From a virus, in the IMG/VR virus record IMGVR_UViG_3300014050_000077, positions 1,028 through 34,741 of that record: a stretch of 33,714 nt of DNA; one strand, written 5' to 3'. The position numbers were made by a program, and so were the translations under genes. Numbering within the stretch: the first letter of the stretch is position 1; each line of letters begins with the position of its first letter. This document shows, one piece after another, positions 1 to 33,714 of this stretch. The notes below the pieces were generated by a model. It ran no database searches, had not been told where the DNA came from, and saw nothing but the letters and a program-made list of their open reading frames with translations.

Positions 1-558
1 CTCATCCTGCTTGTACAATGGATTTGCCTTATAGGAATCGACACTCGTTGAGATGATGTGAACGATGAAATCTGCATCTTTGAACTCCTTGGTATAGGAA
101 GGAACGATGATATGGAATGGATCAATTGCCTCAAACTCAATGCGCTTCTTGTCCTCGTTCCAGATTACCTTTGACACGCCACGTCCGTAGAGCAACAAGT
201 TGTCAATTACGGAAACAATCTCTTTCTGAAAGTTTGTACGCTCACGCATATTGTAATCAAACCAACGCTCGGCTGATACGGTCAGCGGTGTCAACTGCTG
301 GCGCATCGGTACAAAGCTGGAAAGAATGTCGTTGCCAATCGCGCTGTTGACGAAGCTTGGCTTCAGCTTCTCAATCGCTGTGTCAATTAGCTGAACGTGG
401 AGATCTGCTGCTGTAGGCCAAGGCTTGACCTTACGGCGTACGCCAAAGTAGCGAGCTTGATAGAACAACCGTTGGCGGTTCTCCCAAGTCTCTCGCTGGT
501 TAAGCGCATCAATGATCCTTGTATAATAATCTGTACGGCGTGTATCTTTGGCGTTCAT
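1..558 (-). CDS. Portal protein, N-terminal part (runs off left edge)
   Basis: This open frame has no stop inside the window, so only the first 186 residues are visible. It starts at the ATG at 558, which overlaps the TGA of the upstream lipoprotein gene as ATGA. The text resembles N-terminal portal (head-to-tail connector) sequences of podoviruses: an early basic, tyrosine-rich helix (RRTDYYTRIIDAL), a WPTAADLHVQLIDTAIEKLKP-type segment, then LLLYGRGVSKVIWN and IDPFHIIVPS. Portals form the dodecameric ring at one capsid vertex through which DNA enters and leaves. Position downstream of both terminase genes supports this. The family call comes from recalled sequence style and synteny, since the core clip and wing domains lie outside the window. 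Confidence 0.75.
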   Translation of the reverse strand, partial: MNAKDTRRTDYYTRIIDALNQRETWENRQRLFYQARYFGVRRKVKPWPTAADLHVQLIDTAIEKLKPSFVNSAIGNDILSSFVPMRQQLTPLTVSAERWFDYNMRERTNFQKEIVSVIDNLLLYGRGVSKVIWNEDKKRIEFEAIDPFHIIVPSYTKEFKDADFIVHIISTSVDSYKANPLYKQDE

Positions 559-794
559 TTTTGTCTTTCTCTGCTCAATTCAAATGACAGATCGTTGACG
601 TAATGCAAAGCACGCTTGGCCCAAGCGCGTATTTTTGGATCAGCAGTACGGATAGAAGAATAGTTTTCATCTCGCATTAAAGACTCAACTGCCCCCGTTG
701 TTTGGGTTACTGGTGTCGTTGTTGCGCAACCACCAAGACTCACCACGCAGATCACGCTCAATAGCTTTGCGATTCTTGCGCCAATCGGCTTCAA
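555..794 (-). CDS. Small lipoprotein, outer-membrane spanin-like
   Basis: A 79-residue reading starting at a TTG has a basic N-terminus (KPIGARIAK), a hydrophobic stretch and a lipobox-like LGGC, after which the mature part begins CATTTPVTQTTG. The frame stays open further upstream to 875, but the TTG gives the cleanest signal peptide. It overlaps the membrane peptide at 685-873 in another frame and its stop overlaps the portal ATG (ATGA). Nested membrane-peptide and lipoprotein pairs next to a holin-like gene are typical of Rz/Rz1 spanins, which fuse inner and outer membranes at lysis. The mature part is not proline-rich as classic Rz1 is, so spanin is an inference. A signal-anchored lipoprotein is well supported. 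Confidence 0.55.
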   Translation of the reverse strand: MKPIGARIAKLLSVICVVSLGGCATTTPVTQTTGAVESLMRDENYSSIRTADPKIRAWAKRALHYVNDLSFELSRERQK

Positions 795-873
795 GGTTTT
801 GTGTTCGCTTTTCTTTCCAACCTGGAATGATGCGAAACACGGCTGCGATGATCTCAAGGATTGCACGCAGCAC
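685..873 (-). CDS. Small membrane-anchored charged protein, possible inner-membrane spanin
   Basis: The 62-residue product begins at a GTG and has an N-terminal hydrophobic helix (LRAILEIIAAVFRIIPG) followed by a highly charged tail (WKEKRTQNLEADWRKNRKAIERDL). That is the layout of a type II membrane protein with a periplasmic helical region, as in short Rz-like inner spanins. It lies just downstream of the holin-like gene and overlaps the lipoprotein frame by about 110 bases. No strong Shine-Dalgarno site is seen before the GTG, so the start is uncertain. Rz proteins are usually longer, so the spanin role rests on context. Confidence 0.5.
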   Translation of the reverse strand: MLRAILEIIAAVFRIIPGWKEKRTQNLEADWRKNRKAIERDLRGESWWLRNNDTSNPNNGGS

Positions 874-880
874 AAATAAA

Positions 881-1051
881 TTATTTAATATTTAACCCGA
901 CTGTCTTTAGGAAGTTTACGATCTTTTCCAAGATCGAATCATCCGCTGGGGTCGGTGTGAGTTTAACAATGATGCGAGCAGCGAGAACGATGCCACCAAC
1001 AGCGGCTACGATCTCTTGCCAATTTGAAGTAATCCAATTCCAGATATTCAT
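881..1051 (-). CDS. Holin-like small membrane protein
   Basis: A 56-residue product starts at the ATG at 1051, preceded by a strong AGGAGG about nine bases upstream that overlaps the end of the large terminase gene. It begins MNIWNWITSNWQEIVAAVGG, with a single hydrophobic helix around residues 11-29, followed by a PTPADDSILEKIVNFLK tail. Small proteins with one transmembrane helix and a KLTPTPxDD-type tail recur in phage lysis regions. A holin would make the membrane lesion that lets the endolysin out. The assignment rests on size, topology and the neighbouring spanin-like pair. No enzyme motif is present. Confidence 0.6.
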   Translation of the reverse strand: MNIWNWITSNWQEIVAAVGGIVLAARIIVKLTPTPADDSILEKIVNFLKTVGLNIK

Positions 1052-1056
1052 AGTGT

Positions 1057-2481
1057 TTATCCTCCTGGGTCAAATCCAGCCATGACGGGATCGTGGGATA
1101 CCATCATTTCTTGAAGTGACTTCCAAGTTGGACGCTCTATCTGAAATGTCAAGTCAAGACCTACATTTGTGCTACTGAGGCATAAGGCCAGTGCGTCAGC
1201 TCTGTCGGGTGATGCTATGCCTCTGGCACGCATTGAGTCCTTGGATTCCACGCCAAGCTTGCCCTTGCTATTGGTGATTGTACGCCTGCAAGTCAACTGC
1301 GCGGTCAAGTCCTCATCCTCTGGCAGTATAATCTCAGCATCCTCAATCTTCTTTGCCATCCCATACCACATCTCAGCAGACCGATTGGTATAGGCGTTGT
1401 TGTCATAGGCAGTAGCCCCAAAGTTCACGCGATTGACTGCCCATCCAGACTCGGCCAAGGCATCGCACATGACCATCCCCATCCCGCTTGCGTCAGCGTA
1501 GATGTTGTTGGCTTCTAGCCCAGCCTTCTTAAATTCGACTATAAACCTGCCAACCGCTGCCATCGTGTCTTTCTCACGCCAAGCAATCATAGGTAGAATC
1601 TTGTTGCCATCGCTGATACAAATGACGTTTTGATCGCCACCCGCTGCAAAGTCCACGCCTGCTATGCGTACACCTGGCTTGAATCTGGGTGGCGTGTTGT
1701 AGCAGTTCTGTAGCTGGGTGAGGTTGATAACTAGGCTTTCCAGCCCTATGTCAACAAACTCGCCGTAGATCATGGATCTGGTCAGCGGGTGCTTCTCGCC
1801 GTATCGCTGGATTACCTCATCAATCTGAGTTTGCGTTATGTGCGGACAGTCAAACGCTGTGACTGCGTGCTTCGACCACATATTGGCTTCCTTAGTAAAC
1901 GCTCGATAGAACGCACCGCTAGTCCCGCCTGGGCTGGATGCGATTAGCAAGCGGGTTGGTTGACATCGGCTGATAGCCTCAAACAGCGGGTCGGCTACGG
2001 TCTTGGCTTCGTCAACTACCATTAGCAATGGATGGTATTCGTGGTCCTCTGCGTGCCAGCCTTCAGCACGCCCAGGATCAGTCGCTGAGTAGCCTATAAT
2101 GCGTGATGTGTTGCCGTTGGGGTGGAGGTAGCGGATCTCGCCAGATGTCACTTCCCACGCGCCACCGAGCTTGGCAATGTGATTGCGCAGGCTGGGCCAG
2201 AGTTGGCTTTCGACTTGGCGAAAAACGCCTGCCGTAGTTACAGCGATTGATCGCGGGTAAACGAGAGCATGCCATATCAAAATAGCCGAAATGACGGTGC
2301 TGGTCTTGCCAGAGCCGTTGGCTGCACGCAAGGCTACGCGACAGTCTCTATGCTCTAAATCGCGTAATACCTTTCTTTGCCAATCATAAAGATTGATGCC
2401 CAAGACATTAGATGCGAATGCAGATGGTTTAGAGAGGTCTTCAAGTATCTCTTCTTGACTACGCTTGGGAGGTTTTGGCAT
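1057..2481 (-). CDS. terL: Terminase large subunit (packaging ATPase and nuclease)
   Basis: This 474-residue protein is the DNA packaging motor. The N-terminal ATPase has Walker A at residues 53-60 (AANGSGKT) and Walker B at about 153-158 (MVVDEA), with a following coupling motif near ASSPGGTSGAF. The C-terminal RNase H-fold nuclease shows an acidic strand at 272-277 (RIAGVD), a second at about 328-330 (YAD) and the terminal acidic motif SPDRADALAL at 424-433. Length matches the family. It lies downstream of the small subunit and upstream of the lysis and portal genes, the usual packaging order apart from the inserted lysis genes. It docks on the portal and cuts concatemeric DNA. Confidence 0.96.
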   Translation of the reverse strand: MPKPPKRSQEEILEDLSKPSAFASNVLGINLYDWQRKVLRDLEHRDCRVALRAANGSGKTSTVISAILIWHALVYPRSIAVTTAGVFRQVESQLWPSLRNHIAKLGGAWEVTSGEIRYLHPNGNTSRIIGYSATDPGRAEGWHAEDHEYHPLLMVVDEAKTVADPLFEAISRCQPTRLLIASSPGGTSGAFYRAFTKEANMWSKHAVTAFDCPHITQTQIDEVIQRYGEKHPLTRSMIYGEFVDIGLESLVINLTQLQNCYNTPPRFKPGVRIAGVDFAAGGDQNVICISDGNKILPMIAWREKDTMAAVGRFIVEFKKAGLEANNIYADASGMGMVMCDALAESGWAVNRVNFGATAYDNNAYTNRSAEMWYGMAKKIEDAEIILPEDEDLTAQLTCRRTITNSKGKLGVESKDSMRARGIASPDRADALALCLSSTNVGLDLTFQIERPTWKSLQEMMVSHDPVMAGFDPGG

Positions 2482-2542
2482 AGGTGTATGTTAAGACCTC
2501 TTTTTGTTTTGAGCCACAATAATTTGGGGGGGTATATGCGTA

Positions 2543-3169
2543 TTAAATGGGGGCTGGGGGAGTGGCGGGTGGCGTGGTGGTGTACTTGGCTAGGCTCTCT
2601 TTCCTTGGTTTGCGTCTTCTCATTGCTCTATGCCTAGTCTTTCCAGATTTTTCTAGCGTTGGAGTGACAATAGTTTGTGTGCCATCTGTCGCACAATAGC
2701 TATTGTCTCGAATTGGTAGGACTGGTTTGACCTCAACTGCTTTAGCATCAATCACTTGCGTTTTCTTTCTGCCCGCAATCCCCGCAAGAAGTTGAGCTAG
2801 ATTCCCGCTGATTCCGTGGGTGACATCTTGCGTAACATTCAGGCGGGCAGAGGGTTGCGAATACGAAAACGATCTCTCTAAAATCCACGCTCTAGCTTGC
2901 CAACTCTTTTCTCCAGCTTGGTTTATTGAGTCGAGGAGGTTTGCTTCTAGTTGCCTACGCTCTTTTTGCAGAGACTCGTTGAATGCCTTGTTTCTGTGTT
3001 GCCAATTCTGGATAGTTGCTGGAGAGATACCTAATGCTTCCCCCGCCTTTTCATAAGTCAAACCCTTGCGAACAAACCCTAAAATCTTTTCGTGAATCTC
3101 TGGCGTGAGTGTGGAATGTCGGCCAGCCTTCTTTTCTGTAGGTGCGGTGGAGTCCGCGAGTTCATCCAT
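2543..3169 (-). CDS. terS: Terminase small subunit (putative)
   Basis: The chosen start at 3169 gives 208 residues (MDELADS...), because the longer frame to 3259 has an unconvincing hydrophobic N-terminus. A GAAG stands about nine bases before this ATG. Residues about 15-60 form a helix-turn-helix of the terminase small-subunit/transposase type (LTPEIHEKILGFVRKGLTYE then AGEALGISPATIQNWQ). A charged helical region follows, and the C-terminus is very basic and proline-rich (RRRKPRKESLAKYTTTPPAT), suiting DNA binding. It would recognise the packaging site and load the large subunit, encoded next with a 61-base gap. Confidence 0.75.
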   Translation of the reverse strand: MDELADSTAPTEKKAGRHSTLTPEIHEKILGFVRKGLTYEKAGEALGISPATIQNWQHRNKAFNESLQKERRQLEANLLDSINQAGEKSWQARAWILERSFSYSQPSARLNVTQDVTHGISGNLAQLLAGIAGRKKTQVIDAKAVEVKPVLPIRDNSYCATDGTQTIVTPTLEKSGKTRHRAMRRRKPRKESLAKYTTTPPATPPAPI

Positions 3170-3209
3170 AAGTTTTACTTCTACCACACTTTGACTAGAA
3201 AAAAAGATG

Positions 3210-3236
3210 TTGACTATTGCAAGCGGATGGTATAGT
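3210..3236 (+). promoter_or_regulatory. Candidate sigma70-type promoter for the rightward cluster
   Basis: TTGACT at 3210-3215 and TATAGT at 3231-3236 are separated by 15 bases, slightly short for a classical promoter. The -10 box ends only eight bases before the ATG at 3245, so the transcript would start at or a few bases before the start codon and be nearly leaderless. No Shine-Dalgarno site is seen before that ATG, which fits. It lies in the 75-base divergent gap between the small terminase and the rightward cluster. Confidence 0.45.
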
Positions 3237-3244
3237 TTGTCGAT

Positions 3245-3511
3245 ATGCAAACGAAACACGCAGTAGAAAACGCTGAAGCTGCCACGGTAGAAGATGGCAA
3301 CAAGTTCAACCGCATAGCAGCGGGAGAATATGTTTGCGGCATTTATAAAATCATAAAAAGAGACGCGAAAGAATTGGGCGATGAAGATTATATATTCCCG
3401 CGCTTTGAGTGGTTTATTTATAAAGGCGAGGAGCAGGGCGCACTAGATATCGTCTCAACTCTGCGCCAAGCCAAGGAATGCGTAATGCGGGATATGGAGG
3501 TTGCAAAATGA
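3245..3511 (+). CDS. Hypothetical protein, first gene of the rightward cluster
   Basis: This 88-residue product has no family I recognise. Its N-terminus is alanine and glutamate rich (HAVENAEAATVEDGNKFNR). The middle contains alternating aromatic and charged residues (YIFPRFEWFIYKGEEQGAL) that look like a compact alpha/beta fold, ending in a helix with QAKECVMRDMEVAK. The only ATG is at 3245, without a Shine-Dalgarno site and directly after a candidate promoter. Its TGA overlaps the ATG of the next small gene. As the promoter-proximal gene of a cluster of tiny proteins it is probably early-expressed, but no function can be assigned. Confidence 0.75.
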   Translation: MQTKHAVENAEAATVEDGNKFNRIAAGEYVCGIYKIIKRDAKELGDEDYIFPRFEWFIYKGEEQGALDIVSTLRQAKECVMRDMEVAK

Positions 3512-3588
3512 TTGACCTTACCTTGGCAATCTTATTCCTCTCGCCGTGCGTTGCCTTTATGGCGGTAAACTACTTCAGCAAAAACTAA
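3508..3588 (+). CDS. 26-residue hydrophobic peptide
   Basis: The ATG overlaps the preceding stop (ATGA), with GGAGG about eight bases upstream, and the frame ends at TAA 3586-3588. The product is almost entirely hydrophobic (LTLAILFLSPCVAFMAVNYF) with a short polar C-terminus (SKN), so it would be a single-span membrane peptide. Its overlap, ribosome-binding site and clear membrane character argue that it is translated. The function is unknown. Confidence 0.55.
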   Translation: MIDLTLAILFLSPCVAFMAVNYFSKN

Positions 3589-3603
3589 AAAAAGGAAACA
3601 TAT

Positions 3604-3906
3604 ATGATGCAAACTAACAAAACTAAAACTTGGAAAATCGGCGAAGAGTGCGTTGGTGGAATAATACAAGCGAAAATCAGTCAAAGCTCATATTTTCCAT
3701 CGTGCACTACAGTTAAAATTTTAATTAAAGACTATAAAACACAGGAGATTGTGGATTCTCAAATTTTTGGAAGACTCCACGAAAGCAGATTAGAAGTTTA
3801 TTTGAATGATATGACAAGCTCATATCATGCTTCGAAAGTTGTCGAATGGGTAAAGAAAAACGCTTGGTATGATAATGCCACGATGGCATTCGTGGGGAGA
3901 AGCTAA
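3604..3906 (+). CDS. Hypothetical protein
   Basis: The 100-residue product starts at 3604 or at the adjacent second ATG, with AAAGGAAA about seven bases upstream. It has a beta-rich first half (IQAKISQSSYFPSCTTVKIL, IKDYKTQEIVDSQIFG) and a helical C-terminus (ASKVVEWVKKNAWYDNATMA). No catalytic motif is recognisable. It sits in the rightward cluster one base before the GP88-like gene, so both are probably made from one transcript. Small single-domain proteins of this kind in early clusters are often host-takeover factors, but that is only context. Confidence 0.75.
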   Translation: MMQTNKTKTWKIGEECVGGIIQAKISQSSYFPSCTTVKILIKDYKTQEIVDSQIFGRLHESRLEVYLNDMTSSYHASKVVEWVKKNAWYDNATMAFVGRS

Positions 3907-3907
3907 T

Positions 3908-4540
3908 ATGATGACATTCGAGCACGCGACAACATCAACGGGTGGAGGATTCTCCCGCCCCTTCAAAATGCCTTGTCCCGCCTACTCAATTCCCGCGAGC
4001 CTTTGCAAGGTAGGCGGAAAACTGAGAAAGGTTGAGGGTTCGGTATGTAGCAAGTGCTACGCGATGAAAGGCAACTATGGCTTTCCCGCAGTACGGGCTG
4101 CCTTGGCTCGCCGTTTGCGTTCCTTACGGCATAAAGATTGGGTGGATAGTATGGTTTACTTAATCGAAGCGGAAGGGAATGCGTTTTTTAGATGGCACGA
4201 TTCGGGAGATATTCAGAATCAGAATCATCTTAAAAAGATAGTCGAAGTTTGCGAACGTACTCCAAACGTGCGCCATTGGCTGCCAACGCGAGAAGCTGGC
4301 ATACTTCAATCATTCATCAATAACGGCGGGAAAGTGCCCGAAAATCTAACCATTCGCCTTTCCGCGCATATGATTGATGGCGTTGCCCCGTTGCCATTGG
4401 CTCGCCGTTTAGGCGTTCAAGTGTCGACTGTAGTTACAAGCGGGAAAACTTGCCCATCAGCTGAGCAGGGTAACAAATGCCTAACTTGTCGCGCTTGTTG
4501 GGATAAGAAAACGGAGTGCGTAGCATATGGCAAACATTAA
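3908..4540 (+). CDS. GP88-like cysteine-rich phage protein
   Basis: The start at 3908 (or 3911) follows GGGGAGA with good spacing and gives 210 residues. It resembles the phage 'gene product 88' family: a CPAYSIPASLC segment, CSKCYAMKGNYGFPAVRAALARR-like text at about 47-70, FFRWHDSGDIQ at 93-103, VRHWLPTREAGIL at 121-133, and a C-terminal cysteine cluster (C182, C191, C194, C197, C204). The paired cysteines suggest a bound metal or iron-sulfur cluster. CSKCYA recalls CxxCYA motifs of radical-SAM-like phage proteins, but no complete CxxxCxxC is present. The family's biochemical role is not known to me. It is the largest protein of the rightward cluster. Confidence 0.7.
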   Translation: MMTFEHATTSTGGGFSRPFKMPCPAYSIPASLCKVGGKLRKVEGSVCSKCYAMKGNYGFPAVRAALARRLRSLRHKDWVDSMVYLIEAEGNAFFRWHDSGDIQNQNHLKKIVEVCERTPNVRHWLPTREAGILQSFINNGGKVPENLTIRLSAHMIDGVAPLPLARRLGVQVSTVVTSGKTCPSAEQGNKCLTCRACWDKKTECVAYGKH

Positions 4541-4679
4541 ATATCACTACGCCGTTTATAATTCACTAGGTCAATTCTTCGCGCGGTTCACGTCCTACTC
4601 AAATGCCCTACGTTGGGCAGTGAGGAACGGGATGGAATGGAGCGCGATAATAAGAAAAGAAAAGGAAAATACAAAATGA
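4527..4679 (+). CDS. Small basic hypothetical protein
   Basis: A 50-residue frame starts at ATG 4527, overlapping the end of the GP88-like gene, and stops at TGA 4677-4679, which overlaps the next ATG as ATGA. The product (NIKYHYAVYNSLGQFFARF, then SNALRWAVRNGMEWSAIIRK) looks like a small alpha/beta fold of the kind that carries a flexible lysine-rich tail. I recognise no family. The chain of overlaps on both sides is the main evidence that it is translated. Confidence 0.6.
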   Translation: MANIKYHYAVYNSLGQFFARFTSYSNALRWAVRNGMEWSAIIRKEKENTK

Positions 4680-4879
4680 ATGCAAATGAAATAATTAAAG
4701 AATCAAAAATCTTCCAATTTGATGATTGCGGAAAGGTTCGGAATGCCTATGCGCGATATTATCAAGATGGAAATATTGATATTGAGATTGAAGATTTTGA
4801 TGCGCCTGGGAGCGCGTATGATAGCGCATGGATTGCTGCGGAAAAACTAGGCCTAATGCGAGAAGGGGTAACGCAATGA
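4676..4879 (+). CDS. Small acidic hypothetical protein
   Basis: The start at ATG 4676 overlaps the preceding TGA, giving 67 residues. AAAAGGAAAA upstream is a weak ribosome-binding site. The product is acidic, with a beta-hairpin-like centre (NAYARYYQDGNIDIEIEDFD) and a C-terminal helix (SAYDSAWIAAEKLGLMREGV). No family is recognised. Acidic small early proteins can be DNA mimics or inhibitors of host enzymes, but nothing specific supports that here. Its stop overlaps the next small gene. Confidence 0.65.
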   Translation: MNANEIIKESKIFQFDDCGKVRNAYARYYQDGNIDIEIEDFDAPGSAYDSAWIAAEKLGLMREGVTQ

Positions 4880-4971
4880 ACTGCCCGCAAGTATACGCGC
4901 TAGGGCTACTCCACGGTGGGCTTTTGCTTGCGTTTGTATGGCTGGTATGGCCTAAAAATAAGCGCAAGTAA
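4876..4971 (+). CDS. 31-residue single-span membrane peptide
   Basis: The ATG overlaps the preceding TGA (ATGA) and GAAGGGG lies about ten bases upstream. The product has one hydrophobic segment (YALGLLHGGLLLAFVWLVW) followed by PKNKRK, a positively charged tail that would stay cytoplasmic under the positive-inside rule. It is the second tiny membrane peptide in the cluster, after 3508-3588. The function is unknown. Confidence 0.55.
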   Translation: MNCPQVYALGLLHGGLLLAFVWLVWPKNKRK

Positions 4972-4983
4972 GTCCAGCCTTGT

Positions 4984-5006
4984 CTTCTCCTTTAGCACGG
5001 GAGAAG
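4984..5006. other. Short hairpin after the membrane-peptide gene
   Basis: CTTCTCC at 4984-4990 pairs with GGAGAAG at 5000-5006 around a nine-base loop, thirteen bases after the stop of the previous gene. No U-run follows, so it is not a convincing rho-independent terminator. It could be an RNA processing or stability element between the two halves of the rightward cluster. A second tiny inverted repeat (AAACC/GGTTT) follows near 5020-5033. Confidence 0.3.
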
Positions 5007-5040
5007 CAAAGGATGGATTAAACCGATAGGTTTACCCACT

Positions 5041-5341
5041 CCAAACGGCAGCGCAGCCTATAAGGAGCGTATAAAAATATGACTGAAGAAGAAATCATAA
5101 AAGCCTACCTTTCGCGCCTGGGTAAGAAAGGCGGGAGCGTCAAAGGATCTTGCAAGGCTCGCAAGCTTTCGCGGGAGCATTACCAAACGGTAGCGCAGGC
5201 ACAGCGGGAGCGTTGGCAAAAGTGGCGTACTGAAAACGGTAGGCCAGCTACCAAACGGTAGCGTAGCCTTTCGCGGGAGCGTTAGCTCTATAAGGGTATA
5301 TAAAAATAGCCTATAAGGGCTATATAAACGGCAGTCTAGCG
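5041..5341 (+). repeat. Interspersed short repeats A, B and C
   Basis: Three short motifs recur in and around the gene at 5079-5261. Motif A (CCAAACGGYAGCGYAGSC) lies at 5041-5058, 5183-5200 and 5251-5268, with a shorter relative near 5325-5341. Motif B (TTTCGCGGGAGCRTTASC) lies at 5167-5184 and 5269-5286, with a partial copy near 5201-5217. Motif C (CTATAAGGR followed by a TATAWAAA tract) lies at about 5058-5078, 5286-5308 and 5309-5328. They occur in the order A-C before the gene and A-B-C-C after it. They could be iterons, regulator-binding sites or mobile short repeats. Confidence 0.6.
5079..5261 (+). CDS. Small very basic protein
   Basis: The 60-residue product starts at ATG 5079 with AAGGAGCG about ten bases upstream. 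It begins TEEEIIKAYLSRLGKKGGSVKG and is rich in lysine and arginine, with a C-terminal helix (QAQRERWQKWRTENGRP). The LGKKGGSxKG segment recalls small phage proteins with LGKKGG repeats, so nucleic-acid binding is plausible. Part of its coding sequence is made of the interspersed A and B repeats, so the C-terminal region may have arisen from repeat spread. It is the last rightward gene before the convergent leftward cluster. Confidence 0.6.
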   Translation: MTEEEIIKAYLSRLGKKGGSVKGSCKARKLSREHYQTVAQAQRERWQKWRTENGRPATKR

Positions 5342-5500
5342 ACCTATGCGGCAACAGCAGGCTCGGTTTCCTAGCTCCTCAACCTTAAATTTGACCACTG
5401 GAAGGTCTGGAGCATCAGCCTTGCTGCAAAGACGCTTAGAAACGGCATTTCTGCTCGATTGTGAGCGTTTTAGAGCCTTATTTTTGGCTACCTTTGGCAT
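5336..5500 (-). CDS. Small basic hypothetical protein
   Basis: The ATG at 5500 lies one base after the TAA of the upstream gene (TAATATG), giving 54 residues (MPKVAKNKALKRSQSSRN...). The N-terminal half is very basic. A beta-like segment (DLPVVKFKVEELGN) precedes a cysteine-rich end (ACCCRIGR). No family is recognised. The tight coupling to the preceding gene supports it. A rival plus-strand frame covers the same region but has no ribosome-binding site or neighbour. This is the last gene of the leftward cluster before the convergence zone. Confidence 0.45.
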   Translation of the reverse strand: MPKVAKNKALKRSQSSRNAVSKRLCSKADAPDLPVVKFKVEELGNRACCCRIGR

Positions 5501-5501
5501 A

Positions 5502-5741
5502 TTACCAGTTTTTGCAGCTCCACGCACGGGCTGTTAATTTGCTTGGAGGATTGGAATCACACTGATGCCTAGCCCTAAAGCTACGCCTGCGCGCTGGGTT
5601 ATTCTTCTTGATGGTCATGTCTGGATCTCCGTATCGGATAACCTTGCTTTGCCCATTCTGGCACGCTCGGACCACAAACTTCTTACGCTCTCCAGGTGTA
5701 CGCCTAGGGCTATTGCAAGGGAGTTCTCTAGGATTCATCAT
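5502..5741 (-). CDS. Conserved small basic phage protein (GDPxMxIKKxxPxRRxSFRARH type)
   Basis: The 79-residue product starts at paired ATGs at 5741/5738, inside the end of the upstream gene. Its C-terminal two thirds match a signature I recall from many phages: KFVVRA...KVIRYGDPDM, IKKNNPARRRSFRARHQCD and ARAWSCKNW. The conserved histidine and two cysteines could bind a metal. Homologues are usually uncharacterised and often near structural or replication genes. The shorter version from 5738 is equally possible. Confidence 0.7.
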   Translation of the reverse strand: MMNPRELPCNSPRRTPGERKKFVVRACQNGQSKVIRYGDPDMTIKKNNPARRRSFRARHQCDSNPPSKLTARAWSCKNW

Positions 5742-6009
5742 CTACCTCATCGGTATCCCAAACGCTAGGACAGGCATCGTGGAGCGATTGTAGTGCCTTT
5801 TGGTGGCCTTCGAAGAATCCCGACAGCCTCTTAACCTGCTCGGTAAGGCTATTCCATTGCACTTCGAATACCTCATAGGAGCAGTTGGCATTCATATCGT
5901 CTACCAACTGCCCTAGCAAACGTAACACGCCATGCAACTGTGCATTTTCACGTTGAAGCAGGGCAATGAACTTGTGCGCTACCTTCAACTGCTCTCTATC
6001 TTGGTTCAA
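5728..6009 (-). CDS. Coiled-coil hypothetical protein
   Basis: The 93-residue product starts at a TTG at 6009, with GAAGGG about six bases upstream inside the preceding gene. It is helical throughout, with heptad-like leucines (FIALLQRENAQLHGVLRLLG, LTEQVKRLSGFFEGHQKALQ) and an acidic end (WDTDEVDDES). No enzyme motif is visible. The helical sequence suggests a small oligomeric adaptor. It overlaps genes on both sides, as in a compact operon. Confidence 0.65.
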   Translation of the reverse strand: MNQDREQLKVAHKFIALLQRENAQLHGVLRLLGQLVDDMNANCSYEVFEVQWNSLTEQVKRLSGFFEGHQKALQSLHDACPSVWDTDEVDDES

Positions 6010-6139
6010 ACCCGCCCTTCTTTGCCTTCATCATGCGCCATACTTTAGGCTGGATGGTGCTTTTAGATTTAGAACGGCTAGTGCCAGCTTTACGGCGAGC
6101 GTTAATGTTGGCATACAATCCAAGTTTTGCGTTGTTCAT
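5996..6139 (-). CDS. Small basic phage protein (LGLYANINARRKAG type)
   Basis: A 47-residue frame starts at ATG 6139 and ends at TAG 5998-5996. The sequence begins MNNAKLGLYANINARRKAG and ends KVWRMMKAKKGGFEPR, which closely resembles short basic phage proteins with YANI(H/N)A(K/R)R motifs. Such proteins are widespread and uncharacterised. It is the first gene after the palindrome-rich spacer, so its promoter probably lies there. It overlaps the TTG start of the next gene. Confidence 0.6.
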   Translation of the reverse strand: MNNAKLGLYANINARRKAGTSRSKSKSTIQPKVWRMMKAKKGGFEPR

Positions 6140-6180
6140 TTCACGATTATACCACACCCACCACCTTATCACCAACTCCG

Positions 6181-6348
6181 TCTCGGCAGGTGCGAGCGTG
6201 TGCGAGCCAGCCCAGCCAAGCCCAGCCAGCCCTGTTTGTTCATTTAAGAGAACGCTACGGAAATAGCGTAGCGTAGTAGGGACAGGACGGACTAAGGAGT
6301 CCTGTTCCTACTTTTCCTTCGCGAATTATTCCTTATATATATAAGGAG
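6181..6348. other. Palindrome-rich non-coding region, candidate origin or control region
   Basis: Between the RepA-like gene (ending at 6387) and the small gene starting at 6139 there is no credible gene. The stretch holds a TGCGAGC direct repeat (6191-6197 and 6201-6207), CCAGCC-type tandem repeats near 6205-6232, an 8-base-pair stem ACGCTACG/CGTAGCGT (6252-6274), a 12-base-pair stem (6277-6310), the palindrome TTCGCGAA (6318-6325) and the 18-base palindrome TCCTTATATATATAAGGA (6330-6347). The AT-rich palindrome beside replication genes suits an origin or a promoter/operator region. Confidence 0.5.
6277..6310 (+). terminator. Strong hairpin with short T-run, possible terminator
   Basis: TAGGGACAGGAC (6277-6288) pairs with GTCCTGTTCCTA (6299-6310), 12 base pairs with one G.U, around a ten-base loop. 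On the plus strand it is followed by CTTTTCC, which would act weakly as a terminator for rightward transcription. On the minus strand no U-run follows. It may protect the leftward replication genes from read-through out of the convergent rightward cluster, or be part of an origin. Confidence 0.45.
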
Positions 6349-6386
6349 TCTGACTGCTCAAGGAATGATAGTGTTTTGAAAGTGGA

Positions 6387-7400
6387 TTAGAAAGTGGTCT
6401 GATTGGCAATATACAAGCCACTGTCAGACAATATCTTATTGGCCTTGTGAAGGCGTTTTAGATAGCGATAAAAGGTACTTTCCGATACTTCCAGCTTTTC
6501 AATTATATGGCGGCATAAATCACCTGCCTGCCACTGCTTGCTACCCATCTCAGTTAAGAACCTTTTATCGTCAACAGCCTTATGTGCACCTGGCTTCTTT
6601 AACTTATCTGGATTGAGCGCAAAGTTGGCTTGGAACAACGGGTAATGCCATTGAACTACAAAGCTATCTACTGGCGGGAAGTTGCGCAGCGTGATGTCAC
6701 AAGTATAAGTCTTCTCATCTTCCTCGTGGGCAGTCAGAACGACCAGCGTATCTGGATTACGGGCGAATACGCCCGAACCACTGAAGCGGTCAATCGACTC
6801 AGAGCCACTCTTGTTACCCTTGGAGAAGTGATGTGATAGGATGATTGACAGATTGTGGCGCGTTGCTAGGTACTCAAACTCATTCATAAGGCTTGACATA
6901 TCACCTGCGCTGTTCTCATCTCTCTCACCCATCAGCATATAGTTAGGGTCAAGAATGATCGCTTGATAACCCTTACCTTCAATTTGCTTCTCAATCATGG
7001 GACGGATGAGAGTCAAGTCAGCAGCGTGACCTCTCAGCGTCCACATATTAAAGTCATCTGCCTTATCTTCTAGTCCTTTAGCTTTGATAACATCGGCTAG
7101 TCGATTGCGAAAACTCCATTCTTGAATCTCAAAATTAATGAATAACACCCGCGACATCTTGCACTGTTGCCCCCACCACGGAACACCAGCGTGTAACGAA
7201 AGGGCTAAGTCAATTAGACTCCAACTCTTAAACGCTTTGCTTCCTCCACCTAGCAACATCTTCCCACCTCTGTGTAGCATTCCATCAATTAGCGTTTCTG
7301 GCTCTGGCAGGTCTTCCTTAACAAGTTGTGCATAAGATTTAATCGGCGGCCACTCGTCCGTCTTCGGCTTGATACCAAGTGCTACGGCTGGTTCTATCAT
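6387..7400 (-). CDS. RepA-like (AAA_25/RecA-fold) replicative ATPase with winged-helix tail
   Basis: The start at 7400 follows AAAGGAGG and overlaps the TGA of the preceding frame, giving 337 residues. The RecA-like core has Walker A GGGSKAFKS at 51-59, Walker B AIILDP at 147-152, a SHH motif at 189-191 and a sensor-like GSGVFARNPDT at 208-218, matching hexameric RepA/AAA_25 helicases. Residues about 285-330 (QAGDLCRHIIEKLEVSESTF) look like a winged helix-turn-helix for DNA binding. Together with the primase-like gene upstream it would form the helicase-primase part of the phage replisome. Confidence 0.85.
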   Translation of the reverse strand: MIEPAVALGIKPKTDEWPPIKSYAQLVKEDLPEPETLIDGMLHRGGKMLLGGGSKAFKSWSLIDLALSLHAGVPWWGQQCKMSRVLFINFEIQEWSFRNRLADVIKAKGLEDKADDFNMWTLRGHAADLTLIRPMIEKQIEGKGYQAIILDPNYMLMGERDENSAGDMSSLMNEFEYLATRHNLSIILSHHFSKGNKSGSESIDRFSGSGVFARNPDTLVVLTAHEEDEKTYTCDITLRNFPPVDSFVVQWHYPLFQANFALNPDKLKKPGAHKAVDDKRFLTEMGSKQWQAGDLCRHIIEKLEVSESTFYRYLKRLHKANKILSDSGLYIANQTTF

Positions 7401-7654
7401 TTTCCTCCTTTGCAAAACCATAATAAGCTTTGCATTTTGTCTTCTCTCTTTGCCCCAGGAATCCTAACGGGTTGGCTGGGTTTGAATGTTGCAGGATCGC
7501 ATCCTAACGGAATAAGAAAAGCTTTTAACTGTTCCACCCATTCGTTCTTTGGTGGCATCTCAAACCAACCATGCAAGCTCTTTCCTCCAGTATTAACAAC
7601 GGCGTGTAGCTTCATGCTGAACAAGTCACGCATCAGTTGGAACACCGCGCCCAT
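7397..7654 (-). CDS. Primase-like protein, C-terminal part (apparent +1 frameshift)
   Basis: This frame is open for 85 codons from ATG 7654 and continues the upstream frame in family terms: MGAVFQLMRDLF, VVNTGGKSLHGWFEMPP, CDPATFKPSQPVRIPGA. Those segments match the C-terminal half of primase/replication proteins in which ESDxLxxxxMGAVF runs straight into LxAxVxTGGKSLHGWF. No good ribosome-binding site precedes ATG 7654 or the alternative ATG 7633, which overlaps the upstream stop by eight bases. A +1 slip near CAAGCC at about 7660-7665 would join the two as ESDVLTQPQMGAVFQL. This may be a programmed frameshift, a mutation, a base error or a genuine split gene. Confidence 0.65.
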   Translation of the reverse strand: MGAVFQLMRDLFSMKLHAVVNTGGKSLHGWFEMPPKNEWVEQLKAFLIPLGCDPATFKPSQPVRIPGAKREDKMQSLLWFCKGGK

Positions 7655-8330
7655 CTGTGGCTTGCGTCAACACATCCGACTCGACAACCAGAAATATCCG
7701 ATCCTCAACCGTATCGTTGGACCTACTGACTGTGCCTTGCTTGTAGGTCGCGCCAGTTGTGTACTGCCCAATCGGCTCATCCAGCTTCTTCCAATCGTAA
7801 GCCGTGCGGAAGTTCTGTGGATGCTTCCCGCTGTCCGTAACATTACCTATCCAGATGTTATCGACAGCGTTGAACAGCGATAGGAACAACTGATAGTCCT
7901 TGGCTGGATCGTCCAGCTTGGTCGGACTTTCCTCAAACATATCCGCCGTCTCCCAATTGTAGTGCGTTAGGTATCGTTGCTTGTTTGACTCCGCAATCGT
8001 CTTGATCCTGTCCAACACCTCTGAGTGTGGGTCTTTCTTGATAACCAGCTTTGGTACGGCTGTACCACCCGACATAATGTTTACTGGCTTGTAGAGAACA
8101 TCGCTGGATATGGCTCGGCGCAACTTGCGATTAGCCTCATCACGATACGGCGTGCATGAAGTATGCCAGCAGAAGATAGTTGGCGCGCCATCTACGAACA
8201 CCGTTGTATCTCTGATGCGAGTGTGGCTGGTATGTGCAGCCTCACCTGGACACTTGCACAGCCCGTGGTTCTCGGACTGCCAATCCACTTGGCCTACGAT
8301 CTCTTCAGCTTGGCGTTGTGCTGTTGTCAT
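7626..8330 (-). CDS. Primase-like zinc-finger protein, N-terminal part
   Basis: The 234-residue frame starts at ATG 8330, overlapping the stop of the HNH gene (ATGA). Residues about 23-58 form a zinc-finger region (LCKCPGEAAHTS, TIFCWHTSC) of the kind at the N-terminus of CHC2-type primases and related phage replication proteins. The C-terminus, EDRIFLVVESDVLTQ, is the start of a core that continues in the +1 frame (7397-7654). The last 14 residues (ATDGRGVPTDA region) look like out-of-frame text. With the RepA-like ATPase downstream, a priming role is likely but not proven by a catalytic motif. Confidence 0.7.
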   Translation of the reverse strand: MTTAQRQAEEIVGQVDWQSENHGLCKCPGEAAHTSHTRIRDTTVFVDGAPTIFCWHTSCTPYRDEANRKLRRAISSDVLYKPVNIMSGGTAVPKLVIKKDPHSEVLDRIKTIAESNKQRYLTHYNWETADMFEESPTKLDDPAKDYQLFLSLFNAVDNIWIGNVTDSGKHPQNFRTAYDWKKLDEPIGQYTTGATYKQGTVSRSNDTVEDRIFLVVESDVLTQATDGRGVPTDA

Positions 8331-8785
8331 TTATATTCTTGGTGACATCTTGAATGACATTCTCTGCATAAACCCACAAGTTCAAACATAAGTTCGTTGC
8401 CAACATTCCTGTAGGTCAAGTGATGTACTTGATGTATGGGTGCATCTAAACAACCTTGACAAATTTTATCTCTTTGAATTATAAGCCTTCTCTTCTTTTC
8501 CCATTCTGGACATAGTAAATAATTTTTATAATTCTTTTTGTTAACCTTAAGAATGTTGTCTATATGCTTAATTAATTCCTTATGTGGTACTTCTGGATTT
8601 CTTCCATAACCACCCTTGGCATTAATTACAGCCAATATGGATTCACGAGAAAAATGCAGGGTATTGCGCAAATAATCTACAACCAATGCTATTTCATCCC
8701 ACATTTTACTGCCCATAGTAGTGATTGGATTCCTAAGCAATTCAAGTATTCTGTCATCAATTTTTTTAACTTTTATTGTCTTCAT
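8327..8785 (-). CDS. HNH endonuclease, probably a free-standing homing enzyme
   Basis: The ATG at 8785 gives 152 residues; a TTG at 8797 is possible but less likely. The C-terminal half carries an HNH fold: CPEWEKKRRLIIQRDKICQG, CLDAPIHQVHHLTYRNVGNE and ELVGLCRECHSRCH, with the two CxxC-type pairs that bind zinc and the HH/H catalytic residues. The N-terminal part (DDRILELLRNPITTMGSKMW) looks like a DNA-recognition region similar to AP2/helical modules of homing enzymes. The surrounding sequence is more AT-rich than its neighbours, which suggests recent acquisition. A 78-base foldable element lies directly upstream. Confidence 0.85.
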   Translation of the reverse strand: MKTIKVKKIDDRILELLRNPITTMGSKMWDEIALVVDYLRNTLHFSRESILAVINAKGGYGRNPEVPHKELIKHIDNILKVNKKNYKNYLLCPEWEKKRRLIIQRDKICQGCLDAPIHQVHHLTYRNVGNELMFELVGLCRECHSRCHQEYK

Positions 8786-8796
8786 ATAAAAATTCA

Positions 8797-8874
8797 AACT
8801 GGCTCTGATTCAAGGGGAGAACACACTGAGGAATATCCCGCCGTGGGATCTCCCCACAGACCACAACGCCAGTT
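8797..8874 (-). other. 78-base nested inverted-repeat element, candidate structured RNA
   Basis: Between the stop of the glycosyltransferase gene and the HNH start lies a nested fold: AACTGGC (8797-8803) with GCCAGTT (8868-8874), TCTG (8804-8807) with CAGA (8857-8860), GGGGAGA (8814-8820) with TCTCCCC (8849-8855), and inside it TCCC (8836-8839) with GGGA (8845-8848). All stems are exact matches. No U-run follows, so it is not a simple terminator. It could be an RNA that regulates or travels with the HNH gene, or a DNA site recognised by it. Confidence 0.5.
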
Positions 8875-8877
8875 AGG

Positions 8878-9996
8878 TTATTTGCTTTCTTTAACTTCCT
8901 CCAACTCCATCGCCTTCTTACTGGCCTCAACAATATCCTGCGCTGTTATATTCCGCAGAGCGTTACACCAGTATTGAGTTTTCGGGGTGCGATTGCTCGC
9001 ATCCTTACACTTAGCTTGTGGCAACCCAGCGTGCGGTCGGCAAGGTGCGTGTGGGCAAGTATCAGGCTTAAACACCGATACGTTCTTACTATAATAAGTC
9101 ATTCTGTCGGCGGGGTCGTAGCTTCCCCACAACGACACACACGGTGTATCCAACCCAGCAGCCATGTGGTTGACAGAGCTATCGGGCGCGACAACAAAGT
9201 CAGCCCCGCTGATAATCGGGAACAGCGAGCGAACAGCCTTGGTGCAATTGAATAGGTCGATCACCCTGGGATGATCCACCTTAAAGTTGTTTGAGTTGTC
9301 CAGCCCGATAATCACAGCGTGATGCTTTGGATAAGCCTCAAGCAACGCCAGCACCGCCTCCTGCCCCATCGTTGGCGGGTAGGTGCGGGTAGGACCACTG
9401 GACGAAACGTGGTAAGCAAAGAACGGACTAGGCAACGGCCACTTGCCCATCGCCTTTAGCTCTTCGTGGTCTGGCTCGATGAGATGTAGGACTGGCTTAC
9501 AATACTTAGCCATACTCTTCTCATCCCACACACCCATCCACTCGTAGATCCTCTGGTAGCAGTTACCAGGACCAGTGCCTAGCTTCGTGTTGCCTACCTG
9601 CCCGCTGAACAAATCATCCGTAGGCAAGTGAGCGTCAAAAGAATCCCACGCCTCCAGCGAGGATGGCAGCGGCCACAGCTTTGCACCCAGCCCAGCGTAG
9701 AGAGGCAGGTTGCGAGCAGGTGCGTAAACCTCCACAACCCCGCCCGACTCTTGCACCAAGTAGTTGACGAAGGAAGTAGCGATGATTGCGTCACCGATTG
9801 CACCAGCGCGGTAGACGGCTGTTGCCCCACCAGCAGCGCGCCCCTTGTAGTACGGCTTGATCTTATGTGGGCAAGGGATTGAATCGTCCCAGATTGGTCC
9901 AGTTAACTCATCGGGCAACACATAGGTTGTGCGGGGGTAGAGCATATTGTCATCGACCTTGTGAATTGCGTTTGTGTTGTTAGTCCATAGTTTCAT
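8878..9996 (-). CDS. Glycosyltransferase, GT9 (heptosyltransferase-like)
   Basis: The 372-residue product starts at ATG 9996 with AGGAG about nine bases upstream, inside the last codons of the methyltransferase gene. The GT-B fold is shown by a glycine-rich N-terminal loop (YRAGAIGDAIIATSFVNYL, about 62-80) and by the C-terminal nucleotide-sugar motif (GADFVVAPDSSVNHMAAGLD, about 264-283, then PCVSLWG). This is the pattern of ADP-heptose:LPS heptosyltransferases and GT9 relatives. Several late cysteines and histidines (DTCPHAPCRPHAG, YWCNALRN) are unusual. It could glycosylate modified phage DNA bases or host surface glycans. Context with the methyltransferase and oxygenase favours DNA, but this is unproven. 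Confidence 0.8.
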   Translation of the reverse strand: MKLWTNNTNAIHKVDDNMLYPRTTYVLPDELTGPIWDDSIPCPHKIKPYYKGRAAGGATAVYRAGAIGDAIIATSFVNYLVQESGGVVEVYAPARNLPLYAGLGAKLWPLPSSLEAWDSFDAHLPTDDLFSGQVGNTKLGTGPGNCYQRIYEWMGVWDEKSMAKYCKPVLHLIEPDHEELKAMGKWPLPSPFFAYHVSSSGPTRTYPPTMGQEAVLALLEAYPKHHAVIIGLDNSNNFKVDHPRVIDLFNCTKAVRSLFPIISGADFVVAPDSSVNHMAAGLDTPCVSLWGSYDPADRMTYYSKNVSVFKPDTCPHAPCRPHAGLPQAKCKDASNRTPKTQYWCNALRNITAQDIVEASKKAMELEEVKESK

Positions 9997-10000
9997 TTGG

Positions 10001-10768
10001 TTATTCTCCTATTACTTGGTTGATGCATCTGATGATTTCTGACGCGACTTGCGGGACGAGAGCGTTTCCAAGTCCTTTAATTCGTTCAGCTCTGTATGGT
10101 TTTGTGGGTACCCCATCATAAACTCCAAAAGATTCGGACATAATCTTTTTCCCGTTAACTTTGCATATTGTTCCGCAAGATTCCCATTCGGATGAACATC
10201 GTATCTTTTTGCCAAACTCCTCGCCGAAAATGATGCCCTCTTGCTTCCGTCCGATGCTGACGGAGTAAGCCACAATCCAGATTCTTTTCCTGAGATGTGG
10301 TGCGCCAAACATAGCGGCTGGAACAACTTGCCATTCCGCATCGTACCCGACGTCGGCAAGCGATTGTAAAACGATGTCGAGTCCTTGGTTCGTGAGTGCC
10401 TGGACGTTTTCTGCGACCACGAACTTTGGCCTTGCCTCCTTGATAATCCTTTGCATTTCAAACCAGAGTCCGCTTCTTTGGCCATCAATTCCGTTTGATT
10501 CAAACTTTCCTTGAGTTGTCCAAGACTTTGCGTAGCTAATGTCTTGGCAGGGGAACCCACCTGTGAGAAGAGTGACTCCTGCGTATAGCTCGCCTCGTAC
10601 TTCTCGGATGTCTTTGTGGCACGGGACTTCTGGCCAGTGCTTTTTGAGAACGGCTTGGGCGTATGGTTCGTTGTCACAGAATCCGACGGTTCTATATCCG
10701 TTCCACTTTGCGGCCAAGGCAAATCCACCGATCCCGCTGAATAAGTCGAGGTGTGTTTTTTCATTCAC
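10001..10768 (-). CDS. dcm: C5-cytosine DNA methyltransferase
   Basis: The 255-residue product starts at a GTG (10768) ten bases after AAAGGAG. It has the classical ordered motifs: I DLFSGIGGF at 8-16, IV GGFPCQDIS at 70-78 with catalytic Cys74, VI AENV at 119-122, VIII near LRKRIWIVAY at 159-168, and X GLGNALVPQVA at 232-242. The region between VIII and X is short, so the target recognition domain is minimal. It transfers methyl from S-adenosylmethionine to C5 of cytosine, protecting phage DNA or starting further modification. A second frame is open across almost the whole gene and is discussed as a finding. Confidence 0.93.
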   Translation of the reverse strand: MNEKTHLDLFSGIGGFALAAKWNGYRTVGFCDNEPYAQAVLKKHWPEVPCHKDIREVRGELYAGVTLLTGGFPCQDISYAKSWTTQGKFESNGIDGQRSGLWFEMQRIIKEARPKFVVAENVQALTNQGLDIVLQSLADVGYDAEWQVVPAAMFGAPHLRKRIWIVAYSVSIGRKQEGIIFGEEFGKKIRCSSEWESCGTICKVNGKKIMSESFGVYDGVPTKPYRAERIKGLGNALVPQVASEIIRCINQVIGE

Positions 10769-10940
10769 TTTCTATTAACTCCTTTGCTATTAGTGCGGCG
10801 GCATCGACCATGGTGATAATTTGGATAATGTCAATCACTCTTCCGTGAGTCGCGCGATCCCTCTCAACTACAAGCTTATTGCGTGCAATTGAAAGGATCT
10901 CGCGCGCCCACTTGAGCCTAGCTTTAGACTCGACCAGCAT
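10761..10940 (-). CDS. Small hypothetical helical protein
   Basis: A 59-residue frame runs from ATG 10940, which overlaps the preceding TAA as TAATG, to TGA 10763-10761. The product is a run of helices (ESKARLKWAREILSIARNKL, IDIIQIITMVDAAALIAKEL). It carries the ribosome-binding site (AAAGGAG) of the methyltransferase gene in its last codons. No family is recognised. Its coupling on both sides makes it likely to be real. Confidence 0.6.
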   Translation of the reverse strand: MLVESKARLKWAREILSIARNKLVVERDRATHGRVIDIIQIITMVDAAALIAKELIESE

Positions 10941-11122
10941 TACGAGCCTGACCGCATCCGAAACTTACGAGGCGATTTGTTGCTCTTCCCAGCAGCAGAG
11001 AGTGCTATCGCAATCATCTGCTGACGCGAACGAGGCGTTCCACCAGCACCGCGAGCCTTGCCCTTCTTCTTATTGTCCATAGCCAACTCATGCATATTCT
11101 TTGATACGTCTTTTCCGAGCAT
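10940..11122 (-). CDS. Small basic phage protein with PRSRQQMIAIAL motif
   Basis: The 60-residue product starts at ATG 11122 with AAGGAG eight bases upstream. It is strongly basic (NKKKGKARGAGGTPRSRQQM) and contains PRSRQQMIAIALSAAGKS, resembling short phage proteins in which a SRKQAIAIAL-type helix follows a basic stretch. Such proteins are common, often near DNA metabolism genes, and have no known activity. Its TAA overlaps the next ATG. Confidence 0.65.
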   Translation of the reverse strand: MLGKDVSKNMHELAMDNKKKGKARGAGGTPRSRQQMIAIALSAAGKSNKSPRKFRMRSGS

Positions 11123-11134
11123 ATTCTATTCTCC

Positions 11135-11353
11135 TTATATGTTGTAATAGGGATTAGGCACTGATGGTGCTTGTACCCCGAAACTTGGGTTCTCGCATCT
11201 GCGACAATCGCGCAGGTCAAAGTCAAGTATCTCGCCAGAGTTAAGCATGACTGTAAATATCTTGTTATGATCCATGCCATAGTCCGTAACAATAAAAGCC
11301 AAGCCTTCACCCTTGGGTGTCATCATCCATAGTTCTGGATTGAGTTGGATCAT
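11135..11353 (-). CDS. Hypothetical protein
   Basis: The ATG at 11353 overlaps the TGA of the oxygenase gene (ATGA) and gives 72 residues; the longer frame to 11404 is an extension into that gene. The product looks beta-rich (GLAFIVTDYGMDHNKIFTVM, SGEILDFDLRDCRRCENPSF) and ends in VPNPYYNI. An SH3-like or OB-like barrel is possible from the strand pattern. The CRRC could bind a metal. No family is recognised. Confidence 0.65.
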   Translation of the reverse strand: MIQLNPELWMMTPKGEGLAFIVTDYGMDHNKIFTVMLNSGEILDFDLRDCRRCENPSFGVQAPSVPNPYYNI

Positions 11354-11922
11354 TTCCAAGCAGGTCCAGTAAACCAAGCCACCAACACCCAGCGCGTTCC
11401 CCATATTGGCGCACGCGCACGATGCTCAATGTAGGACGGAAACCAGCAACCAGCCCCCTGCTCTCGGATGAACTGAGTGTTCACCATATCAGCCTTAACC
11501 TGCAACCCGCCTCCGATATACTCCTCTGGTGCGGACAGGTTAACCACCGCCGTAAGCTTGCGTACTGGTGGTTCGGATGTGTAGGTGTCGTAGTGCCAAG
11601 AGAACTTCTGTAGTGGGCGGTATCGCAGGATCTGCAACTGCTGGATGCCTTGGATGTCGAAACGCCATTGCTCGGCATTGATGCTTTCCGTAATCTCGCG
11701 CATGATATTGTAGATCCAGTTGTGATGCTTGGCATAAGGTATCCAGCACGATGAGCAGGTTCGCGTACGCGATACCGTACGGGTAACGCCATCCTTCGAC
11801 AACACTGGCGCACGCTTCATTCCGATTACTTCCGCATCTTGGCGCAGCATCTCGCATTGCGTCTTGGTTAGGACGTAGCGGTCCACTGAAGCGGTTAATA
11901 CCTTCTGCTTAAACTCGCTCAT
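11350..11922 (-). CDS. 2-oxoglutarate/Fe(II)-dependent oxygenase
   Basis: The 190-residue product starts at ATG 11922 (ATGA with the preceding gene, AAGGAG upstream). The double-stranded beta-helix core has the iron ligands H110 and D112 in FSWHYD, the distal H167 in SYIEHRA and R177 ten residues later for 2-oxoglutarate. This is the P4H/PKHD spacing, with RKLTAVVNLS and EYIGGGLQ as typical strands. An added N-terminal segment contains CSSCW. It hydroxylates a substrate using O2 and 2-oxoglutarate. Phage members act on proteins or on nucleic-acid bases. Its place between a C5-methyltransferase and glycosyltransferases raises base oxidation as a possibility. Confidence 0.85.
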   Translation of the reverse strand: MSEFKQKVLTASVDRYVLTKTQCEMLRQDAEVIGMKRAPVLSKDGVTRTVSRTRTCSSCWIPYAKHHNWIYNIMREITESINAEQWRFDIQGIQQLQILRYRPLQKFSWHYDTYTSEPPVRKLTAVVNLSAPEEYIGGGLQVKADMVNTQFIREQGAGCWFPSYIEHRARAPIWGTRWVLVAWFTGPAWK

Positions 11923-12122
11923 TTGATCTCCTTGGATAACTGAAGCAATGCTTGGTTTAGCGCGTACTCAAAGCACGCCTTCTTGTCTTTGACAATATGC
12001 TGGCGGCCAGCCTCGGCCATAGCTTCATATAAATCATCGTCAACATTGACTGTAATCTTGACTGCATCGTACTCCTCAACCTTTAGAAGTTTAATATGTT
12101 TCCCAGCTTTTCTTTTCCTCAT
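11919..12122 (-). CDS. Small ribbon-helix-helix-like protein
   Basis: The 67-residue product starts at ATG 12122, overlapping the stop of the membrane peptide gene. A basic N-terminus (RKRKAGKHIKLLK) precedes a beta strand and two helices (VKITVNVDDDLYEAMAEAGR, FEYALNQALLQLSKEI). The strand-helix-helix arrangement is that of ribbon-helix-helix DNA-binding proteins. It could be a local transcription regulator, but family membership is tentative. Confidence 0.55.
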   Translation of the reverse strand: MRKRKAGKHIKLLKVEEYDAVKITVNVDDDLYEAMAEAGRQHIVKDKKACFEYALNQALLQLSKEIK

Positions 12123-12247
12123 AGGTCCAGTTCCTTTTTTATGTAGTCAACCAATTTGAAGATGATGTACAACGCACAAAAGATTGCCGACAAAGTGATC
12201 CAACTGTAAAGCACAAACCAACAGACCACCCAAACAACTCCAGCCAT
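12119..12247 (-). CDS. 42-residue membrane peptide
   Basis: The ATG at 12247 follows the TGA of the preceding gene by one base (TGATATG), and the TGA at 12121-12119 overlaps the next ATG. The product is hydrophobic over its first 30 residues (VVWVVCWFVLYSWITLSAIF then CALYIIFKLV) and ends DYIKKELDL, so one or two membrane spans are expected. The function is unknown. Confidence 0.55.
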   Translation of the reverse strand: MAGVVWVVCWFVLYSWITLSAIFCALYIIFKLVDYIKKELDL

Positions 12248-12248
12248 A

Positions 12249-12569
12249 TCAAGTAGGCAGAACATAGTCGTTTTCCTTTAGCTTTCGTAACAGCGTTCTA
12301 TTATCAATCTGCACCCCGCTGGCTCTGCACCACCAGGAGACAACGCCAGTCTTAAAGTCACGCAGTAGCTTCTGAACTTCGTGTGAGTTCTTATACTCAA
12401 GCGCATCGTTGAGTGGCACGCCTTGGTGATCCTTAATGATCTTCATACCCTTAACCATCCCACGCTTGCGCAGCATCCGCAGATCGCGGATAGCTTGGAG
12501 TGCAACCTCCCCAGCCAACTGCTGCACCCTGTCATCGTAATCACCGCGACATAACTGGGTTGACCTCAC
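12249..12569 (-). CDS. Hypothetical protein
   Basis: The 106-residue product starts at a GTG at 12569 that overlaps the TGA of the glycosyltransferase gene as GTGA. It is mostly helical and basic (GEVALQAIRDLRMLRKRGMV, SHEVQKLLRDFKTGVVSWWC), with a C-terminal IDNRTLLRKLKEND helix that could read DNA. No family is recognised. Its location inside the modification operon suggests a role there but gives no mechanism. Confidence 0.65.
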   Translation of the reverse strand: MRSTQLCRGDYDDRVQQLAGEVALQAIRDLRMLRKRGMVKGMKIIKDHQGVPLNDALEYKNSHEVQKLLRDFKTGVVSWWCRASGVQIDNRTLLRKLKENDYVLPT

Positions 12570-13231
12570 CGACCTAGCTCCACCAGCTTTGCTTCGTCTT
12601 CTTTAATCTGGTTAGCTAACTTAACCAGATCGTTTGATTGCCCAGCGTAGTGAATAATCATCGCATCCTTGTAGCGGTCCAAACCAAAGTGCGACTCAAC
12701 GCTTGTCATACAATTGAAGGACGGGTCAAGCTCGGTCAGCGGAATGTTCCATAGGTGCGCCATCACGTTTAGCCAGGTCTGCTCGGCAAAGTGATTTGGA
12801 TGAAGGCCAATGGGTGGCATTGATAATATACCAACGGCCTTGGTATGAACTACGAACACGCCAGTGTTTACATAGAACTTAGGCTCAATCACTCCGCCGA
12901 AGGCTCCAGCCAGCTTCACCATATCTGGCTTGCGGTCCAAGTAAGCTCCCTCATCAAAGGCACAGAATACGCCAGCGTCATCGGATAACTTCGGGCAATC
13001 GTTTGCAATCAAAACATCAGCGTCAACAAATGTCACTTGGTCATAGTGTTTAGTAGCCATGATATTTCCAATCGCAGACTTGGAGTATTGGGCTGGATGC
13101 GTAAGAGGCTTGTCGATTAGAATGAAGTCAACGCTATGGCGTTTGCAGTACGCCTCCATCCTTGGCCTAGTAAGATCAATAATCTTCTGCCAATCCTCAC
13201 CAAACGATTGTGTGACTAATGCTTGTTTCAT
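12566..13231 (-). CDS. GT-A-fold glycosyltransferase (GT8-like)
   Basis: The ATG at 13231 overlaps the preceding TGA (ATGA), giving 221 residues; an in-frame ATG at 13246 is less likely. The N-terminus MKQALVTQSFGEDW is the first Rossmann strand, VTFVDADVLI at 67-75 carries the metal-binding DxD (D70, D72), YVNTGVFVV at 120-128 is the acceptor-site loop, and IHYAGQSN near 193-200 is the late histidine region of GT8-type enzymes. It transfers a sugar from a nucleotide donor. Being in one operon with a methyltransferase and an oxygenase makes DNA bases a plausible acceptor. Virion or surface glycans remain alternatives. Confidence 0.75.
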   Translation of the reverse strand: MKQALVTQSFGEDWQKIIDLTRPRMEAYCKRHSVDFILIDKPLTHPAQYSKSAIGNIMATKHYDQVTFVDADVLIANDCPKLSDDAGVFCAFDEGAYLDRKPDMVKLAGAFGGVIEPKFYVNTGVFVVHTKAVGILSMPPIGLHPNHFAEQTWLNVMAHLWNIPLTELDPSFNCMTSVESHFGLDRYKDAMIIHYAGQSNDLVKLANQIKEDEAKLVELGR

Positions 13232-13383
13232 TTTACGTTCTTCCATATTTTGCCATGCTCATCCAGCGCGGATGACCAGATCATCATCTTGTTGTAGATG
13301 CTGTAGGCGCAGCCAAACCTCATCAGCGTTAGGCTAATCAGATCACCGATCTGATAACAGATCCAAGACAAGGCAAGTTTCAT
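13228..13383 (-). CDS. 51-residue hydrophobic small protein
   Basis: A frame from ATG 13383 (overlapping TGA 13382-13380 of the gene before it) to TGA 13230-13228 (overlapping the glycosyltransferase ATG) encodes 51 residues. The first 30 are hydrophobic (KLALSWICYQIGDLISLTLM, RFGCAYSIY), suggesting membrane association, and the tail is polar (DEHGKIWKNVK). An exact inverted repeat ATCAGATC/GATCTGAT lies within the coding sequence at 13337-13355. It might help anchor the downstream glycosyltransferase, but no family is recognised. Confidence 0.6.
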   Translation of the reverse strand: MKLALSWICYQIGDLISLTLMRFGCAYSIYNKMMIWSSALDEHGKIWKNVK

Positions 13384-13550
13384 TCTCTTGGATACTTATT
13401 GTTTCCATCGTGATCGCAGAACTTCTGGAACGATTCCTCGGTTTCAGACTCATCCTCATCATTGGTTTTGTCTCCGTAATTGGAGTAAAGCCAAGGGCGA
13501 GGCTTGCTAAAAAACTCATCCCAATCTTTGTCTATTTCTTCTTGGTTCAT
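13380..13550 (-). CDS. Small acidic protein
   Basis: The ATG at 13550 overlaps the stop of the preceding gene and has AGAGG upstream, giving 56 residues; the longer frame to 13595 runs into that gene. It is very acidic (NQEEIDKDWDEFFSKPRPW, KTNDEDESETEESFQKF). Low-complexity acidic proteins of this size can imitate DNA charge, but no known anti-restriction family is recognised. Confidence 0.6.
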   Translation of the reverse strand: MNQEEIDKDWDEFFSKPRPWLYSNYGDKTNDEDESETEESFQKFCDHDGNNKYPRE

Positions 13551-13843
13551 AGTCTTGTTACCTCTTTCTTTATTTGTGCTAACGTGAACAGGCATCGTAC
13601 CAGAGCGCGCTCAAGGTGGTCAACGCTTGTTTCGCCGTTGTTGTCAGGGCAAGGCATGGATTTGTGGAGCTGCATCTGTGCCGTGGCTAGGTGGCGAACA
13701 GCCCTAGCAATATGGTAATCGTGGGTAGGCCGATCCTTCTCCAGCCAATCTCCATAACCAGACTTATCCGATCCCTTACCCATCACGCGCCAGACTATCT
13801 CCTGCGCAGCAAGACCCATCTCTTGAATTGTCGGTGCAGTCAT
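13547..13843 (-). CDS. Helical protein resembling the DUF5664-type phage family
   Basis: The ATG at 13843 overlaps the preceding TGA (ATGA) and gives 98 residues. Segments DYHIARAVRHLATAQMQLHK and GETSVDHLERALVRCLFTLA give a paired-helix layout with conserved histidine and acidic residues. I recall a similar arrangement in DUF5664 (dATP/dGTP diphosphohydrolase-like) proteins of phages. If correct it would adjust deoxynucleotide pools. The similarity is partial, so the function is tentative. Confidence 0.45.
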   Translation of the reverse strand: MTAPTIQEMGLAAQEIVWRVMGKGSDKSGYGDWLEKDRPTHDYHIARAVRHLATAQMQLHKSMPCPDNNGETSVDHLERALVRCLFTLAQIKKEVTRL

Positions 13844-14253
13844 TTTGCGCACCTAATAATTGTTTCAGCAAAATCTTTAAGTTCTTTAATTGCATTTTCC
13901 AGCGTCCCAACATTCCTTGCCCTAGCCAACAACCAAGGCGATGGGTTGTCATTTGATGTAAAAAATAGAACTGGCTTACCCTTCATATGCGCGTAAAAAA
14001 TTTCCATACCAGTTCCCCAGCCTGGTTTATCGCAATTTGCCAGAACCACACTTGAGTTATCTACACACATCATATCCTCCTTTACTATTGTTGAGCTGTT
14101 TACTGTGTCGAATTTTGTACCACGATAATCCCTATCCAGAGGATTTAATACATCATAAATCTCTGACAAACTTTCGGACGCAATTCTGCGCCACTCCTGC
14201 TCTTCGTTGGTTGTTCCGTAGATTGCGCCAGCAAGATATACTTTTGGTTTCAT
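13840..14253 (-). CDS. Nucleoside 2-deoxyribosyltransferase-like protein
   Basis: The 137-residue product starts at ATG 14253 (ATGA). It shows KVYLAGAIYG at the start, VLNPLDRDYRG near 35-45, a DxxSSVVLANCD strand at about 65-75, GWGTGMEIFYAH at 79-89 with the catalytic-type Glu84, and GKPVLFF. These are features of the nucleoside 2-deoxyribosyltransferase superfamily, whose members swap bases on deoxyribose or cleave modified nucleotides. Next to QueD and a DpdA-like gene, it could act in nucleotide salvage or in clearing an unwanted base. Confidence 0.78.
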   Translation of the reverse strand: MKPKVYLAGAIYGTTNEEQEWRRIASESLSEIYDVLNPLDRDYRGTKFDTVNSSTIVKEDMMCVDNSSVVLANCDKPGWGTGMEIFYAHMKGKPVLFFTSNDNPSPWLLARARNVGTLENAIKELKDFAETIIRCAK

Positions 14254-14687
14254 ATATTTTCTACCCTTATCCTATTGTTTGAGCCTTCACGCAAAACAAT
14301 AGCCCTCAATTTCAGCTTTTCGCATTCAAACATTTTTAGCCTCTTAAAAAACCAGTTCCCAACATTTTCTAAAGTAGTAGGAAAATCAAATACCTCGTTT
14401 AAATTGCTGTGGTCGCAGGACCGAACAAGTGTTTGAGTATAGTCTTTAAGCTCGCCAAACGGATAAATCATAGGCTCTTGATCCGTTGGAAAACCCTCCC
14501 ACTCGACATCAAGCGAGTAGGTGTGGCCGTGATTACGGAAACATTTCATAAGACCAACCAATGAGTTGTGATGCAAATATAAAAAGTCTTCTTTTTTCAA
14601 ATTGTGTGAAGCATCAAATTTAAACGACTGTATGACAGTGTATTTGACTCCACCTAGTTTTGTTTTGTTTAGGTCTTTAGCAAACAT
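14250..14687 (-). CDS. queD: 6-carboxytetrahydropterin synthase (QueD-like)
   Basis: The 145-residue product starts at ATG 14687 with AAGGAG six bases upstream. The family's key residues are present: zinc ligands His28 (FDASH), His53 and His55 (HGH), catalytic Cys49 four residues before HGH, Asp92-His93 in CDHSNLN, Glu134 in LREG, and the PTTLENVG helix. QueD converts dihydroneopterin triphosphate to 6-carboxy-tetrahydropterin, the second committed step to preQ0. FolE, QueE and QueC are not in this window, so they come from the host or elsewhere on the phage. The gene overlaps the DpdA-like gene by 19 bases. Confidence 0.9.
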   Translation of the reverse strand: MFAKDLNKTKLGGVKYTVIQSFKFDASHNLKKEDFLYLHHNSLVGLMKCFRNHGHTYSLDVEWEGFPTDQEPMIYPFGELKDYTQTLVRSCDHSNLNEVFDFPTTLENVGNWFFKRLKMFECEKLKLRAIVLREGSNNRIRVENI

Positions 14688-15301
14688 TTTTGACTCCTTC
14701 CGTTTCCATATTTTTCTTCTAGATATTTTATAAGAGGTTGCAATCTTTTCATTCCACCCCTAACCCAACCAGTTCCATCGCAACTTTCAACATTATTTTC
14801 ATCACATATCCACAGTCCTTCATACGAATTGACTCTTCCGCAATGAACTCTTTTACCTATGGAGCAAAACTCTGGAAGCATTTTCCACTTCCACTCAAAT
14901 GAGCCACCCATAAAAATAATTTCAGCTTCACTCGGAACATCGCTTGGAGTCATTCCGTCTTGCGCAACAAATGCAACTGGAAATTTCCACTCAGAAATTC
15001 TTTCATAATGCTTGTCCCACATTTTTAGAGTTTCATTCTTGTCCATAACCTTATCTGGACAAGCAACCCAAAGCGGCTTATTCCAACACGGGACTTTGTC
15101 CAGCATTTTATAAAACTCTTTTTCATCCCATTCTGTTTTATTTGTGAATGCGTAATAAGCCCCATTATCAAGTGCATATGGAATTACCTCTGGAAGATAT
15201 CTCCATCCATTTGGAGATATAAGCAAACCGATTGAATCCTTAAATTTACCAGCCAAGTATCCTATCATAAAGCCAGTATTATTTGTTGGCATTACGATCA
15301 C
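14669..15301 (-). CDS. dpdA: DpdA-like 7-deazaguanine DNA transglycosylase (TGT fold)
   Basis: A GTG at 15301 overlaps the preceding TGA as GTGA and gives 210 residues; ATG 15292 is an alternative. The text follows phage TGT-like DpdA proteins: PYALDNGAYYAF at about 41-52 with the acidic DNG, LWVACPDKV at 77-85, FPVAFVAQDGMTPSD at 107-121, IIFMGGSFEWK at 128-138, RVHCGRVNS at 151-159 and ESCDGTGWVRGG at 172-183. DpdA enzymes exchange guanine in DNA for a 7-deazaguanine such as preQ0. No zinc site of bacterial TGT is evident, as expected for the phage forms. The QueD gene next door supplies the precursor pathway. Confidence 0.78.
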   Translation of the reverse strand: MIVMPTNNTGFMIGYLAGKFKDSIGLLISPNGWRYLPEVIPYALDNGAYYAFTNKTEWDEKEFYKMLDKVPCWNKPLWVACPDKVMDKNETLKMWDKHYERISEWKFPVAFVAQDGMTPSDVPSEAEIIFMGGSFEWKWKMLPEFCSIGKRVHCGRVNSYEGLWICDENNVESCDGTGWVRGGMKRLQPLIKYLEEKYGNGRSQKCLLKT

Positions 15302-16116
15302 AACTTCATCCCAGGAGGCGTGTAGCCCTTGACCCAAGACCAGACTTTCTGCATTGCGCAGAAGGCAATACCAGCTTGGTAGAGTTCGTCCTCGTCCCAC
15401 ACCTTTGTCATCAGCTTGGTAGCATCATTTGATGCTAGGACCACCGACACGCAGGCGCATTTGGGATTCTCGCTTGCGGCTCGGTATGCCCAAAGCTGGG
15501 CGCAATCCGTATCGTAGAAAGGATCGTACTTAGGATTAACCTTACGATTCTTTAAGTCGATGATAGCGTCACCAATACCGCGTAGCTTGACGTAGGCATC
15601 ACACCTGCCCGCATACCCTCCGCCGACAAGACCCTTTTCGCACCAGTAGGTTTTCTCGACATTCTTTTCTGCCCACTCGGTGAATGTTTTGATGTACGGA
15701 GCAAGTGTCTCATCTTTGGATACGGCTCTTCCCAAGAGGATGTTTTCCATTTCCGTGTGCATTTTCGTGCCGTGTTCAGCTGCCTTCGTTGTTGATTCTT
15801 TAGAGTCCTTAACCACTCTTCGAGCGTAGGTTTCGAGCGTTTCATCTGCCTCCTTCGGAAGCGTGAGCGAGGACATAATGGCCTGCTCTATCTTCCAAGC
15901 CGTCAATTGCGGCTTATCCATAATGCCAAGCACGCTGGTTACGGATGGGTACAATCCCATCTGGCGCGCATCGGCTACGGTTGTGTTTCTTTCTTTTCCG
16001 TTCTTGCCAATCACAACGTGGGCGGATTCACCCTCGGCTGTGTACCAATGTCCCGCCTGGTCAGTAGCGACCAGACGGGAATTAGTAGGCTCTTTCGCTG
16101 TGATTGTAAGAGCCAT
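15298..16116 (-). CDS. PD-(D/E)XK exonuclease (RecB/Cas4-like)
   Basis: The 272-residue product starts at ATG 16116. Nuclease motifs are in order: HGTKMHTEMEN at about 115-125, GYAGRCDAYV at 167-176 (Asp173), IIDLKNRK at 185-192 (Asp187 and Lys189) and AQLWAYR at 206-212, as in RecB-like phage exonucleases. No cysteines form a clear Cas4 iron-sulfur set. It lies directly after the putative ssDNA-binding protein gene, so together they may form an exonuclease plus single-strand-binding recombination pair. It would resect double-strand ends during replication or repair. Confidence 0.82.
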   Translation of the reverse strand: MALTITAKEPTNSRLVATDQAGHWYTAEGESAHVVIGKNGKERNTTVADARQMGLYPSVTSVLGIMDKPQLTAWKIEQAIMSSLTLPKEADETLETYARRVVKDSKESTTKAAEHGTKMHTEMENILLGRAVSKDETLAPYIKTFTEWAEKNVEKTYWCEKGLVGGGYAGRCDAYVKLRGIGDAIIDLKNRKVNPKYDPFYDTDCAQLWAYRAASENPKCACVSVVLASNDATKLMTKVWDEDELYQAGIAFCAMQKVWSWVKGYTPPGMKL

Positions 16117-16121
16117 TTGAT

Positions 16122-16763
16122 TTAGAATGGCACTTGGTTGCCGTCTTCGTCCACCTCGACCTTAGTGGCCGTGGACTTTCCAGCAGCGGTAGCAAACTCC
16201 TTGGATGCGCGGATCTTCTCCTGCAACCAATCGGGCATATCGTTGAACTGACCAGCCTCACCCTGTTCGATCTCGTAGTACAACTGATCGTTAGTGGTGG
16301 TAGCTGGTGCTTTCATACCCTTGGGCAACTTGGATGCACCCGCAATGGCGCAGTACTGCCGACCCTGCTGGCTGGTCTTGTGGATCAGCGTCAGCATAGC
16401 TGGCTTTCCCAATAGGTTCTTCAAGCTGAATGCTTGCAGTTCCTTTGAGGTGAAGGTCTGACCGCGCCATTGTTCGAGAAGCTTGCGAAGGCTTGCTTTC
16501 TCTCCAAGGCTGCGGGTCTGCTCAATGCTAACGACCATAGGCTTCTGGACTGTGGTGCGTTTGCCATTCTCCTCGACCTCGAACTCATCGGTCTGATCGG
16601 GCAACTCAAAGGTCAAGCGGACTTTTGGTGTCCACTTCTCTTGGTTGTCCCAATTGGTTTTCTGGTGGCCTAGGTCAACTAGGCTGTAGAGAACGCCTAC
16701 AGTAGCTCCTGCTTCTGGTAGTTTGCGTTCTTGTTTTGCTGATTCACTTAATGTTAGTGCCAT
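16122..16763 (-). CDS. Putative single-stranded-DNA-binding replication protein
   Basis: The 213-residue product starts at ATG 16763 with AAAGGAG upstream. It begins with a KLPEAGATVGVLYSLVDLG segment, a pattern found in phage replication-associated proteins, followed by KVRLTFELPDQ, which looks like OB-fold strands, and LLGKPAMLTLIHK. The C-terminal region is acidic (KVEVDEDGNQVPF), a usual feature of ssDNA-binding proteins that recruit partners. The next gene is a RecB-like exonuclease. The assignment is from style and context, since no unique motif defines the family. Confidence 0.55.
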   Translation of the reverse strand: MALTLSESAKQERKLPEAGATVGVLYSLVDLGHQKTNWDNQEKWTPKVRLTFELPDQTDEFEVEENGKRTTVQKPMVVSIEQTRSLGEKASLRKLLEQWRGQTFTSKELQAFSLKNLLGKPAMLTLIHKTSQQGRQYCAIAGASKLPKGMKAPATTTNDQLYYEIEQGEAGQFNDMPDWLQEKIRASKEFATAAGKSTATKVEVDEDGNQVPF

Positions 16764-16775
16764 GTTATTTCTCCT

Positions 16776-17237
16776 TTATTTATTTGGGTTTAGTTTTGGT
16801 TGTATGTATGGGGTAAGTTCTTCTTGATTGTGTACCCAAAATCCAGCACCAACTGTGGTTGACATAGGATTGCTGGGTACATATTCGATCTTCACATTGG
16901 CAGGCGCGATCTGTCGAGCTAATTCGCACACGCTGTCAGCGGTCAGTATGACCAGCCATTCTTTGCGTCCATTACGGCGAAAGAATACAGATGGAATCTT
17001 GCCCTTCGGACAATCACGCTTGGATTGTTCCATCCACTCTTCGGGCTTGAGTGCTTGGCAACGTTTTCCTTCGATATGAAAAGGGAAGTTCTCGCAGACT
17101 ACATCACCGCTACCGCCTTCTGGATTGCCTGCGTATTGGGCGGTCCTTCTGGCCTTCTGCCAGCCCTGCTCCCGCAGGTAGTTTGCTAACTCTCTCTCAC
17201 CCGCTGCGCCTTTAGCCCGACTATTGATTTTGCCCAT
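16776..17237 (-). CDS. Holliday-junction-resolvase-like PD-(D/E)XK nuclease
   Basis: The 153-residue product begins KINSRAKGAAGERELANYL, with Glu14 in the first helix. Asp45 in GGSGDVV and Glu56-x-Lys58 in FHIEGKR complete an E-D-ExK active site, and GWQKARRTAQYAG and VFFRRNGRKEWLV are typical of resolvase-like phage nucleases. Such enzymes cut four-way junctions before packaging. No Shine-Dalgarno site is seen. A 30-base hairpin ends directly at the ATG, so the start is likely regulated, or the real start lies elsewhere. Confidence 0.75.
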   Translation of the reverse strand: MGKINSRAKGAAGERELANYLREQGWQKARRTAQYAGNPEGGSGDVVCENFPFHIEGKRCQALKPEEWMEQSKRDCPKGKIPSVFFRRNGRKEWLVILTADSVCELARQIAPANVKIEYVPSNPMSTTVGAGFWVHNQEELTPYIQPKLNPNK

Positions 17238-17267
17238 CCATCGGGTTTAGCTGTCAACCCACGATGG
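17238..17267 (-). promoter_or_regulatory. Hairpin abutting the resolvase start codon
   Basis: On the plus strand CCATC (17238-17242) pairs with GATGG (17263-17267) and GGGTT (17243-17247) with AACCC (17256-17260), leaving a two-base bulge and an eight-base loop. It ends immediately before the ATG at 17237-17235 and occupies the place where a ribosome-binding site would be. It could block translation initiation or be an operator. Upstream is an AT-rich tract (17270-17290) suited to a promoter. Confidence 0.4.
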
Positions 17268-17291
17268 TGTCGATATATATTTTAATCTATT

Positions 17292-17471
17292 TCAGTTCCG
17301 CCAAGTCTTATTAGCTCTGCTAATATCCTCATTAAATCGTCTAATCATTGCCATCATGGTCAGCTTCTCTACGATCTTCTTGTTTTTCTTGACCCAAGCC
17401 ACAGCCTCATCGAAGGACTCCATGTCCTTTAGACCTTCCTCAAACTTAGCCCAAGCTTCTTTCTCGTTCAC
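17292..17471 (-). CDS. Small helical hypothetical protein
   Basis: A GTG at 17471 overlaps the TGA of the nuclease gene as GTGA, giving 59 residues; the longer ATG at 17513 would overlap that gene by 46 bases. The product is helical and charged (EKEAWAKFEEGLKDMESFDE, AVAWVKKNKKIVEKLTMMAM) and ends in a basic segment (NKTWRN). It could be a partner of the nuclease, but no family is recognised. Confidence 0.55.
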   Translation of the reverse strand: MNEKEAWAKFEEGLKDMESFDEAVAWVKKNKKIVEKLTMMAMIRRFNEDISRANKTWRN

Positions 17472-17851
17472 AAGCTTTGGAATACACGCCAGTTCTGACC
17501 TGTCGATGGGCAAAGCTTAGTTGTTATGCTTTTGCACTTGGCGATGGGCAACAGCCAGAATAGGTCATCGTTCATGCCCCAGCAGGCCACATAATCCACG
17601 CCACTGATGGCGCGCTTTGGGATATTAAACCCATTGCCACTGCTGGTAGTGAAGCGGTACTTGGTGCGCCCAGGCTCTACGGTCTGCGCGGTCTTAACTT
17701 GGATGCGGTAGAACTTGTTATTCTTCTCCGCGACCACATCGTACCCCGCAAAATCCTCGTATGGCGTAAGCACGTTGTACCCGCAGCGCAGCAACGCGCC
17801 AGTGACGCGAGCTACCCCTACCGCACCAACTTGGCGTGATGTTAATTTCAT
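17468..17851 (-). CDS. PD-(D/E)XK nuclease resembling group-I-intron-associated type
   Basis: The ATG at 17851 gives 127 residues. It has TSRQVGAVGVARVTGALLRC, a GYNVLTPYEDFAGYDVV strand with Asp38, and YRIQVKTAQ with Gln51-x-Lys53, the D-QxK active-site pattern of the PDDEXK_5 family. The usual glutamate in the first helix is replaced in VGVARV. The later DYVACWGMNDDLFWLLPI is typical of the family. Members include homing enzymes and unassigned nucleases. No group I intron is apparent here. It lies at the divergent boundary with the lone rightward gene. Confidence 0.6.
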   Translation of the reverse strand: MKLTSRQVGAVGVARVTGALLRCGYNVLTPYEDFAGYDVVAEKNNKFYRIQVKTAQTVEPGRTKYRFTTSSGNGFNIPKRAISGVDYVACWGMNDDLFWLLPIAKCKSITTKLCPSTGQNWRVFQSL

Positions 17852-17853
17852 GC

Positions 17854-17880
17854 TTGACGGATTTCGGTTTGTGCTAGAGA
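17854..17880 (+). promoter_or_regulatory. Candidate promoter of the lone rightward gene
   Basis: TTGACG at 17854-17859 and TAGAGA at 17875-17880 are 15 bases apart, and the latter ends nine bases before the ATG at 17890. The geometry copies that of the candidate promoter at 3210-3236, also with no ribosome-binding site. The -10 box is a poor match, so support is mostly the matching layout. Confidence 0.3.
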
Positions 17881-17889
17881 CTTTTTCCC

Positions 17890-18255
17890 ATGAAAGCAAT
17901 AATAACTATGACACTGACGGCGATGCTGATGGCATCGGTGATGGCTGATGATGATGATGGTGACGCTGCTGATTTTGTTGGAGCAGTGCTAAAGCGCAAC
18001 GGATTCTCATGTGGCCGTGGATGCGTAATATCAGAGAATGGTGGAATGGCTTATTCATCTTCATCTGGTAGGTCAATAATTTCTACTGAAGGTTTCTATT
18101 TTAAGTCTGGAAGTAGTGTTGTCGGGAAAGATGCAACATTCATATCGAAGTCTAGGAATTTCTTTTATGGAACTTCCGCAACGATTAAGGCTGGTTCTGC
18201 CTATATGAATGGAGATGCTGTGTGGGTTGGATCTCAAGAAGAGGATAATGATTAA
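17890..18255 (+). CDS. Secreted or periplasmic protein, lone rightward gene
   Basis: The 121-residue product has a clear signal peptide (KAIITMTLTAMLMASVMA) with a cleavage site before an acidic start (DDDDGDAADF). The mature part contains two cysteines (FSCGRGCVIS), then short serine/glycine-rich strands in which SSSSGRSIIS, KSGSSVVGKDATFI and GTSATIKAGSAYM give a repetitive pattern like a small beta-helix. It is the only rightward gene between 5.3 kb and the right edge, and its stop shares bases with the stop of the convergent hydrolase gene. This isolated orientation, own promoter and export signal are typical of a moron. No family is recognised. Confidence 0.7.
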   Translation: MKAIITMTLTAMLMASVMADDDDGDAADFVGAVLKRNGFSCGRGCVISENGGMAYSSSSGRSIISTEGFYFKSGSSVVGKDATFISKSRNFFYGTSATIKAGSAYMNGDAVWVGSQEEDND

Positions 18256-19019
18256 GCTCCAAATATTGCGAGCCTATTTCGTATTCTGCTTTCGAGTCCA
18301 CCGATAAACTTTTTTCTGGCTGGGTTGCGTTGAGCCATTCGGTATTCGTCCTCAAGCTGGGCTTGGCTGGCTGCACGCATTAACGCCTTTGGTTCAACTT
18401 GGTTGATTGCTTGCAATGTCTTTGGACCTAACCCTCCATCTACAGCCACCTTCTGCCCCAGCGTGTTCAATCCTTGCTGGATGTACTTCGTTGCGCCGCC
18501 CAGCCCACGATTAAACGCAAGATCCTGCGCGAATGGTTGAACTGCTTGTGGGAGTTTGGAGACGAATGGGCTGGTATATTCTTTGACGTATTGTGCCGCA
18601 GCCTGCGCTCTTTCTTGCGCTGGGAGCGATGAGATTCTTTTGAAGGCATCTGGATGATACTTGTCGTTAATACCAGCAACCTCGAAATTACCACCCATAT
18701 CTCCTGCTGGCAATTTATAGACCTGCACGTTGCCCTGCTTGTCCTTCCTTGCTTCAAAATCAATCGTCTTTAACGCTGCTGCTTGTAGCGCATCTTGTTC
18801 TGGTTTTGTTTGCATAGCTTGTTGTTCCTCTATAAAATCAAGTTGTGGTTGTTCTGGTGAGGCTTGTGGAATTTGCTTGGCGTATTCTCTGGCCTTTTCA
18901 ATTGGAGCAATCTTTCTCACCTCTTCTGGAACTGGCTCGTATCCAGTTCCAGTAAGCTCCCTAGCCACCATATCGTTTCTCAAGGAAACATCCTTCGATG
19001 GGTTTACTGAAAATCTCAT
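18252..19019 (-). CDS. Putative virion-associated peptidoglycan hydrolase (GH108/PG-binding type)
   Basis: The 255-residue product starts at ATG 19019, overlapping the TGA of the ejection protein. The C-terminal half resembles GH108 and PG_binding_3 muramidases: FAQDLAFNRGLGGATKYIQQ at about 164-183, then GQKVAVDGGLGPKTLQAINQ, followed by a helix near the end. The N-terminal 90 residues are proline-rich and helical, as in internal virion proteins. It probably cuts host peptidoglycan during DNA entry or serves as an endolysin. No catalytic glutamate can be placed with confidence. It is the last gene of the leftward virion module. Confidence 0.6.
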   Translation of the reverse strand: MRFSVNPSKDVSLRNDMVARELTGTGYEPVPEEVRKIAPIEKAREYAKQIPQASPEQPQLDFIEEQQAMQTKPEQDALQAAALKTIDFEARKDKQGNVQVYKLPAGDMGGNFEVAGINDKYHPDAFKRISSLPAQERAQAAAQYVKEYTSPFVSKLPQAVQPFAQDLAFNRGLGGATKYIQQGLNTLGQKVAVDGGLGPKTLQAINQVEPKALMRAASQAQLEDEYRMAQRNPARKKFIGGLESRIRNRLAIFGA

Positions 19020-22000
19020 TGCTTCTCACCTCGCTTAATTCTGTTGCCATATTTTGATATAAACTGCTTCCTTACATCATCGCCAACTTGAGCATAGGCA
19101 CTACGCAATACGATCACCTTGTCCTCGTCCTTCATTCTCTTGAAAGTCTTGTCATCAAACATAGCCTCTGCTGCCCTTCTGTTTGCCCTTCCGCGCATTC
19201 TTGCGTAATCCTCGTATAGCTCTGGATCAAGCCTATACTTAACATTATCAAGCGTGAAATTACGCAGTGGTTTCGGAGGGACAACGTCACCATCATCCGT
19301 TGCCTTGAATATCTTGTAGATTCCAAGCGTGATTGGATCGTAGGAAACCTCACGGCCTTTCGTAACGTCAAAGAAGTTGTATGCAATCGGATCAGCACCT
19401 TCTGGAGTTTGCGGGACTTCTCTTCCCCAGATGTCAATCCTTCTTGGCATATCCTCATCCATACTTGGCAACCTTCTGCTCAACACTTCTTTAAACACGT
19501 TAATCATTCTTTCAACACCATCTCCAGGCACATCCTTGATCTGGAACTTCTCTGGCATTGTTTCCCGCATAGACCTAGAAACTGCGGTAAGAGTGTTCGG
19601 GAAAGGTATCGATGCCACAACGCCGTAGTAATCTGAAATCCATTTGTCGAGCGTTGCTCCACTTCCATCCAACATAGCCGAAAGCAAGCTATTCGTACCC
19701 TTCAAGAAGCTTTGGTTGAATGCAAACGAAAGCGTTTCTGGAAGAAGCGATGAAAGCTCAAATGATCCTTCTTTGCCTTGTTTTGTTGCATCCATTGCAG
19801 AATTGATTATTGAAAGAATTGCGCCAGTAATACCCATCTTGTCCAAGGAGATCACCTTATCCCCTGGCTCTATTGCGGTTGATTCACCATTTGCAAATCT
19901 GTTTAACGCTGAAAGATTTATGTTTCTTGGTGCGAGAGTTTGATACTGTACATCCCTAATCTTTTCGGATGTCGATGGCTTTGATCCAATTATACCTTGA
20001 TCTGAAAGAGTTTTTGCAACTCCAAGCAATACTGATCCCGTTAATGCTTTTCCAATAAGCATCTGTGATTTTCTGTAATCTTTTGCCACAGCAGCACGCC
20101 GTGCTTTCTCTAAAGCATAAGGAGGAAGCGAAAACTCAAGCATTTCGTCAATCACGTTTGCTGGTGTCTTTGCGTATGGGATGATTGATTTGCCAATCAA
20201 TCTTGCTATTCCAGACCTATTCCCAGCACCAAATAGATTTGCCGCGCTAAGTGCAGCCCTTGTCAATACTGTGTCTTGCTGAAATACTGCTTCTGCCGCC
20301 TCTTGTTCTATCTTTGACAATTGCTGTGCCGTTGGGAGACGAACTGCTGTTTGCAATGCTTTGCCAGTTAGGCCAGCCAACTGCGCTTGTTCGGACAATA
20401 ATCTAGCTTGAGCTATCCTTCTGAACGGAGCATCACCAAGTTGCAATAATCGCAACATAGTTTCGGCTGGAACTCCAAGCGTTGCCTCTGTTGCCAGCCT
20501 TAACCTGTCCAATGCTTGGGTTGACGCACCCCTAAATCCCTTTTGGATTGGTTTCGCTAGACCCTCTCCAGTCCAGAACTGTTTGAATGCTGTAAGTGGC
20601 TTGAATCCTTTGATCTTCTCTCCAGACAACAAGCCTTCTGCGCTTAATCCACGCCTTACTCCGACAAGACCTTCGCCAAGTCCACGCAGTCCAGCCTTTC
20701 CAGCCTCAATTGTTCTGGTTATTCCACCAGTTGGAGGAGCAATTAGCCTTGGTCCTAGCTCTTTGCCAGCCAATTTTTGAAATGCCCTGCCAACTTCCTG
20801 CGTAACAAACGCTCCTTGCCTACTAGCCATTCGCAGTGGCGAGTTAATGACGTTGCTCCAAAGATTTGTTACTAGAGATATTGGAGAAAGAAGATTGCCT
20901 TGGATTATTGTTGGTAGCGTTTCAGCAAATAGTTTCTTTGGGATAAGCCTACCTTCAACGACTTGTAAATCATATAGTGATTTTGTGTAATTCTTTTCGG
21001 CATTGATTGCTGCCCTTATGTCAACATCATCAAGGCTATTCCTAGCCTTTTCAGCCAATGAATTAAATCTATTTTCTGCACTATTGGAAAGTTTCTTTAG
21101 GTTGGCAATCCTTCCAGCCATAGCCTCATCTATTCTATATCCACTCTTTTCAACAACCCTTGCAACCGCGCTTGCATAAGCAGTAGGCTGCATTTTGATT
21201 AGCTTGAAAACATTAAGCCTTTGACCAAGATCAGTCCCAGGCTTGGTAACCATCTCAAGATATTGGTTTGCACGAACAGGGTCACCAGCATCAGCGTACC
21301 GCTTGTACATCGTGACTTTTGCCACATCGCCAACAATGTCATTCCTTGAGTTTGCTGCGCTTATGACATCTTCATTTGGTAAATCTATAAATTGTTGTTC
21401 CAGTTCCTTGATTGATTTAGTCTTGTAAAGAACATCACCTTTAGCTACCTCACGCATCGTTGCCTCTGGAGCTAGTTGCTGTTCTACTATTCTTTGCGGA
21501 GTCTTCCTCAGCTTCTCGCCAACACCTGGAGTTGGAAGCTGGATAGGTTCTGTTGCCACTTTGCTAGCTACTTGGCCTGCAATTGATGGCTGCACTGAAG
21601 ACTCTGAAAAAACTTGACCAGGTTCTGCAAAAGCTGGGCCAGTTCTTACTCTACCATTTTCTACAGTATAAAATGTACCTTGTTTTGATTGTTGTATTTG
21701 CGTTCCATTTATGTCCTTTCCTACAACTGGATCATTCTTAATATCTACTCTCTCAAACAATTTCTCTTGATTTTTTTGTGCAAGCTCCTTGAGCCTGGCC
21801 TCATCTTTTGCACTAAACTTAATTCCTTTGACATTATTTCGTGCTTGTCCTCTTCTTAATATCAAATCTTGGAGTTCGGCTGGCAAAACATTTTCAGATG
21901 CCTTTGGTGCAATTGCCTCAACTGCTGGAGCAATAGTGGGAGCGATTGCAGGGGCAACAGCTTCTACGGCTTGAGTGGCTGGGCGAGTTAATGCGCCGCG

Positions 22001-22834
22001 AACTCCTTTGGCCAATCCAACCAACCCACCTCCAGTAGGTGTAAGAATGGATGCAGCAGTTGTAGTTATTGGATACTTCTCTACATCGCGTTGTAATACT
22101 TCGCTAATACGAGCCATGCGCTCTGGACCTAGCAACGCTCTGCCAGCAGCCTCTTGACCCTTCTGACCTGCAATAAAACCACCAACACCAGCAATTGCTC
22201 CAGTAACCAGTTTTGGAACAATGCCACCAGGCGTTAGGGCTGCCGCTGTCTCGGCTGCCACAGCACCAGTTGTTGCGGGTATTACTTGGCTTGCAACAGT
22301 GCGTGCAATCGCGCCAAGCCTGCTGGGTTCTTCTGGCTCAAGCTCAAATGAGTCAACATTGCCATCCTTGTCAGCCTCGAAGCGTACTACCTTTCCGTCC
22401 TTGTTCCTACCAATCGCAAAGCCAACGCCAGTGGTCTTGTCTGTTCCAGACGATACGGTTTCAATGCCAAGCCTCTGCGCCTCCTTTACGGCTGGGATTG
22501 CTGGTGTCTCGATAATGCCTTCAGCCAACGCCTGCGCTGTTGGCTTGTATCCTTCGGCTATCGTACCATCTGGCCTGCGGATCGTACCCATCGCATCCAC
22601 GGCCTTCCCAGCCTCAATGGATGCTTGCTGTGGCGTTGCGCCAGCCTGTAGTTGACGCTGTGTTTCTTGCTGTAATACAGCTTCACGCTCTGGAGATATT
22701 ACATCCTCTGGCGCGCCACCAGATGCCAAATAATCAGCCTTGGTTAAATTGCCAGCTTCTTCTTGTGAAAGAGGAGCAAACTCTAAATCTTGTTCCTGCT
22801 CTGGAACGAACTCAAGCTCTGGCTCTATAGCCAT
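19016..22834 (-). CDS. Large internal virion (DNA ejection-type) protein
   Basis: The 1272-residue product is the largest in the window. It opens with an acidic segment (EPELEFVPEQEQDLEFAPL), then glycine/alanine-rich hydrophobic stretches near 184-230 (VASQVIPATTGAVAAETAAA, GAIAGVGGFIAGQKGQEAAG) that could insert in membranes, followed by a long helical and charged region to the C-terminus. Such very large, repeat-poor, alanine-rich proteins next to peptidoglycan hydrolase and tail nozzle genes are usually ejected into the host with the DNA in podoviruses. It shows no RNA-polymerase motif, so an N4-like virion polymerase is not indicated. Family membership is not specified by any motif I can name. 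Confidence 0.7.
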   Translation of the reverse strand: MAIEPELEFVPEQEQDLEFAPLSQEEAGNLTKADYLASGGAPEDVISPEREAVLQQETQRQLQAGATPQQASIEAGKAVDAMGTIRRPDGTIAEGYKPTAQALAEGIIETPAIPAVKEAQRLGIETVSSGTDKTTGVGFAIGRNKDGKVVRFEADKDGNVDSFELEPEEPSRLGAIARTVASQVIPATTGAVAAETAAALTPGGIVPKLVTGAIAGVGGFIAGQKGQEAAGRALLGPERMARISEVLQRDVEKYPITTTAASILTPTGGGLVGLAKGVRGALTRPATQAVEAVAPAIAPTIAPAVEAIAPKASENVLPAELQDLILRRGQARNNVKGIKFSAKDEARLKELAQKNQEKLFERVDIKNDPVVGKDINGTQIQQSKQGTFYTVENGRVRTGPAFAEPGQVFSESSVQPSIAGQVASKVATEPIQLPTPGVGEKLRKTPQRIVEQQLAPEATMREVAKGDVLYKTKSIKELEQQFIDLPNEDVISAANSRNDIVGDVAKVTMYKRYADAGDPVRANQYLEMVTKPGTDLGQRLNVFKLIKMQPTAYASAVARVVEKSGYRIDEAMAGRIANLKKLSNSAENRFNSLAEKARNSLDDVDIRAAINAEKNYTKSLYDLQVVEGRLIPKKLFAETLPTIIQGNLLSPISLVTNLWSNVINSPLRMASRQGAFVTQEVGRAFQKLAGKELGPRLIAPPTGGITRTIEAGKAGLRGLGEGLVGVRRGLSAEGLLSGEKIKGFKPLTAFKQFWTGEGLAKPIQKGFRGASTQALDRLRLATEATLGVPAETMLRLLQLGDAPFRRIAQARLLSEQAQLAGLTGKALQTAVRLPTAQQLSKIEQEAAEAVFQQDTVLTRAALSAANLFGAGNRSGIARLIGKSIIPYAKTPANVIDEMLEFSLPPYALEKARRAAVAKDYRKSQMLIGKALTGSVLLGVAKTLSDQGIIGSKPSTSEKIRDVQYQTLAPRNINLSALNRFANGESTAIEPGDKVISLDKMGITGAILSIINSAMDATKQGKEGSFELSSLLPETLSFAFNQSFLKGTNSLLSAMLDGSGATLDKWISDYYGVVASIPFPNTLTAVSRSMRETMPEKFQIKDVPGDGVERMINVFKEVLSRRLPSMDEDMPRRIDIWGREVPQTPEGADPIAYNFFDVTKGREVSYDPITLGIYKIFKATDDGDVVPPKPLRNFTLDNVKYRLDPELYEDYARMRGRANRRAAEAMFDDKTFKRMKDEDKVIVLRSAYAQVGDDVRKQFISKYGNRIKRGEKQ

Positions 22835-22837
22835 AGC

Positions 22838-23557
22838 TTACTGCCTCGCTTGCAGTCGCCCTGGCTTTCCGTTGATGTAAATAAGTTGCCCAAGCTTTAC
22901 GCCTGCTGCTCTTGCTTCTTGAAGACTCTTAAAGTTCCTTGGTGCTTCTTGTTGTGCTGGTGCTTGCGCTGGAGTTTCTGGTGCTGCTTGCGGCGTGGTT
23001 TGCAACGGCATTGCTTCAGATTGATAATCTGGAACATTCGTTTCCATCTGACCCGCTTGTCTGTTAAAGCCAAGTTCGGCAAGCTTGTTCTTGTAAACAC
23101 CAGCTTCAGCCTCTATGTCTTTTAGTACATCAGCGCGTGGCTTTGCCCCAATCAATCCAAGCCCAGCCTCCATAGCAAATGTGCGCCTATCGCCCTTTGC
23201 AATTTCAATCTCTTGCTTTACGCGCTTCTTCTGTAGGTCTTTTAGTCTGTCGCTTAATTCAGCGCGCTGGGTTTCAATGTCTTCATTTTGAAGGCTCTGC
23301 TCGTTGCTAATCGTGCTACCAATCCCAGCAAGGTAAGGAGCAAACGCTGGATCTTGGCTTAACGCTGGAAGATCCTTTAGCTTTCCCTTAACCTTCAATC
23401 CACCCTTCTCGAAGCTAAAGTCAACGTCTGGCTGTTCCTTGAGTGCCATTGCACGCTCTTCGAGGGCCTGCTTCCTCTGTGCTTCAGCTACGGCTTGCTT
23501 CTGAAGTTCGTCTTGGCGAAACATATTCATCAATTCTGGTACATCTAATACTGCCAT
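22838..23557 (-). CDS. Coiled-coil internal virion protein
   Basis: The 239-residue product starts at ATG 23557 with AAGGAG upstream. Its N-terminus is a charged coiled coil (NMFRQDELQKQAVAEAQRKQ), its middle is also helical (ETQRAELSDRLKDLQKKRVK), and a proline/glutamine-rich linker (QTTPQAAPETPAQAPAQQEA) joins a short C-terminal module (NFKSLQEARAAGVKLGQLIY) that resembles small modules at the ends of phage virion proteins. It lies between two other internal proteins and is probably ejected or structural. Confidence 0.6.
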   Translation of the reverse strand: MAVLDVPELMNMFRQDELQKQAVAEAQRKQALEERAMALKEQPDVDFSFEKGGLKVKGKLKDLPALSQDPAFAPYLAGIGSTISNEQSLQNEDIETQRAELSDRLKDLQKKRVKQEIEIAKGDRRTFAMEAGLGLIGAKPRADVLKDIEAEAGVYKNKLAELGFNRQAGQMETNVPDYQSEAMPLQTTPQAAPETPAQAPAQQEAPRNFKSLQEARAAGVKLGQLIYINGKPGRLQARQ

Positions 23558-23565
23558 AAATCTCC

Positions 23566-25101
23566 TTATATCTTAATTAAGTTTCCAAGACCAGTAGCAA
23601 CTTGACCGAATTGTTCGGCACCACTCGGCTGCCTAGAAATCGCGCCAACCTGCGCGCCGTATGTGCTTCCAAGATAATTAGCCTGCGATCCGTACAAGCT
23701 TGTAAACGCATTTTGCAATGCAACAGGAATCTCTGGATTGGTTGTCTGATAGAAGTTAGCCGCCGTAGAAGGCTGTTGGTTAAATCCACCAGGCAAGGCT
23801 TGATTGGCTTGAATGTAGTTCTGCATTGCACCCTGCTGTTGGGCTGTCCGCTGGCCTGCGAGATTGTAGATCGAAGGTCCGCCACCAATGAAGTTAGCGG
23901 CTGCTCCAAGCCTATTCTGACGCAATGCGTCACGGAACGCTAAATCAGCTTTGAGCGCATCACCAGTTGACTGACCAGATCCAAGGAAGCTCTGTGCTGC
24001 TCCATAGCGTGCAAGCTTGCGGGCTTCGCCAGCAGCACCGATCTCTGAGGCTTCTTGCACTGCTGGTCCAAGGCCAAAGATGTTGCCACGGGCAGTTTGT
24101 GCGGCTCGGATGGATTGCTCATATCCACGCCGTTCCTCCGCACCAATGGTAGATCCAAGGCGTAATTGATTAAGAGCCTCATCCTCGATGGTCTTGCGGA
24201 TTTGCTCAGTCTCTGGCGTGGTTGTTGCGCCAATTGGCTCAGTTGCCATTTGGCGATACTGCTGACCCAAGCCAACCGCAGTGCGGTAGGAATCTGGATC
24301 AATCTGAAAAAGCTGTTGCGAAGCACGCTCTTCTGGTAGCTGGACGTAGGATCTGAAAGAAGTAATTTCTTTTAGCCCTTCTGGGCTATCCATTGTAATA
24401 GGCGTGAAATTCTTTTGCATATCCTGCGCGCCAGTAACTGCGCTGGTTACGCTCTTCAAGTCATCATTGAGTTGCTTGACGAATACTTCTGAAGATGCGC
24501 GCCTAGCATCACCAGCAGGAAGTTCGGCAAGAAGTTTGTTGGCCGTAGCAAGCCGTTCATTGATGCCAGCAATCTGAGCGTTTCCGCGATCAATCACGCT
24601 GTTTAGGCGGGATAGCTTTGAGTTATTGTAATCGTCAACGATCTGTTGATCGGATACTTGGAAGTTTAACATCGACCCAAGGTCAGACGATCCGTAGTTA
24701 CGCCCAGCGGAAAGTTGTGCCAAGGCATTATTAAACTCTGGTCCAGCATTTTGATTCTGAGATCCACCACCAGCGGTCAATGCTTGGATTTGTGCTGCAA
24801 GTGAATTTCTTTGTAATTCTGGAATTACTAAATCATTTATCTTTTTGTCAATTGATGTGCTTGTTATTTTCCTTGCTTTTTCTTGAGCCTCAAAAAGATT
24901 CTGTTGTTCAAACCCTCTAGCAACATCATCATAATCTGATGATTTTGATCTTCCGCCACCACCAGCAATGGAAATTTCAACTCGCCTCGGAATAATTGCG
25001 CCATCGGCATCAACGTCATATTCATTGATGTAGCGATAGGGGCTAACTGGAACTCCTTTTGCTACGTTTGGATCTCTTCCAATAGTATATGGTTTTGCCA
25101 T
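23566..25101 (-). CDS. Internal virion protein, helical and Gln/Ala-rich
   Basis: The 511-residue product starts at ATG 25101. It is largely helical (AQIAGINERLATANKLLAEL) with glycine/glutamine-rich segments near the end (GGPSIYNLAGQRTAQQQGAM), resembling ejected internal proteins of podoviruses. No enzyme motif is found. A second minus-strand frame open over the same region is a shadow. Neighbours are the ejection-type 1272-residue protein and a small virion protein, and overlap patterns show one operon. Confidence 0.6.
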   Translation of the reverse strand: MAKPYTIGRDPNVAKGVPVSPYRYINEYDVDADGAIIPRRVEISIAGGGGRSKSSDYDDVARGFEQQNLFEAQEKARKITSTSIDKKINDLVIPELQRNSLAAQIQALTAGGGSQNQNAGPEFNNALAQLSAGRNYGSSDLGSMLNFQVSDQQIVDDYNNSKLSRLNSVIDRGNAQIAGINERLATANKLLAELPAGDARRASSEVFVKQLNDDLKSVTSAVTGAQDMQKNFTPITMDSPEGLKEITSFRSYVQLPEERASQQLFQIDPDSYRTAVGLGQQYRQMATEPIGATTTPETEQIRKTIEDEALNQLRLGSTIGAEERRGYEQSIRAAQTARGNIFGLGPAVQEASEIGAAGEARKLARYGAAQSFLGSGQSTGDALKADLAFRDALRQNRLGAAANFIGGGPSIYNLAGQRTAQQQGAMQNYIQANQALPGGFNQQPSTAANFYQTTNPEIPVALQNAFTSLYGSQANYLGSTYGAQVGAISRQPSGAEQFGQVATGLGNLIKI

Positions 25102-25102
25102 T

Positions 25103-25579
25103 TTAAGCCTTTAACTCTGGACTACCAATGTTCGTGCCAATCGTACCGTAAAAATCAACTGGGCCTGGCTGGCGGTTAAACGCTACGTTCTGCTCAACTG
25201 AGGCGTAAGGTGATGTTCCGTATAGACGCTCGAACTGCCTAGTCATCTGATCGCCTAATCCGCGATTTAATGCATACGCCTGGGGGCTAGTCTCATACTG
25301 CCTGCGGAGCGATTCTAGGGTGCGCTGTGGTCCATATTGGCGTTCTAGCTGCATCCCAGCCTGCACGCCTGCCTGTTGGTCTAGGGCTGATAGCTGGCGT
25401 TCTAGGCCACGCTGGGCTGGCATATATTGCAGGCGAAGTTTGTTTTCCAAAGCTGCCATCGCTGGAGCTTTCTCAATGTAGGTATCAATGTTTTTCCGAT
25501 AAGCCTCTGCATTGGCCTGCGCTACCGCTGCTGGATCGGGCGGAGGCGGAGGTGCAGGAATTGAAGGTCCTCCACCCAT
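25103..25579 (-). CDS. Small virion structural protein
   Basis: The 158-residue product begins GGGPSIPAPPPPPDPAAVA, a proline-rich start seen in podovirus internal or tail-associated proteins. The remainder is helical (QYGPQRTLESLRRQYETSPQ) and ends with DFYGTIGTNIGSPELKA. Its TAA lies one base before the next gene's start. It is placed between the GNAT-like gene and the internal virion proteins, so it is likely to be part of the ejection complex. Confidence 0.6.
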   Translation of the reverse strand: MGGGPSIPAPPPPPDPAAVAQANAEAYRKNIDTYIEKAPAMAALENKLRLQYMPAQRGLERQLSALDQQAGVQAGMQLERQYGPQRTLESLRRQYETSPQAYALNRGLGDQMTRQFERLYGTSPYASVEQNVAFNRQPGPVDFYGTIGTNIGSPELKA

Positions 25580-25580
25580 A

Positions 25581-25949
25581 TTAAACTCTAGCCTTTCGCA
25601 TAAATGTCATATAGTCGTAACTCCTTGGTTTACCAGAACGATTAAAGGTGATCCGCTTGCGAGGACCAAAACGCTCCCAAAGGAGCAACAGCAAGCATCT
25701 CAAGGATTTAGCACCTTTTGAGGAGATAGTCAAATCAACAAACACATTCTCGCCATCTTCGCTATGCACATAATGATTAGGCTCTTGCCCATCTTTTATG
25801 CACCTAGCCAAAGCCACGCCTGCAATACCATCTTTATCCTCGACTATGCCAACCATACCTTGCTTCTCAAACCAAGAAAACCAATCAGCCAGGTTAGGCC
25901 ACATAGCTTCTGGAACACCGCTTTGCTCAATGTACTCAACAGCCGTCAT
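25581..25949 (-). CDS. GNAT-like acyltransferase-fold protein of the tail region
   Basis: The 122-residue product starts at ATG 25949, overlapping the stop of the nozzle gene. The pattern WFSWFEKQGMVGIVEDKDGI then AGVALARCIKDGQEPNHYVH gives the strand-turn-strand of a GNAT-like acyltransferase fold, and FVDLTISSKGAKSLRCLLLL is the likely acyl-CoA-binding strand and helix. I recall similar small proteins beside podovirus tail genes. Whether it is an active enzyme or a structural relic is unclear. Confidence 0.55.
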   Translation of the reverse strand: MTAVEYIEQSGVPEAMWPNLADWFSWFEKQGMVGIVEDKDGIAGVALARCIKDGQEPNHYVHSEDGENVFVDLTISSKGAKSLRCLLLLLWERFGPRKRITFNRSGKPRSYDYMTFMRKARV

Positions 25950-27796
25950 ATCGTTTGTTGCATCTGGATTGTATCTGGATTTGCAGCAGCCGTTATTTGG
26001 CGAACGGCGAGCTTATTTGCAGCACTATGAATCTTAATATTAAGTAAACGCCATTTCTCATATTTGCGCAGGTCGCTTGCAAGTTTCTTTTTTACAGATG
26101 TTGGAAGGACTGCTGGTAGCGTGAATGGAAGCGTGAGAACTGAACTTGCTATATTGATGTTTGATGCAACTTCAATATCGCCAACATCAATATCGCGCTG
26201 GATTGATACGGTAGTATCAGTTGAGTATGAATTATCAAAAATTACCTCGAAATGCGATCCGTATTTAAGCGAGAAAGGATCTCCAAAATTAAAGTCTTTT
26301 GTGCGCACATAAGACTCGTAATCAGTTCCAGCGTCTTGATAGTCTGCGGACGTAGTGCCAGCTGGAGATTTGTAGCCAGCATACTTCTCGATGATGCCAT
26401 TGGTTTTCTTGAACATCGCCCTAGAGCCTTCTTGATTAAAGTTCGTAAGCGTAAACTGCATAACCTGCGGACTCCAAGTTCCCTCGAATGCGCTTAACGC
26501 AGTATTATAAACCAATAGCGTATCATTGTAGTCATTCGATCCAGTAGGTATTGCAAGGAAGTAGCGGTTATCGTAGTAGATAGCAGTAGCCACCCTAATA
26601 GAATCCGTATTGATGCTCTGGATCACATCTTTGACTATCTCTGAAACTGGTATGCCAACTGAGCTAAAGTCATCCGCCACAGACCGAACAAGCGATCTGA
26701 TACCGTTATCGGACAAGAACAGAATGTCGCTGCTTACTTGCACCGCCGTTCCAGTTGCCACGCATCCAGTATTGTTTGAAATGATTGAAACAATCCAATC
26801 CGCGCCAGAGGTGGCATCGCTTGGAATGTCAACCTGGAACACTCTGCGCTTCTTGAATACGATCAGCCTATTCTTGTAGTAAGGCACAACTGCCGTAATC
26901 TGATCGCCGTCATCGCCGTTGACAACAATGCTGTTGGTTGATGCCCATACAGAAGGATCAAGAATGTCGGAGGCATAAAGCGTGTTCCGATTAGCACCAG
27001 AGCCAACGCCAAATAATCTATTTTCAGCATTAACCAAAATCCTAATACCCGCTGGAGGAGGGCTGACTGTGGCTGTGGCCGTAGCACCAGACCCATTCCC
27101 AATGATTGTAACAGTAGGAGCAGTTGCGTAGCCAGATCCACCAGTAACAACCGTTACGCCAGTAACAGCCCCACCAGCGACAGTCGTAATTAACTCTGGC
27201 ATTGTCCCGCCAAGTGTTGGGCCAGTAATGATTGCAGTTGCGCTAGTATAATTGCTACCGCCAGTTGTTACTGTGATTGCCCTAACCTTCCCGCCCTGCC
27301 TCTCAACCGCAGTTCCATCCCAAAAGTGTAGGTCGCTATCGGAATCAGATAGAAACATCTTGTCAACAAACTGTGCAAAAGATACCTCAATGTCTTCAGC
27401 AACGCTGTAGCCGTCTCGCCATTGGCTGGTGGCTGCTGTCCAGGTTATGTTTGTATTGGCCCATTCTTGGTATCCAATATGAGGAGTTGCGCTTCCGCTT
27501 GATTCAATGCTGTAAAATTTACCACCAGTAACAGTAAGCAATTGCTGGTATGCGGATGTCTCGTAGTAGCGCATCCCGCCAACGGAAGTTACCGCGCTGG
27601 TTGCGCCAGTCGCAAAGCTTGTTGCCCCAACACGAGTCTCAAGATTGCCCTTTGGAGAAAGGGTCATATTGTACAACTCTTGTACTTGGTTCTCGGCTAG
27701 TAGGTCGGATTGTAGGCCGCTGGCTTGACCGCCAGTAAAATTGCGTATTCCGTCAAAGGACAGAACATCGTCCAAATTGTCGCTGTAATAAGGCAT
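25946..27796 (-). CDS. Tail nozzle / packaged-DNA-stabilisation-type protein
   Basis: The 616-residue product starts at ATG 27796 after AAAGGAGG. Beta-rich blade-like segments (NRLFGVGSGANRNTLYASDI, NRYFLAIPTGSNDYNDTLLV) and the opening RNFTGGQASGLQSDLLAENQ match podovirus tail nozzle/gp10-like proteins, which form the distal tube of the tail. A module of about 75 residues (about 171-245) contains two copies of TTGGSxYxxAxxxxxG and looks like an insertion. It follows the head-tail adaptor gene, as expected. Confidence 0.7.
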   Translation of the reverse strand: MPYYSDNLDDVLSFDGIRNFTGGQASGLQSDLLAENQVQELYNMTLSPKGNLETRVGATSFATGATSAVTSVGGMRYYETSAYQQLLTVTGGKFYSIESSGSATPHIGYQEWANTNITWTAATSQWRDGYSVAEDIEVSFAQFVDKMFLSDSDSDLHFWDGTAVERQGGKVRAITVTTGGSNYTSATAIITGPTLGGTMPELITTVAGGAVTGVTVVTGGSGYATAPTVTIIGNGSGATATATVSPPPAGIRILVNAENRLFGVGSGANRNTLYASDILDPSVWASTNSIVVNGDDGDQITAVVPYYKNRLIVFKKRRVFQVDIPSDATSGADWIVSIISNNTGCVATGTAVQVSSDILFLSDNGIRSLVRSVADDFSSVGIPVSEIVKDVIQSINTDSIRVATAIYYDNRYFLAIPTGSNDYNDTLLVYNTALSAFEGTWSPQVMQFTLTNFNQEGSRAMFKKTNGIIEKYAGYKSPAGTTSADYQDAGTDYESYVRTKDFNFGDPFSLKYGSHFEVIFDNSYSTDTTVSIQRDIDVGDIEVASNINIASSVLTLPFTLPAVLPTSVKKKLASDLRKYEKWRLLNIKIHSAANKLAVRQITAAANPDTIQMQQTI

Positions 27797-27805
27797 AAGC
27801 CTCCT

Positions 27806-28504
27806 TTACGCCGAGAACATTTCTTCTATGGTTAATTCACCCAAACTTTGCGGAGTGATCTGCTTCACTCCACCAACCTGGCTCAACTCGTAGTTAGCCA
27901 TAGCTGCAAGATCAGCATTAGCAGTCTGGGTTATAGCTTGCGCCTTGGCATATTGCCGTTCACGCTCCAGGGCATCAGAATGCGTCAAAGCTAGAACCAA
28001 GTGATGAACGTGTGGTAAACGAAGTTCGTCATCCAGTGCGGCTTGAGATGGAGGGAAATCAACAATAATGTTTGTACGAGTAAGGCACTTCAGCTTTTCA
28101 ACAACACGCAATGGAGTTGTACCAGCAGTTTTTAACCTTGGATATAAGTTTAGCTCTGCAATGCCACTGCTGTTACGTCCAGTAAAATGGTAGGTGTCTG
28201 GATCTCCAGTTCGCTCATCAGAAAGCAATCCTGGGTCTTGGCTGATGATTGTGGCTAGGTCAATCGGGTCAACCTCTGCATCGTTGTAGGCTACTGAAAG
28301 AGGGGTTTCAACATTTGTCCCTAAAGTAATAAGACGAGTTGTTCCAACGGAATAAGTGGAGTTTGTTACAGTCTCGCGCCAAGGCGCAAAGTCCCATACG
28401 CGCCGATAGGCTAGGCTTGCTGCCTTCTGCAAGAAGGTAAGCGTATCCGAGTCGGTCTTGCCAACCTTCTCGCCTGCATATTGGGCGATTTCAGTTAGGG
28501 TCAT
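27806..28504 (-). CDS. Head-tail adaptor (tail tubular protein A-like)
   Basis: The 232-residue product starts at ATG 28504 (ATGA). It is like podovirus gp4/gp11-type adaptors: helical N-terminus (TLTEIAQYAGEKVGKTDSDT), a WDFAPWRET aromatic segment, a beta-rich middle (LNLYPRLKTAGTTPLRVVEK), and a C-terminal helix region HHLVLALTHSDALERERQY. Such adaptors bind the portal and receive the nozzle. Order adaptor-nozzle in the operon supports the call. Confidence 0.72.
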   Translation of the reverse strand: MTLTEIAQYAGEKVGKTDSDTLTFLQKAASLAYRRVWDFAPWRETVTNSTYSVGTTRLITLGTNVETPLSVAYNDAEVDPIDLATIISQDPGLLSDERTGDPDTYHFTGRNSSGIAELNLYPRLKTAGTTPLRVVEKLKCLTRTNIIVDFPPSQAALDDELRLPHVHHLVLALTHSDALERERQYAKAQAITQTANADLAAMANYELSQVGGVKQITPQSLGELTIEEMFSA

Positions 28505-28740
28505 TTAAGAATATCTGGCCAGACAGATTTAATCTCTTCGGGCGTATTGCCAACAATCTCGGTTTGAGTTACATCGCGCAAGGCTTGTTTTTTAGATGCA
28601 ATCTCGGCCTGCTTCTCGGTGTCAGCAGTTTCAACTGCCTTCATAAACTCGATGTCAAGAGAGTAAAGCAAATGCTTGCGAACCTCACGCCACTTGTCTT
28701 TCCAAATCGCTTTGGCTTTATCTGGATTTACAATAATCAT
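28501..28740 (-). CDS. Tail assembly chaperone-like small protein
   Basis: The ATG at 28740 overlaps the preceding TGA, giving 79 residues. The sequence IIVNPDKAKAIWKDKWREVR followed by LLYSLDIEFMKAVETAD, then KKQALRDVTQTEIVGNTPEE and VWPDIL, matches the shape of phage tail assembly chaperone-like proteins (a helix carrying RxxLLxxLD, then QALRD). In tailed phages with long tails this gene chaperones the tape measure; here, next to fibre genes, the role is less clear. Confidence 0.5.
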   Translation of the reverse strand: MIIVNPDKAKAIWKDKWREVRKHLLYSLDIEFMKAVETADTEKQAEIASKKQALRDVTQTEIVGNTPEEIKSVWPDILK

Positions 28741-28925
28741 TCTTGGTACTCCCATGCGTTGCGGAAGGTACGATCGGAAGGAACTTCTGAGGCATCTACG
28801 ATTTTGTGGGGCTTGCCAGCGGGAACGTCCTTTGCTGCCAATTCTTCTATTGTTCCATTCCAGTTTGGCGATGGAACGATCACGGAAACTCCTCCTTCGT
28901 TGTTTGGATAGATAATTCTTTTCAT
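28737..28925 (-). CDS. Small hypothetical protein
   Basis: The ATG at 28925 comes just after the fibre gene stop and gives 62 residues; the longer frame runs into that gene. The sequence begins MKRIIYPNNEGGVSVIVPSP and has EELAAKDVPAGKPHKIVDAS and an end YQE. It resembles short proteins paired with tail assembly chaperone-like genes in phage tail fibre regions. No specific function is known. Confidence 0.6.
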   Translation of the reverse strand: MKRIIYPNNEGGVSVIVPSPNWNGTIEELAAKDVPAGKPHKIVDASEVPSDRTFRNAWEYQE

Positions 28926-28929
28926 ATTT

Positions 28930-30021
28930 TTATGCAAATACAATTGCACACGCATAGGTCGGATCGGCTGACGCAGCACCATTATTTACGCTATGGTTTA
29001 CAAGTCCAACTTGTGAAGTAGAAAACGTGGTTGTGTTATATCCAGCAATATATGGAGATGTGTGCTGAACATTGATTGGATCATCTGCGCTATATAATAC
29101 TGCATAATTTGTGTTTGACATTGCAACAGTAAAGTTCATTAGATAGTTCCCTATACCATTATCTGTTATAGAGCTAACATTAAATGAACTGCGAATTGCT
29201 ACTGTTCCAGTACCATTAAAATTAACCCAAGCCTTTGCGGTTCGTGCAGCTACGTTGTTAGCTTCGGTTGTGCTTGTGGATAGTTTTGCAAATGTAATTG
29301 ATCCATCCGCAGGAGTTGATGAGAAAGTTCCAGTTGTGGCCGATGTAATTCTTCCCTTCGCATCAACCGTCAAGAATGGGATCGCTGTTACACTTCCATA
29401 AGTTCCAGCCGTTGCTCCGCTTGTAGCAAGAGTGGCCGTACCCTGGCTAATCGTAAAGTCACCAGCAAGGGTAGTAGAAAGATTTGTAATTGTAGCAGTT
29501 GTACTGTTGAGCGTAGCAACTGTTCCAGATGTGCTGTTTAGCGCGGCAATCGTTCCAGACGTAAAGATTCCAGCCGTGCCAGTTGTAGTTCCAGCCGTAA
29601 GAGTTGGAATAACGGCCGTGGTAATTGTTCCAGTTGTAATCGTAGCAGCAGTCGATGTGGTTGTTCCAGCGGTAAGGCTGGGAATCGTTCCAGTAGTTAT
29701 AGTCGCGCTGGTACTAACTGTGCGATTGCCAGTAGCCGTTCCATAGGTCAACGCACCAGTAAGGTTGAGGCTGGCAAATGTTCCAGCAGTAAGTCCGTCA
29801 TCAAGAAGATTCTGAACTGTTACCTTCCGTGGTGCTAGAGAAGCATCAACGCTGTCTGGAGCGATGAGAAGCAAGTCAGCCGTACCAATGGTTGTGATCT
29901 CTTGCTGGTTCTTGATGATCGCAGAATTGACAAGCGCGGTATCAATAAGATTATGCAGGCCAGACGCAGTAACCGTGCCGTTGGTGGAAAAAGTCTGCTG
30001 ACGATTGATTATGTTTGCCAT
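28930..30021 (-). CDS. Repeat-rich tail fibre protein
   Basis: The 363-residue product starts at ATG 30021. The N-terminal 75 residues (NIINRQQTFSTNGTVTASGL) suit an attachment domain, and the middle is a low-complexity array of TxTTGTIxxLTAGTTT-type repeats, as in beta-helical or trimeric fibre shafts. The C-terminus (GNYLMNFTVAMSNTNYAVLY, TTTFSTSQVGLVNHSVNN) looks like a distal receptor-binding tip. Repeats extend to the DNA level (recurring GTTCCAG on the plus strand), so the shaft length may vary by recombination. Confidence 0.65.
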   Translation of the reverse strand: MANIINRQQTFSTNGTVTASGLHNLIDTALVNSAIIKNQQEITTIGTADLLLIAPDSVDASLAPRKVTVQNLLDDGLTAGTFASLNLTGALTYGTATGNRTVSTSATITTGTIPSLTAGTTTSTAATITTGTITTAVIPTLTAGTTTGTAGIFTSGTIAALNSTSGTVATLNSTTATITNLSTTLAGDFTISQGTATLATSGATAGTYGSVTAIPFLTVDAKGRITSATTGTFSSTPADGSITFAKLSTSTTEANNVAARTAKAWVNFNGTGTVAIRSSFNVSSITDNGIGNYLMNFTVAMSNTNYAVLYSADDPINVQHTSPYIAGYNTTTFSTSQVGLVNHSVNNGAASADPTYACAIVFA

Positions 30022-30022
30022 A

Positions 30023-30745
30023 TTAAGCTACCACCCTTATTGCTGTTGCGTAAATTGTGCCAGCAGGAATTGTTCCATGTGAAATTGTATCTGTATTAAG
30101 AATTGTGTATCTAACAACATTTGCGCCTTCAACCCTAAATTGGCTCATCATTCTTGCTCCTGCGGCGGGAACTCCAGCAGTACCAGAACTTGAACTAAGT
30201 GAAGTAAGTCCACCAAAAACAATATCACCAATCGCTGCGCCAGAAACTGTAAATGTTCCAGTTGTTATATTTGATCCACTTGTTATTGAGTCAAGGTCTT
30301 GAAGTGTTGCGCCAGTAAATGCAGCAGTTCCATAATTAAATGCCGTGACTCCACCAGTAGAGCCAGTAATCCTAGCTGTTCCAAATGTAGCAGAAGCAAT
30401 CGTTGATACGTTTACCGACTCAGTGCCAATCGTGGCAGTACCAGTAGAGGCAGTAAAGCTTGTTCCAAATGTCGCTGGGCCAGATGCAAATAGCGTGCCA
30501 ATCGTAGCCGTGCCAGTAGACGCTGTAAGGCTTGATCCGAAGGTAACAGCACCAGTAAGGATTGATGCTCCGTCGACAGCAAACGATCCAGTGCTTTTTA
30601 CGCCAGTAGTAGATAGCGATAGAGCCGAAGACGTGTCATCTCCATCAGTAACAACCTGCAACGAACCATCAAGCCCACCAGTGGTGAATGTCTTGAGAAT
30701 CTGTGCGTAGCTACTACTAATCGTCTGTGTTCCAAGTGTGGGCAT
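30023..30745 (-). CDS. Repeat-rich fibre or collar protein
   Basis: The 240-residue product starts at ATG 30745 with AGGAGA upstream. A short N-terminal region (TLGTQTISSSYAQILKTFTT) precedes two near-identical units of the form FGxSxTASTGTATIGT and further threonine/serine/glycine-rich strands, ending in a region (SQFRVEGANVVRYTILNTD) without repeats. The repeated text matches the next gene in style. It is probably a fibre or collar subunit. Confidence 0.6.
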   Translation of the reverse strand: MPTLGTQTISSSYAQILKTFTTGGLDGSLQVVTDGDDTSSALSLSTTGVKSTGSFAVDGASILTGAVTFGSSLTASTGTATIGTLFASGPATFGTSFTASTGTATIGTESVNVSTIASATFGTARITGSTGGVTAFNYGTAAFTGATLQDLDSITSGSNITTGTFTVSGAAIGDIVFGGLTSLSSSSGTAGVPAAGARMMSQFRVEGANVVRYTILNTDTISHGTIPAGTIYATAIRVVA

Positions 30746-30753
30746 TTAGTCTC

Positions 30754-31002
30754 CTAGTTAGAAAGGCGGTTTTTAAGGACATCCCAGGCCATTGAGCAAG
30801 CAAGCCCTATCAGCCCAGCTACAGCCAGAACCTTCGTCCGAAGGTGTTCTAGCGCACCTAATCTATTAGCAACATCCCCGTGGAAAGCAAGTGACCTTTC
30901 GACCATCGAGTACAGGGTCATCTGGCGTTCTTCCATGCGAACCAAACGCTCTGACACGCTAGAGACTTTCTCTCTAAGATCCGCTACCTCATCAAGACTC
31001 AT
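30754..31002 (-). CDS. Coiled-coil protein with C-terminal membrane helix
   Basis: The 82-residue product starts at ATG 31002, overlapping the TGA of the small lipoprotein gene. A coiled coil (DEVADLREKVSSVSERLVRM, EERQMTLYSMVERSLAFHGD) is followed by a hydrophobic helix (VLAVAGLIGLACSMAWDVL) near the C-terminus. The layout resembles XhlA-like and other small lysis or membrane-attached phage proteins. With the lipoprotein upstream it may serve in lysis or in envelope passage during infection. Confidence 0.5.
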   Translation of the reverse strand: MSLDEVADLREKVSSVSERLVRMEERQMTLYSMVERSLAFHGDVANRLGALEHLRTKVLAVAGLIGLACSMAWDVLKNRLSN

Positions 31003-31127
31003 GGTTTAGTAGCCCCAAGGTCAGATGCAGCACCCATATCTGAATATACAGGAAGCGGGTTATTGTCAGCCTTGCGTGGCGAGCAGGATGCAAAAGCAAG
31101 GCAGAGGATGACTAGCGGAATGTTCAT
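30999..31127 (-). CDS. 42-residue lipoprotein
   Basis: The ATG at 31127 overlaps the preceding TGA, and the TGA at 31001-30999 overlaps the next ATG. The product starts with a hydrophobic signal (NIPLVILCLAFASC) with a lipobox-like FASC, followed by a mature part SPRKADNNPLPVYSDMGAA. A lipoprotein this short directly upstream of a coiled-coil membrane protein recalls outer spanin subunits. Another such pair exists at 555-873. Confidence 0.5.
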   Translation of the reverse strand: MNIPLVILCLAFASCSPRKADNNPLPVYSDMGAASDLGATKP

Positions 31128-31594
31128 CAAGCTGCGGTGATGGTGATGGATGGTGACCAGCCAGTTGTGGGGATGTAATTGGGGTTAGTCGATGCGTTAT
31201 CCACAATGTTTAAGATGTTAAACACATCATCTCCAGGGTCATATGCTGCCTCTACAAGCCTCCAAGTTGCAAATGGAGTTTCTAGCTTTAAGTTAGAAAA
31301 ACCAAGAGTAGCTGAAATTTCTGTTTGTGGTGGAATTAAAATTTTACCATAGTTTTCTGCAAGTTCATATGAATATGTTGCTCCAGAGTACACAAAAAGT
31401 TTTAATCCAGATAGAATAATTCCAAAACATATTTCTGGATTAACTTTCTTAACTGCCGTTCCATTGAAAGTTGCGTTTCCAGATATAACCACACTTGCCG
31501 TACTCGCCACAGGAATCCCGCTGGGTGCGGCTCCGCCACCAAAGGGAAGTTTTCTTCCGTTGTTTAGTCCAATGTTAAGACTTAACGATGGCAT
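31127..31594 (-). CDS. Fibre- or tail-associated structural protein
   Basis: The ATG at 31594 gives 155 residues; the longer ORF to 31609 starts in a non-coding stretch. The sequence SLSLNIGLNNGRKLPFGGGA is a motif I associate with phage fibre-type proteins, and the rest is beta-rich (KILIPPQTEISATLGFSN, FATWRLVEAAYDPGDDVFNI). It follows a twin hairpin region. The exact position in the virion is unknown. Confidence 0.55.
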   Translation of the reverse strand: MPSLSLNIGLNNGRKLPFGGGAAPSGIPVASTASVVISGNATFNGTAVKKVNPEICFGIILSGLKLFVYSGATYSYELAENYGKILIPPQTEISATLGFSNLKLETPFATWRLVEAAYDPGDDVFNILNIVDNASTNPNYIPTTGWSPSITITAA

Positions 31595-31612
31595 AAAATA
31601 ACAATGCAATCA

Positions 31613-31656
31613 ATCGCCAAGGACTTGAACCTTTGGCGATGTGATTACTTGAATCA
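31613..31656. other. Twin hairpins with identical loops
   Basis: ATCGCCAAGG (31613-31622) pairs with CCTTTGGCGAT (31630-31640, one bulged base), with loop ACTTGAA. TGATT (31642-31646) pairs with AATCA (31652-31656) around ACTTG. On the minus strand the loops read TTCAAGT and CAAGT, the first matching the tRNA T-loop consensus TTCRANY. Complete tRNA structure is absent. The pair could be a terminator-like processing site between structural genes. Confidence 0.45.
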
Positions 31657-31896
31657 TTAACCAGCTATGTAGCCGATCACTCGGCCAGTTCCAGCCGTGT
31701 AGCTGTTGAACTCGCCATAGATGATGTTGCCAGAGCCAATCGTAACGCCTGTCAGAGTACCATCATATTTACCGCTAATCGCGCTAAACGTGGTATCTGC
31801 AAGCATCTGGATTGCCCAGTAGCCAGCAGGAGCTGTTCCTTGCGTTCCTACGGAGAATCCGTATTGACCTTGGAATTTATCTAATGCGCGTGACAT
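31657..31896 (-). CDS. Small structural protein
   Basis: The ATG at 31896 overlaps the TAA of the preceding gene (TAATG) and gives 79 residues. The sequence (SRALDKFQGQYGFSVGTQGT, WAIQMLADTTFSAISGKYDG) is beta-rich and glycine-rich, resembling small virion or decoration proteins found after capsid genes. The end (TAGTGRVIGYIAG) fits an exposed loop. No enzyme motif is seen. Confidence 0.6.
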   Translation of the reverse strand: MSRALDKFQGQYGFSVGTQGTAPAGYWAIQMLADTTFSAISGKYDGTLTGVTIGSGNIIYGEFNSYTAGTGRVIGYIAG

Positions 31897-32090
31897 TAGC
31901 TGTGTAGCGCGATGCGATAGCTCGTGCCGTTAAGAGTCACGTTCAAGGACGCAGGGGCTGTTGCAACTGTGTTGACAGTGCCGCCGCTGGAGCTTGCCGT
32001 AAACTCAAGTACGTTTGCAAAAGGCGTACTATTGATGCGAATTGCTCTATTCTTTGCCTTTAATGGATTCCGCTTAAACTCATCACTCAT
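31896..32090 (-). CDS. Small head-associated structural protein
   Basis: The ATG at 32090 overlaps the preceding TGA and gives 64 residues. It starts with a basic segment (DEFKRNPLKAKNRAIRINST) and continues in beta strands (GGTVNTVATAPASLNVTLNG). Its stop shares a base with the next start. Position in the capsid-proximal cluster suggests a head completion or decoration role, but no family is recognised. Confidence 0.55.
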   Translation of the reverse strand: MSDEFKRNPLKAKNRAIRINSTPFANVLEFTASSSGGTVNTVATAPASLNVTLNGTSYRIALHS

Positions 32091-32371
32091 TTTATTTTTC
32101 TCCTTAAAGTAGCACGTTTGATGCTATCTGGCGTGTACTGGCTTCTGAATCTACTGCCAAGCTTTTGTTCCTGGCGATAGTACCCCTTAAATAGATTTGT
32201 TTGATTGACTCCCAGCGGGTTGTCGAGGGGTTCGCCAACCCCCACTAGGCTCAATCTTTGCGGGACGGTGAATCGTTTAAGGTAACGAGGGACAGAGTCC
32301 CTTTCGGCCACAGCCTTTTCCAGTTCGACAACTTTCCCATTTCTGGAGTCCTCGTACTGGTAAATAGGCAT
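32087..32371 (-). CDS. FmdB-like small protein lacking zinc cysteines
   Basis: The 94-residue product begins PIYQYEDSRNGKVVELEKAV, which mirrors the opening of FmdB-type proteins (MPIYxYxCxxCG), but none of the zinc-binding cysteines is present, so it cannot hold zinc in that way. The C-terminal half is basic (FKGYYRQEQKLGSRFRSQYT, SIKRATLRRKIK). Phages often encode such degenerate forms. It is probably structural or DNA-binding. Confidence 0.55.
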   Translation of the reverse strand: MPIYQYEDSRNGKVVELEKAVAERDSVPRYLKRFTVPQRLSLVGVGEPLDNPLGVNQTNLFKGYYRQEQKLGSRFRSQYTPDSIKRATLRRKIK

Positions 32372-32372
32372 A

Positions 32373-32657
32373 TTAGCTATAGTTATTCTTATCCGATTCC
32401 TCGGCCATCTTCATCATCTTTTCCTCTTCGGACATTGAGTTTTCACCTTCGGCCATGTCTTCCGACTTGTCCTTGGATTCACTCTCGGTCATAGCATGTT
32501 CCACATTAACGTGGGCAACGCCATTCTCGATCATGTCAATTGTTCCAGAGAGTTCTACAGAATCACCTACTTCTGGCGAAACATTCTCACTTCCATCGTT
32601 CATCTCGAACTTGGAAATAGGAAGCATTACCATTCCAGATTTTAACATTTTATTCAT
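32373..32657 (-). CDS. Acidic head-associated protein
   Basis: The ATG at 32657 gives 94 residues. The frame is open up to 32741, but that extension contains the perfect terminator hairpin (32680-32705), so it is probably not coding. The first part (NKMLKSGMVMLPISKFEMND) and a beta segment (VELSGTIDMIENGVAHVNVE) are followed by a very acidic, lysine-mixed end (EGENSMSEEEKMMKMAEESD). Lack of a clear ribosome-binding site leaves the start uncertain. Acidic small proteins next to capsid genes may be scaffold- or decoration-like. Confidence 0.5.
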   Translation of the reverse strand: MNKMLKSGMVMLPISKFEMNDGSENVSPEVGDSVELSGTIDMIENGVAHVNVEHAMTESESKDKSEDMAEGENSMSEEEKMMKMAEESDKNNYS

Positions 32658-32679
32658 AGGTTTTTCAGATGAGGAAGAG

Positions 32680-32705
32680 GCTGGGGAGGTTTGACCCTCC
32701 CCAGC
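32680..32705 (-). terminator. Perfect hairpin after the major capsid gene
   Basis: GCTGGGGAGG (32680-32689) pairs exactly with CCTCCCCAGC (32696-32705) around a six-base loop (TTTGAC on the plus strand). It lies 44 bases downstream of the capsid stop. The following minus-strand sequence (CTCTTCCTC) is pyrimidine-rich but not a pure U-run. The position parallels the terminator after capsid genes in podoviruses, letting capsid be made in excess over downstream structural genes. Confidence 0.65.
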
Positions 32706-32748
32706 TTTCCGAGGACTCATAGCGATTACTAGAGTTCCCATTTAATTA

Positions 32749-33714
32749 TTAGCTATAGTTGGACTTCGCAACGATGACTCGGAAGAACCGAGTATCAAGT
32801 TGTTTAGCCGCGTAGAACGTCTTGAAGGACGCAACAACGCGCTGTCCATAAGGATCGCTCTTATCAGCAGCATCAAGGATCGTGACCTTCGGAGCGAAGG
32901 GCGAGCCAGAGGCGGCCAATGAGGACAAGCTAGGAACACCAAACGCGCCACCACCGAGGAGGACGTTGGCATAACCAGTGTTAACACCAGTTGTTCCTAC
33001 GCTGTTTTCAGCGATACCAGAGGCAGAGGTATTGAAGGTCTGGACGTTGGTCGAAGAGATGACCGACACGCCAAACAATTTACCAGTCTCACCTTTGAAG
33101 ATTTGGTCGGGGGCAGAGTAGCTCGACACCTTCAACCAATCATCGTCCTGTTGCAAGTCACGGATAACGGCAGGATGCGCAACAAGCGCGTAGCCGTCCT
33201 TGATCTTGGGAGCGCGGCTGATGAACAACGAAGTCGCACCATCGAGCAAGTCGGTGGCGGTCATTGCGCTGTTAGCAACTGACGAGGTAGCCCAGGTCGT
33301 GCCGTTAGTGCTGTTCTGAGCATAACGGGCATACGATTTGGTGGCTACGCCAGTACCAGTGCTGGTCGAGGAATCCTGCACCAACGCGCGGTGACAGAGT
33401 GTGTCAGCGTGGAGGGCAGCATCTTCGCCTAATTGTTTAGTGGCCTGGGCAAGATGAGAAAATAGCTCTGTAGCGAGCACGACATCCGTGAGGATGATTT
33501 TGCTTCCATATTGCACCAGGGTTGCTTCCACTGAGGACAACGTGAGATCACGCTCGTCACCAGAGGATGGGGTTGTTCCTTCCGATAGGGAGGAGATCGC
33601 AGAGATGCTGGGATCACCGAAGCGGAAGAACCGAATCGTTTTGTTTCCACCCGTTTTGGTCGGGTAGGGGGCTTTCATTGCGAATTGCTCCATTTGGAGC
33701 AATGGGATTGCACG
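32749..33714 (-). CDS. Major capsid protein, N4-gp56 family (start beyond right edge)
   Basis: The frame runs through the right edge, and the visible 321 residues lack a true N-terminus; the ATG in the window (33693) is internal to family text such as RAIPLLQMEQFA. Motifs of the N4-gp56 capsid family are clear: GGNKTIRFFRFGDPSISAI, SEGTTPSSG, VEATLVQYGSKIILTDVVLA, and QLGEDAALHADTLCH. The later part contains VAHPAVIRDLQQDDDW and FGVSVISSTNVQTF, as in family members. It would form the icosahedral shell with the HK97-type fold. A strong hairpin follows. Confidence 0.9.
   Translation of the reverse strand, partial: RAIPLLQMEQFAMKAPYPTKTGGNKTIRFFRFGDPSISAISSLSEGTTPSSGDERDLTLSSVEATLVQYGSKIILTDVVLATELFSHLAQATKQLGEDAALHADTLCHRALVQDSSTSTGTGVATKSYARYAQNSTNGTTWATSSVANSAMTATDLLDGATSLFISRAPKIKDGYALVAHPAVIRDLQQDDDWLKVSSYSAPDQIFKGETGKLFGVSVISSTNVQTFNTSASGIAENSVGTTGVNTGYANVLLGGGAFGVPSLSSLAASGSPFAPKVTILDAADKSDPYGQRVVASFKTFYAAKQLDTRFFRVIVAKSNYS

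Follow-up and report, generated by a model that had tools for sequence, protein, structure and literature searches.

It is rare for two long genes to overlap on one strand with conservation of both frames, and most such cases are confined to single lineages. In the C5-cytosine methyltransferase M.EcoHK31I, whose site is YGGCCR, the small polypeptide is encoded by an alternative frame within the gene of the large one (176 and 309 aa, respectively), and M.EaeI is a further two-polypeptide enzyme of the same kind. PMC3404938 describes M.EcoHK31I as a two-polypeptide C5-methyltransferase (citing Lee, Kam & Shaw 1995), in which the large polypeptide has motifs I-VIII and X and the small one has motif IX alone, and assigns the predicted target-recognition domain (TRD) to the large subunit. 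M.AquI, composed of alpha and beta, is split in sequence and its small subunit bears motifs IX-X (PMC3404938). Another kind of hidden protein is encoded by the ShiLan insertion, a homing insertion in phage methylase genes with an HNH endonuclease in the third frame (PMC11855218).

The locus described here lies in a window of 33,714 nt, namely the whole stretch of DNA of an uncultured virus that was analysed, which covers all but ~1 kb of a 34.7 kb IMG/VR contig. Its relevant features are the following.

8878-9996, minus strand: GT-B glycosyltransferase, GT9/heptosyltransferase-like (PF01075, 3e-8)
10001-10768, minus strand: C5-cytosine methyltransferase frame, alpha (PF00145, 5e-43; GTG start)
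10012-10764, minus strand: overprinted +1-frame ORF of 250 aa, beta (phrog_1008, 8e-12; candidate start ATG 4 nt past the methyltransferase GTG)
11350-11922, minus strand: 2OG-Fe(II) oxygenase, P4H/PKHD-like, with HxD...H...R (PF13640, 7e-10)
12566-13246, minus strand: GT-A type glycosyltransferase, GT8-like, weak (PF01501, 3e-4, below cut-off)
13840-14253, minus strand: nucleoside 2-deoxyribosyltransferase-like (ndt-like) gene, cassette gene 3 (PF05014, 4e-11)
14250-14687, minus strand: QueD, 6-carboxytetrahydropterin synthase type, cassette gene 2 (PF01242, 7e-23)
14669-15301, minus strand: DpdA-like protein, cassette gene 1 (phrog_15826, 2e-29; GTG start overlapping the upstream stop)

The first-pass annotation had named both glycosyltransferases, the oxygenase, QueD, the DpdA-like gene and the nucleoside 2-deoxyribosyltransferase-like gene, and all of them are present, in the tight minus-strand packing it had described, as the coordinates confirm. 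Altogether, the region probably consists of three independent modules, and the methyltransferase gene in it would encode a two-protein C5-methyltransferase in overlapping frames.

The alpha frame has motifs I, IV (GGFPCQ), VI (ENV), VIII (RKRIW) and X (GLGNALVPQ), while its in-frame family matches end past motif VIII (PF00145 positions 4-163 of 324, TIGR00675 positions 2-175 of 329), and neither an in-frame motif IX nor a recognisable TRD was found among the Pfam and NCBIfam matches. The methyltransferase gene itself is confirmed, but the earlier claim that it has all motifs is not. The embedded 250-aa ORF, with the motifs SGTMRNG, LWLTPSASD and RLCPNLLEFMMGYP, had been overlooked.

This +1 frame has no stop over its whole length in ~65 of 71 distinct homologues, which were retrieved with the methyltransferase itself as query and not with the alternative ORF, while the +2 frame of the same genes has 7-23 stops and synonymous-codon shuffles predict 4-9 stops in the +1 frame. 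In a further count, the +1 frame has 1 stop against 255 expected and the +2 frame 733 against 749. The ordinary genes of the window mostly agree with their own synonymous shuffles, and in the control gene dcm of E. coli the +1 frame has 14 stops against 19.3 expected, with a longest open stretch of 88 aa. A frame open by chance is ruled out by the shuffles, the +2 frame and the control genes. Moreover, the +1 ORF recurs in phages and in bacterial-genome loci of many phyla. For example, the same +1-frame motifs are seen in the methyltransferases of Mycobacterium, Synechococcus, Sulfitobacter and Bacteroides phages as well as Paenibacillus, Lactobacillus, Porphyromonas and Microcystis phages, and in a Vibrio phage the alternative frame is itself the annotated gene. 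In genome contigs, 80 of 80 loci of the alternative protein sit at +1 within a C5-methyltransferase ORF and no stand-alone copy occurs among them; a scan of genome contigs with a broad alignment (A1) gave no usable stretch.

Selection on the two frames changes along the gene. Among distant homologues, third-base identity is not raised in codons 1-60 (z -1.7 to 2.3) or past codon 241 (z -2.9), and is in strong excess across most of codons 61-240 (z up to 29, from sequence pairs that are not independent). The flanks at the N- and C-terminus, where the profile is flat, rule out close ancestry as the source of this identity. Some columns are almost fixed at the DNA level (GAA CCC, GAT GGG), and the G codon of a (D/H/N)-G motif is GGG in 15 of 15. 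In the variable region of 19 close, non-overlapping pairs, positions 1/2/3 of the methyltransferase codons changed 179/22/15 times, as opposed to 13/9/130 times at the N-terminus (Fisher 2e-59), and 172 of 215 variable-region substitutions are silent in the +1 frame yet alter the methyltransferase frame. Seven bacterial pairs follow the same trend, and control genes behave ordinarily in substitution pattern. By these comparisons the +1 frame is shown to be conserved and selected at the amino-acid level, and the frame under selection passes along one gene from the catalytic to the embedded and back to the catalytic one.

The reading that we consider probable is an M.EcoHK31I-like two-polypeptide methyltransferase with an overprinted small subunit that contains the target-recognition region. 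Alpha, the in-frame product, would carry catalytic motifs I-VIII and motif X, while beta, translated in the +1 frame from the same mRNA, would bear the variable target-recognition region and end in a motif IX-like C-terminus (LNPxWVEWLMGFPxGWTDL). Alpha and beta together would form an anti-restriction methyltransferase, in which the variable part of alpha may be a largely unconstrained linker. We infer that beta is a separate protein which binds alpha and sets its specificity. The likeness of the LNPxWVEWLMGFP-like end to motif IX was seen by eye, at a near-fixed distance before motif X: in 67 of 74 genes the alpha GN follows the alternative MG(F/Y) at an offset of 14 codons. When a profile of the alternative C-terminus was searched, E. 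coli Dcm ranked 16th of 201, not above shuffled sequences, and the AlphaFold model is of low confidence (pLDDT 59.7, pTM 0.26), which we counted against the two-protein reading. The broader proposal, that across many phyla the specificity subunit of this phage C5-methyltransferase family is a fully overprinted gene whose target-recognition region evolves under +1-frame selection, apparently by WPTP-type module swaps, over a near-neutral linker in the catalytic frame, is one toward which we lean only slightly.

As in M.EcoHK31I, compared here by its description, alpha holds motifs I-VIII and X without IX, and the large gene encodes a second protein out of frame; two alternative-protein queries of a plasmid collection returned no record labelled M.EcoHK31I. 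Unlike that enzyme, with its predicted TRD on the large subunit, the variable region here is selected in the small-subunit frame, and the genes are mostly from phages or prophages. With M.AquI the proposed enzyme would share the division of catalytic motifs and target recognition between two polypeptides, whereas beta is here embedded in a shifted frame and motif X kept in alpha. With the ShiLan insertion it shares an out-of-frame protein within a phage methylase gene; however, the +1 ORF runs across conserved motifs that belong to the methyltransferase itself, and it gave no match to HNH.

Selection on +1-frame amino acids would also be expected of an unrelated accessory protein, such as a host-defence inhibitor, overprinted on the methyltransferase and having no role in methylation, and searches of Pfam and PDB with the alternative protein gave nothing convincing and no match to any methyltransferase part. 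This explanation seems unlikely, considering that the protein is found with a C5-methyltransferase in all of the 80 genome loci, that alpha is devoid of a recognisable in-frame TRD and motif IX, and that M.EcoHK31I is a biochemical precedent for a two-polypeptide enzyme. Programmed ribosomal frameshifting, which would fuse motifs I-VIII to the +1-frame target-recognition part, has in its favour four natural frame-fused homologues (L097, L101, L214 and L216), of which two have repeated-base runs close to the junction, but we hold it quite improbable, as the +1 constraint also extends upstream over motifs IV-VIII, which no fusion would use, and the fusion product would have no motif X. That third-base conservation is a non-coding DNA or RNA signal, as the near-fixed columns might suggest, is scarcely credible given stop avoidance confined to the +1 frame and substitutions synonymous in it.

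In the second module, the dpdA-like, queD and ndt-like genes form a tight three-gene cassette whose order never varies among the loci found, which comprise the window and 17 further contigs; the ndt-like gene always directly follows queD. The cassette is present in two unrelated genome backgrounds and missing at 72 of 77 equivalent junctions; it is a movable insertion, separate from its neighbouring genes. QueD has the C-x3-HGH motif of its type (CFRNHGH) and matches TIGR03367 at 1e-17, yet below that model's cut-off, and in the ndt-like protein the Glu of TGMEIFYA is a candidate nucleophile. The DpdA-like protein has the collinear motifs DNGA, PDxVxD, QDG, GG, HxGRVN and CDGT and ~27-35% identity to actinophage and Vibrio phage homologues (~31% to actinophage proteins labelled 'DpdA-like'). 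Its profile match to CAjan DpdA is weak (hhalign E 0.02, probability 2%), as are the TIM-barrel matches of its low-confidence structural model, and it has ~210 aa versus the 306 aa of CAjan DpdA. In Vibrio phage R29Z and Escherichia phage SHIN8, relatives are part of the preQ0 gene clusters, in SHIN8 beside a separate full DpdA. We tentatively regard this small protein, by its motifs, as a transglycosylase. The phage 7-deazaguanine pathway (Hutinet 2019, PMC6884629) has a DpdA-like protein and QueD in common with the window, which unlike it has no FolE, QueE or QueC and has an ndt-like partner; among the preQ0 synthesis genes only QueD is present, and no FolE, QueC or radical SAM gene (PF01227, PF06508, PF04055) was found on 7 contigs, some of which are fragments. 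The cassette would thus need preQ0 precursors of the host, from which it probably contributes to 7-deazaguanine DNA modification.

As the first-pass annotation had supposed, the oxygenase in the third module is of P4H/PKHD rather than TET type: it resembles a P4H (PDB 5c5t, E 4e-6) and no TET/JBP family is among its profile matches at E <= 1. A collagen-like substrate was rejected, there being no Gly-X-Y repeats in the window ORFs. Of 91 distinct gtA..gt9 regions, 36 contain the oxygenase but no C5-methyltransferase and 2 the reverse. Almost all members of the group have the oxygenase and the two glycosyltransferases, with the C5-methyltransferase or without it, and the slot of the latter may be occupied by a Mom or N4/N6-methyltransferase gene instead. 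This constancy and the interchangeable slot leave the formerly proposed route, from 5-methylcytosine through oxidation to glycosylation, unsupported, and the oxygenase and glycosyltransferases probably act on something else. One hypermodification operon, in which 5-methylcytosine is oxidised and glycosylated and 7-deazaguanine inserted too, would fit the adjacency of the genes and the presence of QueD and a DpdA-like protein. It is nevertheless very unlikely, in view of the independent occurrence of oxygenase and methyltransferase, the P4H-like oxygenase and the missing FolE, QueC and radical SAM genes, and the idea of a single operon with a single purpose founders on the cassette being a movable insertion. 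From the former view that the phage carries both routes, 7-deazaguanine survives as plausible but incomplete, and 5-methylcytosine oxidation and glycosylation is left without support.

The M.EcoHK31I precedent has been known since 1995; what seems new here is the breadth of the overlap and the frame-switched selection, neither reported in the literature searched, where searches for such an overlap gave only the ShiLan HNH case. Unlike the usual lineage-specific overlaps, the methyltransferase/+1 overlap is shared by phages and by loci in bacterial genomes from many phyla. Hutinet 2019 remarked that undetected 2'-deoxyribosyltransferases may join in phage deazaguanine modification (PMC6884629), and the dpdA-like/queD/ndt cassette renders this remark testable. 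If beta sets specificity, it would account for phage methyltransferases that seem to be without a target-recognition domain. Moreover, if this is true, many one-frame annotations, such as 'DNA methyltransferase' or 'hypothetical protein' (phrog_363, phrog_1008), describe half an enzyme, so that a cloned alpha frame tested alone could yield false negatives.

The genes that the first-pass annotation named between 8.9 and 15.3 kb are present on the minus strand of the window, which is nearly the whole of the 34.7 kb IMG/VR contig, with one point excepted, namely the motifs of the methyltransferase.

Genes of the region and the two overlapping reading frames
8.9-15.3 kb, minus strand: GT9-like glycosyltransferase; C5-methyltransferase; 2OG-Fe(II) oxygenase; GT-A-like protein
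8.9-15.3 kb, minus strand: nucleoside-deoxyribosyltransferase-like protein (ndt); QueD; DpdA-like protein
10001-10768, minus strand: alpha, the in-frame C5-methyltransferase product
10012-10764, minus strand: beta, the predicted product of the +1-frame ORF

These genes do not make up a single pathway, since the dpdA-like/queD/ndt cassette is a separate insertion and the oxygenase occurs independently of the C5-methyltransferase. The DpdA-like protein was used to recover loci, and in all of them the cassette keeps this gene order with ends overlapping or abutting, and it is seen in at least two differing genome backgrounds: one is the window's own group, where the junction of window genes o15298 and o13547 is without it in 72 of 77 distinct cases, and in the second it adjoins terminase-like and other structural-size genes (neighbours identified by eye). 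FolE, QueC and a radical-SAM protein were found on none of the seven contigs searched, and QueD would therefore complement host enzymes. In its motif order the small DpdA-like protein agrees with CAjan DpdA (DSGA, DxxGD, GG, H, CDSS), but it has only a weak profile match to it, and its relatives lie within preQ0 gene clusters in two phages, Vibrio phage R29Z and Escherichia phage SHIN8 (loci L333 and L339), in the latter split over two ORFs near a full-length transglycosylase (DpdA); therefore we call it transglycosylase-like, short of a proven DpdA. In loci L007-L011, QueD shares 97% identity with that of the window but the DpdA-like protein next to it only 79%, which suggests recombination inside the cassette. 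Separately, another phage group has a fragment that looks Mom-like by eye (L015:26-409; YADTEQNHSGIVYRSTNWVYTG), some 3 kb upstream of a dpdA-like/queD/ndt cassette.

As for the remaining genes, the oxygenase and the two glycosyltransferase genes are near-constant across the window's group. Among 91 distinct regions between the glycosyltransferases, 53 have both C5-methyltransferase and oxygenase, 36 the oxygenase only and 2 the C5-methyltransferase only; the regions were retrieved using these same genes, which biases the absolute frequencies, although the independence is still clear. By this distribution the oxygenase does not appear to depend on 5-methylcytosine, and among solved structures it is closest to a prolyl-4-hydroxylase (5c5t), with a weak match to a PKHD hydroxylase. 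The slot between oxygenase and GT9-like gene (window equivalent 10001-11134), when without a C5-methyltransferase, can carry an N6/N4 methyltransferase (PF01555) or a Mom protein (PF25680, 5e-34), and loci L030, L022/L161 and L143 exemplify Mom, N6/N4 methyltransferase or an ATPase-like protein (phrog_11143); thus it looks like an exchangeable anti-restriction position. A protein family of about 190-210 aa (LYVKCDMEFVSDG / MATLNENIPSFKAM) occupies the slot directly after the oxygenase in 41 loci, for example L031 and L023.

The C5-methyltransferase had been credited with all motifs. In fact its in-frame Pfam and NCBIfam matches end after motif VIII; motif X is present, and neither motif IX nor a target-recognition domain is recognisable in this frame. 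Nearly coextensive with its 255 codons, the ORF listing gives a 250-aa ORF in +1 (10012-10764), which matches phrog_1008 (E 8e-12), itself labelled 'DNA methyltransferase'. Of 71 distinct homologues retrieved with the methyltransferase sequence, about 65 have this frame open over its whole length, down to 42% identity, where synonymous-codon permutation predicts 4-9 stops and the +2 frame has 7-23; control genes of the window mostly agree with their own permutations. The same +1 motifs occur in methyltransferases of Mycobacterium, Synechococcus, Sulfitobacter, Bacteroides, Paenibacillus and Lactobacillus phages; the gene annotated in a Vibrio phage is the +1 frame, and phage Lily has it under the name 'g62 internal gene'. 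Compared with the window's group, these distant phages have an open stretch that begins later, and a stop count over the whole gene is therefore often not significant by itself; the shared motifs together with the third-base and substitution tests carry the weight. When genomes were scanned with the +1 protein, 80 loci in more than 10 phyla came up, all lying +1 inside a C5-methyltransferase ORF. Their +1 frames hold 1 stop where 255 are expected, and their +2 frames 733 where 749 are expected, a count partly conditioned by finding the loci through that protein. On a Roseovarius MAG chromosome (OX638333.1; L254-L258), five equal-score matches to the overlapping locus stand at different positions.

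Selection changes frame within the gene. Where distant homologues share a residue, their third-base identity matches the shuffled level in codons 1-60, far exceeds it over most of codons 61-240 and returns to it past the +1 stop. Counted over 19 close, non-overlapping pairs, the substitutions at positions 1/2/3 of the methyltransferase codons number 13/9/130 in codons 1-60, 43/16/138 in motifs IV-VIII, 179/22/15 in the variable region and 46/13/67 in the motif IX-like end, with control genes at about 15/8/77%; 7 bacterial pairs give the same pattern, with ordinary third-position change past the +1 stop. The conserved frame is thus that of the methyltransferase in motifs I-VIII and X, and +1 in the variable region between. 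A nucleic-acid-level signal is a rival explanation; 172 of the 215 variable-region substitutions are silent in +1 and alter the methyltransferase frame.

In the window the candidate start of beta is an ATG that follows the methyltransferase GTG by 4 nt, but constraint sets in only near codon 60. AlphaFold predicts no more than a beta-hairpin and one helix, with moderate confidence. The C-terminal sequence LNPxWVEWLMGFPxGWTDL, most often exactly 14 codons before motif X of alpha, recalls motif IX (LTPRECARLMGFE in Dcm), a resemblance not significant in a statistical test. Two other rivals are an unrelated overprinted protein and a programmed frameshift product. Four natural variants (L097, L101, L214, L216) are frame-fused, the catalytic frame of the N-terminus continuing into the C-terminus of the +1 frame; near the junction L101 has a GA repeat and L216 a G run. 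These may be mutations, assembly or sequencing errors or phase variation, or they may hint at a frameshift mechanism.

One restriction-modification system already provides a C5-methyltransferase of two subunits in which the small polypeptide bears motif IX. This is M.EcoHK31I, where motif IX alone lies on the small polypeptide (PMC3404938). That polypeptide is reportedly translated in a different frame within the gene of the large one, with both needed in vitro. An out-of-frame HNH gene is also known inside a phage methylase insertion (PMC11855218). In the openly licensed literature, which makes this weak evidence, we found no paper that describes the overlap as general among phage C5-methyltransferases or that reports a frame switch in selection within such a gene. 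In view of the frame switch, the motif IX-like end and the M.EcoHK31I precedent, we propose that the overlapping family works in a similar way, alpha being joined by an overprinted putative small subunit, beta, and, as a refinement on M.EcoHK31I, that the target-recognition region would be selected in this small subunit.

Follow-up and report, generated by a model that had tools for sequence, protein, structure and literature searches.

The viral DNA that we analyzed (the window, 33,714 nucleotides of IMG/VR record IMGVR_UViG_3300014050_000077) carries three overlapping genes that probably form a DNA-modification cassette, in which a QueD-like enzyme would boost the preQ0 supply of the host and a small transglycosylase would swap guanines. 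An earlier note on this sequence had described two of these genes, queD and a gene for a TGT-fold protein, with ORFs overlapping by 19 bases. Both ORFs lie where that note placed them and share these bases on the minus strand, but a third overlapping gene, encoding a nucleoside 2-deoxyribosyltransferase (NDT)/DNPH1-like protein, had been missed (Table 1). In the eight relatives that we checked, dpdA and queD overlap by 19 or 10 bases, and the overlap of queD with ndt is 4 bases in all eight. The mechanical ORF of the TGT-like gene extends to 15400, and the first residue of its relatives corresponds to the GTG start given in the table; from there, the gene overlaps the end of the minus-strand exonuclease gene by 4 bases. 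Searching the window and six loci with Rfam gave no match, hence no preQ1 riboswitch at gathering thresholds, and PADLOC gave no match either.

Table 1. Location of the cassette genes, their overlaps, and other features referred to in the text
Feature	Location	Strand	Details
Small DpdA-like (TGT-fold) guanine transglycosylase	window 14669-15301	-	210 aa; GTG start at 15301; phrog_15826, 2e-29
QueD-like 6-carboxytetrahydropterin synthase	window 14250-14687	-	145 aa; Pfam PTPS, 7e-23
Nucleoside 2-deoxyribosyltransferase/DNPH1-like protein, third cassette member	window 13840-14253	-	137 aa; PF05014, 4e-11
Exonuclease gene upstream of dpdA-like gene	window 15298-16116	-	phrog_298, 1.7e-18
Overlap, dpdA-like end/queD-like start	window 14669-14687	-	19 bases, ORF coordinates
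Overlap, queD end/ndt start	window 14250-14253	-	4 bases
Small TGT-like gene, SHIN8	L033:5932-6524		annotated as two overlapping ORFs
Small TGT-like gene, R29Z	L028:4767-5351
2OG-Fe(II) oxygenase	window 11350-11922		common to L005 and L008
GT8-like glycosyltransferase	window 12566-13246		common to L005 and L008
GT9-like glycosyltransferase	window 8878-9996		common to L005 and L008

To place the small protein, we compared its AlphaFold2 model, built from 78 relatives (mean pLDDT 93.5, pTM 0.90), with known structures. Nearly all of the top matches in the PDB were tRNA-guanine transglycosylases (TGTs; 49 of the 50 Foldseek matches listed, the best at E about 2e-5, with ~10% sequence identity) rather than members of a non-TGT family, the remaining one being a DHPS, and VIA-align superposed the model on TGT over 204 residues (Z 15.1, 3.6 A). 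The motifs DNG, QDG, HCGRVNS, and DGTGW are present, and the family landmarks follow in the order D45-N46-G47, D83, Q114, G132-G133, and D175, with N46, D83, Q114, G132, G133, and D175 found in 78/78 sequences, D45 in 77/78, and G47 in 73/78. The landmarks of bacterial TGTs, which in the numbering of the Zymomonas enzyme are D(102)SGG, D156, Q203, G229-G230, and D280, correspond to these by motif order and, in the C-terminal part, also by hhalign, which uses no structure and aligned residues 86-185 with host TGTs, placing SCDGTGW on FDCVMPTR (E 2.2e-4). An invariant Lys138 occupies the count position of TGT Glu235 and, judging by this spacing, may bear on which base is accepted. The CxCxxC zinc motif of bacterial TGTs was not found in the 210-aa protein, Pfam TGT (PF01702) gave no match to it up to E 0.1, no Pfam or NCBIfam family exceeded its cut-off, and a profile search of the phrog_15826 family against PDB sequences returned no TGT; the relation shows only by fold and by profile-profile comparison. 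The model, the structural alignments, and the conserved landmarks agree with the TGT fold read from the sequence earlier, and the predicted barrel together with the catalytic and base-binding residues places the protein in the TGT/DpdA transglycosylase superfamily.

Within this superfamily, the only PHROG that the protein matches is phrog_15826, listed as of unknown function. The DpdA proteins of Escherichia phage SHIN8 and Vibrio phage R29Z match phrog_887/7068, not phrog_15826, and hhalign of the small protein against phrog_887 DpdA gave a weak match, at a probability of 16 on a template of only three sequences. The profile comparison with DpdA subfamilies proposed in the earlier note thus led to a small family of its own, with phrog_887 unmatched; the name DpdA-like holds for the fold, the catalytic residues, and the gene neighborhood, but the validated phage DpdA family does not include the protein. 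Two further subfamilies, DpdA3 and DpdA4, were reportedly added by Cui in 2023. In SHIN8 and R29Z, where phrog_887 DpdA is encoded near FolE and QueD, a small TGT-like protein is present besides DpdA, not replacing it, and its gene is close to that of the DNA polymerase; a single-sequence scan using the R29Z protein gave no match. Among the tblastn matches of the small protein there was no Cellulophaga, Campylobacter, or archaeal virus, and we found no published chemistry on any phrog_15826 member.

The product of the second gene scores 81.3 bits against Pfam PTPS (cut-off 22.4), and phmmer matches it to solved PTPS/QueD chains. The motifs CxxxHGH, DH, and PTTxEN and the C-terminal Glu are intact, and an alignment of 14 PTPS/QueD proteins, one of them from E. 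coli, shows no variation at H28, C49, H53, H55, D92, H93, or E134, in agreement with the initial assignment of C49 as catalytic and of H28/H53/H55 as zinc ligands. We call the protein QueD-like because its score against TIGR03367, the NCBIfam QueD equivalog, is under the naming threshold (63.8 bits, cut-off 89.25). SHIN8, which like CAjan is a Seuratvirus, has a QueD that is also below it, at 62.5 bits, and complementation of E. coli was shown for QueD from the related phage 9g (Hutinet 2019, PMC6884629), so that a low score is not by itself an argument against function.

The third gene product exceeds the PF05014 cut-off (43.6 bits vs. 28.8), and its AlphaFold2 model (pLDDT 82) has the 2′-deoxyribosyltransferase 7o62 as its best Foldseek match (4e-8; VIA Z 15.9), the hydrolases DNPH1 and MilB being near-equally close folds. 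Y6, D60, D65, and E84 are invariant, and Glu84 is presumed to be catalytic. As modeled, the protein belongs to the nucleoside 2-deoxyribosyltransferase superfamily, in which base exchange and nucleotide hydrolysis are predicted activities not separable from fold alone.

We then considered the other steps of the preQ0 pathway. FolE, QueC, and radical-SAM (QueE) proteins, which the earlier note had not found in the window, are absent from the whole 34.7-kb record as well, and from 24 relatives, several of them 29-38 kb long, in searches that were positive in control genomes; as neither the record nor the relatives carry a completeness estimate, this absence is strong, not absolute. A portal-like gene lies at the start of the record and the major capsid gene at its end, and the unseen part of the genome is probably small and structural. 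Given these ends, and relatives of 33-38 kb that are likewise without the genes, the earlier suggestion that this part holds them is unlikely to be right. The other suggestion, that the phage relies on its host for the remaining steps, is our preferred inference, since incomplete gene sets are usual in the family. Relatives of the terminase of the window phage are at most 37.5% identical, the nearest being Akkermansia phages. In L002 (record bases 1-1500), the portal gene region has a short run of N, a small assembly gap.

The three genes travel together. They are contiguous in 14/14 IMG/VR loci whose TGT-like protein is at least 76% identical to that of the window, and they sit on two unrelated phage backbones. 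Their contexts differ: they come after the exonuclease gene in window-type phages and after a GT9-like glycosyltransferase gene in L008 and L009, whereas in L010 and L015-L017 they follow a gene whose small, HTH-like product may be the small terminase subunit and precede an HNH-like gene and the terminase gene; L016 encodes a GpA-type terminase and a lambda-type portal. Nucleotide identity between the window and L010, per 100 bases, is 24-45% outside the cassette and 57-94% inside it, with sharp edges at the dpdA start and the ndt end. The exonuclease gene is local context outside the exchanged cassette, since identity is at background upstream of dpdA. Protein identities to L010 are unequal (QueD 97%, DpdA 80%, NDT 70%), suggesting that exchange has also taken place inside the cassette. 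Values of dN/dS were 0.02-0.26 where computable, indicating purifying selection in all three genes, and because the arrangement recurs in 14 loci under such selection, it is neither chance nor an assembly artefact. In L013, a PAPS-reductase-like protein (4048-4800) is encoded directly 3′ of the three genes, and in L032 and L034 annotated PAPS reductase proteins are found near the small TGT-like gene.

A single scan returned 545 relatives of the small protein. For phrog_15826 we counted 107 clusters at 90% identity, considering the genes within the sequence covered. Alongside the transglycosylase, QueD was the only partner in 14 clusters, QueD with NDT in 6, QueC alone in 10, a transporter-like protein alone in 9, QueE alone in 3, FolE alone in 1, and other combinations in 11; 53/107 clusters, many of them bacterial contigs, had no preQ0-type partner in the sequence covered. 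Across 50 whole records, we found QueC in 16, QueD in 18 (17 of them over cut-off), and FolE in 3. QueC and QueD are together in 7, and QueC is without QueD in 9; not counting the window record and its 24 relatives, at least 9 records have QueD but no QueC. We considered mutual exclusion of QueD and QueC and dropped it, their joint occurrence in 7/50 being about the independence expectation from 16 and 18. QueC and QueE exceed NCBIfam cut-offs in some relatives, and three actinophages, ReqiPine5, Aoka, and Phegasus, encode the small protein beside, or one gene after, a transporter-like membrane protein that matches the queuosine precursor transporter model TIGR00697 below its cut-off (E 7e-9, 2.5e-8, and 8e-12, respectively). 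In a quick tree, the NDT+QueD cassette groups as a single clade (support 100), with the other partners spread over the tree; the starred branches require QueD to have changed at least 4 times, QueC and the transporter at least 2 times each, and QueE at least 3 times. A single preQ0 gene or precursor transporter is thus often paired with the transglycosylase, and the partner has switched repeatedly on the tree. Homologues of phrog_15826 also occur in many Burkholderiaceae genomes (L183-L222; Caballeronia and Paraburkholderia contigs); in L191, L211, and L213, the gene immediately downstream encodes a protein of about 600 aa whose N terminus resembles PAPS reductase.

Based on these observations, we propose that the phage QueD-like enzyme would raise flux through step two of the pathway, from dihydroneopterin triphosphate to 6-carboxytetrahydropterin, with FolE, QueE, and QueC presumably supplied by the host; the phage would add the step that is limiting in the host or absent from it, and take the rest. 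The small DpdA-like transglycosylase would then exchange selected guanines of phage DNA for a 7-deazaguanine base, preQ0 or a close derivative, a replacement expected to hinder host restriction. The NDT/DNPH1-like protein, acting most likely on the deoxyribosyl side, would recycle the guanine released by the exchange or, alternatively, cleave modified or unmodified deoxynucleotides for base reuse, a role that may be guessed within the constraints of fold and linkage only. That the target is DNA is suggested by the kinship with DpdA, by the missing zinc site, and by the place among phage DNA genes. Which 7-deazaguanine is inserted still cannot be read from the sequence, as had been noted; QueC, the last step, or a precursor transporter is present in some relatives, which favors preQ0 or a later derivative. 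SHIN8 and R29Z, in which the small protein occurs alongside phrog_887 DpdA and FolE/QueD, support the mechanism, and the dpdA-only phages whose DNA carries dADG are a precedent for it; we counted against it the low identity to TGT, the QueD score under TIGR03367, the lack of a preQ0 gene in about half of the clusters, and the very low or absent modification in published dpdA-only phages. More tentatively, and short of an even chance, phrog_15826 as a whole might represent a separate, widespread group of minimal (about 200 aa) DNA guanine transglycosylases, to which each carrier adds a different preQ0 step (QueD, QueC, QueE, FolE, or uptake), with a fixed NDT/DNPH1-like third component in the clade of the window.

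The same genes could serve host tRNA instead, QueD boosting queuosine for a benefit in translation and the transglycosylase acting on tRNA or another RNA rather than on DNA. Fold comparison matched the protein to solved TGTs that act on tRNA, and a tRNA benefit has been proposed for phages with preQ0 genes and without DpdA (Hutinet 2019, PMC6884629), but we consider this unlikely: the 210-aa protein lacks the zinc motif, genes for replication, recombination, or packaging surround several family members, and 9/10 bacterial genomes with a phrog_15826 homologue also encode TGT, which would make a phage copy for tRNA redundant.

We regard as slightly less probable still a nucleotide route, in which the NDT-like protein would join 7-deazaguanine to deoxyribose ahead of phosphorylation and incorporation by a polymerase, the TGT-like protein being accessory. 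The fold matches 2′-deoxyribosyltransferases, ndt is present in 15/15 cassettes, and undetected 2′-deoxyribosyltransferases have been raised as a possibility (Hutinet 2019, PMC6884629); moreover, QueC-family cluster 4 co-occurs with PF05014 proteins in about 89% of neighborhoods (PMC13329287), an independent hint of a link between this enzyme class and QueC-like proteins. Against this route, none of 50 other phrog_15826 family records has an NDT over cut-off, so that the transglycosylase is the constant member, and no kinase was identified in the cassette. Least probable are relic or nonfunctional transferred genes that currently modify no DNA; the preQ0 pathway is incomplete in the phage, and the dpdA-only phage Orion has no detectable modification (PMC8306585), but purifying selection, intact catalytic residues, and conserved overlaps speak for genes in use.

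The 2OG-Fe(II) oxygenase and the two glycosyltransferases of Table 1, which may act on DNA bases or on something else, are encoded in the same genome. In addition, window positions 10001-10768 encode a C-5 cytosine DNA methylase that matches Pfam profile positions 4-163 of 324 (first half only); the homologous ORF of L005 is longer (15082-16002), and the window copy may be truncated or frameshifted.

Modification of phage DNA by 7-deazaguanines and reliance on host precursors are already known (PMC6884629, PMC8306585). As far as we have checked, the fold assignment of phrog_15826, the interchangeable single-step partners, and the fixed three-gene cassette appear to be new. They would turn a family of unknown function into a predicted DNA-modifying enzyme in hundreds of viral contigs and add an enzyme of the deoxyribosyltransferase type to the chemistry of 7-deazaguanines in DNA. 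Whether dpdA-only phages modify their DNA has been called difficult to predict (Hutinet 2019, PMC6884629), and one transglycosylase with interchangeable single preQ0 steps makes that question testable.

Compared with known systems, the small protein shares with bacterial and archaeal Tgt (PF01702) the barrel and equivalent catalytic residues, but differs from it by the absence of a Pfam match and of the zinc motif and by the Lys at the Glu235 count position. Like phrog_887 DpdA (Seuratvirus/9g/CAjan type), it belongs to the TGT superfamily, is linked to preQ0 genes, and has the motif order D-S/N-G, GG, H, SCD-S/G, whereas that enzyme has about 306 aa against 210 and no PHROG in common with it. 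The NDT-like protein has the fold of nucleoside 2-deoxyribosyltransferase, DNPH1, and MilB, with a conserved Glu at the expected place, and, unlike them, is encoded in an overlapping cassette with dpdA and queD. Proteins of the same phrog_15826 family, about 30% identical and some annotated DpdA-like, are found in Mycobacterium, Arthrobacter, and Rhodococcus phages; Phegasus, Aoka, and ReqiPine5 differ from the window in having a TIGR00697-like transporter nearby instead of QueD. The dpdA-only phages (Salmonella 7-11, Pantoea MED16, and Mycobacterium Orion) likewise have a transglycosylase without the full preQ0 pathway. The DNA of 7-11 and MED16 carries dADG, for which host supply was proposed (PMC6884629, PMC8306585); modification is very low in MED16 (0.13% of G), and Orion shows none (PMC8306585). 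In contrast to these phages, which have no preQ0 gene, the window phage combines the transglycosylase with one step of the pathway and an NDT-like protein.
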